Source: a virus. Taken from it: a DNA stretch of 45,813 nucleotides. Made by a program: the position numbers and the translations under genes. The first letter of the stretch is position 1. Each line of letters begins with the position of its first letter. Positions 1 to 45,813 of the stretch are shown one piece after another. Below the pieces are notes generated by a model. It had not been told where the DNA came from. It searched no databases and was given only the letters and a program-made list of their open reading frames with translations. Location of the stretch: positions 1 through 45,813 of the IMG/VR virus record IMGVR_UViG_3300020005_000010. The stretch is one strand, 5' to 3'.

Positions 1-32
1 CCCTCCCCCCCCCTGGTGCTTAGGTGGTTTTC

Positions 33-71
33 TTGTATTTTATATATATATAATAATATATATAAATACAA
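33..71. repeat. AT-rich inverted repeat, possible unwinding element
   Basis: TTGTATTT at 33-40 pairs perfectly with AAATACAA at 64-71, and the intervening TA-repeat tract can continue the stem, giving an almost pure A/T hairpin of about 18 bp. It sits about 37 bp upstream of the left promoter. It could be a DNA-unwinding element of an origin or a terminator-like hairpin; the sequence alone cannot decide. Confidence 0.55.
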
Positions 72-107
72 AAGACAAACAACACCCAACAGGCAGGGGA
101 GGCACCC

Positions 108-136
108 TTGACAATCGGCAGGGAGTGTGGTATAAT
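108..136 (+). promoter_or_regulatory. Consensus sigma70 promoter for left arm
   Basis: TTGACA at 108-113 and TATAAT at 131-136 are separated by exactly 17 bp, and TGG lies directly before the minus-10 box (extended minus-10). Transcription should start near 143 and read rightward through the structured leader into the left-arm genes. A perfect match on both boxes with ideal spacing is rare by chance in 45 kb, so this is probably the strong early promoter used by host RNA polymerase. Confidence 0.88.
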
Positions 137-180
137 CCGTTTCGACGGTAAGGTGTTGATTTTCAACGGTTTACAGACCC

Positions 181-250
181 TTGCACGTTCCGACGTGTCA
201 CGACACAAAACGATACGCTCCGACACGTCTCGACCCGTTCCGACACGTTT
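181..250. repeat. 10-bp phased repeat array (iteron/operator-like)
   Basis: Seven consecutive 10-bp units can be read: ttgcacgttc, cgacgtgtca, cgacacaaaa, cgatacgctc, cgacacgtct, cgacccgttc, cgacacgttt. Six begin with CGA(C/T) in strict 10-bp register, with consensus near CGACACGTTC. The period equals one helical turn, so a protein binding each unit would line up on one DNA face. The array also contains inverted matches (GACGTGTC 193-200 with GACACGTC 222-229). It lies just downstream of the predicted transcription start. Confidence 0.7.
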
Positions 251-285
251 GTCCTCTTTAGGTGACACTTTTAATTAGCTGAATT

Positions 286-657
286 CAAGTATTGAATGAG
301 CAATTTAGATATGGTCAAACAAGTTTGATATGTTTAGATTATAATCTATTTCATATTAGGCCACTAAATTGCTCATTGAATACTTGGAGGTGGATTATGT
401 GAACTAATTGAAGCCGGTTCGACCGGCCAAAGCACATTCTTCCCAATTCAAATTGGCGCTCAATTAAATTTAGAGCAGACAGGAGAATACGTGCCATGTG
501 ATAAGGTAAACTCAAACTCATACAGACTCCGATAGTATGAGTGAGTATAATATAATTCGGATAAGCTGGTTACTCGGCTTTGGCCGTTTGCTAGATGCTA
601 ACCAGTGATTAAATGAGGAAACGGCCTGCATTTGATTGAATGACTCACTTAGTGAGT
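286..657 (+). ncRNA. Candidate large structured leader RNA
   Basis: Directly downstream of the strong left promoter this non-coding stretch is full of complementary segments: 286-307 with 365-386 (22 bp, one mismatch); 315-320 with 323-328; the palindrome 335-348; 413-418 with 422-427; 443-448 with 451-456; 516-523 with 535-542 (8 bp); 566-572 with 599-605 (7 bp) interleaved with 582-589 and 619-626 (8 bp), which forms a pseudoknot; and 643-649 with 651-657. No protein frame is evident. It could be a free-standing ncRNA of the large ornate type known in phages (GOLLD and ROOL are precedents), a regulatory leader, or origin DNA. I do not recognise a known family. Confidence 0.55.
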
Positions 658-700
658 AAGCGTAGTGTTCATCGATTGTTAGCATTAGTTAACACGAGAT

Positions 701-763
701 ATGGACAACGGCATTGGCATTACTGAGGAAGTAATCAAAGACATTTTGAAACGGCAAAGTTAA
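701..763 (+). CDS. Possible 20-residue leader peptide
   Basis: ATG at 701 opens a 20-codon frame ending in TAA at 761-763, immediately followed by the ATG of the next ORF. The product (MDNGIGITEEVIKDILKRQS) looks like a short helix. An in-frame stop at 686-688 rules out a longer version. No clear ribosome-binding site is seen. It may be a coupled leader peptide or chance. Confidence 0.25.
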   Translation: MDNGIGITEEVIKDILKRQS

Positions 764-916
764 ATGACAGCAAAAGAATTAATTGAAATACTCAATAAGT
801 ATCCTGATAACACAGAGATATTCTTTGAGTATGATGGTCCAGATGCTATCATTAAGATGAGTGTAGATGAGGTTGTGATAATTGGTGAAGGTTTACTTTT
901 GTTGAGTGATGGATAA
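764..916 (+). CDS. Small hypothetical protein (50 aa)
   Basis: The frame starts with ATG directly after the preceding TAA and ends at 914-916, overlapping the start of the next gene. The product begins MTAKELIEILNKYPDNTEI, a pattern seen in many small phage proteins whose amino end forms a helix followed by a Tyr-Pro-Asp turn and beta strands. It is first in the left-arm operon. No function is assigned. Confidence 0.65.
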   Translation: MTAKELIEILNKYPDNTEIFFEYDGPDAIIKMSVDEVVIIGEGLLLLSDG

Positions 917-1577
917 TTGGAACTGTGAGCTTTGCAAGACTTACAACGACATACTGAGTCTTCGTTGTTGGTCTTGTCAATTTCACATACCTGATTGGAT
1001 AACTAGTGAATATCTATTCAGAGTTGAAATTAGAAGGGACATTTGGTTTGCTAGAATTCGATTGGATGGTGAAAGTATGACAGAGCAAGAACTGTTATTC
1101 GCTAAGTTCTACAATAACGAGAAAGTTCTCGTAAAGGATATGGATGATATCCAATTACGAGAGCATCGTGAGGAACTACGGACTATTGCTTTTGAAGCTA
1201 AAGCAAGGGCCGTTGCTGCTGACGACGAAGATAGAGAGCGTAAGTCTAAGACTAAGAATAAGGAATGGTTGTTATCTCCGACAGAATCTAATCAAGCTAC
1301 TAGTGATGCAATTAATGCTGTAACTCAGCGTGCTTCTCGTATGTCTAAGTTAGACAAGATGAGAAAGCAATTGCTTAACACTGGTATTGATGAAGATACT
1401 GTTAACGAGATGATGGCAAATCTGGAAAAGAAAGCAACAGAGAAAGCAGTAAAAACTGTTACATTCCAGAAAACAACCGTAGAGACTTCAGCAGTTACTG
1501 TGCAAGCTAATAAGCCAGAAACTAACGGAGACTCTAAGCCATTTGATCCGGGTTCACTGTCATTCGGTAGTAAATAA
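909..1577 (+). CDS. RanBP2-type zinc-finger protein
   Basis: The first residues match the RanBP2 zinc-finger consensus exactly: W-x-C-x2-C-x3-N-x6-C-x2-C (WNCELC, KTYN, CWSC). RanBP2 fingers in eukaryotes bind single-stranded RNA or ubiquitin; the role in a phage is unknown. Residues about 55-160 are highly charged and helical with a KSKTKNK basic patch, and the tail is Thr/Val-rich and probably disordered. The ATG at 909 overlaps the previous stop; an in-frame GTG at 906 would add one residue. The next gene overlaps by one base. Confidence 0.75.
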   Translation: MDNWNCELCKTYNDILSLRCWSCQFHIPDWITSEYLFRVEIRRDIWFARIRLDGESMTEQELLFAKFYNNEKVLVKDMDDIQLREHREELRTIAFEAKARAVAADDEDRERKSKTKNKEWLLSPTESNQATSDAINAVTQRASRMSKLDKMRKQLLNTGIDEDTVNEMMANLEKKATEKAVKTVTFQKTTVETSAVTVQANKPETNGDSKPFDPGSLSFGSK

Positions 1578-1765
1578 TGGTTCCAATTCTGAAAGTAAAG
1601 AATACTTATGAGTGTTGGAAGATTGTTAGAGAGGAAACCGAAAAGTATCAAGAGCTAGCTAATCAAGCTATTGATAATGATGTACGTGAACGGTGTCTGG
1701 CTATTAGGAATGCGCTGGATTATGCAGCGCAACGTATAATGCATGGAGACACACGTGAGAGATGA
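1577..1765 (+). CDS. Small helical hypothetical protein (62 aa)
   Basis: ATG overlaps the preceding TAA (TAATG), so it is probably translationally coupled. The product is helical and charged (KIVREETEKYQELANQAI) with no recognisable domain. It overlaps the next frame by 23 bp. Confidence 0.6.
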   Translation: MVPILKVKNTYECWKIVREETEKYQELANQAIDNDVRERCLAIRNALDYAAQRIMHGDTRER

Positions 1766-1937
1766 TAAATTAGCTAAACTTGCTGAGCATGGGAATACTA
1801 TTGTATCTGATTTGGGTGGAAATGGAGTATTACCAAGTAGTTGCATGAAGTGCAATGGTAAACTTGATTTCACCAAGGATAATAATAAAACTGTGCTTAA
1901 GTGCAGAGACTGCGATGAGATAGTCGCGTTAGACTAG
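1743..1937 (+). CDS. Small zinc-ribbon protein (64 aa)
   Basis: Two CxxC knuckles (CMKC near residue 34 and CRDC near residue 54) spaced by about 16 residues form a typical zinc ribbon with a beta hairpin between them. The amino part is a short helix. The start is uncertain: ATG 1743 overlaps the previous gene and an in-frame GTG occurs at 1755. Such ribbons bind nucleic acid or proteins; no specific role is inferred. Confidence 0.65.
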   Translation: METHVRDDKLAKLAEHGNTIVSDLGGNGVLPSSCMKCNGKLDFTKDNNKTVLKCRDCDEIVALD

Positions 1938-1951
1938 ATTGGGGCGTGGAA

Positions 1952-2248
1952 ATGAAAATCAAGGTAGAGCCTTTCTTAATGAAGAAAGGCAATCGCGTAG
2001 CGAAAGCCGCTGTTGAATTTGAAGAGGGATTCCTCAATGGCTTTCACTTGGTAGGATTTACAATCTGTGATGATGTTGAGAAGGGATTATTTGTTCTATT
2101 TCCTTCTAGCATCGTAAAGAAAAATGAAGATACTAAGCCATTTTTCTTCCTCCGACCAAGTAGAGATGATCAGATTGGAATGCTTGAAGGTTTGATTCTC
2201 GATACGTATGAAAGCATGACAGCATTCAATAGACCTAAGGTTGACTAG
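1952..2248 (+). CDS. SpoVG-like protein (98 aa)
   Basis: The pattern KAAVEFEEGFLNGFHLVGFTI, then KGLFVLFPSS, then FFFLRPS and a carboxy-terminal helix resembles the SpoVG fold: a strand carrying the function-defining loop, the G-L-F-V-x-x-P-S signature and a final helix. SpoVG proteins are small nucleic-acid-binding regulators, and phage members often sit among early genes. I chose ATG 1952, which has GGGG 7 bp upstream; GTG 1946 is possible. The assignment rests on pattern only. Confidence 0.6.
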   Translation: MKIKVEPFLMKKGNRVAKAAVEFEEGFLNGFHLVGFTICDDVEKGLFVLFPSSIVKKNEDTKPFFFLRPSRDDQIGMLEGLILDTYESMTAFNRPKVD

Positions 2249-2280
2249 AAAGGCATTTCACTTTCCACAACGTAAATAAG

Positions 2281-3843
2281 ATGGCACTATCAAGTATTAT
2301 TAAGCAAACCTGCAAAGAGTGTGGTAAGATTGCAATAGAAAAGAATCGAATTAGTTTCGGTTCTAGCAAACTTATCACACTCGAATGCGGGCATGTAACC
2401 ACTGAAGAAGTATTAGCTTCTGCTGATTATAGCACTCTGCAATCTGTAGATGGTAAGAAATTGATGCCATTTCAGATTGATGGGGTTAAGTTCTCAGAGG
2501 AAGCTAATTGTAGAGTATTAATTGCTGATGAGCAGGGCTTAGGTAAGACTGCTGAAGCATTAGCATTACTTAAACTACACTTTGGTGAATTGACTCCCGC
2601 TGTAGTTGCAACTAAGGCAACTATCAAGACTCAGTTTATGAGAGAAATTTGGAACTGGATTCCCGGTTCTAAAGTTCAAGTCTTATACTCTGGGAAAGAG
2701 ATAGCTGTGCCGGGGTTTGATGTGTATGTAACTTCCTATGCAATGCTTGCTAAGACAGAAGTATGGAAGCACATTGAACCTAAGACCTTAATTCTAGATG
2801 AATGCCAGCAGATTACAAATCATCTTGCTGACAGATCAAAAGGTGCTCAGAAGATTGGTAAGAAATGTGAGCACATTATAGCATTAAGTGGCACACCAAT
2901 AAGAAATCATGCTGGTGAGTATTTCACGATTCTAAATCTCATCAGACCTAGAATGTTTCCTGAATATCAGAGATTCATAGACGAGCACTGTGATGCCTAT
3001 AATAATGGGTGGTCACAGAAGGTAGGTGGTCTAAAGAATCCTGAAAGATTCCATGAGTTAACCAAAGATTTTATTATCCGTAGAACACAAGCTGAAGTAT
3101 TACCTGATTTATTTGCACTTCAGCAACCACGTAAGTTCCATCATGTGGAACTAGATAGGAAGTTAAATAAAGCTTATGCTGAGGCATTGAAAGAATTAGA
3201 TGACCTCATGTATAACGATGAGATGAGCTATTCGGATAAGAATGTTAATAAGCTGGCCATTATGAATAAGATGCGCCAGATAACAGGAATATCCAAGACA
3301 TACGAAGCTAATGAGTATATTCAAGAGCATATTGAGAGCACTGGACGTAGAATAGCCGTCTTTGCTCATCACCATGCAGCCGTTAATTTGCTAGAACAGA
3401 ACATTAACAAATGGTTAGCTGAGAATGGCTATAATCCAGCCGTAATGGTAAGAGCTGGAGATGATAGTGCAGCCAAACTCAAACAGCTAGACAATGACAA
3501 AAGCTTTGTTATTCTCTGTTCTGGATTAGCTAGTGGTGAAGGAATGGATGGATTACAGCATCTCTGCTCTGACATGATTGTCTTAGAGAGATTTTGGAAT
3601 CCTGCAAGTGAGGAACAGATAGAGAAACGGCTCGTTAGAATGGGTCAGACTAAGCCAGTGAATTACATCTATATGATTGCAAGTGGAACCATAGATGAAT
3701 ACTTCACTGAGCTAGTAGAACAAAAGCGAGCAATCGTAGCAAGCACTCTAGATAATAAAGAGATTGCTTGGGAACAACAGAATCTAATGAGCGAGCTTGC
3801 TACACTGTTAGTAACAAGAGGCAAGAAAGCATGGAAACTGTAA
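2281..3843 (+). CDS. SNF2-family (SF2) DNA helicase/translocase
   Basis: The amino end has a C-x2-C knuckle (CKECG) and a later C-x-H (ECGH), a likely zinc ribbon. Then come the helicase motifs: Q-like LMPFQIDGVKF, Walker A with GLGKT at residues 86-90, motif Ia (VVATKATIKTQF), Walker B DEC at about 173-175, motif III ALSGTPIRN, and in the second RecA lobe CSGLASGEGMDGLQ, LERFWNPASEEQIEKRLVRMGQ (motifs V and VI) and SGTIDEYF. This is the SNF2 layout at 520 residues, the compact phage form. It probably remodels or unwinds phage DNA during replication or recombination. The last bases carry one copy of a 21-bp direct repeat. Confidence 0.93.
   Translation: MALSSIIKQTCKECGKIAIEKNRISFGSSKLITLECGHVTTEEVLASADYSTLQSVDGKKLMPFQIDGVKFSEEANCRVLIADEQGLGKTAEALALLKLHFGELTPAVVATKATIKTQFMREIWNWIPGSKVQVLYSGKEIAVPGFDVYVTSYAMLAKTEVWKHIEPKTLILDECQQITNHLADRSKGAQKIGKKCEHIIALSGTPIRNHAGEYFTILNLIRPRMFPEYQRFIDEHCDAYNNGWSQKVGGLKNPERFHELTKDFIIRRTQAEVLPDLFALQQPRKFHHVELDRKLNKAYAEALKELDDLMYNDEMSYSDKNVNKLAIMNKMRQITGISKTYEANEYIQEHIESTGRRIAVFAHHHAAVNLLEQNINKWLAENGYNPAVMVRAGDDSAAKLKQLDNDKSFVILCSGLASGEGMDGLQHLCSDMIVLERFWNPASEEQIEKRLVRMGQTKPVNYIYMIASGTIDEYFTELVEQKRAIVASTLDNKEIAWEQQNLMSELATLLVTRGKKAWKL
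3823..3843 (+). repeat. 21-bp direct repeat, copy 1
   Basis: This copy contains aagcatggaaactgtaa and spans the last codons and stop of the helicase gene as well as the start codon of the next gene. An identical 21-bp copy lies at 4081-4101, 258 bp away. Confidence 0.9.
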
Positions 3844-4082
3844 ATGATAATCCTAAAACAGCCTTAGGCAAGAGATTACCAAGAGAGCAAAGAAAATTTC
3901 ACAAGTATTACAATAGTGAAAGAAAGCATTGCATGACGCTCACTACTGAGCAACTTAATAAGAGATTAATTAAGATGGTACTTGAAGTATATCATGCAAA
4001 GTTTAGAAAAGCTGCTGTTCTCGACGAAATAGCTGTCAGAAATGGTAAAGAGCCTAAATACAAAACGAGAGTGCTTGGTTAA
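3831..4082 (+). CDS. Basic hypothetical protein in repeat-bounded unit (83 aa)
   Basis: I chose ATG 3831, preceded by AGAGG at 9 bp; the open frame extends upstream inside the helicase gene but without support. The product is basic (RLPREQRKFHKYY, KRLIKMVLEVYHAKFRKAA) and probably helical, with no recognised domain. Its start codon lies inside the first copy of a 21-bp perfect direct repeat (3823-3843) and the gene is followed by the second copy (4081-4101), so it looks inserted or duplicated into the helicase 3' end. Confidence 0.6.
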   Translation: METVNDNPKTALGKRLPREQRKFHKYYNSERKHCMTLTTEQLNKRLIKMVLEVYHAKFRKAAVLDEIAVRNGKEPKYKTRVLG

Positions 4083-4101
4083 GAAAGCATGGAAACTGTA
4101 A
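4081..4101 (+). repeat. 21-bp direct repeat, copy 2
   Basis: Identical to 3823-3843. It lies between the stop of the 83-residue gene and the next ATG at 4103 and includes a dead-end copy of the helicase terminal codons. It marks the right junction of the repeat-bounded 258-bp unit. Confidence 0.9.
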
Positions 4102-4102
4102 T

Positions 4103-4309
4103 ATGAATGAGAAATTTATTAATGTAGACTTCAAGAGATTAGAATGCTTTGTAGTTCTCAAGAATCTGTTAGATAGAGATGCTGATTGTCGATGTGGTAA
4201 CATTCAACTGGATGAGTTTGAGATAAAGGCAATCAAAGAGCTTATGAATATGGTAGATGTCATGCATATTCATTGTGTTAACAATGGATGCCATATGAAT
4301 GACAAGTAA
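4103..4309 (+). CDS. Hypothetical protein (68 aa), Cys/His-containing
   Basis: The product carries C-x-C (CRCG) near residue 29 and a carboxy-terminal H-x-H-C...C-H cluster (MHIHCVNNGCH), so it may bind a metal. The middle is helical (LDEFEIKAIKELMNMVDVM). The ATG follows the second 21-bp repeat. No family is recognised. Confidence 0.6.
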   Translation: MNEKFINVDFKRLECFVVLKNLLDRDADCRCGNIQLDEFEIKAIKELMNMVDVMHIHCVNNGCHMNDK

Positions 4310-4323
4310 TGGAGAGACATCTA

Positions 4324-4539
4324 ATGAATGATTTGCTAACAGTATCTAAAAAGCTACGTAAGATAGCAGAACTAATTGATGAGCTATTCATCGAGAAAAG
4401 AAAGGAGAATAGGAAAACAGCTAGTGAGATTACTCGTGGAGTTAAACCTCATTGGATGCAGACTTCAGCCGGTAGACGTAAGTTAAGTAAATCAATGAAA
4501 GCTGTGTGGGCTAAGAAAAGACTTAAAGGTGCTGCGTAA
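4324..4539 (+). CDS. Small basic, probably DNA-binding protein (71 aa)
   Basis: ATG 4324 has GGAG at about 9 bp upstream; an in-frame ATG at 4309 overlaps the previous stop. The amino half is an acidic/basic helix and the carboxy half (SAGRRKLSKSMKAVWAKKR) resembles the basic A-G-R-R-x-L-S...A-x-W-A-K-x-R tail found on histone-like and homing-endonuclease-associated DNA-binding segments. DNA binding is inferred. Confidence 0.6.
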   Translation: MNDLLTVSKKLRKIAELIDELFIEKRKENRKTASEITRGVKPHWMQTSAGRRKLSKSMKAVWAKKRLKGAA

Positions 4540-4761
4540 ATGTATAAGATTAAAAGGCAAGCTCCGGTTGAAGGTGGTAGAGAATCACTACCTGCTTGTG
4601 TTTTAGCTGAAATTGAAATGGCTGTTCGGGCAGAGGCAAATAAACATAGAGTTAGCAAGTCATGGGTGATTGCAACCATTCTTGCATATCACTTCGGAAT
4701 CGGAGAACAAATTTCATATTTGCCTCAACCTAAAGCTAAACATTTCAAGATAGTGAGGTAA
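4540..4761 (+). CDS. Ribbon-helix-helix-like protein (73 aa)
   Basis: A predicted beta strand (ESLPACVLAEIEMAV) is followed by two helices with S-K-S-W-V-I-A-T-I-L-A-Y-H-F, the usual spacing of CopG/Arc ribbon-helix-helix regulators. It begins right after the stop of the preceding gene. It may be a small DNA-binding regulator of early transcription; targets are unknown. Confidence 0.55.
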   Translation: MYKIKRQAPVEGGRESLPACVLAEIEMAVRAEANKHRVSKSWVIATILAYHFGIGEQISYLPQPKAKHFKIVR

Positions 4762-4763
4762 TA

Positions 4764-5333
4764 ATGCCTCAATTGAAAGCAGTAGAATTCGGATTTAACA
4801 AATATTGTGGACCATCAGTATTATCAATTTTAACTGGTAGGTCCACAGACGAGTGTGCTAGGGTAATCCAGTCTATTAATGGACAGTATGACATTCGTGG
4901 TGTATTACTTACTGATCTGCTCAGAGCTGCTGACAAGCTAGGCTTTGATCAAATTAATGTAAATGTCAATGATATGTCGTTATTTAGAGCATTGATTACT
5001 CTAGCACCAAAAGGTAATGCACAATACATAGTGACTGTTCCTAATCACTTTGTATGCGTGGAAGTCGCAGATAATAAGATATATTTCTGCGACAATCACA
5101 CTAAAGATCCTATTCCAGCCGCTAGTTCGGCTAGATTACAGATGTTAGTGATATCTGTACATAGGATTGTAAAGAGGAAGGATTTCGTAGAACCAGTCAA
5201 GCCAGTAAAGAAAGAAGAAGCTGAGTTTGAAGCGATAATGTACTACAGATGTAAATCATGTAACTATAGCTCACCAAATAAGGCTCACTATAACTGGTGT
5301 AAATTCAATGAATCTAATGTCAAAAGTAACTGA
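4764..5333 (+). CDS. C39-like papain-fold protein with zinc ribbon
   Basis: Residues 12-20 (NKYCGPSVL) give a C39-type active-site Cys15 at the start of a helix; VPNHFVCVEV gives the candidate catalytic His95, and FCDNHT gives Asp110. This order (Cys, His, Asp) is that of papain-like C39 peptidases. Residues about 162-180 form a CxxC...H...C ribbon (CKSC, HYNWC). C39 peptidases usually trim bacteriocin leaders; in a phage it may be a protease or an inactive binding fold acting on host proteins. The 3' end overlaps the next gene by 26 bp. Confidence 0.7.
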   Translation: MPQLKAVEFGFNKYCGPSVLSILTGRSTDECARVIQSINGQYDIRGVLLTDLLRAADKLGFDQINVNVNDMSLFRALITLAPKGNAQYIVTVPNHFVCVEVADNKIYFCDNHTKDPIPAASSARLQMLVISVHRIVKRKDFVEPVKPVKKEEAEFEAIMYYRCKSCNYSSPNKAHYNWCKFNESNVKSN

Positions 5334-5523
5334 AGATGGTAATGAATTAATTAAGAATGGTACTAAGTGGGTACACATTCACTCAGACCAATTTGATCCA
5401 TCTACTGTAGTAATGCAGATTGGTTTGGTTAGATCAGATGGAATCAAAGAGAAGTTTCATGCAACTAGAAAGTATTTCATAAAGGATGGAGAAGTTAGTT
5501 TTCTAACCTATCCACATTGTTAG
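5308..5523 (+). CDS. Hypothetical protein (71 aa)
   Basis: A short, mainly beta-strand product (WVHIHSDQFD, VVMQIGLVRSDG) with no recognised domain. Start ATG 5308 overlaps the preceding gene; ATG 5317 is an alternative. It is followed at once by the next small ORF. Confidence 0.55.
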   Translation: MNLMSKVTEDGNELIKNGTKWVHIHSDQFDPSTVVMQIGLVRSDGIKEKFHATRKYFIKDGEVSFLTYPHC

Positions 5524-5524
5524 T

Positions 5525-5743
5525 ATGGAACATAACTTAATCATTGGTGCTACTAATATTAGGTATAGTTTAGATAGGCAAGAGGTAAGAATTAGAAGGA
5601 CTGCTGACGAGCCATATAACAATTTGTGGATTTGTATAGTAAGAGAAGCCACTTTAGAAGAATATATAAGGTTTCACGAAGATAATAACTTTAGATATGA
5701 TATCGAAAGTGGTGATCGTTACTATGCATTCTATATGGATTAA
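5525..5743 (+). CDS. Hypothetical acidic protein (72 aa)
   Basis: The product is rich in aromatic and acidic residues (HEDNNFRYDIESGDRYYAFYMD). No domain is recognised. It sits within the early cluster one base after the previous stop. About 59 bp follow before the next ATG, holding only an overlapping short frame I do not trust. Confidence 0.5.
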   Translation: MEHNLIIGATNIRYSLDRQEVRIRRTADEPYNNLWICIVREATLEEYIRFHEDNNFRYDIESGDRYYAFYMD

Positions 5744-5802
5744 AGTATTTGGATTGTTAGAATTCTTCGTAGAGCTAGGAATCAGATTAAGGTTGAAAAA
5801 GT

Positions 5803-5961
5803 ATGAATATTCCATATCTCACTGAGGAAATGAAAGATAAAATCAGGGAGATGATTAGAGAGGAATTCCAGACGATGGGATTCGAGACAAATGTATCTGA
5901 AATAATTAGAAGGGTACTATTAGAGAATGGTCTAATTGAAGGCTCTGCTGAGGATGAATAA
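5803..5961 (+). CDS. Ribbon-helix-helix-like small protein (52 aa)
   Basis: The ATG is preceded by AAGG. The product ends with SEIIRRVLLENGLI, resembling the second helix of a ribbon-helix-helix protein, after an amphipathic helix (EEMKDKIREMIREEF). Its stop overlaps the ATG of the nuclease gene (TAATG), which supports it being translated. It may regulate or partner with the nuclease. Confidence 0.6.
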   Translation: MNIPYLTEEMKDKIREMIREEFQTMGFETNVSEIIRRVLLENGLIEGSAEDE

Positions 5962-6914
5962 TGACTGTTGAAGTTGGTCCTGAGATACTGAAGCGTAAGC
6001 TTCATATCGTAATGGACGCAAGCAAATACGATTTGTTTCGTCTTTGCGAATGTAGATACAACTACAGATACAATTTTAACTTGACTCCATCTGTCAAATC
6101 ACCACAGCTAGACAGAGGAACGCTTGTTCATTTAGGTAATGAAGTATACTACGAAGCTATCTCCAATGGTACTAAATATGGTGAAGCAGTAGTAGCCGCT
6201 CTCAGTAAGATACGAGAAGGCGGTGTATGTGCATCTGATTTGGATTCTGATGAAATCACTAGAATCGTAGATGTAATGGAAGAATACTATGATTTCTGGA
6301 GAGTTGAAGATCAGAATCTAAGAATTGAGAGTGTAGAACAACCATTTATGTATTTATTGTATGAAGATGATGAAGTTAAGTTTTATATGTCAGGTAAGAT
6401 TGATTTAATGTTCTCGGACAATAAATATACTAACGTTCCAATGGACCACAAGTCATATGATAGAGCCTCAGAAGTATTGAGGATGAGTAATCAGTTTAAG
6501 AATTACGTAACAGCCGTTGAATCCAATTATCTATTCGTTAATAGGATAGGCTTTCAAAAGACAGTCAAGGCACATGAAAAGTTCAAGCGTGTTCCTCTTA
6601 GCTATGATAAGTTAATCTTGCAAGACTGGAAGGAGAATGTAATTAAATCGATGTTTCATTATGTTAGATGCGCTGCTGAAGAATCGTGGCCAATGAATGA
6701 AACGTCATGCGATAAGTACTACAGGCGGTGTGAGTACTATGATGTATGCGATAGCTCTGGCAAAGAAGCTAAGTTATACAAGTTAAATAACAATTTTATT
6801 AAGTCTGAACCCTGGGATGTAACCAAAGTATTGCGTAAAGCCAGTCAGGAATTTGAGGATACTAAAGATGCCCGTGAGAAAGCACACTCATCAACTGAGA
6901 CGACTGAGATATAG
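5961..6914 (+). CDS. PD-(D/E)XK nuclease, Cas4/RecB-like
   Basis: Core motifs can be read in order: C-x-C at residues 29-31, RGTLVHLG with His57, GKID with Asp148, and D-H-K at 162-164 followed by Tyr167, then a Cys cluster at about 250, 257 and 263. This matches the Cas4/AddB-like nuclease arrangement in which four Cys hold an Fe-S cluster around an H...D...DxK active site. Length (317) fits phage members. It probably resects DNA ends for recombination with the Sak4-like ATPase and SSB-like protein encoded downstream. An internal Met at residue 18 is an alternative start. Confidence 0.82.
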   Translation: MTVEVGPEILKRKLHIVMDASKYDLFRLCECRYNYRYNFNLTPSVKSPQLDRGTLVHLGNEVYYEAISNGTKYGEAVVAALSKIREGGVCASDLDSDEITRIVDVMEEYYDFWRVEDQNLRIESVEQPFMYLLYEDDEVKFYMSGKIDLMFSDNKYTNVPMDHKSYDRASEVLRMSNQFKNYVTAVESNYLFVNRIGFQKTVKAHEKFKRVPLSYDKLILQDWKENVIKSMFHYVRCAAEESWPMNETSCDKYYRRCEYYDVCDSSGKEAKLYKLNNNFIKSEPWDVTKVLRKASQEFEDTKDAREKAHSSTETTEI

Positions 6915-7224
6915 GACAGGTACGGAAATTTATTTTTGCACATTAGATTGTACGTTTAAGATTGAATGCTCGCTAGCTCTTGGTAAGAAGTCTGTTTGTA
7001 ATCTTTGCGGCAATGAGTTTGTATTAAATGAATATCATATTAAATTAGCTAGACCTCATTGCAGTGATTGCAGTAAGACTAAAGTCAGGGGTGATGATGG
7101 TAAAAATCATTATATCCGACGAGTCAACATACCGGTTCTCGATTCCGTGGCGGAAGATAAAGCTAGCGATTTACGTAGCCGCCTTGATGCCGCTGTGGGA
7201 GTATCTTCTGAGGAAGATATTTAG
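6868..7224 (+). CDS. Zinc-ribbon protein (118 aa)
   Basis: Three pairs of Cys occur (FCTLDC, VCNLC, HCSDC), enough for one or two zinc sites, followed by an acidic tail. ATG 6868 has AGGA at about 8 bp; an earlier in-frame ATG at 6853 lies deeper in the nuclease gene. It overlaps the nuclease by 47 bp and the next frame by about 128 bp. No function is assigned. Confidence 0.6.
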   Translation: MPVRKHTHQLRRLRYRTGTEIYFCTLDCTFKIECSLALGKKSVCNLCGNEFVLNEYHIKLARPHCSDCSKTKVRGDDGKNHYIRRVNIPVLDSVAEDKASDLRSRLDAAVGVSSEEDI

Positions 7225-7372
7225 ATGTAAGCATAAGAACTCCATGATGATATGTGATTTAAAGGAACATAAAATTTATTTGAGATGTGAATGTGGTTGG
7301 GAATCACCAGGATGGAAGATAACACACCGATCAAATGTCATTCAAAAGAATGCCAAAGAGATGCATTTGTAG
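7097..7372 (+). CDS. Small membrane protein with zinc ribbon (91 aa)
   Basis: I chose ATG 7097, with AGGGG 5 bp upstream. A hydrophobic segment (KLAIYVAALMPLWEYLL) is followed by a basic stretch and C-x-H...C-x-C-G-W-x-S-P-G-W, a ribbon seen in small phage proteins. It overlaps its neighbours on both sides in other frames, but the carboxy half covers otherwise unused DNA and has clear protein character. Confidence 0.5.
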   Translation: MVKIIISDESTYRFSIPWRKIKLAIYVAALMPLWEYLLRKIFRCKHKNSMMICDLKEHKIYLRCECGWESPGWKITHRSNVIQKNAKEMHL

Positions 7373-7491
7373 AGGTATTCTGGCCTGGTGAAGATCCACC
7401 ACCTAAGATGTGTGCTACTTGTGCGCTTAAAGCACAAGCAATTGCTAGTGCAATGGGTTTCAAATTAGTAGTTAGGAGACTAGATGCCTAA
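7312..7491 (+). CDS. Small zinc-binding protein (59 aa)
   Basis: CHSKEC and CATC with intervening FVEVFWPGEDPPPK make a compact zinc-binding fold; a similar FWPG-proline segment followed by CxxC is familiar in small phage proteins. ATG 7312 was chosen, with GGGA about 9 bp upstream; the frame could open at 7291. The stop overlaps the start of the ATPase gene. Confidence 0.6.
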   Translation: MEDNTPIKCHSKECQRDAFVEVFWPGEDPPPKMCATCALKAQAIASAMGFKLVVRRLDA

Positions 7492-8428
7492 AGCAAGTGA
7501 TATGCAAATAGATAGCCAAACCACTATATTACTCAAAGGACCGTTTGGGTTTGGCAAGACACTTGCTGCGTCTAGCTTCTGTCTTGAAGGTCCAATTCAT
7601 ATAGCTTATTGGGATAAGAAAAAGCCAGTAGAACTAGATCATTTCTATCGGCATATAATTAGACGGCCAGAACTTCTCAGCCGGATTGAATATGACGTGT
7701 TTAATTCACACAATGCTAATGAGTATTTGAATTTTATGATGGGTCTAGCTAAAGGTGGTGCTAGACACTTTGCATATATTAATGATTCTGTAACCAACAT
7801 GACGAGTGGTGCTGTTAACTGGTCTTTAGGCTTTAGAGGTCAAGCTAAAGGTAAATCTAAAGATAAAGACCAGATAATGCCTGACTTCGATGAGTATAAG
7901 ATTGAAACCAGCCTAGTTACACAGTGTCTTGACATAGCTAAGGCACTGCCTGCACATATCATTTGGACTTGCCATCCAGTTCCAGGTATTAAGATTGAAG
8001 GTTCAGGCAGTAACATGAAGATTACTAAAACTAATCCGATTGTTACTTATGGAAATAAAGTAGCCGGAATCGTACCTGGTAACTTCTCAGAGATTTATCA
8101 TTTCTCCAGACGTTCAGAATGGAATGCTGCTACTGGTAGTGGTGGTATTCAATACTTTGTGAATACTGTCGGTTCAAGTGAAGATGACTTTGCTAAGTCT
8201 AATCTCGGCTTAAAAGCAGAGTTGAACATCACTGACAGATTATTCTATGAAGTCTGGAAAGAGGCAATTCAGAAAATGAAGGAGACTAATAATGCATTAG
8301 TAGAACAACCCACTCAATCAACTGCATCGTTCGTAAATCCATTCACTCAACCGACAACTCAACCAACTCAAGAACTAGACAGACCAACCAACAAAAAGTG
8401 GAACTCTGAAAAAGGAGAATATCAATGA
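7484..8428 (+). CDS. Sak4-like RecA-fold ATPase (AAA_24 type)
   Basis: Walker A GPFGFGKT lies at residues 19-26, a hydrophobic strand ending in an acidic residue follows (HFAYINDSV), and HIIWTCHP near residue 160 fits the sensor strand. The roughly 220-residue core plus a Thr/Pro/Gln-rich tail (TQSTASFVNPFTQPTTQPT) matches the phage nucleotide-binding family that includes Sak4 single-strand annealing and recombination proteins. GGAG lies 5 bp before the ATG. It is followed directly by an SSB-like gene, a usual Sak4 partner, which supports a recombination role. Confidence 0.78.
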   Translation: MPKASDMQIDSQTTILLKGPFGFGKTLAASSFCLEGPIHIAYWDKKKPVELDHFYRHIIRRPELLSRIEYDVFNSHNANEYLNFMMGLAKGGARHFAYINDSVTNMTSGAVNWSLGFRGQAKGKSKDKDQIMPDFDEYKIETSLVTQCLDIAKALPAHIIWTCHPVPGIKIEGSGSNMKITKTNPIVTYGNKVAGIVPGNFSEIYHFSRRSEWNAATGSGGIQYFVNTVGSSEDDFAKSNLGLKAELNITDRLFYEVWKEAIQKMKETNNALVEQPTQSTASFVNPFTQPTTQPTQELDRPTNKKWNSEKGEYQ

Positions 8429-8829
8429 GAGCAGTTCTTACACCTGATGATCTAAAGCGTGGTGAATTAGCAGAACCTGGCTGGCATCCCGTAGAGATTA
8501 TTGACTACGAGGAAACAGCAGCTGGTGAGGATGCTAAGAATCCTGGTAGTACCAACTGTATTTTCCATTTCAAGATCATTGATGGGCCGAATAAGGGCAT
8601 TCGTTGCCAGAGGCTTTTCAATGAAACTGCTCTTTCCTTTGGAAAGGCTCTGTGGCTGATTTTCTATGGTCCTCCAGATCCTGTCCGTGGATATGCAGAT
8701 GGTCAGCTTTCTACTGAGCAATTCAAGGCTCAGATTGGAAAGAAGCTGAAGGTCTATATCAAGCGTGGAAAGAGCAACCGTGGCAATGAATTCAATGACG
8801 TTCAGGACTTCATGCCACTGACGGCGTAG
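8425..8829 (+). CDS. SSB-like protein (DUF669-type)
   Basis: The product (134 aa) starts MRAVLTPDDLKRGELAEPGWHP and has strands typical of an OB-like fold (CIFHFKIIDGPNKGIRCQRLFNE), ending with KKLKVYIKRGKSNRGNEFNDVQDFMP. Proteins of this type sit beside Sak4/AAA_24 ATPases in many phages and are thought to bind single-stranded DNA. ATGA overlap with the ATPase and AGGAG just upstream suggest high, coupled expression. Confidence 0.65.
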   Translation: MRAVLTPDDLKRGELAEPGWHPVEIIDYEETAAGEDAKNPGSTNCIFHFKIIDGPNKGIRCQRLFNETALSFGKALWLIFYGPPDPVRGYADGQLSTEQFKAQIGKKLKVYIKRGKSNRGNEFNDVQDFMPLTA

Positions 8830-8835
8830 TAGTTA

Positions 8836-8916
8836 TTTGCTGGATGCCATCGAATAAGCGTAATATGCAAATAAGGTGGACACATCCTCTGGAAACGTGG
8901 GAAAGCATCCAGCAAA
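8836..8916 (+). ncRNA. Candidate structured RNA element, 12-bp closing stem
   Basis: TTTGCTGGATGC (8836-8847) pairs perfectly with GCATCCAGCAAA (8905-8916), enclosing 57 nt that can form small hairpins (GCGT 8858-8861 with ATGC 8865-8868; GGA 8878-8880 with TCC 8885-8887). The element fills the 109-bp gap between two left-arm genes and ends about 14 nt before the Shine-Dalgarno of the next gene. It could be an attenuator, riboswitch-like control, processing site or small ncRNA. No known class is recognised and no T-tract follows it. Confidence 0.5.
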
Positions 8917-8938
8917 CTTTAATCTAAATGGAGAGATA

Positions 8939-9313
8939 ATGGCTAAACCTTATTCAGTATTCATGTATCACGAGACAGATGGTGATGCTGGCTCTTATGA
9001 GATTACATTGTTTTCAACTAAAGCAAAAGCAGAAGCTTATCAAATAGAGAAACATTCTGCTTATGGTCAAGTAGATGAAATTAAAGTAGATGAGAAAGTT
9101 CCTGATTCACCATACACTGAACCAATGTGTCCTGAATGTGATGGGCCAATGATTAGCCGGAAAGGCCAGTTTGGCACATTCTGGGGCTGTAAGAAGTATC
9201 CTATCTGTAGAGGAACTAGAGACAGTGAAGGTAAGAGTAAAGAAGATAGAAGGCGTGAAAAAGAAAAAGAAGTGGAGCCTATTGATGAGAAATTTAGGTT
9301 TCGGAGGGATTAG
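8939..9313 (+). CDS. Topoisomerase-type zinc-finger protein
   Basis: ATG 8939 has GGAGAG about 5 bp upstream; an open frame from 8876 runs through the RNA element and is less likely. The carboxy half reads C-P-x-C...G-P-M-I-S-R-K-G-x-F-G-x-F-W-G-C-x-x-Y-P-x-C-R-G-T, the C4 zinc finger found at the end of topoisomerase I, which binds single-stranded DNA. The amino half has strands and a helix (FMYHETDGDAGSYEITLFST). The tail is charged. A role in binding phage DNA is inferred. Confidence 0.72.
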   Translation: MAKPYSVFMYHETDGDAGSYEITLFSTKAKAEAYQIEKHSAYGQVDEIKVDEKVPDSPYTEPMCPECDGPMISRKGQFGTFWGCKKYPICRGTRDSEGKSKEDRRREKEKEVEPIDEKFRFRRD

Positions 9314-9316
9314 TAA

Positions 9317-9586
9317 TTGAAGGCACCCCCAATCAAACCTTCATGGATTGATAGGGCAGTTGAGATAAGAAACTTTCACGTACAGTGTTGTAGAGATGAT
9401 CAAAAATGGACCATAGCTAAGACGGCATCGACACTGAATAGATCAATTGGTAGTATTTCACAAGATTTATTAATTGCAAACTTCCTTAGAACACATGAAA
9501 AACAAATAAAGCGTTGCAGCTCAATGAGAGATGCACTTGCATATGTGCGTCAGCTTCAACGTGAATTAGAATTGAGGCTAGATTGA
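9317..9586 (+). CDS. Helix-turn-helix protein (89 aa)
   Basis: Start is TTG 9317, preceded by GGAGGG at about 9 bp. The segment KWTIAKTASTLNRSIGSISQDLLIANFL reads as a helix-turn-helix like that of ParB/sigma-like domains, followed by a helical tail. The same general sequence is recurrent in phages. It is likely a small DNA-binding regulator; its target is unknown. The stop overlaps the next TTG start. Confidence 0.6.
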   Translation: MKAPPIKPSWIDRAVEIRNFHVQCCRDDQKWTIAKTASTLNRSIGSISQDLLIANFLRTHEKQIKRCSSMRDALAYVRQLQRELELRLD

Positions 9587-9804
9587 CTAGACAAGAACAT
9601 CTTAAGTGGTGTAAAGAGAGAGCAATTGCTGAAATGGATTTCTATAAAGATCCAACTAAAGGCATTGTCTCTATGATGTCTGATTTAACAAAGCATCCAG
9701 AGACAAATAATCAGGTATTGATTTCTCTCTGTGGCGCTCAGTTAATTACAAATCGGAGAATGTCAAGGCAGCAAGTCATTGATTTCATTGATGGGTTTAA
9801 CTAG
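9583..9804 (+). CDS. Conserved phage hypothetical protein (73 aa)
   Basis: TTG start overlaps the previous stop (TTGA). The product, MTRQEHLKWCKERAIAEMDF then MMSDLTKHPETNNQV, follows a pattern common in small phage proteins placed near replication genes. Function is unknown; it is all helical. Confidence 0.62.
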   Translation: MTRQEHLKWCKERAIAEMDFYKDPTKGIVSMMSDLTKHPETNNQVLISLCGAQLITNRRMSRQQVIDFIDGFN

Positions 9805-9811
9805 GAAGTAG

Positions 9812-12289
9812 ATGCCTAATTACGTCGGTGGAATAGGACCATTAGAACCTGATTTGATGGCTATTGGAGAAGCACCTGGTAAGACAGAGAACGAATCAGG
9901 TGTTCCATTTAATCCAGAAGCACCAGCCGGTTCTTTGGTAGACGATTGCTTTAGAAAAGCCGGAACTAGGCGTAGTCAAGTATATATCACAAATGTCTGC
10001 AAATACCAACCACCAAACAATAACTTAAAACAACTCAATCTCATTGGTGTCGATCTCAATGAACAAATCAAGAGTTTATGGGAAGAAGAAATAACACAGC
10101 GTAGACCTAAATGTATTCTGGCTATTGGTGACTTAGCATTAGAAGCAACCACGGGACTTACAGGCATACTGAAATACCGTGGTTCCATTCTAACGGCTAA
10201 GGATGGCATTACTAAGGTAGTACCAACAATTCATCCAGCCGCGCTATTTAATAGAAATGAAAATGGTCAGCAAGTAGGTGGACTTGAATTCACTTACTTG
10301 AAATTGATTGAGCATGATTTTGCTCGTGCTGTAGAAGAATCTAAGTCAAGAATATTAAGATTACCTGATCGTGATTTAGAAGTAGCACACTCATCATTAG
10401 ATTTATATAGATTCTTTGGCAAATATGAGAAGCTCGACAAAGCGACAACGGATATTGAATCTATTAATTGCGTTCCTGTCTGTATTGGTTTTGCTTTCAA
10501 CAGACATCATGCCATATCCGTTCCGCTTCTATCTTCTATTGGTAGGCATAAGCTTACTGATATGGGTGAACGTGAGTTAGATGAAGTTTGGAGGCTAATT
10601 GATGTTCAATTACGCAGACTCAAACTTATTGGCCAGAACATCAAATACGACGAATTCAAACTTAATCTTATTCGTTTTCTCCTCCCAAACGTGTACAGCG
10701 ACACTCTTATCAAAACAAGAGTTATCTTCCCAGAATTGCCAGATAAAAGACTCCATGTCCAAGCTTCTCTCTGGACTAGAGAGCCTTATTATAAAGAGGA
10801 AGGTAAAGAATTCAAGCTTGGTAAACAACCGATTGAACAACTATTACGATACAACGGGAAAGACTGTTGCGTTACGCATGAAATTGATGAGGAACAAGAG
10901 ACAGACTTACATGATTTAGCTGATAAATTTAAGGTTCCTCTTGTAGAGTATTATTACAACTACATGATGAAGAAGCATAAGTTCTATTTGAAAATGGAGA
11001 ACAATGGCTTCTTAGTAGACTTAGATAGAAAGAAAGAATTAGCTAAAAAGTATACAGGTATGCAGCAGGTGGTTCACGATAGGATCACCAAGAATGTAGG
11101 ATATGAAGTAAACGTAAACTCGTATCCTCAGATGTGGAATCTTTTATATAAAGACATGAAATTCAAGATTAGAACTCGTAATCCTACATCTGAAGATACC
11201 ATTGTAGCGTTATTGGGGAGCCATGCCAAAACGCCAGAAAAGAAAGCAATACTCTCTGACTTACTCGAAGAACGTAGAATCAGAACTCAAAAATCACGTA
11301 ATATCAATTTCAGCCCGGATTATGATGGAAGATGCAAAGCGTCTTTCAACATCTCAGCGACAGAAACTTGCAGAAGTTCTACTGGAATACTTAAAAAGCC
11401 AATTAGGCCGAAGAAAATTGGGCTTGCGTTCCATACGATTAGTAAACATGGGCGACTCGCGAAAGACATACGCTCTATGTTTATTCCGGATAAAGGAACC
11501 GTATTCCTCAGTGCAGATAGCTCTCAGGCTGAAGCAAGAGTAGTAGCTGTATTAGGTGAAGATTGGGAATTATTAGAAGCATTCGACAAAGTAGATATAC
11601 ATAGGAGAACAGCCGGACTTATATTTGGGTATACATCTAAACTTATCCTTACCACAGATAAAATACCAGTAGTTGACATTATTGAAAAAGATGGACCGGA
11701 GAGATTCTGTGGTAAAAAGACGCGCCATGCAGGTAATTACGATATGGGCAAGGGTGAGTTTATGGTCAACTTTAATACTGATGCTCAAAAGTTTGATATT
11801 AGTATGTCGATTAGTGAGTGGCGTGCTGGACAGATGTTGGAACTTTTCCACTCCGCGTCACCTAAGATCAAAGGAAAGTTTCATCAAGATATCATTGATT
11901 GTCTGGAGTCGAGCAGAACAATCATCGATCCCTTTGGAGGTGTTCGTATCTTTAATGGAAGAATGGATAAACAATTATACAAAGAAGGCTACGCCAATAT
12001 ACCACAACGCACAGTAGCTCACATTGTACAAGGTGCAGCATTAAAGATTGACTATGAACTAGATGGCGATAATGCATATATGTGGCTCTCTGAGAATCAC
12101 GACAGCTTACTTATGCAGGTGCCAGAGAATAATTGGGAACCATACGCTAGATTGATGAAGAAGCATTTTGAGGTTCCTGTAGATTTTAGCACATACTGTA
12201 GTTTGAAGCGTGACTATAAACTAACTATTCCATCTGAGTTGGAAATCTCTGATACTAATTATGCTGAAATGAGAAAGGTGAAATTATGA
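9812..12289 (+). CDS. Uracil-DNA glycosylase/DNA polymerase A fusion
   Basis: The 825 residues hold three modules. Residues 1-180 match a family 4-like uracil-DNA glycosylase: IGEAPGKTENESGVPF, YITNVCKYQPP and HPAAL. Next comes a DnaQ-like 3'-5' exonuclease with D-x-E at 214-216, QNIKYDEFK, and YNGKD for the third motif. From about 350 comes a family A polymerase with motif A ADSSQAEAR (Asp569), a motif B region GKKTRHAGNYDMG, and motif C NHDSLLMQVP (His763-Asp764). The N-terminal CxxC of Fe-S family 4 enzymes is not seen. It is the replicative polymerase; the glycosylase-like domain may make it sense or remove uracil, as proposed for the SPO1-type polymerase. No 5' nuclease domain is present. 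Confidence 0.93.
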   Translation: MPNYVGGIGPLEPDLMAIGEAPGKTENESGVPFNPEAPAGSLVDDCFRKAGTRRSQVYITNVCKYQPPNNNLKQLNLIGVDLNEQIKSLWEEEITQRRPKCILAIGDLALEATTGLTGILKYRGSILTAKDGITKVVPTIHPAALFNRNENGQQVGGLEFTYLKLIEHDFARAVEESKSRILRLPDRDLEVAHSSLDLYRFFGKYEKLDKATTDIESINCVPVCIGFAFNRHHAISVPLLSSIGRHKLTDMGERELDEVWRLIDVQLRRLKLIGQNIKYDEFKLNLIRFLLPNVYSDTLIKTRVIFPELPDKRLHVQASLWTREPYYKEEGKEFKLGKQPIEQLLRYNGKDCCVTHEIDEEQETDLHDLADKFKVPLVEYYYNYMMKKHKFYLKMENNGFLVDLDRKKELAKKYTGMQQVVHDRITKNVGYEVNVNSYPQMWNLLYKDMKFKIRTRNPTSEDTIVALLGSHAKTPEKKAILSDLLEERRIRTQKSRNINFSPDYDGRCKASFNISATETCRSSTGILKKPIRPKKIGLAFHTISKHGRLAKDIRSMFIPDKGTVFLSADSSQAEARVVAVLGEDWELLEAFDKVDIHRRTAGLIFGYTSKLILTTDKIPVVDIIEKDGPERFCGKKTRHAGNYDMGKGEFMVNFNTDAQKFDISMSISEWRAGQMLELFHSASPKIKGKFHQDIIDCLESSRTIIDPFGGVRIFNGRMDKQLYKEGYANIPQRTVAHIVQGAALKIDYELDGDNAYMWLSENHDSLLMQVPENNWEPYARLMKKHFEVPVDFSTYCSLKRDYKLTIPSELEISDTNYAEMRKVKL

Positions 12290-12456
12290 AGGTAACAATC
12301 AAAGATTTTATGTTAATGGTAGCTAACAAAGCAGAAGAAGCAGCTCAGAAAGATGATAATGAAGAAGTAATCAGACTATTAAAGTTAGCACAAGATTCTA
12401 TCGGTGATGTAATTAAAGAATTTGAAGTTAAAATACCTAAAGAGAAGATTGAATAA
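12286..12456 (+). CDS. Small helical hypothetical protein (56 aa)
   Basis: ATG 12286 overlaps the polymerase stop (ATGA) and TAA 12454-12456 overlaps the next ATG, so the frame is bracketed by coupled genes. The product is an acidic/basic helix (NKAEEAAQKDDNEEVIRLLKLAQ). No domain is recognised. Confidence 0.62.
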   Translation: MKVTIKDFMLMVANKAEEAAQKDDNEEVIRLLKLAQDSIGDVIKEFEVKIPKEKIE

Positions 12457-12638
12457 TGTCTAAGAAAAAAGAAGTCATAATCTCGATTACTGATCATTGT
12501 AATCATCCATTTGAGGATACTGACATAGCTCATTTCAATAACATAATAGAAGATATGTTTTCTGATTATGACGTTGATGTTGATAAGATAGAAATTAGAG
12601 AGGTTAAAAAAGAAGATGATTTGTATCATAGCAGGTAA
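12456..12638 (+). CDS. Acidic hypothetical protein (60 aa)
   Basis: TAATG overlap with the previous gene. The product is acidic (DMFSDYDVDVDKIEI) and may form a small alpha/beta fold. It overlaps the next gene by 23 bp. No function is assigned. Confidence 0.55.
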   Translation: MSKKKEVIISITDHCNHPFEDTDIAHFNNIIEDMFSDYDVDVDKIEIREVKKEDDLYHSR

Positions 12639-12840
12639 TTACAGAGAAGCCGAGGTTTGGGCTAGAAGTCAATCAATGGATAAGTCTGAATGGTTTTACC
12701 CATCTGACTTTTCTGACTTAAACGGCAGACAGAATTTTCATGTATTCGTAATAGGCACAGCCGGAGAGAATGTACCACCAGGTTACTTTGAAAGATTGTA
12801 TAACTTAGCTCAAACTCGTGGAAGGATTAACCGAAAATGA
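12616..12840 (+). CDS. Conserved phage hypothetical protein (74 aa)
   Basis: The product MICIIAGNYREAEVWARSQ followed by a central loop and FHVFVIGTAGE looks like a small Rossmann-like alpha/beta domain; the I-I-A-G-N-x-R-E-A-E opening is seen in other phage proteins. AGAGG precedes the ATG by about 13 bp. Function is unknown. Confidence 0.58.
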   Translation: MICIIAGNYREAEVWARSQSMDKSEWFYPSDFSDLNGRQNFHVFVIGTAGENVPPGYFERLYNLAQTRGRINRK

Positions 12841-12989
12841 ATGATAAGAAAGTATTAATTGAGTTATCTATGGATGAATTGAATTTGATTATTCTTGGGA
12901 TAACTGGTAGTCAGTTTCCACAAGAACGACAAAAAGAAGCATTCAATTTAGTATTAAGGTTGCGAGATAAGCTTCGTGAGGCAACTTAA
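12837..12989 (+). CDS. Small hypothetical protein (50 aa)
   Basis: ATG 12837 overlaps the preceding TGA (ATGA) and TAA 12987-12989 lies inside the start of the next gene. The product is two helices separated by a short turn (LSMDELNLIILGITGSQFP, then QKEAFNLVLRLRDKL). No domain is recognised. Confidence 0.62.
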   Translation: MNDKKVLIELSMDELNLIILGITGSQFPQERQKEAFNLVLRLRDKLREAT

Positions 12990-14232
12990 TTTTGTAGACT
13001 CACTAGTATCTGAATGTTCGCATGTTGAAACACCTCAATCGTGGTTATGGTGGTCATTTCTTACAACTATATCGGCAGCAGCCGGAAACAATTACCATCT
13101 GACTACACTGAAAGGAGACTTGATATATAGACCAAATCTATATGTCATGTTACTTGGTGACTCAGGCTTAGGTAAAGGGTTTCCCATCAACAGGGCAGCT
13201 ATGTTGATGACCAAGGCAAATGTCACTAGAGTCATTAAAGGTCGTAGTAGTATTCAGGCTATTGTTCAGGAATTAAGTAGGACAAGAACAAATGAAGATA
13301 AATCACTTAACATCTCAGATAGTAGAGGATACATCGTCAATGGAGAGTTATCAACAGCTATTATTCAAGATCCCGACAGTCTCACTATTCTCACAGACCT
13401 ATATGACGGGCATTATAATGCTGAATGGACAAACCTCCTCAAAGGAGATGGTGCAGAAAAGCTTAAGAACCCATACATTACTGCTCTCTTTGGCAGTTCT
13501 CCCGCTCACTTTTATGATTCAATTCCTCAGGCTAATATTGAGGGCGGATACATTGGGCGTAACCTTATCATCTACGAAGAAAAACGTAGCCAAGATGTTG
13601 ATCTCTTAGATGATGAGAGAGAAAAGCCAAGAGAAGGTGATAAGTTTGATGATTATATTGCTCCGAAGTATGTTCCACATCTAACTAAGATATCTAGTCA
13701 TAAAGGGCAGATTAGACCGTCAGAAGAAGCAAGACAGTTGTTTAATACGTGGAGAAAGAAATGGAGAGGAAGTCAAACATACGACAAGACAGGCTTTCTA
13801 AATAGAGTTCCAGACCATGTATTAAAAGTAGGTATGTGCTTAGCACTAGCAGATTTTGAATTTACAGGCGAGATATCTGAGCCTGATATGGAAGAAGCTA
13901 TTACAAGAGTAACTAGTTTAATTTACAGTAATAAAAGAACTACAGAAGGTAGAGGACCAGACCCACTTGCTTCAGGTACGAAAATGGTTCTTGATTATTT
14001 GATGGCAGCACCAGATCAGGAACTTACCAGGAAGCAGTTATTGTGGAAGGGTTATGGTACATTCAATAGCTTTACATTGGATCAGATATTAGAGAATTTA
14101 TTAGAGATGAATTGGATTAAGAGAGTTAAAACTGGAGTTGGGTCCAATATGGACTGGACTATTAGATTAGCAGGTGAACCACTTGAGTCATACCAAAAAC
14201 ACATTGCTGAACGAGATAAAAGGAAACGTTAG
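12976..14232 (+). CDS. DUF3987-type P-loop protein, putative replicative helicase
   Basis: The opening (SHVETPQSWLWWSFLTTISAAAGNN) and Walker A (LLGDSGLGKG, residues 59-68) follow the pattern of DUF3987 primase/helicase-like proteins, in which a membrane-like helix precedes the P-loop. Later segments (GELSTAII, ALFGSSPAHFYDSI, GGYIGRNLIIYEE) fit Walker B, sensor and arginine-finger regions. The carboxy end is a winged-helix-like segment (TRKQLLWKGYGTFNSFTLDQILENLL). Start is GTG overlapping the previous stop. With no DnaB-like gene elsewhere, it is the best candidate for the replicative helicase. Confidence 0.75.
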   Translation: MRQLNFVDSLVSECSHVETPQSWLWWSFLTTISAAAGNNYHLTTLKGDLIYRPNLYVMLLGDSGLGKGFPINRAAMLMTKANVTRVIKGRSSIQAIVQELSRTRTNEDKSLNISDSRGYIVNGELSTAIIQDPDSLTILTDLYDGHYNAEWTNLLKGDGAEKLKNPYITALFGSSPAHFYDSIPQANIEGGYIGRNLIIYEEKRSQDVDLLDDEREKPREGDKFDDYIAPKYVPHLTKISSHKGQIRPSEEARQLFNTWRKKWRGSQTYDKTGFLNRVPDHVLKVGMCLALADFEFTGEISEPDMEEAITRVTSLIYSNKRTTEGRGPDPLASGTKMVLDYLMAAPDQELTRKQLLWKGYGTFNSFTLDQILENLLEMNWIKRVKTGVGSNMDWTIRLAGEPLESYQKHIAERDKRKR

Positions 14233-14389
14233 GTATTTAGATATTGATGAGTTAAAAACTCTATATGAATTGTTACAGTTTCAATATATTAGCTATGAGA
14301 ACGAACCGGCTATTCTATTAATGAGGAAAATACGTGATATTATCGAATCTGAAACATATGAAATTCCAGAAGGACAACAACCTAATTGA
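14174..14389 (+). CDS. Hypothetical protein (71 aa), start uncertain
   Basis: The segment RYLDIDELKTLYELLQFQYISYE then LLMRKIRDIIESE reads as a real helical protein and covers DNA otherwise unused after 14,232. The only upstream start codons in frame are GTG 14174 and TTG 14204, both within the preceding gene and neither with a clear ribosome-binding site. Function is unknown. Confidence 0.5.
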   Translation: MNHLSHTKNTLLNEIKGNVRYLDIDELKTLYELLQFQYISYENEPAILLMRKIRDIIESETYEIPEGQQPN

Positions 14390-14597
14390 AGAATGGCCTG
14401 ATCGTAAAGTTATATCTTATGAGCAAGTTGAAAATACATTTGACAGTGAGTTGTATGCCGTCAAGAAAATACTTGAATGTGGTCATTGGTTAGTAGCAAC
14501 TGGTAAATTTGTTATTGACTCCGGCTACACTAAATGCAAGAAATGCTACGAAGAATCCCAAAGAGTTACAGCAAAGTCAAGATTAAAAGGTTACTAG
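14358..14597 (+). CDS. Zinc-ribbon protein (79 aa)
   Basis: C-G-H...C-K-K-C (ECGHWLVATGKFVIDSGYTKC) forms a clear zinc-binding ribbon with a beta hairpin between ligands. ATG 14358 was chosen; the frame opens at 14334. It overlaps the previous and next frames, as is usual in this cluster. Function is unknown. Confidence 0.62.
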   Translation: MKFQKDNNLIEEWPDRKVISYEQVENTFDSELYAVKKILECGHWLVATGKFVIDSGYTKCKKCYEESQRVTAKSRLKGY

Positions 14598-14689
14598 CCG
14601 GGCTGTGTATTCAATGTGGTAGGAATAGAGTAAAGAAATATAGATGGTGTTTGTTCTGTAGAACATACTATAACTGGAACGGACGTTAA
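14543..14689 (+). CDS. Small zinc-ribbon protein (48 aa)
   Basis: ATG 14543 opens a 48-codon frame with two CxxC knuckles (CIQC and CLFC) 10 residues apart in a basic background (NRVKKYRW). It fills the DNA between 14,597 and 14,689, and its TAA overlaps the next ATG (TAATG). The ribbon and the tight junction support it despite the weak ribosome-binding site. Confidence 0.58.
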   Translation: MLRRIPKSYSKVKIKRLLAGLCIQCGRNRVKKYRWCLFCRTYYNWNGR

Positions 14690-14886
14690 TGGAATGCAAC
14701 AAGTTCAAACTACAGTATGGATTGAAATATGTTCCTTGCTGTGAATCATGCCATGAAGATGATAGTTCTGGGTTTGGCGAAGATTTATGGTTTGAGGTAG
14801 AAGGTATAGACTGGAATATTTGTTGCCGGCTAATAGTAGCATATGAACTTAGACCTACTCAAAAAACTAACGAGATTAGCAAATAA
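14689..14886 (+). CDS. Cys-rich small protein (65 aa)
   Basis: PCCESCHEDD near residue 16 and NICCRL near residue 44 supply five cysteines for a probable metal site. The arrangement C-C-x-x-C-H followed later by I-C-C recurs in small phage proteins. TAATG start; it overlaps the next gene by 44 bp. No function is assigned. Confidence 0.58.
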   Translation: MECNKFKLQYGLKYVPCCESCHEDDSSGFGEDLWFEVEGIDWNICCRLIVAYELRPTQKTNEISK

Positions 14887-15349
14887 TAACCCTAACGATA
14901 ATGAAGCTAATTTAGCCGCTCGTAAAGTATGTAAGATGCTAGAAGCAAGTAATTGGTCATTACCAATATTACCACCAGTTAAACAAGCAGAAAAAGTGAG
15001 AACGTGGGCTGATGTAAAGAGATCTGAAGAACCATTTTTTAAGTCTAGACCGCAATCTTCAAATAATGACCATTTTAAGAATTTCTGGGATCAATATGTT
15101 AAGAATATGACTCCAGAAGAAAGAGCAAGATGGAATAAAGAGACGAAAGGAACTTGGGATATTCCATTTAAAGATGGTAAATATAAATCACCATTTGAGA
15201 CTGCTCAAAGAAAGGAGAGGGAGAAGAAAGAAAAGAGAATGCTTGAGTGTACTAGATGTCATCAGATGAAAGAAACAGCGTACGTGGGTAATCTCTATGT
15301 TTGCATCGATTGCTACTGGGTAGAATATGAGTCCAAAAAGGGGAAATAA
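14843..15349 (+). CDS. DUF2786-like protein with zinc ribbon (168 aa)
   Basis: The amino part (LLKKLTRLANNNPNDNEANLAARKVCKML) matches the DUF2786 pattern of a helical repeat with N-E-A-x-x-A-A. The middle is charged and probably extended, with FWDQYVKNMTPEERARW resembling a short helix. The end is a zinc ribbon (CTRC...CIDC). Function is unknown; DUF2786 proteins are often near nucleic-acid genes. It precedes the beta-helix gene with a one-base overlap. Confidence 0.6.
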   Translation: MNLDLLKKLTRLANNNPNDNEANLAARKVCKMLEASNWSLPILPPVKQAEKVRTWADVKRSEEPFFKSRPQSSNNDHFKNFWDQYVKNMTPEERARWNKETKGTWDIPFKDGKYKSPFETAQRKEREKKEKRMLECTRCHQMKETAYVGNLYVCIDCYWVEYESKKGK

Positions 15350-16653
15350 TGGCCACACAAGAACAGATTGTAGTTGAACTAAAAAAAGCACAGGATACAA
15401 TCGGCAGTGCAATAGCAATGGTCAATGAGACCCAATTTCCATCTGATGAAATCATAGTTAAGAATGGTGACAATTTACTTAATTTAATCCAAGATAATCA
15501 AGAAGATTCAATATTTAATTTAGATGCTGATTTCGTTCAGGATGTTGGGCAGTGTATTATTCCAAAGCCATGTACTATTAAATCTCCAGGTACAGCTAAA
15601 TTAGTCAACGCTTCTATTGATGCTCGTCCAAGAGATGTTAAGTTTTTTGGCATTGTGATGGATGGGCATAAAGAAGTAACTATTCTGATTACTGGTCCAC
15701 GTACATTTGTTGAAGACTGTACATTAAATGGTAGTCCTCTAACTCAGCATCGTGGTATTCTCTGTAATACTGAAGGATGCAGAATCCTTAGTACAAGAAT
15801 TCTAAATATCTTCATGTCCAATGATACACAGGCAATTGCTGGATTTGCTGGTACAAAGGATTTGATTGTTAGTGATTGCGAATTAGAGGCATCTGGTGAG
15901 AACATCATGTTTGGTGGTGATACTACGCCATCAGATGATGCTATTCCAAATGGTATTCTGATTAGAAATTCTCACCTGTTCAAAAATCCGAGTTGGAGAG
16001 CAGATACCAATGCAGGATGCAAGAATTTATTTGAACTTAAAGAGTGTCGTAATCTTCTGATGGAAGGTTGCAATCTCGAATATTCATTTGTTGATGGACA
16101 GATTGGATATGGTATTGTTCTATCTGTACGTAATCAGTATGGGCGTTCTCCATGGGCTACAATTCAGAATATTACAATTCAAGATAATAATCTTAGCCAC
16201 ATGGCGGGTGGATTATCTATATTAGGTCGGGATGATACAGTTAAGAATGGAGTTAGATATCCATCAGTTACGATGAACAATGTACTTGTCAGAAAAAATA
16301 ACTTTACTGATATTGATCCATCTAAGTATGGTAATAATGGCCGTACAGTGTTTGTCAGTGGCGGTCCAATTAATCTAAGCCTTGAAGAAAATTATTTTGA
16401 TGGTGCTAATCTTAGCCAGGCTATGATATTCGATAGGTGCGGTGATCCGTATCTTGAGAAATCAGAAAATTTGAGGGTTATCAAGAATAGATTTGTTGAG
16501 GGTTATTATGGTATGATGGCACAGGATGGTCCTGGTCTTGGTGAAGTTGCAATTAACTTTGCAGCACCTGGATACAATTGGACTGAGAATGTTGTTAAAA
16601 AGAGTGGGTTCCGTAATATCAAGTGGCCAACCAGCACAATCTTTGAGCAGTAG
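15349..16653 (+). CDS. Right-handed beta-helix protein, possible tailspike/depolymerase
   Basis: After a helical lead (EQIVVELKKAQDTIGSAIAMV) the 434 residues show the repetitive strand pattern of pectate-lyase-like beta-helices: successive rungs such as RTFVEDCTL, RILSTRIL, KDLIVSDCEL, PNGILIRNSHLF, NLLMEGCNLEYS, TIQNITIQDNNL, NNVLVRKNNFTD and NLRVIKNRFVEG, each with Asn/Asp turns. This fold is usual in phage tailspikes and polysaccharide lyases. It is odd here because it lies in the left arm with replication genes and on the opposite strand from all virion genes. It may be a free enzyme, a late-added fibre or a host-surface modifier. Confidence 0.75.
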   Translation: MATQEQIVVELKKAQDTIGSAIAMVNETQFPSDEIIVKNGDNLLNLIQDNQEDSIFNLDADFVQDVGQCIIPKPCTIKSPGTAKLVNASIDARPRDVKFFGIVMDGHKEVTILITGPRTFVEDCTLNGSPLTQHRGILCNTEGCRILSTRILNIFMSNDTQAIAGFAGTKDLIVSDCELEASGENIMFGGDTTPSDDAIPNGILIRNSHLFKNPSWRADTNAGCKNLFELKECRNLLMEGCNLEYSFVDGQIGYGIVLSVRNQYGRSPWATIQNITIQDNNLSHMAGGLSILGRDDTVKNGVRYPSVTMNNVLVRKNNFTDIDPSKYGNNGRTVFVSGGPINLSLEENYFDGANLSQAMIFDRCGDPYLEKSENLRVIKNRFVEGYYGMMAQDGPGLGEVAINFAAPGYNWTENVVKKSGFRNIKWPTSTIFEQ

Positions 16654-16662
16654 GAGGATACA

Positions 16663-16779
16663 ATGGCTAGAACTACACCTGAACTCCAGAAGCAGATAGA
16701 TGAATTGGACAAGGAAACAGAACAGGTTAAAGAGAAGATAAAACAAGAAGAAAAAGATAAGAAAAAGAAGGAGAAATGA
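16663..16779 (+). CDS. Coiled-coil micro-protein (38 aa)
   Basis: A strong TAGGAGG site 7 bp before ATG 16663 supports translation. The product is a lysine/glutamate-rich coiled coil (MARTTPELQKQIDELDKETE). Its TGA overlaps the next ATG. It directly follows the beta-helix gene and could act with it. Confidence 0.65.
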   Translation: MARTTPELQKQIDELDKETEQVKEKIKQEEKDKKKKEK

Positions 16780-17138
16780 TGAATAATGAGAAATTTAGAG
16801 ATTCTGTTTTAAGGACAGCTAGAACTAGATTCAGAACTCTCAATGATTATGAGATGCAATTAGGTAATGCTTCATCTGGATTGTCTGGTGAGGCAGGAGA
16901 GGTTCTAGAAGATATCAAGAAGTTTCTATATCATGATATTCCATTAGATATAGATAGGTTAACAAAAGAGCTTGGTGATGCTAGATTCTATCTAACTTGG
17001 TTAGAAATACTTCTAGGTCTTACAGCAGAGGAAACTCAGGAGAATAATGCGAAAAAGCTTCGAGAGAGATATCCTGAAGGCTTTAAGCCAGGAGGTGGCA
17101 TTCGAGAACCAAGAACAGGGGCAGGTTCTCTTGACTAG
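16779..17138 (+). CDS. MazG-like nucleotide pyrophosphohydrolase
   Basis: GLSGEAGEVLEDIKKFLYHD and TKELGDARFYLTWLEILLGL supply the E-x-x-E and E-x-x-D metal-binding helices of all-alpha MazG NTP pyrophosphohydrolases, followed by AEETQENNAKKLRERYPEGF, a standard ending in this family. Length (119) is typical of phage members. These enzymes hydrolyse non-canonical or alarmone-type nucleotides and can clean the dNTP pool. ATG 16779 has AGGAG 5 bp upstream; ATG 16776 is the alternative. Confidence 0.85.
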   Translation: MNNEKFRDSVLRTARTRFRTLNDYEMQLGNASSGLSGEAGEVLEDIKKFLYHDIPLDIDRLTKELGDARFYLTWLEILLGLTAEETQENNAKKLRERYPEGFKPGGGIREPRTGAGSLD

Positions 17139-17478
17139 AAACGGTTCGCCTGAGTTTTATAAGTTATTAGAGGAAATGGCAGATACTCACGATAAGAAAT
17201 CACATGACTATGCATCGAATAACAATCCATACGGTAATTATCTCTTTGCAGGTCAGGTGGCTACTCTTTTTGCACACAGTTCACAAGATGCTGGTTTTGT
17301 TGGCAGACTCGCTGAAAAGCTATATAGAATTGCGAGCCTCGAATCTACTGGCAAAGAACCAAAGAATGAAACAATCGAGGACACAGAAAAAGACATCCTA
17401 GTAATCACAGCACTGTGGATAACTTCTCGGAGGGAACGTCGTGCTAAGAGGCAAAATCAAGACTCTAAAGTCAAATAA
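17128..17478 (+). CDS. Conserved phage protein, Nmad1/DUF1599-like (weak)
   Basis: The segment LLEEMADTHDKKSHDYASNNNPYGNY then GRLAEKLYRIASLE resembles helical phage proteins associated with nucleotide metabolism (H-D-K-K-x-x-D-Y motif of DUF1599 type), but the match is loose. I prefer TTG 17128 with CAGG 5 bp upstream; the frame also opens at ATG 17047 or GTG 17095, which would overlap the MazG-like gene further. Its neighbour suggests a nucleotide-pool role. Confidence 0.55.
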   Translation, partial: LLTRNGSPEFYKLLEEMADTHDKKSHDYASNNNPYGNYLFAGQVATLFAHSSQDAGFVGRLAEKLYRIASLESTGKEPKNETIEDTEKDILVITALWITSRRERRAKRQNQDSKVK

Positions 17479-17680
17479 AGCATTTGGATTTATTACTATG
17501 AATACTGGAATTGATGAGTATTTCTTCCATAGAGATGACTTCCAGGGTCACTGGGATGATTTATGTACAGACTTTGATGGAGGTGGTCAAATAGAAGTTA
17601 CATTCGAGCCGGATTCAACTACGAAAGGATTACGTGCTCGTAACGTAAGCAGAATTGATTATCCTAATCAAGCTGCATGA
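17441..17680 (+). CDS. Cold-shock domain protein
   Basis: GKIKTLKSNKAFGFIT and DEYFFHRDDF match RNP1 (K-x-F-G-F-I) and RNP2 (x-F-F-H) of CspA-type OB folds; TFEPDSTTKGLRARNVSR completes the fifth strand. At 79 residues it is a single domain. GTG start 17441 has GGAGGG about 7 bp upstream. It should bind single-stranded nucleic acid, probably mRNA, in the host cytoplasm. Confidence 0.88.
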   Translation: MLRGKIKTLKSNKAFGFITMNTGIDEYFFHRDDFQGHWDDLCTDFDGGGQIEVTFEPDSTTKGLRARNVSRIDYPNQAA

Positions 17681-17686
17681 ATTAAC

Positions 17687-17884
17687 ATGGCTATTGGGGA
17701 TATCTACATTTGTCCGTTCTGTGGCGACACCTTTGAGAAGGTAATAGAGGATGAGGACGCTAGAAAGGAGTTTGAAATTAATTTCCCAGGAGCTAATTGG
17801 GATGAGAGAATTACAATATGTGATGACTGTTACAATGAGACAGTTATCCCAAATTTGTTTGGTGACAACTTAACGAAACACTGA
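17687..17884 (+). CDS. Small zinc-binding protein (65 aa)
   Basis: CPFC near residue 9 and CDDC near residue 45 form a zinc ribbon separated by an acidic helix (EKVIEDEDARKEFEINF). No further identity. It lies between the cold-shock and Acb2-like genes. Confidence 0.62.
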   Translation: MAIGDIYICPFCGDTFEKVIEDEDARKEFEINFPGANWDERITICDDCYNETVIPNLFGDNLTKH

Positions 17885-17891
17885 GGTTAAA

Positions 17892-18119
17892 ATGCCGATT
17901 GATAAGCCGTACGAGTATCACAAGCCATCGACTGATGGAATGAGCAGGATAAATAGACTACGTGAAGCATTCTCGTTTGTTGAGAGAGAAATTCAGGAAT
18001 GCTGTAAGGATTCACGTCAAAAATCTATTGCTATCACGAACAATGAACAGACCGCTATGTGGGCTATTAAAGCAGTTGTGTTCAATGACCCGGATAGCGT
18101 TCCTGAAACAAAAGATTAA
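17892..18119 (+). CDS. Acb2-like anti-CBASS cyclic-nucleotide sponge
   Basis: The 75-residue product has two helices around SRQKSIAIT (residues 41-49) followed by E52 and M-W-A at 56-58. This is the S-R-E-K-S-x-A-x-T-x-x-E-x-x-x-M-W-A signature of the Acb2/Tad1 hairpin family, whose phage members (Acb2; Vs.4 of T4) assemble as small oligomers that sequester CBASS cyclic oligonucleotides. GAGGT lies 6 bp before the ATG. Deviations (Gln for Glu in SRQK, Asn-Asn before E52) leave ligand range open. It sits at the distal end of the left arm among accessory genes. Confidence 0.75.
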   Translation: MPIDKPYEYHKPSTDGMSRINRLREAFSFVEREIQECCKDSRQKSIAITNNEQTAMWAIKAVVFNDPDSVPETKD

Positions 18120-18120
18120 A

Positions 18121-18363
18121 ATGGCGAAGAATCAAGAAAGAGAAGAATTACAAAGATTAGCTGAAATGTTTCCTAGAGCACGTAGACAGTTTGAAATGGA
18201 AGTAGAAGCTACGTGTTTAGAAATAACTAATATAGCACAGCAAATATCTAGTGCTATAGGAGAAGTCTCTATTGATGAAGCAAAAGATGCTATCATTAGA
18301 GAATTTTCTGAGAGATTAAAAGGAGAAAAGTCTTACTCAGAGTTTACTGGTAAAAAGAAATAG
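18121..18363 (+). CDS. Helical hypothetical protein (80 aa)
   Basis: ATG 18121 follows the previous TAA closely. The product is all helical (EREELQRLAEMFPRARRQFEMEVEATCLEITNIAQQI in outline) with a basic tail. An open frame further upstream overlaps the Acb2-like gene and was not used. No function is assigned. Confidence 0.6.
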   Translation: MAKNQEREELQRLAEMFPRARRQFEMEVEATCLEITNIAQQISSAIGEVSIDEAKDAIIREFSERLKGEKSYSEFTGKKK

Positions 18364-18369
18364 GAAAGG

Positions 18370-18452
18370 GCCGGGTTGGCGGAATGGCAGACGCATTGGA
18401 CTTAAAATCCAAGGTAGGAAACTACGTGAGGGTTCGACTCCCTCACCCGGCA
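18370..18452 (+). tRNA. tRNA-Leu(UAA)
   Basis: All arms fold: acceptor GCCGGGT with ACCCGGC (7 perfect pairs), D stem GCG/CGC, anticodon stem TTGGA/TCCAA with loop CTTAAAA (anticodon TAA, 18403-18405), a long class II variable arm (GTAG-gaaa-CTAC), and T arm GAGGG-TTCGACT-CCCTC. The discriminator is A and the CCA is not encoded. It reads UUA, a leucine codon used often in this AT-rich phage, so it probably supplements the host supply. No integrase is present, so it is not evidently an attachment site. Confidence 0.97.
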
Positions 18453-18461
18453 AATTTAATT

Positions 18462-18554
18462 ATGGAAAAGAAGCCATTTTTTCAATATGGGTTCTGGTGG
18501 CATTGGGACGAGAAACGTAAAGATTGGTTTATTGGTCCATATCCTTGGAATTAA
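18462..18554 (+). CDS. Trp-rich micro-protein (30 aa)
   Basis: ATG 18462 to TAA 18552-18554 encodes MEKKPFFQYGFWWHWDEKRK then DWFIGPYPWN, with five tryptophans. Directly downstream is a GGAG site and another ATG, so this DNA looks used. No homolog is recognised. Confidence 0.4.
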   Translation: MEKKPFFQYGFWWHWDEKRKDWFIGPYPWN

Positions 18555-18563
18555 GGAGAAATA

Positions 18564-18730
18564 ATGGGAGAAGTATTCTACTCGAATATAGTTAATAAAA
18601 AGAATCTTGGCTGATTGCAATCTCTGGTGCCGTAGCTTGCAGTTTTCTCGGAGCAACTGCAGCCAATCCATTTTTCCAGAGTTACCAATGCACTTACGCC
18701 GGGGGTTTTCCGGACCAAGACAATAATTAG
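18564..18730 (+). pseudogene. Small lipoprotein-like gene split by -1 frameshift
   Basis: ATG 18564 (GGAG 7-10 bp upstream) opens MGEVFYSNIVNKK and stops at TGA 18612-18614. In the -1 frame from 18602 a 42-codon frame continues with ESWLIAISGAVAC, a hydrophobic core ending in an A-V-A-C lipobox, then SFLGATAANPFF and a second Cys, stopping at TAG 18728-18730. That frame has no start codon of its own because TAA TAA precedes it. Joined at the A5G run (18597-18602) the product would be about 55 residues with KK, a hydrophobic core and a lipobox, like a small Rz1-type lipoprotein. It may be frameshifted, a homopolymer sequencing error or broken. Confidence 0.5.
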
Positions 18731-19005
18731 TTACCCCAGATAATACAATCTGTATCGTCTCTCTGAGCACCACTAACAGGCTTTACACTATCTCCACCAG
18801 CGTGCTTATTAGCCTCGTCGTGGTGCTTTTTGTGTTCTTCTTCAGTCGTTAAGGTGTCCTTATGGACCAATTCACACTTCTCTGCATTATGAAATTCGAC
18901 TCCAATTGCAGCACCTGTAACCTTAACGACCTTTCCATTGGGAGTCTTAACTTTGTCACCAATCGAAATAGTACGACCTAGGCAATCGATAATACTCCTA
19001 GCCAT
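18727..19005 (-). CDS. SH3/KOW-like domain hypothetical protein (92 aa)
   Basis: The opening IDCLGRTISIGDKVKTPNGKVVKVTGAAIGVEF has the G-D-x-V and alternating strand pattern of small SH3-like barrels, then an acidic/His-rich tail (EEEHKKHHDEANKHAGG). It is the last gene of the late operon; its stop overlaps the stop of the convergent left-arm frame. Possible metal binding by the His cluster is inference. Confidence 0.6.
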   Translation of the reverse strand: MARSIIDCLGRTISIGDKVKTPNGKVVKVTGAAIGVEFHNAEKCELVHKDTLTTEEEHKKHHDEANKHAGGDSVKPVSGAQRDDTDCIIWGN

Positions 19006-19020
19006 CTAACACCTCCTATA

Positions 19021-19197
19021 CTACATTTTCGGAAGGGGAATATCAGCTATTCCAAAGAGTCTCATTAGATAGACGATTAAGACAATGGCTACAATAACAT
19101 AGATAATAGTCTTAAAGATTGGGGGCATAGGAATATACGTTGTAATTAGATATACAATCAGTCCAACCAGAGCCAACGTCAAAATCAAAGCAATCAT
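19021..19197 (-). CDS. Thivi_2564-like small membrane protein (58 aa)
   Basis: Two hydrophobic segments flank a short loop: IALILTLALVGLIVYLITTYIPM and then TIIYVIVAIVLIVYLMRLFGI. The pattern Y-I-P-M...I-I-x-V-I-V...L-x-R-x-F-G-I matches the Thivi_2564 family of two-helix membrane proteins frequently carried by phages. ATG 19195-19197 overlaps the end of the preceding late gene. A holin or other lysis role is possible but unproven. Confidence 0.68.
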   Translation of the reverse strand: MIALILTLALVGLIVYLITTYIPMPPIFKTIIYVIVAIVLIVYLMRLFGIADIPLPKM

Positions 19198-20555
19198 TTT
19201 TTCGGTCCTTTCGGTCTATGCCCTACTCCATATTCTTTAGCAGTTCCTTGAAAACCTGGATATTCTCTACGCTTTGGGTCAACTTGACGAGTAGCCGTTA
19301 CCTTGCCACCATTATCTTCTAATCTGATAAACGTGCCATCAGCTTTCTGAATACCATAGGTTTCTCCTCGACCAGGTACGAAATCTACAGCATCAGGTCC
19401 AATTAACGGTCTTACATTACCAGCATGGTCATACACTACGTATTGCTCTCCACGTGTAGCCATTGACTTTACACGATTCATAGCTTCTACACTAGCAGCA
19501 GATTCACCGCTAGCATTATTGCTTAATTCAGGAATTGCCTCATCAGCAACTTTAACTTCTTTATCAGCTAATTTGAATTTCTCAAGAATAGCATCAATTT
19601 CAGGATCTCCTGTCATAGGAGCATTAGCCGGTCTTAATACTTGTTGAGTAAACTTAGTATTACTACCAGCACCACTTCCATTAGTGTTTAACTTGGTTGG
19701 ATGAGCACTAGACGGAGTAGGATTGGGTGGTTTAGTAGTAGTTGCAGTTTGCTGAGGAAGTCTAGTAGTTGTACTCGTAGGCGGATTTGGAGTAAATGAA
19801 TTAGGATTAGCAGGTGCAGATAATTTAGGTGGAATATTAGAATGTGCTCCATAACGCTGCATTGCCTGACCAGCATCCTCTACGTAACTACCAGCACCCT
19901 TTTCAAGTATTCTAGTTAGTCTGGGTTCAAATAACCTGGGAATAGCAGCAGACATAGGTTGATGCTTCTGCATCATTCTGCCAGCCCATTCAACAGGTTT
20001 ACCAGTTTGTCTAATAGCAGCCGGTATATGTGGAGAAAGACCAGCCATTACAGCAGGCTGACCAGTTAACTGACCTGTAGTACGACCAAATCCTTCAGGA
20101 TCACTACCAGCACTTAAGATAGAATTACCAATGCTTCTAGCACCTTGAGCCATTCCTCTACCAACAGCTAATGGGTCAGTAACAGCTCCAGCTACCTTAC
20201 TACCATAACCAATAGGGTCAGATAACACATCACCAGCAAAGCTAGCCGTATTGCCTACCATGCCAGCAATAGATGATGGAATATCTAATGTAGCACCCTT
20301 AGCGTATCCTTTGGCTCCTTCTACACCGGCTTTTAATGCTTCTCCACCACCAAAAGGATTGACAGAATTCCAGACACCACCCCAAAAGGTATCCGGACCT
20401 TTATATACATCTCCTACAAATTTATTACGCTCAGATGCAGCAGCTACATCATTCTTTTGTGAATCATATGAATTAATAAGTTCATCTAAATCATCATCAG
20501 TTCCGCCAGCTTCCATTAACTGTTGAACTAAACCTTCAAGTTCAGGATCAGGCAT
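19194..20555 (-). CDS. Internal virion/ejection-type protein (453 aa)
   Basis: The amino half after an acidic lead is Gly/Ala-rich with amphipathic segments (GMVGNTASFAGDVLSDPIGYGSKVAGAV), suited to membrane insertion; the middle is a Pro/Thr linker (TSTTTRLPQQTATTTKPPNPTP). The carboxy part is a compact alpha/beta segment with GRGETYGIQKADGTFIRLEDNGG. Position at the distal end of the late operon with two other Ala/Gly-rich genes matches the internal core proteins of podoviruses. No enzymatic motif is recognised. Confidence 0.55.
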   Translation of the reverse strand: MPDPELEGLVQQLMEAGGTDDDLDELINSYDSQKNDVAAASERNKFVGDVYKGPDTFWGGVWNSVNPFGGGEALKAGVEGAKGYAKGATLDIPSSIAGMVGNTASFAGDVLSDPIGYGSKVAGAVTDPLAVGRGMAQGARSIGNSILSAGSDPEGFGRTTGQLTGQPAVMAGLSPHIPAAIRQTGKPVEWAGRMMQKHQPMSAAIPRLFEPRLTRILEKGAGSYVEDAGQAMQRYGAHSNIPPKLSAPANPNSFTPNPPTSTTTRLPQQTATTTKPPNPTPSSAHPTKLNTNGSGAGSNTKFTQQVLRPANAPMTGDPEIDAILEKFKLADKEVKVADEAIPELSNNASGESAASVEAMNRVKSMATRGEQYVVYDHAGNVRPLIGPDAVDFVPGRGETYGIQKADGTFIRLEDNGGKVTATRQVDPKRREYPGFQGTAKEYGVGHRPKGPKK

Positions 20556-22141
20556 TAACGTGATACTCCTTGCTGGCGACGAGCACGTGCCCTTTCAATA
20601 ACTTGCTGAGGTGTTAATTTGGTAGCAGATACAGTACCAGGTTTATCTGGAATTTGTGCTACTTCAATGTTAGGACCAGGTTGAAGAATAGAATCTAAAT
20701 GAGGTCTAATCCTCTTAAGTTCTTTAACAAATTCTTCGTCACTTAAATTGGTGTTTAAGAGGCTTGCAGCTTTCTCAAGTACTCCTAAATCCTTATTACT
20801 CATATTTCCGAAGCCTGTTGCTCCAGAAGCAGATTGCTTTTTCAACTCACTCATTAAATCAACAGTTAATAAATTCTTAAGTCTTTCAACCTTTAATGTT
20901 CCAGATTGAATAGGATGACCAGGTATATATCCAAGAGGATTCATCTTAGAAGGTCCAACAGCTTCTGCAACATCATCTGATAGTTTACCAGTCTTAGGAT
21001 CAATTACATCATCCATAGCTTCAATAGTTCTAGAAGCTTGGTTTCTAACTCCAGCTAGTCTCTCTACTTCTCTAGCTGATTCTTTACCACCTTTAGCACT
21101 AGGTGTTCCAGGCTTTTGAACAGCACCAAGATTACCACCACCAGGAACAGGAACATCTTCCCATTTCTGAGTTCTTGGATTAATCCAAATAGCTTTACTC
21201 TGACCAGGATTTGCAGAGTCAGGCACATTCATTACTGTAGCACCCTGCATCTGAGCTTTCTCAATACCAGCCTGAATACTGGCATTATTTCTAGATGTAT
21301 CTCCGGCTTCTTGCATACCAGTACGTTGGGTAGCACCAGCCTGTTGAGTATCTACACGTCCCTGAGCAGCAACATTATTTGCATTAGTACGCATCATTGC
21401 AGCCGCATCCTGCATTTCCTGCAATGTAACCTTACCAGACTGCAATGCTTCTAGTTTCTGAGCATCAGTCATATTATGAATGAATGCAGCAGTCTGAGCA
21501 TTCATCATACTTGCATTAGCTCTAGTCACAGCAGCATCAGCAGTCTTACCTCTAGCTTCTGCTTGTGAAGGAATAGCAACTCTAGCCGTAGCACGTCGTT
21601 GTTCAGCTAAAGCAGCTTTTTCCTCACGAGTCTTTTCAATGCCAGCAGCTTTATACTGCTGTTCAGCCTTAGTCTTGAAATCTTCGACTTCAGCGTCATA
21701 AGGCATATCAAGAATTTCATTAGCTTGCTTTACATTATATGGCTTGTTACCTAAAGATTCGAAGAATCCGGCTTCTCTTTCTCCGACTTTCTTACCTTTT
21801 TCATTATACAAAGGAACACGAGATTCTGGACCAGTAGAACCCTGTAATGCTGATAACAAGCCAGTACCAAGCATCCTCATTGCAGATGGTCCTCTACGCT
21901 GAGGAGGATTTAGTACTGTATTAGTAAATTCATCCATTACAGGAGTATTACTTTCATATCCATACTCCTGTTCTGGTTCGCTGTTATATAAATCTTCATA
22001 ACCACTATAATCAGCAGCCGGTGCATTACGTGCTGGAGTAGCAGAAGAAGCCATTACTTGAGGAGTATCATCATCAAATACACTTCTAAGCTGCTTTTGT
22101 GGTGCAAAGAAATTCTGCATACGGAGGAATTCATTTGGCAT
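20555..22141 (-). CDS. Internal virion protein, coiled-coil (528 aa)
   Basis: The product is Ala/Gln/Thr-rich with long helical stretches (DAAVTRANASMMNAQTAAFIHNMTDAQKLEAL; MQEAGDTSRNNASIQAGIEKAQMQG) and ends in a basic RARARRQQG tail. Such composition is typical of podovirus ejection proteins. TAATG junctions with both neighbours point to coordinated synthesis. No known domain is identified. Confidence 0.55.
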   Translation of the reverse strand: MPNEFLRMQNFFAPQKQLRSVFDDDTPQVMASSATPARNAPAADYSGYEDLYNSEPEQEYGYESNTPVMDEFTNTVLNPPQRRGPSAMRMLGTGLLSALQGSTGPESRVPLYNEKGKKVGEREAGFFESLGNKPYNVKQANEILDMPYDAEVEDFKTKAEQQYKAAGIEKTREEKAALAEQRRATARVAIPSQAEARGKTADAAVTRANASMMNAQTAAFIHNMTDAQKLEALQSGKVTLQEMQDAAAMMRTNANNVAAQGRVDTQQAGATQRTGMQEAGDTSRNNASIQAGIEKAQMQGATVMNVPDSANPGQSKAIWINPRTQKWEDVPVPGGGNLGAVQKPGTPSAKGGKESAREVERLAGVRNQASRTIEAMDDVIDPKTGKLSDDVAEAVGPSKMNPLGYIPGHPIQSGTLKVERLKNLLTVDLMSELKKQSASGATGFGNMSNKDLGVLEKAASLLNTNLSDEEFVKELKRIRPHLDSILQPGPNIEVAQIPDKPGTVSATKLTPQQVIERARARRQQGVSR

Positions 22142-22857
22142 TACTTAACCCCCATCTGTCTGCCAGCACTCTGGCCAATTCTATTTAAAGCACCACTGAT
22201 ACCTTTACCAGCAATAGCACCAGGAGGTCCACCAATAGCACCAAGAGCAATAGGTAATGCTACTTGACCAACCTTCTTAAGAGCACCACCTACTTTACCC
22301 CAGAAACCTTTCTTTTTCTCAGGTACTGGAGTAGTTTCAGCAGAATCATCACCTCCGCCACCACCGCCACCTTCTCTACCAACTAATCCAGATAATCCTT
22401 CTAATCCAGCTAACTTGCCTTTTTGAGTCATTTCAGCAATATTAGCTTCTGCATTAGTAGTAGCTTCGGCACCTGATTGACCTTGCTCTCTAGCCATTCG
22501 TGCTTTTAATACACCAAAGCCAGGAGAATAACCACCCTGTAATGATTTCTGGCGATTTACTTCTCTCTCAGCGTTAGCATACGTAGCTCTAATAGGAGAT
22601 ATAGCACGAGCGCGAATATTAGCCAAGTCATCAGGAGAAAATCCCCCAGTTTCAGCGAATTTGCTGTAACCTGATAATACTTGGTCATATGGTCCGTAAA
22701 AGCCACCACCTCCACTACCTCCACCACTTACAGCAGGATTAGCAGCAGTAGCAGGTGTAGCAGCTTGGTTACTTTTATTCTTTCTGAAATGGTTCCACAA
22801 ACCAGCTACACCGGCTGCACCAATTCCACCAAGTGCAACTTTTGATGAAGTTTCCAT
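22141..22857 (-). CDS. Gly-rich internal virion protein (238 aa)
   Basis: A hydrophobic amino segment (KVALGGIGAAGVAGLW) is followed by Gly/Ser linkers (SGGGSGGGGFYG), a helical core (RARAISPIRATYANAEREVNRQKSLQGG) and a second amphipathic hydrophobic segment (ALKKVGQVALPIALGAIGGPPGAIAGKGI). This resembles the smaller membrane-active ejection protein of podoviruses. A poly-Gly/Asp stretch near residue 165 is low complexity. Confidence 0.55.
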   Translation of the reverse strand: METSSKVALGGIGAAGVAGLWNHFRKNKSNQAATPATAANPAVSGGGSGGGGFYGPYDQVLSGYSKFAETGGFSPDDLANIRARAISPIRATYANAEREVNRQKSLQGGYSPGFGVLKARMAREQGQSGAEATTNAEANIAEMTQKGKLAGLEGLSGLVGREGGGGGGGDDSAETTPVPEKKKGFWGKVGGALKKVGQVALPIALGAIGGPPGAIAGKGISGALNRIGQSAGRQMGVK

Positions 22858-22861
22858 CTAT

Positions 22862-23188
22862 TTATCCAAGAATAGAACGTTCGCCATCAATGGTCAGAGT
22901 TAATTGGTTATTAACAGATCCAAATGCCTGCATGACTTCTGTAGCAGTGAGAACATACAGAGGATAATGATCAAGAACAGTATCAGCAGCAATTGGATAA
23001 CCATCAAAGATCCTAGTACCAGCCGCATCAGCACCAATGGACATCGTAAAATCCACTGAGCCAGGACCAGGATTCGCGACATGGATATGTCTGATGATGT
23101 TAATTTCACTAGCAGCTACAGTAAGCTTAGTTGTCGCAGCATTGGATAATGCAGCAGGACCATGAAAACGTGTTGAAACTCTCGGCAT
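22862..23188 (-). CDS. Small beta-sheet virion protein (108 aa)
   Basis: Short alternating strands (LTVAASEINIIRHIHVANPGPGSVDFTMSIG; DTVLDHYPLYVLTATEVMQAFG; LTLTIDGERS) suggest a jelly-roll or Ig-like fold. The V-A-N-P and I-G-x-D-A-A-G pattern is familiar from small phage structural proteins near tail genes. It is placed between fibre and ejection-protein genes. A tail accessory or decoration role is inferred. Confidence 0.5.
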   Translation of the reverse strand: MPRVSTRFHGPAALSNAATTKLTVAASEINIIRHIHVANPGPGSVDFTMSIGADAAGTRIFDGYPIAADTVLDHYPLYVLTATEVMQAFGSVNNQLTLTIDGERSILG

Positions 23189-23196
23189 TTAATCTC

Positions 23197-23889
23197 CTAG
23201 AATGTGTCTACTTCAGACCACAAAATGTTACAGGCTAATTGCCAAGTCATTGTTGCCGGCAATGCCAAACCGTTACGAACAACGATACCTTCTTGGTTAG
23301 CTAAAACAATTGGAAATCCTAAACCACCACTAAATTCCCCAAATAAATTAGTTGGCGGAATAAGGGTATTTTGTAAACTGGATGCTGCTAAGTCAAAATA
23401 CTGACCAGCAGTGACAATGCCAATATCCTGTAAATCTAGAGTTTTAGTACCAGCCGTTAATGCACCAGTAGTTGCCATACCAATATCATTAACTTCAGAT
23501 GTAGCATGACTAGTTCTTAACTTCTGTTGATTGGTGGTCATTGTCATTCTAGTACCACCTGTTCCGGCTGCAGTCCAAGCTCTTGCAATACGCAAACAAA
23601 GCTGCATATTAACAGGAGTAGTACCAACAGCAGGAGTTACAATCACAGAAGCACTTACGTTAACTCCATGAATTAAACATACTCTACTAGCTGCTGTTAC
23701 ATATCTAAACTGAACGAATTCTACGTCAGCACCAGCAGAGGCACCAATAGTGCCGCTTTTCATTCCAATTCTATATGCACCACCAGAACCAATAGGAAAC
23801 GGTCCTGATAAAGCATGTAATGGAGAATAAGCTTTATTGCCTACTGCTGTGATGTTTGCTGCTGTATTTGGATCGTTGATTACTGCCAT
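23197..23889 (-). CDS. Beta-rich virion protein, probable tail/fibre component (230 aa)
   Basis: The product is small-residue and Thr/Val-rich with strand-turn repeats (GGAYRIGMKSGTIGASAGADVEFVQFRYV) and ends with ALPATMTWQLACNILWSEV. This composition recurs in phage proteins next to fibre genes. It follows the collagen-like gene with overlapping start and stop. Function is inferred from position only. Confidence 0.5.
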   Translation of the reverse strand: MAVINDPNTAANITAVGNKAYSPLHALSGPFPIGSGGAYRIGMKSGTIGASAGADVEFVQFRYVTAASRVCLIHGVNVSASVIVTPAVGTTPVNMQLCLRIARAWTAAGTGGTRMTMTTNQQKLRTSHATSEVNDIGMATTGALTAGTKTLDLQDIGIVTAGQYFDLAASSLQNTLIPPTNLFGEFSGGLGFPIVLANQEGIVVRNGLALPATMTWQLACNILWSEVDTF

Positions 23890-24911
23890 TATGCGCTCAC
23901 TTGATAGCCAAAGGCGTAAGTGCCAACAACTGGGTTATCACAATTCCAATACACTCTAATGGTAGCTGCATCAACTACATATCCAGTTAAATGAATAGGA
24001 TCCATTTCAAATTCATCACGTGCATCGCCTTTAGATGTAATTTTCTGAGCAGTTTGAATAACTAATACATTCTTATCATCCGTTAACCCAGATAACCCAG
24101 TAATATCAAAATTCCCAGCTCTATCTCCACCCTCACCTAAGTCTTTAGTGAAGTTAGTTAATGTTAATCCACTACCACTACCACTGCCTGCTGCACCAGG
24201 TGGACCAGGAATAGCATAAGGTTCATATGGTTCTTCTGCATCTAATCCAGGTGGTCCCATTGGACCCATTGCACCGGTAGCACCTGCAGAACCAGCAGCA
24301 CCAGGTAATCCAGCAGGACCAGGAACATATGAGTCTTCACCATCATTACCATCAAATAATACTACTAAAGCACCAGTTGGTCCTTGTGGTCCAGTAGCAC
24401 CTGCACTACCAGTATCTCCTTTAGGACCAGGAAATACAATAGGTTCAAGTATTTCAGGTTCTTGACCATCCATTCCTGGTGGTCCTGAATTACCTTGTGC
24501 TCCTGTAGCTCCTGCACTTCCAGCACTACCGGGTGGTCCTGTAGCTCCGGGTGGTCCACTTCCACCAGAAGATTCATCACTATCACCGTGATCAATTCCC
24601 CAAGCTCTACCAGCATTAATAATGATCTTATTTGCTGGATTCTTATTGAAGGTTACTGATTCTCCAGCAACCATCTCACGAGAATTGGGTAATAACAGTG
24701 ATTCGTTAGCGTGAGTAACTAAATCTGCCTTGGATACATCAATACCAACTTGAGCTTCGTCATCCAGAACATTTTGCATCTGGGTGACAGCCTGAATTAA
24801 TAGGAATATAGTTTGCCAAAGAGCATAGTTAGTTTTCTGTATTTTAGAATTATCTAAAGATACAACTAGTTGAGAGAAATCAGGTAACTGTGGTGGCTGC
24901 TTAAAAGCCAT
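23889..24911 (-). CDS. Collagen-like tail fibre protein
   Basis: A helical head (residues 1-60) and short beta segment lead into collagen-like G-X-Y runs at about 117-149, 161-180, 198-223 and 235-248, for example GPPGATGPPGSAGSAGATG and GPKGDTGSAGATGPQGPTG. They are broken by acidic/aromatic inserts (EPEILEPIVF; FDGNDGEDSYV; EEPYEPYAI) and end in a beta-rich tip (residues 250-340). Collagen-like triple helices are known shafts in phage fibres. The gene lies among tail genes, so it probably encodes a trimeric fibre shaft with a receptor-facing tip. Confidence 0.85.
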   Translation of the reverse strand: MAFKQPPQLPDFSQLVVSLDNSKIQKTNYALWQTIFLLIQAVTQMQNVLDDEAQVGIDVSKADLVTHANESLLLPNSREMVAGESVTFNKNPANKIIINAGRAWGIDHGDSDESSGGSGPPGATGPPGSAGSAGATGAQGNSGPPGMDGQEPEILEPIVFPGPKGDTGSAGATGPQGPTGALVVLFDGNDGEDSYVPGPAGLPGAAGSAGATGAMGPMGPPGLDAEEPYEPYAIPGPPGAAGSGSGSGLTLTNFTKDLGEGGDRAGNFDITGLSGLTDDKNVLVIQTAQKITSKGDARDEFEMDPIHLTGYVVDAATIRVYWNCDNPVVGTYAFGYQVSA

Positions 24912-25192
24912 TATCCTGGATAGCTATCGAATACAGCCTTAGCAAAGATGATAATCTTATTAATATGAAATCTTTCATTAATAGAAGTAGTTTTTCCTTC
25001 TAAGGCTGCTTTCTGATGTTGAAAGTTCATCAGCCTAGTAGGACGAATATTGGTAGTAGCCTGCATCGTGAATGGAACCAGTGTTTGTGTATACACATCA
25101 TCTTGACTGATCATTCTCATTTGCAGGCTACCAGAACCTACGACTCGCATTCTTACACCAGTATAGTGTATAATGACATCATCTTCGCTCAT
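24911..25192 (-). CDS. Small virion protein (93 aa)
   Basis: Beta-strand rich start (VIIHYTGVRMRVVGSGSLQMRMIS) and a helical or mixed end. It overlaps both neighbours. The amino part resembles small fibre-attachment or baseplate-like phage proteins, but no family is recognised. Confidence 0.5.
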   Translation of the reverse strand: MSEDDVIIHYTGVRMRVVGSGSLQMRMISQDDVYTQTLVPFTMQATTNIRPTRLMNFQHQKAALEGKTTSINERFHINKIIIFAKAVFDSYPG

Positions 25193-26574
25193 CCAAGTAA
25201 TCCTGTTCTAAAGGTGGGGTCAGGAATTGCTAAGTTTAATTCAACACCACCATTATTAACTGTATCTTCTGTTTTATCTGGGACAAGGATATAGACACCA
25301 CCATATATACCAGTTGACGACATAATCATAAATGGGCAAGAAAATGAATTACCAAACCTAGCAGTAGGAGCCGCTGTTTCTCCAGCTTCATAACCACCAC
25401 CTTCGTATTCTGAGAAAGTTCTGACGATTGCAATGGTTCCAGAACTCACAGTGATGTTTACAAACTTAGAAACACCAGGTTCAGTATCAGGATGAATCCA
25501 ACACCAGAAAGATGATGGATCATCATTAGCATAAGCTAACCGTGAAAAGGTTCCAGCCGGTTCATCATTTGTAAACCCAGTTGTATATGTATTCTGGAGT
25601 GTTCCTGCCGCATTGTATCTCCTAATGAATACATCGCCAGTTCCAAATCTCTCATACAGTGCAATAATGGAACCGTCGCTAAGAACTAAGATGTCAACAA
25701 TTGTATAGTTTGCTACACCAGCCGCTAAATCAGCCATTGCGATATTAAGAGTCATATCCCAACGTCTGATTGCAGAGCCAGAAGCAGTACTAGAGCTATA
25801 AGCGATTAGACCATCATTAGAAACTGCAAATCCTTGTACGTTAGTCCAAGTAGTATTCTGATTTATAGCACCAAATGCACCAGTAATTAGAATGTCTCTG
25901 ATTGGAACTGGATTCCGGCTCTTAGCTAAGAAGAATTTTCCAAGTCCTTTACAAGTTCTAATACGTGGTGAGCCTGCTCCAGTTGATAAATTACCAATTT
26001 CTGTGAAACTAGAATTATAAATTCTAATAGTAGTATCACTGAATTTCTCTAAACAAATGACGCTATTGAAAATATCTCCAGCTTCACCAGCCGCAATATC
26101 CTTAACGAAGTTAATTACTCTGTTATCTACAGTGTGTGATAATACAGCTAGTGGATAACCTTGTGAATCATCATTGACAAGAATATTACCACCGCTGATT
26201 GTATCTGTTGGTGCAACTTCAACCTGAACCCTAACCTGTTCTGGACCAGCAGTATCAATATTCTTTTGAATTTCTAAGAAGTATTCTTGTCCAGGAACAA
26301 CAGGAAATTGAAGTGGAACGTTCCTAAATGCAATAGTTAAAACTTGAGTTGGTGCTCCAACAGGGCCATTATATGGTGTTAATAATGGTCTGTATCCGAC
26401 AGCAATATTTCCACTAAAAGCCCAAGCACCCATGACACGAGCGCCAGCAGGAGCAATAAATCTATAATAGACTGTCGAGTTAACACCAGCATCGTTGATA
26501 TCCGTTTGAGTAAAATCATACGGAAATGCACCAATGGTTGTTGCTGTAGCGAATGAAATATTTACTGGAGGCAT
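25189..26574 (-). CDS. Beta-propeller-like virion protein (461 aa)
   Basis: Residues 1-125 look like a beta-sandwich resembling pre-peptidase carbohydrate-binding-like domains (NSTVYYRFIAPAGARV; GQEYFLEIQKN). The rest has repeated strand motifs suited to a propeller: IRIYNSSFTEIGNLS, VQGFAVSNDGLIAYS, IVDILVLSDGSIIALYERFG, DVFIRRYNAAGTLQNTY, PSSFWCWIHPD. It lies directly downstream of the tail-tubular-B-like gene. It is probably a tail or receptor-binding component; no catalytic motif is seen. Confidence 0.58.
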   Translation of the reverse strand: MPPVNISFATATTIGAFPYDFTQTDINDAGVNSTVYYRFIAPAGARVMGAWAFSGNIAVGYRPLLTPYNGPVGAPTQVLTIAFRNVPLQFPVVPGQEYFLEIQKNIDTAGPEQVRVQVEVAPTDTISGGNILVNDDSQGYPLAVLSHTVDNRVINFVKDIAAGEAGDIFNSVICLEKFSDTTIRIYNSSFTEIGNLSTGAGSPRIRTCKGLGKFFLAKSRNPVPIRDILITGAFGAINQNTTWTNVQGFAVSNDGLIAYSSSTASGSAIRRWDMTLNIAMADLAAGVANYTIVDILVLSDGSIIALYERFGTGDVFIRRYNAAGTLQNTYTTGFTNDEPAGTFSRLAYANDDPSSFWCWIHPDTEPGVSKFVNITVSSGTIAIVRTFSEYEGGGYEAGETAAPTARFGNSFSCPFMIMSSTGIYGGVYILVPDKTEDTVNNGGVELNLAIPDPTFRTGLLG

Positions 26575-28058
26575 TAGAAAGCCGTCGACCCTAGAATGAT
26601 TCGGTCGATGTCAATGATTTCAAGAGTTCTAACATTTAATTGGAATGTCCAATGAGCCCATTTAATTGATTCATATTCCAAACCATTCTCATAATCGCCG
26701 TGAAGTATTGTTCCATCAGGAAGAACAACGTATAATTTCTCAGCAATTGTGTTATTAACAATCTCTAACTCTCTAAATGTAGTTCTGTCTAAAGCAAACC
26801 AGAAGTCCCTAATTTTATCAGATAGTGTAGGTTTCTTGTAACCACCATCAAATAAGACTAACCCATTCAAATCTCCAATAATAAGAAAGTCAACGTTGAC
26901 GCCACCAGAGTCCAATACACTTGCAACACCATGCACAGGGCAACCAGTGGCCTCATCTACGATAAACATCTTCCATGTAGATGGTACATCTTGATTATCA
27001 GAATACCCGACAGTTCTAGTGAGTTTGAATAGATAAAGTACATCTCTATACTCTTGACAGTTAGTTAAAGGATTACCGTCCAAGGGAACAATTAGCACTC
27101 CATCAATCTGATTGAATGCTTCTGGCTCACCTGGTTCACTAACGTAGGCTATAGAAATATCATTAAAGGTAGTAGTAAGGACAAGACGGCCATGATAAGT
27201 GCATAAACCAACTCCCGCTGGGATCTCGCTGAAGTTCTCGGAAAGATGACTAGCATCATCAACAAGATCAGCGTCGAAAAACTGAACGTTGTTAAGAATA
27301 GTAGTAACGTTGTCGTTAATTGTAGCTCCAGGAATGAAAAAGAGCTGATAGTTTTGTAAGTCTCCATTGAAGTTGGGAATTCTAATAGAAGCTACTAAGT
27401 GTCTCTTTGCCCAAAAAGCTCCAACAAATACAGGAACTGTTGAAAATGATACTGTATTATTAGGTTGCACTTGAAACGAATTAAGTGCAACAGGTGGTGA
27501 TAAATAGCCGGTGTCAGTTTCTCCTACAACACCAAAGATATGATCACCAAAGTCCATCAAACCTGCAGCACCATTAGCAATTGTAACAGTACCAGCAGGT
27601 GTTGGTCCGGCTGCTTTTCTAGCTGCTGCACCAGCACCTAAATATACGTATAAGAATTCTAAGTTGATGCCCTTTTCAGTTCCGTTAGAATCAGTAAAGA
27701 ATGGAGTAATATAAGCACGGCCAGCCCATGACACAACATTAAAGTCTGTCATGGAAGCGATGCTTAAAATATTAGTGTGGATAACAGTTGCCGATACGAC
27801 ATGATGAATATTTCCAGTAGTATCTAAAACTAATAACGTCAAACCCGTAGTCATCTTAAATGGATGAATACGGAGAACGTTGCCTAATGCAGTGCCAAGA
27901 GACTGATATAAATCAATACCATCTCTTGTTTCAAATCCCCCATTGAAATATTGAATATTCTCAGCCGTTTGAAAGTGGTCAGGAGGAACAGAGTCAGCAT
28001 CACCATTCGCCCATAACCCATTAAATTCTTCAACTACAATAGGTTCATGGTCTCTCAA
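26574..28058 (-). CDS. Tail tubular protein B-like (nozzle)
   Basis: The opening EEFNGLWANGDADSVPPDHFQTAENIQYFNGGFETRDGI has the N-x-x-Y...G-G-x-x-x-R-x-G pattern of podovirus tail-nozzle and stabilisation proteins, followed by strand-rich blocks (LTLLVLDTTGNIHHV, VSWAGRAYITPFF, HGRLVLTTTF, DVLYLFKLTRTVGY) typical of the beta-propeller of T7 gp12. The carboxy end VRTLEIIDIDRIIL is a final strand pair. Length 494 is shorter than T7 gp12 (about 790). Position after the tail-tubular-A-like gene supports the call. Confidence 0.68.
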   Translation of the reverse strand: MRDHEPIVVEEFNGLWANGDADSVPPDHFQTAENIQYFNGGFETRDGIDLYQSLGTALGNVLRIHPFKMTTGLTLLVLDTTGNIHHVVSATVIHTNILSIASMTDFNVVSWAGRAYITPFFTDSNGTEKGINLEFLYVYLGAGAAARKAAGPTPAGTVTIANGAAGLMDFGDHIFGVVGETDTGYLSPPVALNSFQVQPNNTVSFSTVPVFVGAFWAKRHLVASIRIPNFNGDLQNYQLFFIPGATINDNVTTILNNVQFFDADLVDDASHLSENFSEIPAGVGLCTYHGRLVLTTTFNDISIAYVSEPGEPEAFNQIDGVLIVPLDGNPLTNCQEYRDVLYLFKLTRTVGYSDNQDVPSTWKMFIVDEATGCPVHGVASVLDSGGVNVDFLIIGDLNGLVLFDGGYKKPTLSDKIRDFWFALDRTTFRELEIVNNTIAEKLYVVLPDGTILHGDYENGLEYESIKWAHWTFQLNVRTLEIIDIDRIILGSTAF

Positions 28059-28771
28059 ATGAAAGTCCTCCTTTTATAAGAGGACATAAATGGACGACGT
28101 CTAACCGGCATTCCTTGCTTACCTTTAGCACCAATTCCAACAACTCTATCTAATGCGTCAGTTGCTGCTCCGTTGAGTTGTTCTCCTCTAGTTGGATTCT
28201 CACCAATGTAGAGTGAGCACAATGCTGCTGTGCGGTACTGTAGAAATGAACGAGCATTGATAATACCAATAATAACCTCTGACGTGATGTTAGCTGGGAA
28301 AAGCTTTGCAATATAATCAATCTTAACTTGTCTAGCCGTACTTGCAGCAATGAACTTAATGACTTGACCTTCCCAAGCCCAATACTGCAATTCCGAAGTA
28401 GGTAAATCATCTAACGTATGTGATAAAAACTCGACTTGGTGAACAGGAATATATGGTTCTGTATTACCTGATGCTCTTTCCCATAGCTGTTGAATTTCAG
28501 CTATATCAGTTGGTAAATTAGGTGGAGCAGTAGCTCCAATTCCATCAATAGGTCCAATACTAGTAGTACCAACGGGAACAGTAACGGCAGCAGATGAAGC
28601 ATTGGTGATAGGAATATTATTTAATTCAAAATACTCCTGTAATTCATCCAATGCCATCTGTAAATATGGTAATTGAGCATCATATGTATACACAGTTCTA
28701 GCTGTGTCATTCATCAATGACGCAGACTTATCCATTACCATTTTAGCCGTTAGTGAGGTGCTGCTTGGCAT
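28055..28771 (-). CDS. Tail tubular protein A-like connector (238 aa)
   Basis: The product has an amino helix (AKMVMDKSASLMNDTA) followed by LPYLQMALDELQEYFELNNIPIT, a strand block (AAVTVPVGTTSIGPIDG), PTDIAEIQQLWERASG and EGQVIKFIAASTARQVKIDYIAKLF. This order of helix, D-E-L-Q...., L-P-x-D and beta strands is characteristic of T7 gp11/P22 gp4-like adaptor proteins. It overlaps the nozzle-like gene by 4 bp (ATGA). Confidence 0.7.
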   Translation of the reverse strand: MPSSTSLTAKMVMDKSASLMNDTARTVYTYDAQLPYLQMALDELQEYFELNNIPITNASSAAVTVPVGTTSIGPIDGIGATAPPNLPTDIAEIQQLWERASGNTEPYIPVHQVEFLSHTLDDLPTSELQYWAWEGQVIKFIAASTARQVKIDYIAKLFPANITSEVIIGIINARSFLQYRTAALCSLYIGENPTRGEQLNGAATDALDRVVGIGAKGKQGMPVRRRPFMSSYKRRTFI

Positions 28772-28772
28772 T

Positions 28773-29126
28773 TTAAGTCCAGATCAGCCTAACGCCGTTA
28801 ACAGTGGTGCCAACACTTAAAACAAATGTAGCAGTTGGCGAGTCAAGAGCAATAGTAGTTGGGTCTGTATTGTGCAGTACAATTCCAGTATCTCCGGCTA
28901 TTCCCTTCAGAGTAATATCAGTCGTATTATCTGCAGGTGGAATGATAGTAACAGCTTTAGCAGTAACACCACTACTCGGAGGAGTAATGGTGTTATTTGG
29001 AGAAACAAGCTGTTTAACTTCAATTACACCAGGACTAGCCGCATTAACCGCTGCTACGTATGAATCAGCAGCTTCAACGTCACCAGTAAATTGAATGTGA
29101 GTCGTTCGTTGTGCTGTTACAGCCAT
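28773..29126 (-). CDS. Small beta-rich virion protein (117 aa)
   Basis: MAVTAQRTTHIQFTGDVEAA is followed by Val/Thr-rich strands and N-N-T-I-T-P-P...T-L-K-G-I-A-G-D-T-G-I-V-L and ends GTTVNGVRLIWT. It resembles small head or tail decoration proteins and shares its Thr/Ile texture with the proteins at 31,829-32,452. Function is inferred from position. Confidence 0.5.
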   Translation of the reverse strand: MAVTAQRTTHIQFTGDVEAADSYVAAVNAASPGVIEVKQLVSPNNTITPPSSGVTAKAVTIIPPADNTTDITLKGIAGDTGIVLHNTDPTTIALDSPTATFVLSVGTTVNGVRLIWT

Positions 29127-29812
29127 TATTGTGCAAACTGAATCTCTAATGCCTTGGCCTTAGCCGGGTCATTAATTGCCTTACACGTTGGGCAAACAGG
29201 ATAAGCAGGGTTAATAAGAGCACCACAAGCCTTGCAACGAACTAGTTCCATTGCAATGTTATCCTTGTACCAATCCTTATTGATCATGTTCAGCTCTCTA
29301 GCAGCAAGTCTCATATCCTCACTAACTGACAGAGGATTGCCATTGCTACGAGTCCAGAGAGCATCACCTAACCTAATAAGATTAGTATACCAATTCCTCT
29401 GCTTCCTATTGGCTTCCTTAAGCAGGGCATTGTACTCTTTATTCTCAAATAAATCCTTTACTGTAATAGCACCAGGAATGAAGAATAGACCTGGCATACT
29501 TTCACCCATGTCACATCCAAAAACTCCATTACAGTAATCCTTGACGACTGAATCAGCAACCTGAATGGAAGAATGAGGAATCTCTAGCAATGGCTGAGTA
29601 TCATCAACTTCTTTCCACCAAGAGCTAGAACCAACAACAAGAATAGCCGGTTTCTCGAATGTACCAGGTTCTATTTCAAAGATTCCAGGATCGATAGTAG
29701 CTTTGTATTCTTTAATCTTTTTTGGATAAATAGAAATCACAGTTGATTTATCCAATGGATTAGTTGGCGCTCTCATTGTACGGCGCCTAAGATCAGATGC
29801 TAGCGGAAACAT
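29126..29812 (-). CDS. Head-tail region protein with zinc ribbon (228 aa)
   Basis: After a mixed alpha/beta body (PGTFEKPAILVVGSSSWWKEVDDTQPLLEIPHSS) and a charged helical stretch, the carboxy end has VRCKACGALINPAYPVCPTC, a CxxC...CxxC zinc ribbon, then a helix. The gene lies upstream of the connector genes. A structural or assembly role is inferred; the ribbon is unusual for a virion protein. Confidence 0.55.
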   Translation of the reverse strand: MFPLASDLRRRTMRAPTNPLDKSTVISIYPKKIKEYKATIDPGIFEIEPGTFEKPAILVVGSSSWWKEVDDTQPLLEIPHSSIQVADSVVKDYCNGVFGCDMGESMPGLFFIPGAITVKDLFENKEYNALLKEANRKQRNWYTNLIRLGDALWTRSNGNPLSVSEDMRLAARELNMINKDWYKDNIAMELVRCKACGALINPAYPVCPTCKAINDPAKAKALEIQFAQ

Positions 29813-29813
29813 T

Positions 29814-30383
29814 CTAATTCTCCTTCAAGTAATCAGTGTTTGAAATAACAACACCCTCACCAGTTAGATGAGTTTTGCCTTCTAAGCCGGATTCATCTCC
29901 GTATAACTGATTCTCTAAATCCTTTAACCTGTTACTTCTCTGCTCAAAAATCTGTTCTTTAGTTAACCCAGCTTCAGGATCTTTATAGACATTAGCTTTT
30001 CCCTTACCTTGTGCTGCTTGAATAAATGAGATAACAAGTTTAGCAACATCAATTCTGGGCGGTAATGCTTGCAGGTTTCTGCCAGCAAAAGAATATACGA
30101 TGTTGTAATCGACTTTCTTTTCTGGTAGTTCTTTTCTATTAACCTCGGGAATAACAACTAACTGCTCTAATACATAGATTCCCTTAAGCCATGAATACTT
30201 TGGCAACCACAGTACTTGTGGATGCAGTAGCTTAAGACCTTCTAATGTATATTCAGAAAGTCTCCATTCCCATTGATCATCAGCTAGAACAATTCTCCAG
30301 ATTGGTTTAGTGGAGTTAGTGTCTATGCCATATAAGTCTCTTAACTGATTATTAAGAGACTCAATGGTTTCTGATAATTCCAT
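29814..30383 (-). CDS. Hypothetical protein of head-tail cluster (189 aa)
   Basis: MELSETIESLNNQLRDLYGID and WRIVLADDQWEWRLSEYT form an alpha/beta start. The body has PKYSWLKGIYVLEQLVVIPE, and the carboxy third is charged and helical (AGLTKEQIFEQRSNRLKDLENQLYG). It precedes the zinc-ribbon gene with one spare base. No family is recognised. Confidence 0.55.
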   Translation of the reverse strand: MELSETIESLNNQLRDLYGIDTNSTKPIWRIVLADDQWEWRLSEYTLEGLKLLHPQVLWLPKYSWLKGIYVLEQLVVIPEVNRKELPEKKVDYNIVYSFAGRNLQALPPRIDVAKLVISFIQAAQGKGKANVYKDPEAGLTKEQIFEQRSNRLKDLENQLYGDESGLEGKTHLTGEGVVISNTDYLKEN

Positions 30384-30391
30384 ATGACCTA

Positions 30392-30592
30392 CTAAATATT
30401 AAAACTACGATATTTTGAAAGCAGTTTCCAATAATCGTGATTGACAGGAATGTTAGGTTCCATTCCACCATGTTCAGCCAGAATCTTCTGAATTTCATCT
30501 AAGCACTTATCAGCTTCAGATTTCTCTGGAGCCTTCTCGAATCTAATTTCCGGCTTCTTCTCTGAAAAATCAGGCTTCTTTTCAGTTGGCAT
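30392..30592 (-). CDS. Small charged hypothetical protein (66 aa)
   Basis: A Lys/Glu-rich disordered amino part (KKPDFSEKKPEIRFEKAPEK) and a helical end (KCLDEIQKILAEHGG). Located between the glycosyltransferase and the head-tail cluster. No function is assigned. Confidence 0.5.
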   Translation of the reverse strand: MPTEKKPDFSEKKPEIRFEKAPEKSEADKCLDEIQKILAEHGGMEPNIPVNHDYWKLLSKYRSFNI

Positions 30593-30600
30593 TTTGACTC

Positions 30601-31293
30601 CTATGCTACAACTTTCCGAATTGGCTTAATTTGTGGAACAGGAACTATTTCTTTACCACCAGAATCATAGCCGGTATACCATTTACCTTCATGTCGCATT
30701 GGCTTGTACATGCAAGTTCCAATGTGATCAATCCAAACATCTGTATCTACGTAGCTTTGAATACCAACTTTTCTAATCCGATTAAATAATCCAATATCAT
30801 CACACCACTGTTCTGGGTCTAATTCTCCAAGTCTAACGTATGGTTTCTCTAACTTATCAAAGACACTTAACTTGACAAGAAGGAATCCAAAGCCGGCCGC
30901 AACTGTAGGCTGCAAGCCAGTAATATGATCAAATAAATACATTGGCATACAAGCACCAGTTTCAGGGTCAGCTAAATCAAATACCATTGGTGGATGTGGA
31001 AATGCTTTACCAAGATAAAGTCCTGATACAATATCCACATCATGCTGTAACAATTTCATTAATGAATCAGGTGCAAAACCCATATCATCATCAATGAACA
31101 GAACCCTATCGCAATTATGATCTTGTGCAGCGCCAATAATCATATTACGTGCTTGAGCCGGTGAACGCTCATGGCAACGTAAATCATATGATACAGGTGG
31201 GCGCTTAAGCATTCCAAGATAATCATAGAAATCCGGTCGCTTTGGCATTCCTCCGCCAGTAGCAACACCAATTAAGACTTTTTCATCCACCAT
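30601..31293 (-). CDS. GT-A fold glycosyltransferase
   Basis: VLIGVATGGGMPKRPDFYDYL and RCHERSPAQARNMIIGAA form the nucleotide-binding start, VLFIDDDMGFAPDSLMKLL holds the D-D-D metal motif at residues 68-70, and VAAGFGFLLVKLSVFDKL with CDDIGLFNRIRKVG matches acceptor-side motifs of family 2-like enzymes. It overlaps the methyltransferase gene by 22 bp. In this operon, between capsid and tail genes, it probably glycosylates a virion protein; precedents are the glycosylated capsids of some actinophages. Target and sugar are unknown. Confidence 0.8.
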   Translation of the reverse strand: MVDEKVLIGVATGGGMPKRPDFYDYLGMLKRPPVSYDLRCHERSPAQARNMIIGAAQDHNCDRVLFIDDDMGFAPDSLMKLLQHDVDIVSGLYLGKAFPHPPMVFDLADPETGACMPMYLFDHITGLQPTVAAGFGFLLVKLSVFDKLEKPYVRLGELDPEQWCDDIGLFNRIRKVGIQSYVDTDVWIDHIGTCMYKPMRHEGKWYTGYDSGGKEIVPVPQIKPIRKVVA

Positions 31294-31829
31294 ATAGTAT
31301 CAACTACCTCTACTGGGCCAAGTAATTCATCAACAGCTTTCTTAACACCTGTCCAAAGAGGATGACCATAATCGTGGCCCGAAATTATTCCTCCCTCTTT
31401 AACAAGTTTTTGAGCTTTACGAATATCTTTAACTACAGTATCGTATCTATGATCTCCATCTAAGAAAATCATGTCAACTTGAAAAGGTAAGTCGAATGTA
31501 GTTGAGAACTGTCTAACAGGAATTACTTTCTTAGACTCAACATACTCTTTCAGGTTGTCAAGAAATTCAGGCATCACAAACGTATTTACTTGCTTTAGAA
31601 TCTCTCCTGTCTCTGTAGGATAATCACCAGCCCAAGGGTCTACAGCCCAAATAGTACCATCTGTATTATCAGCCATTGCTCTAGTTGAACGGCCATGAAA
31701 ACAGCCAAATTCAACTATAGCTCTACAATCAATAGAACGACTAGCGAGCCAGACTAATTCTACTGCAGACATCCAACCAGGAATAGTTAATGCCTTAGAG
31801 ATATCAATCTGGCTCGCTAGTTTAGTCAT
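31272..31829 (-). CDS. SAM-dependent methyltransferase (Methyltransf_24 type)
   Basis: IVEFGCFHGRSTRAMADN (residues 38-55) is the SAM-binding motif I, followed by AVDPWAGDY, MIFLDGDHRYDTVVKDI (motif with D-G-D-H) and GGIISGHDYGHPLWTGVKKAV. This is the class I, Methyltransf_24/cephalosporin-hydroxylase-like family that often modifies sugars. Coupling to the adjacent glycosyltransferase suggests it methylates the transferred glycan or a precursor. The gene overlaps its upstream neighbour by one base. Confidence 0.82.
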   Translation of the reverse strand: MTKLASQIDISKALTIPGWMSAVELVWLASRSIDCRAIVEFGCFHGRSTRAMADNTDGTIWAVDPWAGDYPTETGEILKQVNTFVMPEFLDNLKEYVESKKVIPVRQFSTTFDLPFQVDMIFLDGDHRYDTVVKDIRKAQKLVKEGGIISGHDYGHPLWTGVKKAVDELLGPVEVVDTIWWMKKS

Positions 31830-32146
31830 TACGCTGTCAACTCACCTGGCCAGTACTTACCTTCGATTGGATCGAAGATTAGCAACGTAGGAATGTTCTG
31901 AGTCGGAGTCTGAACAACCTTAACGTTACCAGTAGTGGTAAATGCAGTCGGAGTCGTAGTAGTGAAGATGAAAGCCAACATATGACTTCCACTCACAGGA
32001 GGTGTAATGTTCGCGATAGCTACAGTTCCTGTAATAAACGTCAGGAACGTTAACGGAACAACGGTAGCAGCAGAAGCTAAAGTAAGAGGCTTCTGCTGTT
32101 GGATACTCTGAACAGTCGATAGATCTTGGAAATTAAGATCCGGCAA
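31829..32146 (-). CDS. Decoration-like protein, paralog of next upstream gene (105 aa)
   Basis: The pattern ASAATVVPLTFLTFITGTVAIANITPP...TTTGNVKVVQTPTQNIPTLLIFDP parallels the 96-residue protein at 32162-32452 (ASAATIAPRADLVRLTGTVTLAQI...TTTGNILAVQSMLQNRVAILVF). It is a small Thr/Val-rich beta protein beside the capsid gene, so a head decoration or fibre role is likely. Confidence 0.55.
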   Translation of the reverse strand: MPDLNFQDLSTVQSIQQQKPLTLASAATVVPLTFLTFITGTVAIANITPPVSGSHMLAFIFTTTTPTAFTTTGNVKVVQTPTQNIPTLLIFDPIEGKYWPGELTA

Positions 32147-32161
32147 ACCTAGCTCCTCTCT

Positions 32162-32452
32162 TTATGCAAGAGCGTGCTGAACCCACTTGTTAAGTCCCTT
32201 ACTAAATACAAGAATGGCAACGCGATTCTGGAGCATAGACTGAACAGCCAGAATATTACCAGTCGTTGTAGTAGTAACGGCACCATCTACCGGAACGATG
32301 AATAGAACACCACTAAAGCCGCCACCAAATTGACCATTGATTTGGGCTAAAGTAACTGTTCCAGTTAACCTAACTAGGTCAGCTCTTGGTGCGATAGTTG
32401 CTGCTGAAGCAATTACTTCCTCAGTCAGCTTAGTTGTGAAACCAGGAATCAT
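32162..32452 (-). CDS. Decoration-like beta protein (96 aa)
   Basis: See the paralogous neighbour: shared A-S-A-A-T-I-x-P, L-T-G-T-V-x-x-A-x-I, T-T-T-G-N-x-x-x-V-Q and Q-N-x-x-x-L-x-F. It lies two genes downstream of the capsid protein. The amino part (PGFTTKLTEEVI) is a short lead. Virion decoration is inferred. Confidence 0.55.
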   Translation of the reverse strand: MIPGFTTKLTEEVIASAATIAPRADLVRLTGTVTLAQINGQFGGGFSGVLFIVPVDGAVTTTTTGNILAVQSMLQNRVAILVFSKGLNKWVQHALA

Positions 32453-32484
32453 TCTTCCTCCTCCTCCAAATCGAATGATACTGG

Positions 32485-32697
32485 TTAGCTAATAGTTAGA
32501 GTCCACGTTGTACCACTCTTTGTCGCAGTGACAGTGGTAGCAGCGTTAACACTAACTTCCCTATTGACACCGCTCTGAACAAAGTAAATCATGTTCTTAT
32601 CAGTGTCGATAGTGAAAACAGAGACTCCGGTAAAAACAACAGCAGTCAAAGCAACTGCTGCACCGGCTGTTCCAGTGAGAGTTAAAGTGGCTGACAT
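32485..32697 (-). CDS. Small Ala/Val/Thr-rich capsid-adjacent protein (70 aa)
   Basis: MSATLTLTGTAGAAVALTAVVF and TVTATKSGTTWTLTIS are alternating small-residue strands. It immediately follows the capsid gene, a common position for a decoration or stabilisation protein. No family is recognised. Confidence 0.55.
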   Translation of the reverse strand: MSATLTLTGTAGAAVALTAVVFTGVSVFTIDTDKNMIYFVQSGVNREVSVNAATTVTATKSGTTWTLTIS

Positions 32698-32700
32698 TGT

Positions 32701-33948
32701 TTAGTAACCAGAAGGAACAGCTAAGTTGTCAATGAATGCACAACCAGCAGGATTGTTAACGAACGTCTGCATACCAACGACCATGTAGAAGATTTCAGCC
32801 GTTGCCACGCCACCAGATGCACCACGGATTTCAAAGATATTACGTCCATCCGTAGTATAGAATCCAATCGGAAGAATCTCACCACGACCCCAGACAGAAT
32901 CTGTCACGAAGTCAATACGAGTCTTATCCCAATTGAATGAAGTCTTAACAGGTGCTCCAGCCATTTGCATGGAGTCGAAGTACATGTTAAGTGCTTCTTC
33001 AGAAGGCTTCTTGAAGATAGTTGAAACAACCTGTCCAACTTCCTCATAAGCAGCTTTCTGAGCAGGATGCATCCATGCAACAGGAGCGAAGTTATTATCA
33101 ATACCAATGCGGTTGCCAATCTTATTGATTGACAGACGAGCAAGAGGTAATGTAAAGGCAGCAGCGCCACCATTCACTCGGTTTGCACGAATTTCTGGCG
33201 TAGTTGCACGAGAGAAACCAAGCCAGGTACCAGTACTAGCATTTGAGTGGTGATAAGGAACACCATACAAAGCCGGTAATGCAGTCGGAGCATTAATACC
33301 AGCAGTAACAATAAAGTCACCACCAGTAACACCAGCAATTTGCGGAGTAAGAGAAACTGACTTGTTCTCAACATCCCAATTGGTAATAACCGCACTACCA
33401 CGGTTAGTAGCAAGAGTGGAATTGAAAACCTGAACAGTCTGACCAAACCGCATTAAACGAGCACCGAATCCATCAGTGGTTAATGCAATGACGTTTGAAC
33501 CACCAGCAGGAGTATCACTGGTAACAGTACCAATAACACCCGTTCCGGCTTGCATCATCTGTGCATCTAGCTGACGACGTAATTCATCCATTGCGGTAGC
33601 AACCAAACGGCGCACACCATTAACAACAGACTTACGATCATCATCAGTAGACCACTGAGCAAGCTTGGTGTATTCAATGGCTTCAGCAACGAACACTGAA
33701 TTGAGAACCGCCTTATCAAAAGTCGGCCCACCACCACGTCCTAAATCACCACCATCAGGATTGAAATACTGAAAGCTACCACCAGGACGAATCTCTAGTG
33801 GAACTCGCATTTGACGATTTGAGATCTTTTCAACATCACGCTTCTTGATGTTGGCATAGAACTTATCGTCACGTTCAAACAGCACACGAACTTTAGGAAT
33901 AACCTTTTCAAGTTCAAGTGCTGTGACTTGAGACTCAACAACTGCCAT
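32701..33948 (-). CDS. Major capsid protein (HK97-like)
   Basis: The 415-residue product directly follows the scaffold gene. An amino arm (ALELEKVIPKVRVLFERDDKFYANIKKR) leads into RQMRVPLEIRPGGSFQYFNPDGGDLGRGGGPTFDKAVLN (extended loop region), VVNGVRRLVATAMDELRRQLDAQMMQ (spine helix) and a carboxy beta region ending AEIFYMVVGMQTFVNNPAGCAFIDNLAV. The size, helix pattern and place in the operon fit a T7/P22-type major capsid protein with the HK97 fold. It should be the most abundant virion protein. Confidence 0.85.
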   Translation of the reverse strand: MAVVESQVTALELEKVIPKVRVLFERDDKFYANIKKRDVEKISNRQMRVPLEIRPGGSFQYFNPDGGDLGRGGGPTFDKAVLNSVFVAEAIEYTKLAQWSTDDDRKSVVNGVRRLVATAMDELRRQLDAQMMQAGTGVIGTVTSDTPAGGSNVIALTTDGFGARLMRFGQTVQVFNSTLATNRGSAVITNWDVENKSVSLTPQIAGVTGGDFIVTAGINAPTALPALYGVPYHHSNASTGTWLGFSRATTPEIRANRVNGGAAAFTLPLARLSINKIGNRIGIDNNFAPVAWMHPAQKAAYEEVGQVVSTIFKKPSEEALNMYFDSMQMAGAPVKTSFNWDKTRIDFVTDSVWGRGEILPIGFYTTDGRNIFEIRGASGGVATAEIFYMVVGMQTFVNNPAGCAFIDNLAVPSGY

Positions 33949-33957
33949 GTTTGCTCC

Positions 33958-35268
33958 CTAATCGGAATTCAAATAGTCTAAACTAGACATTCCTCTTGGA
34001 ATGCCTTTGGCCTGTTCTGATGGCTTAGTGCTCTTTGAGGAGGGAGCAGAACCTCTTGTTTTGCCAACAGGTAACGGACCTTTCTTATCTTTCTCATCGT
34101 TATCGCGTTTACCAGATGCTCTTAATGCTTCATTCCTAACACTCTTAATGATTGCTGGTAACTGAGTCTTAGCCTTGGACAAGTAGGCTGTTCTAATTCT
34201 GTCCATAGACTCAGCATTAAAGTTATTTTGTGTTGCCCTTTCCCAAAGGCGATCATAAACGTCCATGAATCTTTTATCTTCAGAAATTGACTTTTCTAAT
34301 AAATCATTAACTTCTCTAACTGCATTCTTTTTCACGTATGGACTCATTGAACCACGAGGATCAATGTATTTATCCACAGTGCCGCTAATAGTTTTGTCAA
34401 GTTTTGTGATAACATCGTCTTTAGCAGAATTGAACTGCCTCTCGACGATTTCTTGTTCACGTTCTTGTAGTTCTACTTCCTTCTGATTATCTTCAGGCTT
34501 ATCGCTTTCCTTTGATAACCTAGTAGGATGTGTAAACTGCTTAGTGCCAAAAACGTACTCATTAACAATTCTAGCAGCATCGATTAGCTCTTGAGATTCA
34601 GCCGATTTACCATCGCTTACCATTTGAATGATAGTATGCTTAACAATATTACCAATAATATGATAATAGGCACCCTCATCAACTTTATGTAAAGCAGGCA
34701 GATAATTATCAACAATCTTAACGAATGCATTGTTGTCGTTATCTTTGACAGCTTTTAAGATATTCTCTGTCGAACCACTGGTTAAATCAGCTTCAAACTC
34801 ATCAAGAATTTCTGATCTCTCAACAGCAGTCTTAGCATCTTCAATAGTAGGAAGAAGTTCAGCGTACTTCTGCTCTCGATAATAAGCCTTTTCAAGAGCT
34901 GGAAACTCTTTGAAGATAGTGGGATATTTTGCTAGTATCTCCTTACGACGAACTGGAGCGATTAGTTCTAATTCGTCCTCATCTGGTTCTTCCAGATCAT
35001 CTTCTAACTCTTTCTCCAGTTCATCTTCTAGCGATTTCTCTCCATCGCTATCTTCTTCCTCCTCTCCTGGTTCTTTATCTTTTTCTTTTCCTTTTTCAGG
35101 AACTTTTCCATCCTTCCTAGAATCCTTTTCCAGTTCAATAGTCTCTGATTCTTCGTCATCATTATCCTCAGAGCCGAGGAATTCAATGGCATCCTCAGTT
35201 GATAATTTCTTATCTTCGATAGGAGGATTATCAGAGCCTAAACTATTGTTCGGCTGCGACATTTTCAT
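33958..35268 (-). CDS. Capsid scaffolding protein (436 aa)
   Basis: The amino third is a long acidic, low-complexity run (EEEEDSDGEKSLEDELEKELEDDLEEPDEDELEL), the middle is helical (LKAVKDNDNNAFVKIVDNYLPALHKV; KEVELQEREQEIVERQF) and the end is basic and Pro/Lys/Ser-rich (KDKKGPLPVGKTRGSAPSSK). Acidic helical proteins with a basic carboxy end directly between portal and capsid genes are scaffolds. It overlaps the portal gene by 26 bp. Its reverse strand yields a Ser-rich open frame that is only a shadow. Confidence 0.85.
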   Translation of the reverse strand: MKMSQPNNSLGSDNPPIEDKKLSTEDAIEFLGSEDNDDEESETIELEKDSRKDGKVPEKGKEKDKEPGEEEEDSDGEKSLEDELEKELEDDLEEPDEDELELIAPVRRKEILAKYPTIFKEFPALEKAYYREQKYAELLPTIEDAKTAVERSEILDEFEADLTSGSTENILKAVKDNDNNAFVKIVDNYLPALHKVDEGAYYHIIGNIVKHTIIQMVSDGKSAESQELIDAARIVNEYVFGTKQFTHPTRLSKESDKPEDNQKEVELQEREQEIVERQFNSAKDDVITKLDKTISGTVDKYIDPRGSMSPYVKKNAVREVNDLLEKSISEDKRFMDVYDRLWERATQNNFNAESMDRIRTAYLSKAKTQLPAIIKSVRNEALRASGKRDNDEKDKKGPLPVGKTRGSAPSSKSTKPSEQAKGIPRGMSSLDYLNSD

Positions 35269-37573
35269 TCTCCGCTAAAGGTGTATTAGTACCTTTTGAA
35301 GCGCCCTGCTGTTGTTCTGCTAGGGCTTGTTGTTCCATCATAGCCTGTTTGATAATTTCCATGTGCTGCTTCATATGTAGCAACACATTTTTATATCCGT
35401 TAGGATTCTCAGTTTTCAGAAGTCTACCAGTTTCTGAAATAAGATATGTTCTGCAAATATCAGCTTCCACATCGTGATTATCTAAGTCAGGATCAACTTC
35501 AACAGATGGTAATTCTTGCATCTGCGGCTCTTGACCAGATAATTCGGCCTCCATCATCTGCATTTCATCAGGAGGTGCAATGATTGGTTCAGAATTTACG
35601 AGTATTCTGATTTCTTCATACTGTTTTTGTCTATCTTCTTCACCAGGAATGATAAAATCATCAATTCCAATAGCCTCAACGAGATTTTTAATATTTTCAG
35701 GTGACTGCAATGCTGCTTGAAGCTGTGGCTGTTGTAATTCCATCAACTTCATGTACGTATCCTTACGTTGTGACCATGTAATTGGAAGATTCTCATTGGC
35801 TTCTAATTCAATTCGACCAATTCTACCTTCCAGTTCAGCTTTTCTGACAAAAACATTAATGAAGTTGCCCTTTTCATCTAATTCAACAGAACGTTCTTCT
35901 TCTTGGTGCTTGATTTCTTCAATATACATTGGAATAACTTTAGCGAAGATATCTTTCCACCACAGAGTGAACATTTTCCAAGTATTCTGTAGTCTCTGAA
36001 GAGCTTGAGCCCTTGACATTGAATATTCAGAAGCAGTTCTACTGCCTTCTAATTGACCACCGAATAAAGATGGCTGAGCACCAGATACAGTTTGACCTAA
36101 TCCTTGAATAGTTTGGAAGAAAGGCAACACAAATTCACTTAATGTTGCAGTTCTAGTTTCAAAGAATGCTTCACTAACACCTTTTCCAGTTTTTGGACTA
36201 GCCGGAAATATGTTACCTGGACTTGCTTCAGACTGACGATATTTTTCAAAGTTAAGAACTGCTGGATCAGCAAATGTCTGGCTAATCCCATGTTCCATAG
36301 TTTGTAGAACTAAAGAGATAATATCTGAAGTAATATCCTGCACAGGAGCGAGTCCGGCTGCAGGAGGCTGTTGATGAATGTAATCAGACATAGGATTATA
36401 ATTAATAGTCCAGCAATCATCAAGTTTCTCATTGCAGGATTCAGCAAAACAATCATTTACCATGACGACTTTACAGCCATCAGGATATAGCTTCTTTAAT
36501 TTATCAACCTGTTCTTGATCTCCCAACACATTAAATGAAGATGGACGAAGCCAGGTATTTCTAACGGTAACGTTATTAATTGGATAATCACCTTTATATT
36601 GAGGTGATAATCTGGCCCACGACTCGTATGGATCGTATGTACCACTACTAGCCGGACCAATCTTAGACTTACCAGAGAACTTGTCTCTTAAGTGTGGATA
36701 CCTATCTAATACATTGGTATAATGAGTTTCATACATGAACATTAAATATGGGCAATCAGCCTGTTTCATAGCATAATTGGGAATCTTTACATAAAGACCA
36801 CCATATGCTTCGAGGCAGATACGCGATTTAGCTTGATCAACAGTATCAATTAATCTAGTAGTAATTAATTTACTTTTTTGCAAATTAGGATCAAGAATAA
36901 GCATACAATTCGGGCATGGAACTTCGCCCTCTTGTAGCATGAAATCTAATTCAGCATCAGCATCATCAGGCATGAATTTGTCCTTCTGCCTGTTAGCAAT
37001 AATTTCATCCGGAATCTGAGCTTTACAAGCCGGACAAACGTATACTTCTTCCTCTACATCACCATAAATGTCCTTCTTGTAAGTGCCATATTCTTCATCT
37101 TCTTTAGGATAACTGTAACAAGCTACCATTCCCTCTGTGCAATAAATATAAAGAGCATGTAACCAGAGTAGTGGTGCATTGTTATGCCTAAATACTAATT
37201 GAGATATCTTATCGCCCGCCTTCGCCGTAGACATATCGAGTGCATTATCGGCGTCATCTGGATAGCACTTGATTGGAGGAATAGTAACTGATAACGCTGC
37301 AATTACTGATTCCAGATAAGCTCTGAACACGTTAATTGGCTTATCATAGTAAGACTGGTCAGTGTCAGACGAGTTGACAACGTCATCATCCCAGACTCTC
37401 CAGTCATGTGCAACCTCGCTATACCAAATCCTAGTGAATCCCTCCCATAATAATTTATACCTACGCCATGACCTAATCTGCCATTCACGAACAGACCTGT
37501 CCTCCTCATCAAAATGATCTACGACGGATTTCAGAAATTGCTGAATCTCGTCAGGAGGTAATTTGTCTGCCAT
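35243..37573 (-). CDS. Portal protein (776 aa) with zinc-knuckle insert
   Basis: The position between terminase and scaffold, the length and segments such as WRRYKLLWEGFTRIWYSEVAHDWRVWDDD, KPINVFRAYLESVIAALSV, TEGMVACYSYPKEDEEYG and QLEGSRTASEYSMSRAQALQRLQNTWKMFTLWW mark it as a large, P22-type portal. An insert at about residues 175-230 holds two CxxC pairs (VYVCPACK and PCPNC) about 45 residues apart, likely a zinc site. The carboxy end is Gln/Glu-rich and helical (MEIIKQAMMEQQALAEQQQGASK). Confidence 0.85.
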   Translation of the reverse strand: MADKLPPDEIQQFLKSVVDHFDEEDRSVREWQIRSWRRYKLLWEGFTRIWYSEVAHDWRVWDDDVVNSSDTDQSYYDKPINVFRAYLESVIAALSVTIPPIKCYPDDADNALDMSTAKAGDKISQLVFRHNNAPLLWLHALYIYCTEGMVACYSYPKEDEEYGTYKKDIYGDVEEEVYVCPACKAQIPDEIIANRQKDKFMPDDADAELDFMLQEGEVPCPNCMLILDPNLQKSKLITTRLIDTVDQAKSRICLEAYGGLYVKIPNYAMKQADCPYLMFMYETHYTNVLDRYPHLRDKFSGKSKIGPASSGTYDPYESWARLSPQYKGDYPINNVTVRNTWLRPSSFNVLGDQEQVDKLKKLYPDGCKVVMVNDCFAESCNEKLDDCWTINYNPMSDYIHQQPPAAGLAPVQDITSDIISLVLQTMEHGISQTFADPAVLNFEKYRQSEASPGNIFPASPKTGKGVSEAFFETRTATLSEFVLPFFQTIQGLGQTVSGAQPSLFGGQLEGSRTASEYSMSRAQALQRLQNTWKMFTLWWKDIFAKVIPMYIEEIKHQEEERSVELDEKGNFINVFVRKAELEGRIGRIELEANENLPITWSQRKDTYMKLMELQQPQLQAALQSPENIKNLVEAIGIDDFIIPGEEDRQKQYEEIRILVNSEPIIAPPDEMQMMEAELSGQEPQMQELPSVEVDPDLDNHDVEADICRTYLISETGRLLKTENPNGYKNVLLHMKQHMEIIKQAMMEQQALAEQQQGASKGTNTPLAENENVAAEQ

Positions 37574-37665
37574 TATCGCTTCTTATTCAAACTCGGATCA
37601 ATTACACCCTTCTTTTTACCAAGAAGGATAGCCGCTTCGATAATTAACTGTAGCCACTTAGGCAT
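37573..37665 (-). CDS. Hydrophobic micro-protein (30 aa)
   Basis: ATG 37663-37665 to TAA 37573-37575 encodes MPKWLQLIIEAAILLGKKKG then VIDPSLNKKR. Its stop overlaps the portal ATG (TAATG) and its start overlaps the previous gene by 8 bp, giving it a place in the coupled chain. One short amphipathic or membrane helix is predicted. Confidence 0.55.
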   Translation of the reverse strand: MPKWLQLIIEAAILLGKKKGVIDPSLNKKR

Positions 37666-37864
37666 TAGACATCTTCTTGCCAAAAAGCTTAGGCGCTCCC
37701 TTTGGCTGACCAGAAGGATTTGCTTTAGATGAACCAGCAGTAGCTAAAGCCTTCTTCTTCATTCCACCAGGAGTAACCTTACCAATTACAGACTTAGCAG
37801 CTTTATGAATGTTCTTAGGATTGAACTTCTTCATAAATCCAGCACCAGGTAATCCAAATGGCAT
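37658..37864 (-). CDS. Small basic protein (68 aa)
   Basis: Gly/Pro and Lys-rich (KKFNPKNIHKAAKSVIGKVTPGGMKKKALATAGSSKAN in outline). The basic composition suits binding to DNA or packing inside the head. It follows the zinc-site gene. No family is recognised. Confidence 0.5.
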   Translation of the reverse strand: MPFGLPGAGFMKKFNPKNIHKAAKSVIGKVTPGGMKKKALATAGSSKANPSGQPKGAPKLFGKKMSNA

Positions 37865-38257
37865 TTACCTAACCTCCTCTACACCGAGTTCTTTTTCTAA
37901 CTGTTCTACTGATTGTGACTTATTACGTGCTAATACTTCTTCTGTTTGCTTCTTATTCTGTGCAATAACTCTTGCTTTCTCCCTATCGTTTTCTTCAAGC
38001 ATTTGCCTTTTCACTTCCCAAGGTGTATACTTTGGTTTAAGTGCTTCAGGCGGTAATTCAATTTGTCTTGGTTCTGGTTTAACTGGATTAGTTAATTCCA
38101 GAATTCTTACTAGTAATTGCTGTTCCCTGTGATTCGCAGTAGCAAGCTGAGACTTAAGAGTTTCACAAGATTGACAAACTCTATTAGTCTCACGTTCTTC
38201 TCTACAATGTTCACAGTGGGGTTCCAGTAGGTGATGTAACCATTTCATCATATTCAA
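37865..38257 (-). CDS. Zinc-site/coiled-coil protein upstream of portal (130 aa)
   Basis: LLEPHCEHCREE...VCQSCETLKSQL gives a C-x2-C...C-x2-C pair at the amino end, followed by a coiled-coil region (LKSQLATANHREQQLLVRILEL) and a Lys/Glu-rich carboxy half. Similar proteins with an L-L-E-P-H-C-E-H-C start are found upstream of portal genes in other phages. It overlaps the endolysin gene by 47 bp. Confidence 0.6.
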   Translation of the reverse strand: MNMMKWLHHLLEPHCEHCREERETNRVCQSCETLKSQLATANHREQQLLVRILELTNPVKPEPRQIELPPEALKPKYTPWEVKRQMLEENDREKARVIAQNKKQTEEVLARNKSQSVEQLEKELGVEEVR

Positions 38258-38624
38258 AATGTCCTAAATCAATTCTTTGTCCACCTCTAACAACTCCCCA
38301 CTTTAATCCTAATAGCATTCCAATCTTACCAATCGTCTGCCAATGATCATGTCCTGAATCCCAATTCAACTTATCAGGACCATTAGCTTGGTAGATTAAA
38401 TAAGGACATAAATCATATGCTAATGCTCTACCTTCAGGTGGCTGAGGTAGATGCTTCGATCTCATTGTCCAACTAACACCGTTCTTAACATTTTCTACTT
38501 GTTCTTCATACGTTCTTAATGTATCAATAATCATTATTTGAATTCCAGATTCAATACATCTAGCAATGTGCTCAAATGCAATTGATTGGAGCCGGCTATC
38601 TAAATCATTAAGTGAGCGACTCAT
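38211..38624 (-). CDS. Endolysin, M15-type L-Ala-D-Glu peptidase-like
   Basis: SRSLNDLDSRLQSIAFEHIARCIESGIQIMIIDTLRTYEEQ is the usual opening of phage M15 peptidases. Zinc ligands are SKH, A-L-A-Y-D-L and D-L-G-H-F-E, in the right order and spacing. It cuts peptidoglycan peptide stems at lysis. I chose ATG 38624 because it begins with the conserved S-R-S-L and overlaps the preceding stop (ATGA); the frame opens further upstream at 38,702, in the region used by the next small gene. Its position between terminase and portal genes is unusual. Confidence 0.85.
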   Translation of the reverse strand: MSRSLNDLDSRLQSIAFEHIARCIESGIQIMIIDTLRTYEEQVENVKNGVSWTMRSKHLPQPPEGRALAYDLCPYLIYQANGPDKLNWDSGHDHWQTIGKIGMLLGLKWGVVRGGQRIDLGHFEYDEMVTSPTGTPL

Positions 38625-38755
38625 TTGACAATTTTTCCAGTTGCTAAGGTAATTAAGCCTAGCCTGGATAATCTTTGTAAGAAGTGGTCGCCTGTTAAGC
38701 AAATCACTATCTCGTATTCGTACTCGTTAAATCTATATACAACAGCTCTTATCAT
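38621..38755 (-). CDS. Small protein upstream of endolysin (44 aa)
   Basis: ATG 38753-38755 overlaps the stop of the upstream gene (TCATGA on this strand) and its TGA overlaps the endolysin ATG, a coupled gene that explains the gap. The product MIRAVVYRFNEYEYEIVICL then TGDHFLQRLSRLGLITLATG shows a beta-like start. No function is assigned. Confidence 0.6.
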   Translation of the reverse strand: MIRAVVYRFNEYEYEIVICLTGDHFLQRLSRLGLITLATGKIVK

Positions 38756-39555
38756 GAGATTAAGTTAGGAATAGCCGGAATAGTATCTAGGATAACCCAC
38801 TCAAGAGTGATGTCACCGGCTGATGCAACACCATTCTGTCCAGTAAGCTGGAATGTAATTGCTTGAGTTTCATCAACTGCAATTGCAAGTACTTGAACAC
38901 CTGGTGCAACAGCATTCAAATTAGAAATACCTCTACGAATTTGAATACCAAATGATCTGCGCATTACAATAAATTCGCCTGTCCAATCAACGTTATTAAT
39001 TCCTGAGTTGAATAGGACATAATTATCTCCACCAAATCTAACTCTACCAGTTTTAACGTTAGCATTTGCAGCAGTTTTACCAGCCCAGCGTAGACGAATA
39101 GCACGCCCAGTCTGTGATAAAGATCTGGCTGAAATTGTTGCTTGCCAGAGAACTTCCTCAGTAACAACTGCTGTAGTAGCAACTTGAATAGCTTGAGAAG
39201 CTACGAATGTTCCTTCGCCTTTACCAATACCAAGAGCACTAGCTGAAACAAGAACTCTAAATGTATCACCACCAGCAACTGCACTCATGTTGATACGAAT
39301 GAAACGTGCAGAACTCTGAGTGATACGTAAATTACCGCTAGCTACAGAAGCAGTATTATCGATAGTTGACCAAGTAATGCCGTCATTAGATGCCTGAAGA
39401 TTAATAGTATTAGAACCTGGAGGTGTTCCATAGAATACCTGCCAAGCAATCATGCATGCCGGAACAGGCATTGCAAATGCAGAACCATTAACTCCAGCAC
39501 CAACAGCAGTATTGATAATTTCTACAGGCGTCGAAAGTAAAATCGTTGCTGGCAT
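38752..39555 (-). CDS. Virion protein with shared beta-sandwich module (267 aa)
   Basis: The amino half (residues about 20-115: ...AWQVFYGTPPGSNTINLQASNDGITWSTIDNTASVASGNLRI...) is the same kind of module as that of the proteins at 42591-42914 and 42914-44443: F-A-x-P...I-x-W-Q...P-x-S-x-x-I-x-L-x-x-S-x-D-G-x-x-W-S-T-x-D. The carboxy half differs (RFGGDNYVLFNSGINNVDWTGEFIVMRRSFGIQI). It lies just downstream of the large terminase. Probably a surface-exposed virion or adhesion protein. Confidence 0.6.
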   Translation of the reverse strand: MPATILLSTPVEIINTAVGAGVNGSAFAMPVPACMIAWQVFYGTPPGSNTINLQASNDGITWSTIDNTASVASGNLRITQSSARFIRINMSAVAGGDTFRVLVSASALGIGKGEGTFVASQAIQVATTAVVTEEVLWQATISARSLSQTGRAIRLRWAGKTAANANVKTGRVRFGGDNYVLFNSGINNVDWTGEFIVMRRSFGIQIRRGISNLNAVAPGVQVLAIAVDETQAITFQLTGQNGVASAGDITLEWVILDTIPAIPNLIS

Positions 39556-41180
39556 TATCGTCTTCTGTGAACCATCATTACTGGTTTGCTATCTTCCGAG
39601 CTTTCTAATGTTTTCATATTACGATAGAATGCAGTCCAGTCATTATTATTAGCAAATCGTTGTATCATTTCTTCTTGCTTTTGGAACTTCTTAAATTCAC
39701 TTGCTGCTTGGTCAAAGAACTGTTCAGCAGCATCTACCATGTATCGTAAACCATCAAGTGGATCATCGCCTTCAAATTCAGCAATATCTTCAATCTTCTT
39801 CTTGTCATAAGAAGCTGCTTTAACAGCTTCAATTAGAACAGGACAAGTATTAAAGACTTGAAGTTTTGGTAGATTCATCTCAGGTTCATTACCTTCGAAA
39901 GTCCTGAGATAAGCCTTGTAATCCTTTTCACCTTTATTACGAAGTAACCAAGCCGCTCGTTCTTCGCTATACTCTCTGATATCAACAGCCGCTTTAATAG
40001 GCTTAGCTTGCCAACGTAAGTATTCGTGAATTAACTGTTTACCAGCAATGCGTGAACCTGGTAGATTCAAAGTTAATTCAATTGGTCTACCTAATGCTAC
40101 TTCGATTTGCTGCTGGATTGTGTGCTCTTGTCCTCTGTCTTGTCCTGCGCTTTTGCAGAATTTGACAAGTCGAGGATTTTCTGAATCCAAGTAATTTTTA
40201 ACATCTGGTGCCCAAAGCTCAATCTTAGTTCTAATCCAGTGTAACTCTCTATAAACGTATAATCTTTTATCAGGAGATATGGCACCAAATCCAATCCATG
40301 TCATCGCTGCATAGCCCCAATCGCCTACTACGATTCTGGGCCACCATGCAGGTATATCAAATGGTTCGACTACGTGTGTAGCATTACCAGGCTCGTCAGG
40401 ATAATTACGATCTCTGAACTCATCAAATACCTGGCCAGAGTATGCATTCCAATCGCCATATAATTTAGCTCTCTTTTCAGCTTCTGATAATGCTTCTAAA
40501 GACCGCTTATACTCAGGGTCAATATGAGGATTATCATTAAGAGTCGCGTGAATGTAAATACGTTTGACCCCACCTTTACCAATGATAATCTTTCCATCAT
40601 TAGGCGGTGGTGATGGGTCAACAAAACGCTTTCTAACAAAAGTATGGCCAGGCCCACCAGGCATACCAGCAGAACGAATAACAGCGGGAAGGTCAGGATC
40701 ACTAGTTCTAACACGTGTAAAACCAATGTACAAATAGATGAATTCGATTAACGATGTAATCTCATCAGGAGTGAAGAGATTAATCTCCATTGAATCGTAT
40801 TTATGTACATCATCTTCATTTTCACACTGACCTAAAAAGATCATTGCACCAGCATTTGACATTCCAGTCCCACCAAATTGATCGGGAGCCGGAAACGTCC
40901 ATGCCATGTCACCCTTATTTAATGTAGCTCCAAACTTAGGGTATAACTGTCTACTTCTGGGAATTACTTCATTACGTAACTCTGGAAAAGTTCTACGCAT
41001 GAATACCTGTTTAAATCCAGGATGTTCATGCCAGCCGTTAGCTATTGCGTATACAAGTAGAATGTCTGTCTTGGCGCTACCGGCTCCACCACCATACATC
41101 GCCTCTTTAATTGATAATGGTAGTGATAAAAATCTTTCTTGTTTAGGAGTGGGTTTCCACTCAGTACGAGTAAATGCCAT
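39555..41180 (-). CDS. Terminase large subunit
   Basis: Residues 28-38 (MYGGGAGSAKT) form a Walker A variant, followed by VFMRRTFPELR, INLFTPDEITSL (Walker B with D-E) and GFTRVRT (motif III region). The nuclease domain starts VVGDWGYAAMTWIG with the metal-binding Asp, continues with CKSAGQDRGQ... and ends with GDDPLDGLRYMVDA. The 541-residue length and motif order are those of ATP-driven packaging motors. It translocates DNA into the head through the portal. Confidence 0.93.
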   Translation of the reverse strand: MAFTRTEWKPTPKQERFLSLPLSIKEAMYGGGAGSAKTDILLVYAIANGWHEHPGFKQVFMRRTFPELRNEVIPRSRQLYPKFGATLNKGDMAWTFPAPDQFGGTGMSNAGAMIFLGQCENEDDVHKYDSMEINLFTPDEITSLIEFIYLYIGFTRVRTSDPDLPAVIRSAGMPGGPGHTFVRKRFVDPSPPPNDGKIIIGKGGVKRIYIHATLNDNPHIDPEYKRSLEALSEAEKRAKLYGDWNAYSGQVFDEFRDRNYPDEPGNATHVVEPFDIPAWWPRIVVGDWGYAAMTWIGFGAISPDKRLYVYRELHWIRTKIELWAPDVKNYLDSENPRLVKFCKSAGQDRGQEHTIQQQIEVALGRPIELTLNLPGSRIAGKQLIHEYLRWQAKPIKAAVDIREYSEERAAWLLRNKGEKDYKAYLRTFEGNEPEMNLPKLQVFNTCPVLIEAVKAASYDKKKIEDIAEFEGDDPLDGLRYMVDAAEQFFDQAASEFKKFQKQEEMIQRFANNNDWTAFYRNMKTLESSEDSKPVMMVHRRR

Positions 41181-41455
41181 TAATGCTTACTGTCTGTAAG
41201 TAATTTATTATATCTTCCCAGTAAATCTTCGATATCACCTTTACGAACAGTGTTTCTTTCCTGACCTTCAAGCATCGTAATGATTTTCACATTAGATGAT
41301 GTATTCTCTTGAATTACCTTCATTAATTGATCAGTAGCTGATTTCCATAATTCAGTATACTGTCTAACATCTTTACGATAGAATGTAAACATGAATGCCG
41401 CAAGAATACCGCCAACACCTAATGTGACTAGCCATTTAACGAATTCTTGATCCAT
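41180..41455 (-). CDS. Small membrane protein, possible holin (BhlA-like)
   Basis: An amino transmembrane segment (WLVTLGVGGILAAFMFTFY) is followed by a positively charged stop (RKDVRQ) and a helical charged tail (KSATDQLMKVIQENTSSN). One TM plus a charged coiled-coil tail matches BhlA/UviB-like small holins in outline, but similar topology occurs in other phage proteins. It precedes the terminase gene with a one-base overlap. Confidence 0.5.
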   Translation of the reverse strand: MDQEFVKWLVTLGVGGILAAFMFTFYRKDVRQYTELWKSATDQLMKVIQENTSSNVKIITMLEGQERNTVRKGDIEDLLGRYNKLLTDSKH

Positions 41456-41458
41456 TCT

Positions 41459-41941
41459 CTATTCCAATCCCCTAATCTTTCTCTCTTGATCAAAGTTACT
41501 AAGCACCTTACGCCTAGGTGACATAGCCGGTAATTGTATATCAGTAGCACCAGTATACGGGTCGGGCATGCTATTCAATCCAAGTCTACGTGAGCGATCT
41601 TTCTCAGCTTGAAATGCTTCTAGCTCTCTAGGTCTTTGACTATATTCTTCTTCTCCTAACATAGACTTACCAACCATCATAAGTCTCTGTAAAGGATTCA
41701 TTCCTCTAATCTGCCTAGTATGCTGAAGCTCGTGATGGAATACATTCTCAGCTTCTTCTTCAGGCATACTAGCCATTCTATCTGGAAAGTATGTTACATT
41801 TCCAGTGAATGGATTAGCTATTGCACGAGCACTCTTATTAGCAAAGAATCTAGCAATCGGACCGGCTTCGCTGAATGATGCATCAGCTACGTCTGGATTC
41901 TCTTGCTTAATCTTCTGAATGCTTTTCTTATAGTCTGGCAT
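41459..41941 (-). CDS. HExxH metallopeptidase-like virion-region protein (160 aa)
   Basis: The sequence VFHHELQHTRQ (H-E-L-Q-H at residues 70-74) is a gluzincin-type zinc site, with E-rich segments 25-40 residues later that could give the third ligand (RPRELEAFQAE). The surrounding pattern resembles DUF4157-like proteins (H-E-x-x-H-x-x-Q). It is too short for a complete known protease family. It may process virion proteins or peptidoglycan, or be inactive. Confidence 0.62.
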   Translation of the reverse strand: MPDYKKSIQKIKQENPDVADASFSEAGPIARFFANKSARAIANPFTGNVTYFPDRMASMPEEEAENVFHHELQHTRQIRGMNPLQRLMMVGKSMLGEEEYSQRPRELEAFQAEKDRSRRLGLNSMPDPYTGATDIQLPAMSPRRKVLSNFDQERKIRGLE

Positions 41942-42594
41942 TAAGGATTCTGCCTTGGTGGATTCTGCCTTGGTTCAGGAGTTAATGTGGCAGTAAATCC
42001 AAGTAACTTACCAACATAATTAGGATAAGTAATTGGGAACTCATCACCAGAGCCCATAGCAATAATATCTTGTAATATTGCTGTATGCTGGTTGAGAATC
42101 TCTTGTATTGTAATCAGAGCCTGCGCTTGCTGTTCCATGATAGCAAACGCCAAACCTTGATTAGTAATAATCTGGTCTAGCTTCTCATCAATATCACTAG
42201 GAGGTGGCTCAGGTTCAGGAATAGGATCTGTTCCATCTAATCCGGCTAGTTCCTTAGTAGGCTGACGCCAGCGGCTAATCAATCCTGGATCATTACCAGG
42301 ACCACCGTTCACAGGTAATGCTTGTCTACCATCATCAGTGGCAACATCATAGAATGTACCATCCTTATGAATAAGGATATCTACTGAATAACCCATTGAG
42401 TTATTACCACTAGTTTTTTCTAAGATACCTATGTTAGCATCTCTTAGATTTGAGTAGTAGCCGGCTCGACGAGTTAAGAGACCTTTCTGGTCCTCTACTT
42501 CTTCCTGATGACCAGGAGGTAAAGGAGTAATTTCATCTTCGTCTACTAATTCTTGATTGGCTTTCAGAACTAAATCGTAATATGGATAGCTCAT
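41941..42594 (-). CDS. Hypothetical virion-region protein (217 aa)
   Basis: A beta-rich domain (GYSVDILIHKDGTFYDVATDDGRQALPVNGGPGN) is followed by a Pro/Glu linker and a helical segment (DEKLDQIITNQGLAFAIMEQQAQALITIQEILNQ). The tail ends in a 15-bp tandem duplication giving PRQNPPRQNP. No domain is recognised; the helix could form a trimeric stalk. Confidence 0.5.
   Translation of the reverse strand: MSYPYYDLVLKANQELVDEDEITPLPPGHQEEVEDQKGLLTRRAGYYSNLRDANIGILEKTSGNNSMGYSVDILIHKDGTFYDVATDDGRQALPVNGGPGNDPGLISRWRQPTKELAGLDGTDPIPEPEPPPSDIDEKLDQIITNQGLAFAIMEQQAQALITIQEILNQHTAILQDIIAMGSGDEFPITYPNYVGKLLGFTATLTPEPRQNPPRQNP
41945..41974. repeat. 15-bp tandem duplication in coding tail
   Basis: GGATTCTGCCTTGGT occurs twice in a row at 41945-41959 and 41960-41974, in frame with the gene on the minus strand, doubling PRQNP at its carboxy end. 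It is a simple short duplication. Confidence 0.9.
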
Positions 42595-42914
42595 AAGTCT
42601 CTCGCATCAATCAGAAGTGAAACAGTGGTACCACCAGTAATTGCACTAATGTTACCCCTAACGAATGGTGCATTGAATTGAACTGTTTTTGCTTCACCAT
42701 TAACGTTAGTGCTTGAATCTACAGTAGACCAGTTAGTTCCATCCATACTAATTTGTAATTGTATTGTGATAGAAGCCGGTGCTGTACCATAAACAGTTTG
42801 CCATGTAACTTGTGTAGCTCTAGACGGTAAAGCAAATGTAGAACCTGGTGCAACGGCTGCGGCTACAGCATTTAATAAAGCTAATACATTACTAAGTAAA
42901 ACTAAAGTAGGCAT
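42591..42914 (-). CDS. Single beta-sandwich module protein (107 aa)
   Basis: After a hydrophobic lead (LVLLSNVLALLNAVAAAVA) the product consists of one copy of the module shared with the adjacent 509-residue protein and with 38752-39555: FALPSRATQVTWQTVYGTAP...IQLQISMDGTNWSTVDSS...APFVRGNISAITGG. It is probably a small virion surface protein. Confidence 0.6.
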   Translation of the reverse strand: MPTLVLLSNVLALLNAVAAAVAPGSTFALPSRATQVTWQTVYGTAPASITIQLQISMDGTNWSTVDSSTNVNGEAKTVQFNAPFVRGNISAITGGTTVSLLIDARDL

Positions 42915-44443
42915 TAGTTCTTTTCCTTATATGCTGTTAAGAATGCTGTAATTCCACTACCGCCACTAGCTGATACACCTACTGCTCTAATGAATGGAGC
43001 ATTAACGCGTTTACTTCTAATTTCTCCACTAGTACTAGTAGTAGAATCTAATGTAGCCCAATTAATACCATCTAAACTAATCTCTAGATCTATTTGAATA
43101 GAAGCCGGAGCAACTGCAAATTGTGTTTTCCAAGTAATTCTAGTTGACTTAACTGGTAATGCAAATGCTGTACCATCAAATGGAAAATCAGCACTACTAA
43201 CTAAGAACAATGAAACAGGAACTCCTAAGCTTGGTATTACAGGTGGTGATGTAGGATCTCCTGTTTGTGTTTGTACAAAGAACCAACCACCATTTCTAGT
43301 TGATGGTGTTCCAGTTGGTAATACTTGTACATCAAATGTATCACCAGAGTTAAGAGCAACAGCACCAGTCAGCTTTGATCCACTAGTATTAAGATCTGAT
43401 ATTGTTACTTTTAATGCTGTATTCCTTCGCCTTCTTCTAGTAGTAAACTGATATGATGTTCCGGCTCCAGGTGATGAATTTAATGCAACTCTCATTCTAC
43501 GTAAATTAAATCCTGTAATTCCAACTACTACTTCTTCATTTGCTTCAGTTACAGATAAATCATCTATAGAGTTTGGTATTGAGCTTCCTACTCTACCATA
43601 CTCTGTTAATGTAGTATCTAATGCAGCTAAGAAGTTAGAGCCAAATATACTTTCACCTTCTGTAGTAGACGTATATACAAGTCCAAATATCGGTCTTGGT
43701 GTACCAGGTGAACCAGTTACGTTACATTTAAATGTAGTTAAATCACCTTCTGCTAATGATAGTGAGAAGGTTGCTGTCTTTTTTAAATCACCATTGTTAA
43801 ATACTAACCTGGTATCTGAAGTTCCTCCACTACCATCTTGGTCAGTTCCATTCTTTGTAACTAAGAACGTTAGTGTTGTTCCACCAGCCGGCGTAGCATC
43901 TAGCTTAACTATATATTTACTAACAACTCCTGCTGTAGTTACTATCTCTCTAGCATTAGGTGTCGTCCAGTTTGATGCATCTATTGCAAAAAAGAATCTG
44001 TTCTCTCTACTTACTGCTATTGGACCAGCAGTATTAGCCATCCCATAAATAGATTCACTTATGTTGCTACTACTAAAATCCCAACAGATAGATGGCTCAG
44101 ATACAGTTGGTGTAGAAGCTGGTGTACATCTTATTGTTATCTCATCACCTTCTGCTAATGAGATTGCTGGTATATAAGATCCACTAGTATTAGTTCCAGA
44201 TATAACAATAACAGCAGCTGTATCTACTTGATTTTTTCTTAGAGTGAATGTAAATGATTTACCACCACCTGGAGCACTTGGTAATGCAATGTTCCAATTA
44301 CTAAATACTCCAGCAGTAGCACATATAACTGTTCCTCTATGTTCAGTAGATGTAAATATCTGTCCATTAATTGGTGATATAAAATTAACTACAGTTGCTG
44401 ATGGTGATGTATCTGATCTACAACAATGGACCTGTAAGCTCAC
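42914..44443 (-). CDS. Multi-domain beta-sandwich virion protein (509 aa)
   Basis: Three similar beta-sandwich repeats occupy about residues 1-400 (for example GGKSFTFTLRKNQVDTAAVIVISG, GGTTLTFLVTKNGTDQ, GTSYQFTTRRRRRNTALKVTI), each with a strand, Gly turn and basic patch. The last ~100 residues are the module found in the neighbouring gene (FALPVKSTRITWKTQFAVAPASIQIDLEISLDGINWATLDS). Start GTG 44443. It resembles a host-recognition or decoration fibre made of duplicated domains. No catalytic motif is seen. Confidence 0.58.
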   Translation of the reverse strand: MSLQVHCCRSDTSPSATVVNFISPINGQIFTSTEHRGTVICATAGVFSNWNIALPSAPGGGKSFTFTLRKNQVDTAAVIVISGTNTSGSYIPAISLAEGDEITIRCTPASTPTVSEPSICWDFSSSNISESIYGMANTAGPIAVSRENRFFFAIDASNWTTPNAREIVTTAGVVSKYIVKLDATPAGGTTLTFLVTKNGTDQDGSGGTSDTRLVFNNGDLKKTATFSLSLAEGDLTTFKCNVTGSPGTPRPIFGLVYTSTTEGESIFGSNFLAALDTTLTEYGRVGSSIPNSIDDLSVTEANEEVVVGITGFNLRRMRVALNSSPGAGTSYQFTTRRRRRNTALKVTISDLNTSGSKLTGAVALNSGDTFDVQVLPTGTPSTRNGGWFFVQTQTGDPTSPPVIPSLGVPVSLFLVSSADFPFDGTAFALPVKSTRITWKTQFAVAPASIQIDLEISLDGINWATLDSTTSTSGEIRSKRVNAPFIRAVGVSASGGSGITAFLTAYKEKN

Positions 44444-44583
44444 AAGTCATTCACATCCAAATGTTAACTGGTAAGTGTTGCCTCGTATACGAACTGTGCT
44501 GATGTGCGTCCATCCGGCTTTCTGCATTGATGATATAGTTGAATTAATTTGCTGTCTGCTTGAATTAATATTGACTATTGAAT
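44444..44583 (-). other. Short gap with possible small ORF
   Basis: A minus-strand frame stays open through this gap and ends ...MQKAGWTHISTVRIRGNTYQ then LTFGCE just before the next gene. The first ATG in frame gives 26 residues; a longer reading would start inside the upstream gene without an ATG. The segment has protein character but no clear start, so it is noted and not called. Confidence 0.35.
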
Positions 44584-44979
44584 TTACTGGATAATACGTA
44601 CTGTTGTAGGAGCAAGACTTGGGGATGTTAATAGAAAAGGGACTGACTGCGGACCTTCGCCAGTGTCTTGCCTGAAATAGGAGAGAGTGATATTGTGAGC
44701 ACCTATCATATTCAGTGCATCAGCGTTTGATTGTGTAATCTGGGAAGTGCAAGCGACTGGAGTGCCTGAGCAAGTTACATTAGTAAGAGCCGTTACGACG
44801 CCAACGGCTTTACTATCCCTTAATCTGACTTCAAAGGTGGGTAATTCAGTCTGAGTAATATTGACTGGCGCATTCCAAGCAAACTTCATCGTGGTAGTAA
44901 CCGGACCTGTAGCTACTACCTGTGCGTATAATGGTGTAGATAAGAAAAGAAATAAAGAGGCCCAAACAGCTTTCTTCAT
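44584..44979 (-). CDS. Secreted Ig-like protein with Sec signal peptide (131 aa)
   Basis: The amino end has KK, a hydrophobic core (WASLFLFLSTPL) and Y-A-Q, a typical type I signal peptide cut after residue about 19. The mature part is beta-rich with an E-V-R-L-R-D strand and two Cys (VTCSG, VACTS) that may form a disulfide, resembling a fibronectin or Ig-like domain. GGAG lies about 10 bp before ATG 44979. A Sec-exported protein in the late operon is uncommon; it could act in the periplasm, in superinfection exclusion or in lysis. Confidence 0.6.
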   Translation of the reverse strand: MKKAVWASLFLFLSTPLYAQVVATGPVTTTMKFAWNAPVNITQTELPTFEVRLRDSKAVGVVTALTNVTCSGTPVACTSQITQSNADALNMIGAHNITLSYFRQDTGEGPQSVPFLLTSPSLAPTTVRIIQ

Positions 44980-45392
44980 TAGATTTCAACTCCTTGAACA
45001 TCAATGACATCGAATTCTTCCTCTGTTGCCTTGCGCGGAGAGTAGATAATGATATGACCTACTCGCTTGTCATTATCTGCTTTCTCCTGCATACCATTCA
45101 CTACCTTACCCATCTCAGCCGCTATCCGAGCTAGCTTCTCTGGTGTTGCTATTTCAGGTAGCCGGTTCTGCAACTCATTCATTGCTGCAGACATGATATT
45201 CATTGCTTTAGACTTAACAGAGCCAAAAGCAATCTTCTCCTCCAAATCAGGAATAACCTCATTTGAAGTAGGAGGAATAGACGGATGAATGAGACCAGTC
45301 TGCTTATGAGGACTGGTAGCTCTCTTTAATCTATTCAGCAGATTAAGAGGTGATTCCATTCTCTCTTTAATTTCATCTTCATTCAAAATCAT
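44979..45392 (-). CDS. First late-operon gene, possible small terminase (137 aa)
   Basis: The product MILNEDEIKERMESPLNLLNRLKRA has a charged amino helix, then DLEEKIAFGSVKSKAMNIMSAAMNELQNRLPEIATPEKLARIAAEMGKVVNGM, a helical middle that may be an oligomerisation or DNA-binding region, and a short beta tail. Similar proteins occur at the head of terminase operons in other phages. Size and place fit a small terminase, but homology is not established. The promoter lies only about 18 nt upstream of the ATG region. Confidence 0.5.
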   Translation of the reverse strand: MILNEDEIKERMESPLNLLNRLKRATSPHKQTGLIHPSIPPTSNEVIPDLEEKIAFGSVKSKAMNIMSAAMNELQNRLPEIATPEKLARIAAEMGKVVNGMQEKADNDKRVGHIIIYSPRKATEEEFDVIDVQGVEI

Positions 45393-45416
45393 TACACACG
45401 TCCCCCAACCCTGGCG

Positions 45417-45445
45417 ATTCTACATGGCCTAGCCGGGGTTGTCAA
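45417..45445 (-). promoter_or_regulatory. Sigma70 promoter for late (right) arm
   Basis: On the minus strand TTGACA (45445-45440) and TAGAAT (45422-45417) are 17 bp apart; transcription should start near 45,410, about 18 nt before ATG 45392. The leader contains GGGGGACG about 10 nt before the ATG as a ribosome-binding site. One mismatch to consensus makes this a strong host-type promoter for the late operon. Confidence 0.82.
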
Positions 45446-45488
45446 GCGTTAATCCCTTCATTTTCCCTAAGAATTAGCGGCGCAGCCG

Positions 45489-45518
45489 ATGAAAGTTTCA
45501 TAGTTTGAATGATTCAAA
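45489..45518. promoter_or_regulatory. Two adjacent perfect dyads, operator-like
   Basis: ATGAAA-g-TTTCAT (45489-45501) and TTTGAAT-g-ATTCAAA (45504-45518) are perfect dyads separated by 2 bp, with centres 16 bp apart. They lie about 44 bp upstream of the late promoter on its transcribed side, a position suitable for an activator or repressor. The second is followed by a T-rich run and could also act as a weak terminator on the + strand. Confidence 0.55.
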
Positions 45519-45813
45519 ATTTGTTATTTTTTTGTATAGAAGTAAAGACATACAAGTAATTAGCTTGTAAGTTAAATAAATCATGTCCCGGCTTGTAATT
45601 GGTAAAGCGACACGCTCGTTCAATATCCGGCAATTTTGTGCATCTATGTAACTAAGTGTGCAGGGATATATACCCCCGTGTAGTATATAGCCATATAAAA
45701 AAATATGTACATTTGTAAATGTTAAATAATTATATACACAATTAGTTGTATCACTAGAGTTGGACATACTACACCACCGTAACTGACTGATTCTATTCAC
45801 ATACACATATGTA

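Follow-up and report, generated by a model that had tools for sequence, protein, structure and literature searches.

The leader of T4 gene 32 messages carries a pseudoknot that acts in translational autoregulation, and a 2010 review considered this type possibly the sole viral case of its kind (PMC3014915). Pistol ribozymes near phage genes (PMC4604425) and ornate phage RNAs (PMC12286853) are also already known. In a limited literature search, we did not find a pseudoknot leader, a pistol, and an ornate phage RNA in combination. We analyzed the region at 137-700 in a 45.8-kb stretch of viral DNA (IMG/VR record IMGVR_UViG_3300020005_000010, 45,813 nt, classed as linear), referred to as a whole as the window. 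Comparison with related contigs gives good support for regarding this putative leader as a real structured RNA outside the Rfam families.

The locus resembles four described systems. As in T4 gene 32 (PMC3014915), the putative message leader contains an H-type pseudoknot 5' of a translation start; unlike T4, the window has two consecutive pseudoknots (PK1 and PK2), another downstream gene, and no known protein ligand, and relatives have a hairpin that covers the ribosome site. The leader pseudoknots share with pistol ribozymes (RF02679; PMC4604425) a hairpin loop that pairs downstream, and related phages carry true pistols, the one in L163 lying upstream within the same RNA. However, PK1 and PK2 of the window lack the P2 stem and the conserved AUAAAUA and GCGU blocks. 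GOLLD and ROOL (PMC12286853) are pseudoknotted phage RNAs that are likewise long and elaborate and whose function is likewise unclear, but the window RNA is shorter, has no Rfam match or adjoining tRNA cluster, and varies between close relatives. Finally, tmRNA is also a chain of H-type pseudoknots, whereas the window RNA has neither a tRNA-like domain nor a tag reading frame.

Control region and leader structure in the window

The window derives from a clade of uncultivated tailed phages whose terminase is distantly related to that of many named phages (<60% identity). It encodes an SNF2-type helicase, and one open reading frame (9812-12289) fuses a uracil-DNA-glycosylase-like domain to the N terminus of a family A DNA polymerase. 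An earlier note on this DNA had described a perfect sigma-70 promoter followed by about 560 nt with no protein. The promoter holds up (Table 1), and its position is conserved among relatives. No conserved protein was found in 143-700, where the only reading frames are unconserved mechanical ones; a 20-codon frame begins at 701. We detected no terminator-like site in positions 1-1000 and hence none after the promoter or the RNA element.

The A+T palindrome also lies upstream of the promoter in L005, L006, L010, L018, and L021. CGACAC-type repeats occur in L005, L006, and L010 both downstream of the promoter and, inverted, beyond the palindrome. In L005 and L006, the homologous control region is internal to the contig and two-sided, with the palindrome, outward promoters, and repeats on both sides; the window therefore lacks the left half and begins inside the control region. 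The region (window 36-66 and 184-267; L006 4289-4724; L005 3877-4290) also carries a CAACGACTTACAG box and a TGTCC-CTTTTGG-GACA motif.

This two-sided region looks like a bidirectional origin or an operator array, and the RNA could then be a primer precursor or replication regulator at such an origin. The gene arms of the window diverge from the contig ends, the GC skew reverses both near 19 kb and at the ends, and the inverted repeats flank the palindrome in three relatives. However, the RNA is missing from L006, L010, and L136 although these have the promoter and repeats, it is also found oriented for transcription toward the palindrome, and the origin is itself a putative one. Because the control region is kept without the RNA, we regard an origin-linked role as quite improbable. 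The earlier note had offered a regulatory leader or an origin RNA; the leader fits best, and an obligatory part of the origin does not fit these three relatives.

Folded whole, 137-700 had a z score of -5.7 and beat 100 of 100 shuffles. The note's 22-bp pairing (286-307/365-386) is present and extends to a 23-nt inverted repeat that is 96% complementary. Folded alone, this hairpin had a z score of -7.3 (0 of 200 shuffles as good), and its core, UU-G-AAUGAG/CUCAUU-G-A with the G-G mismatch, is that of the terminal hairpins of L045 and L026 (see below). Right behind it (386-402) lie a GGAGG (386-390) and a start-stop ATG-TGA (397-402). An 8-bp stem (516-523/535-542) and two interleaved stems (566-572/599-605 with 582-589/619-626) had also been noted. 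All are exact, and an H-type pseudoknot finder recovered them independently, with the first interleaved stem, S1, seen as 565-572/599-606. The 8-bp stem proved to be part of PK1, a second pseudoknot that the note had missed.

Table 1. Coordinates of features in the window and of pistol ribozymes in related contigs (named in parentheses)
Feature	Position	Strand	Basis or remark
A+T-rich palindrome of divergent control region	36-66	.	Inverted repeat 39-49/56-66
Sigma-70 promoter, TTGACA-17-TATAAT with extended TG	108-136	+	12/12 match
Conserved box CAACGGTTTACAG (relatives: CAACGACTTACAG)	164-176	+	Read in leaders of most relatives
Tandem CGACAC-type repeats, about 10-11 nt, operator or iteron-like	184-249	+	
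Long hairpin of terminal-hairpin type, 23-bp arms 286-308/364-386	286-386	+	One G-G mismatch
Predicted three-way junction	432-494	+	Minimum-energy fold only, without comparative support
Pseudoknot PK1, 516-523/535-542 with 528-532/557-561	516-561	+	H-type pseudoknot finder
Pseudoknot PK2, S1 565-572/599-606, S2 582-589/619-626	565-626	+	Finder and homologues L032 (=L013), L038, L045, L163
Conserved 3' motif TGCATTTGATTGAATGACTC, 5' arm of terminal hairpin	627-646	+	3' arm absent here
20-codon open reading frame	701-763	+	Sequence; stop abuts ATG of 50-aa frame at 764
Pistol ribozyme (L142)	4036-4103		
Pistol ribozyme (L163)	4286-4342		
Pistol ribozyme (L130)	2855-2917		
Pistol ribozyme (L129)	3683-3747		
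Pistol ribozyme (L140)	5232-5291		

Without pseudoknots, 396-665 folded with a z score of -3.0 (reached by 2 of 200 shuffles). The score of the pseudoknot chain at 396-660 was reached by 1 of 1,000 dinucleotide shuffles. When 686 equal tiles of the window were scored, 10 reached it too, the chain's own tile being one of them. Within the single sequence, the chain is thus strong but not unique. Since other tiles score equally, one sequence is no proof, and comparison with relatives is needed. Positions 620-700 folded like shuffled sequence (z = -0.5). A perfect 10-bp complement (424-433/577-586) would compete with S2; about 0.3 such pairings are expected by chance (a rough estimate), and the complement could be a switch or, possibly, chance.

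Homologues, covariation, and distribution

Using the window proteins, we collected about 60 related contigs and searched for the element at 577-650 with a nucleotide profile, followed by a covariance model. The element was present in four other phages, L032 (the same contig as L013), L038, L045, and L163, at E values of 1e-13 or better, these four also serving as the model's own seeds. Homology had first been detected by blastn for L013, L038, and L045 and by a motif descriptor for L163. The covariance model (R1) gave no further full copies over the 60 sources, and the match in L026 was weak.

The S2 stem reads GGCCGTTT/AAACGGCC in the window, GGCCGTTC/GAACGGCC in L032 and L038, GGCTGTT/AACAGCC in L045, and GAGGGT/ACCCTC in L163. 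Four of its eight pairs show both-sided compensatory changes, a count of few events, as the core element is found in only five homologues related by descent. Overall, 92.5% of S2 cells were paired (78.9% after shuffling), sliding the partner abolished pairing, and complementarity over the five sequences had a Fisher P value of about 3e-9. The S1 sequence differs in each phage and is complementary in four (joint P of about 0.002); L038 gives no support. PK1 directly precedes PK2 in the window, L038, L045, and L163, with unrelated stem sequences. Pseudoknot chains in the related RNAs of L129, L130, L140, L142, and L163 beat 100 of 100 shuffles; the chain statistics were not significant for L005, L018, L026, and L149. 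The last three have a long hairpin leader only.

A search of the Rfam covariance models, as the earlier note had suggested, found no family matching the leader. The only Rfam match in the window was a tRNA, with no pistol, GOLLD, ROOL, or tmRNA; at E values up to 5, positions 1-900 yielded nothing relevant, and ARAGORN found no tmRNA in the window. The window's sole tRNA (tRNA-Leu, 18370-18452) lies 18 kb from the leader. The note had proposed a new or divergent member of the large phage RNAs such as GOLLD and ROOL. A new structured RNA is borne out, but membership in GOLLD or ROOL is not, given the lack of an Rfam match and the distant tRNA. Phage and plasmid collections contained no DNA match to the window element, and a motif scan of the genome contig collection found no copies. 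The A1-type protein was absent from named phages and from the same contig collection. The pattern TGCATTTGAWTGARTG matched 82 stretches of viral contigs, the matches being real only within this clade. A promoter-plus-repeat filter was dropped as too strict.

The RNA forms the right leader in the window, L032, L038, and L045 and lies left of the control region, after a gene of about 190 aa, in L163, L129, and L140. Judged from these contigs, it is a modular, optional element on either side of the control region.

Terminal hairpin and pistol ribozymes

Immediately 3' of S2 lies a 20-bp hairpin that has a G·G mismatch, with TGCATYTGA in its 5' arm and TGAGRTGCA in its 3' arm. This terminal hairpin is carried by the four relatives with the core element and by a fifth phage that keeps the hairpin only. 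In these five phages, 100% of cells are paired and 4 pairs are compensated, and in relatives the hairpin folds with z scores of -5 to -8. In L032 and L026, the 3' arm overlaps GAGGTGCA just before an ATG, likely the ribosome site of the next gene. The layout resembles the T4 gene 32 type only in part, with a pseudoknot and hairpin in L032 and the hairpin only in L026. The window has no arm over the ribosome site.

The window contains partial direct repeats (291-308/635-652 and 307-318/697-708), the first overlapping the motif at 627-646. We infer that its leader is a partial tandem duplication, in which a module reduced to the hairpin precedes a pseudoknot module with a broken hairpin. Because this copy is rearranged, with no 3' arm downstream and no pistol, its translation control may have been lost. 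The same repeats, the lost 3' arm and pistol, and the start-stop ATG-TGA behind the first hairpin would also suit a decayed relic, a once-functional module now neutral in the window phage. However, unselected sequence would not be expected to retain the 23-bp hairpin and both PK2 stems intact, as the window does, and we consider decay improbable.

Canonical pistol ribozymes above the Rfam cutoff were found in seven related records (the five in Table 1, L178, and L172), most of them in the same control region as the leader RNA. In L163, one noncoding stretch holds the pistol and, downstream of it, PK1, PK2, and the terminal hairpin. The window record gave 0 matches to RF02679 at E values up to 10. 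PK2 was rejected as a pistol: it did not match the covariance model and has neither the P2 stem nor the conserved blocks.

Two other domains were seen in relatives. A symmetric domain, GGTCAAAGGATATGAGCC..TTGACTCAAAGAATATGACC, follows the pistol in L163 (4377-4424), L142 (=L016), and L129 (=L020), and its 17-nt core was found in 4 viral contigs. Another conserved, RNA-like domain with GAGTAGGTCCATTGAATGGGCGTAAAGGACTCCGC occurs in L142 (4274-4524), L149, and L183 (5177-5238), so that even a distant phage has it; an Rfam search with the L149 copy gave no match.

Proposed role

The reading we favor, with confidence just short of even, is that the early region carries a structured RNA, modular and optional, that affects message stability and translation, mainly in cis. 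Both its function and the transcription of 143-700 are what we infer from sequence. In the window and most carriers, the RNA is placed as the leader of a rightward operon. In the window, transcription from the promoter at 108-136 would make this stretch the 5' untranslated leader of the rightward early operon. Its modules would run from the long hairpin through the junction and the two consecutive H-type pseudoknots to the start of a second hairpin, and in intact relatives the last hairpin could cover the ribosome site of the next gene. Such an RNA may shield the 5' part of the early message against nucleases and may lower or gate translation of the first gene or genes until a ribosome or an RNA-binding protein opens the structure. 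By analogy, the leader would work like that of T4 gene 32. In pistol-bearing relatives, the RNA would acquire a defined 5'-OH end through self-cleavage.

Control of the next gene cannot be the only role of the RNA, because it has no gene behind it in L163, and a separate ribosome site serves the next gene in L045 and L130. The main rival to the role in cis is a stand-alone, trans-acting noncoding RNA, an optional cargo near the control region (a decoy, nuclease-resistant, or counter-defense RNA) that is pistol-processed in some phages and merely embedded in the window leader. Its occurrence on either side of the control region, its absence from many relatives, the missing downstream gene in L163, and a pistol-headed RNA that in L178 lies on the opposite strand and directly follows a promoter of its own are consistent with such an RNA. 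However, no terminator follows the element in the window, and in several relatives the RNA directly adjoins a start codon, covering the ribosome site. We consider a stand-alone RNA possible, if rather doubtful. We hold it unlikely that these RNAs form a new class of H-type pseudoknot chains closed by a G·G-mismatch hairpin, partly pistol-headed, that phages would carry next to their early control region as optional cargo and that would act in trans, for instance to resist a host nuclease or a defense system or to titrate it.

DNA phages have few known pseudoknot-based leaders. A covarying pseudoknot family that is partly pistol-headed would offer a natural setting for testing the role of pistol ribozymes in phages.
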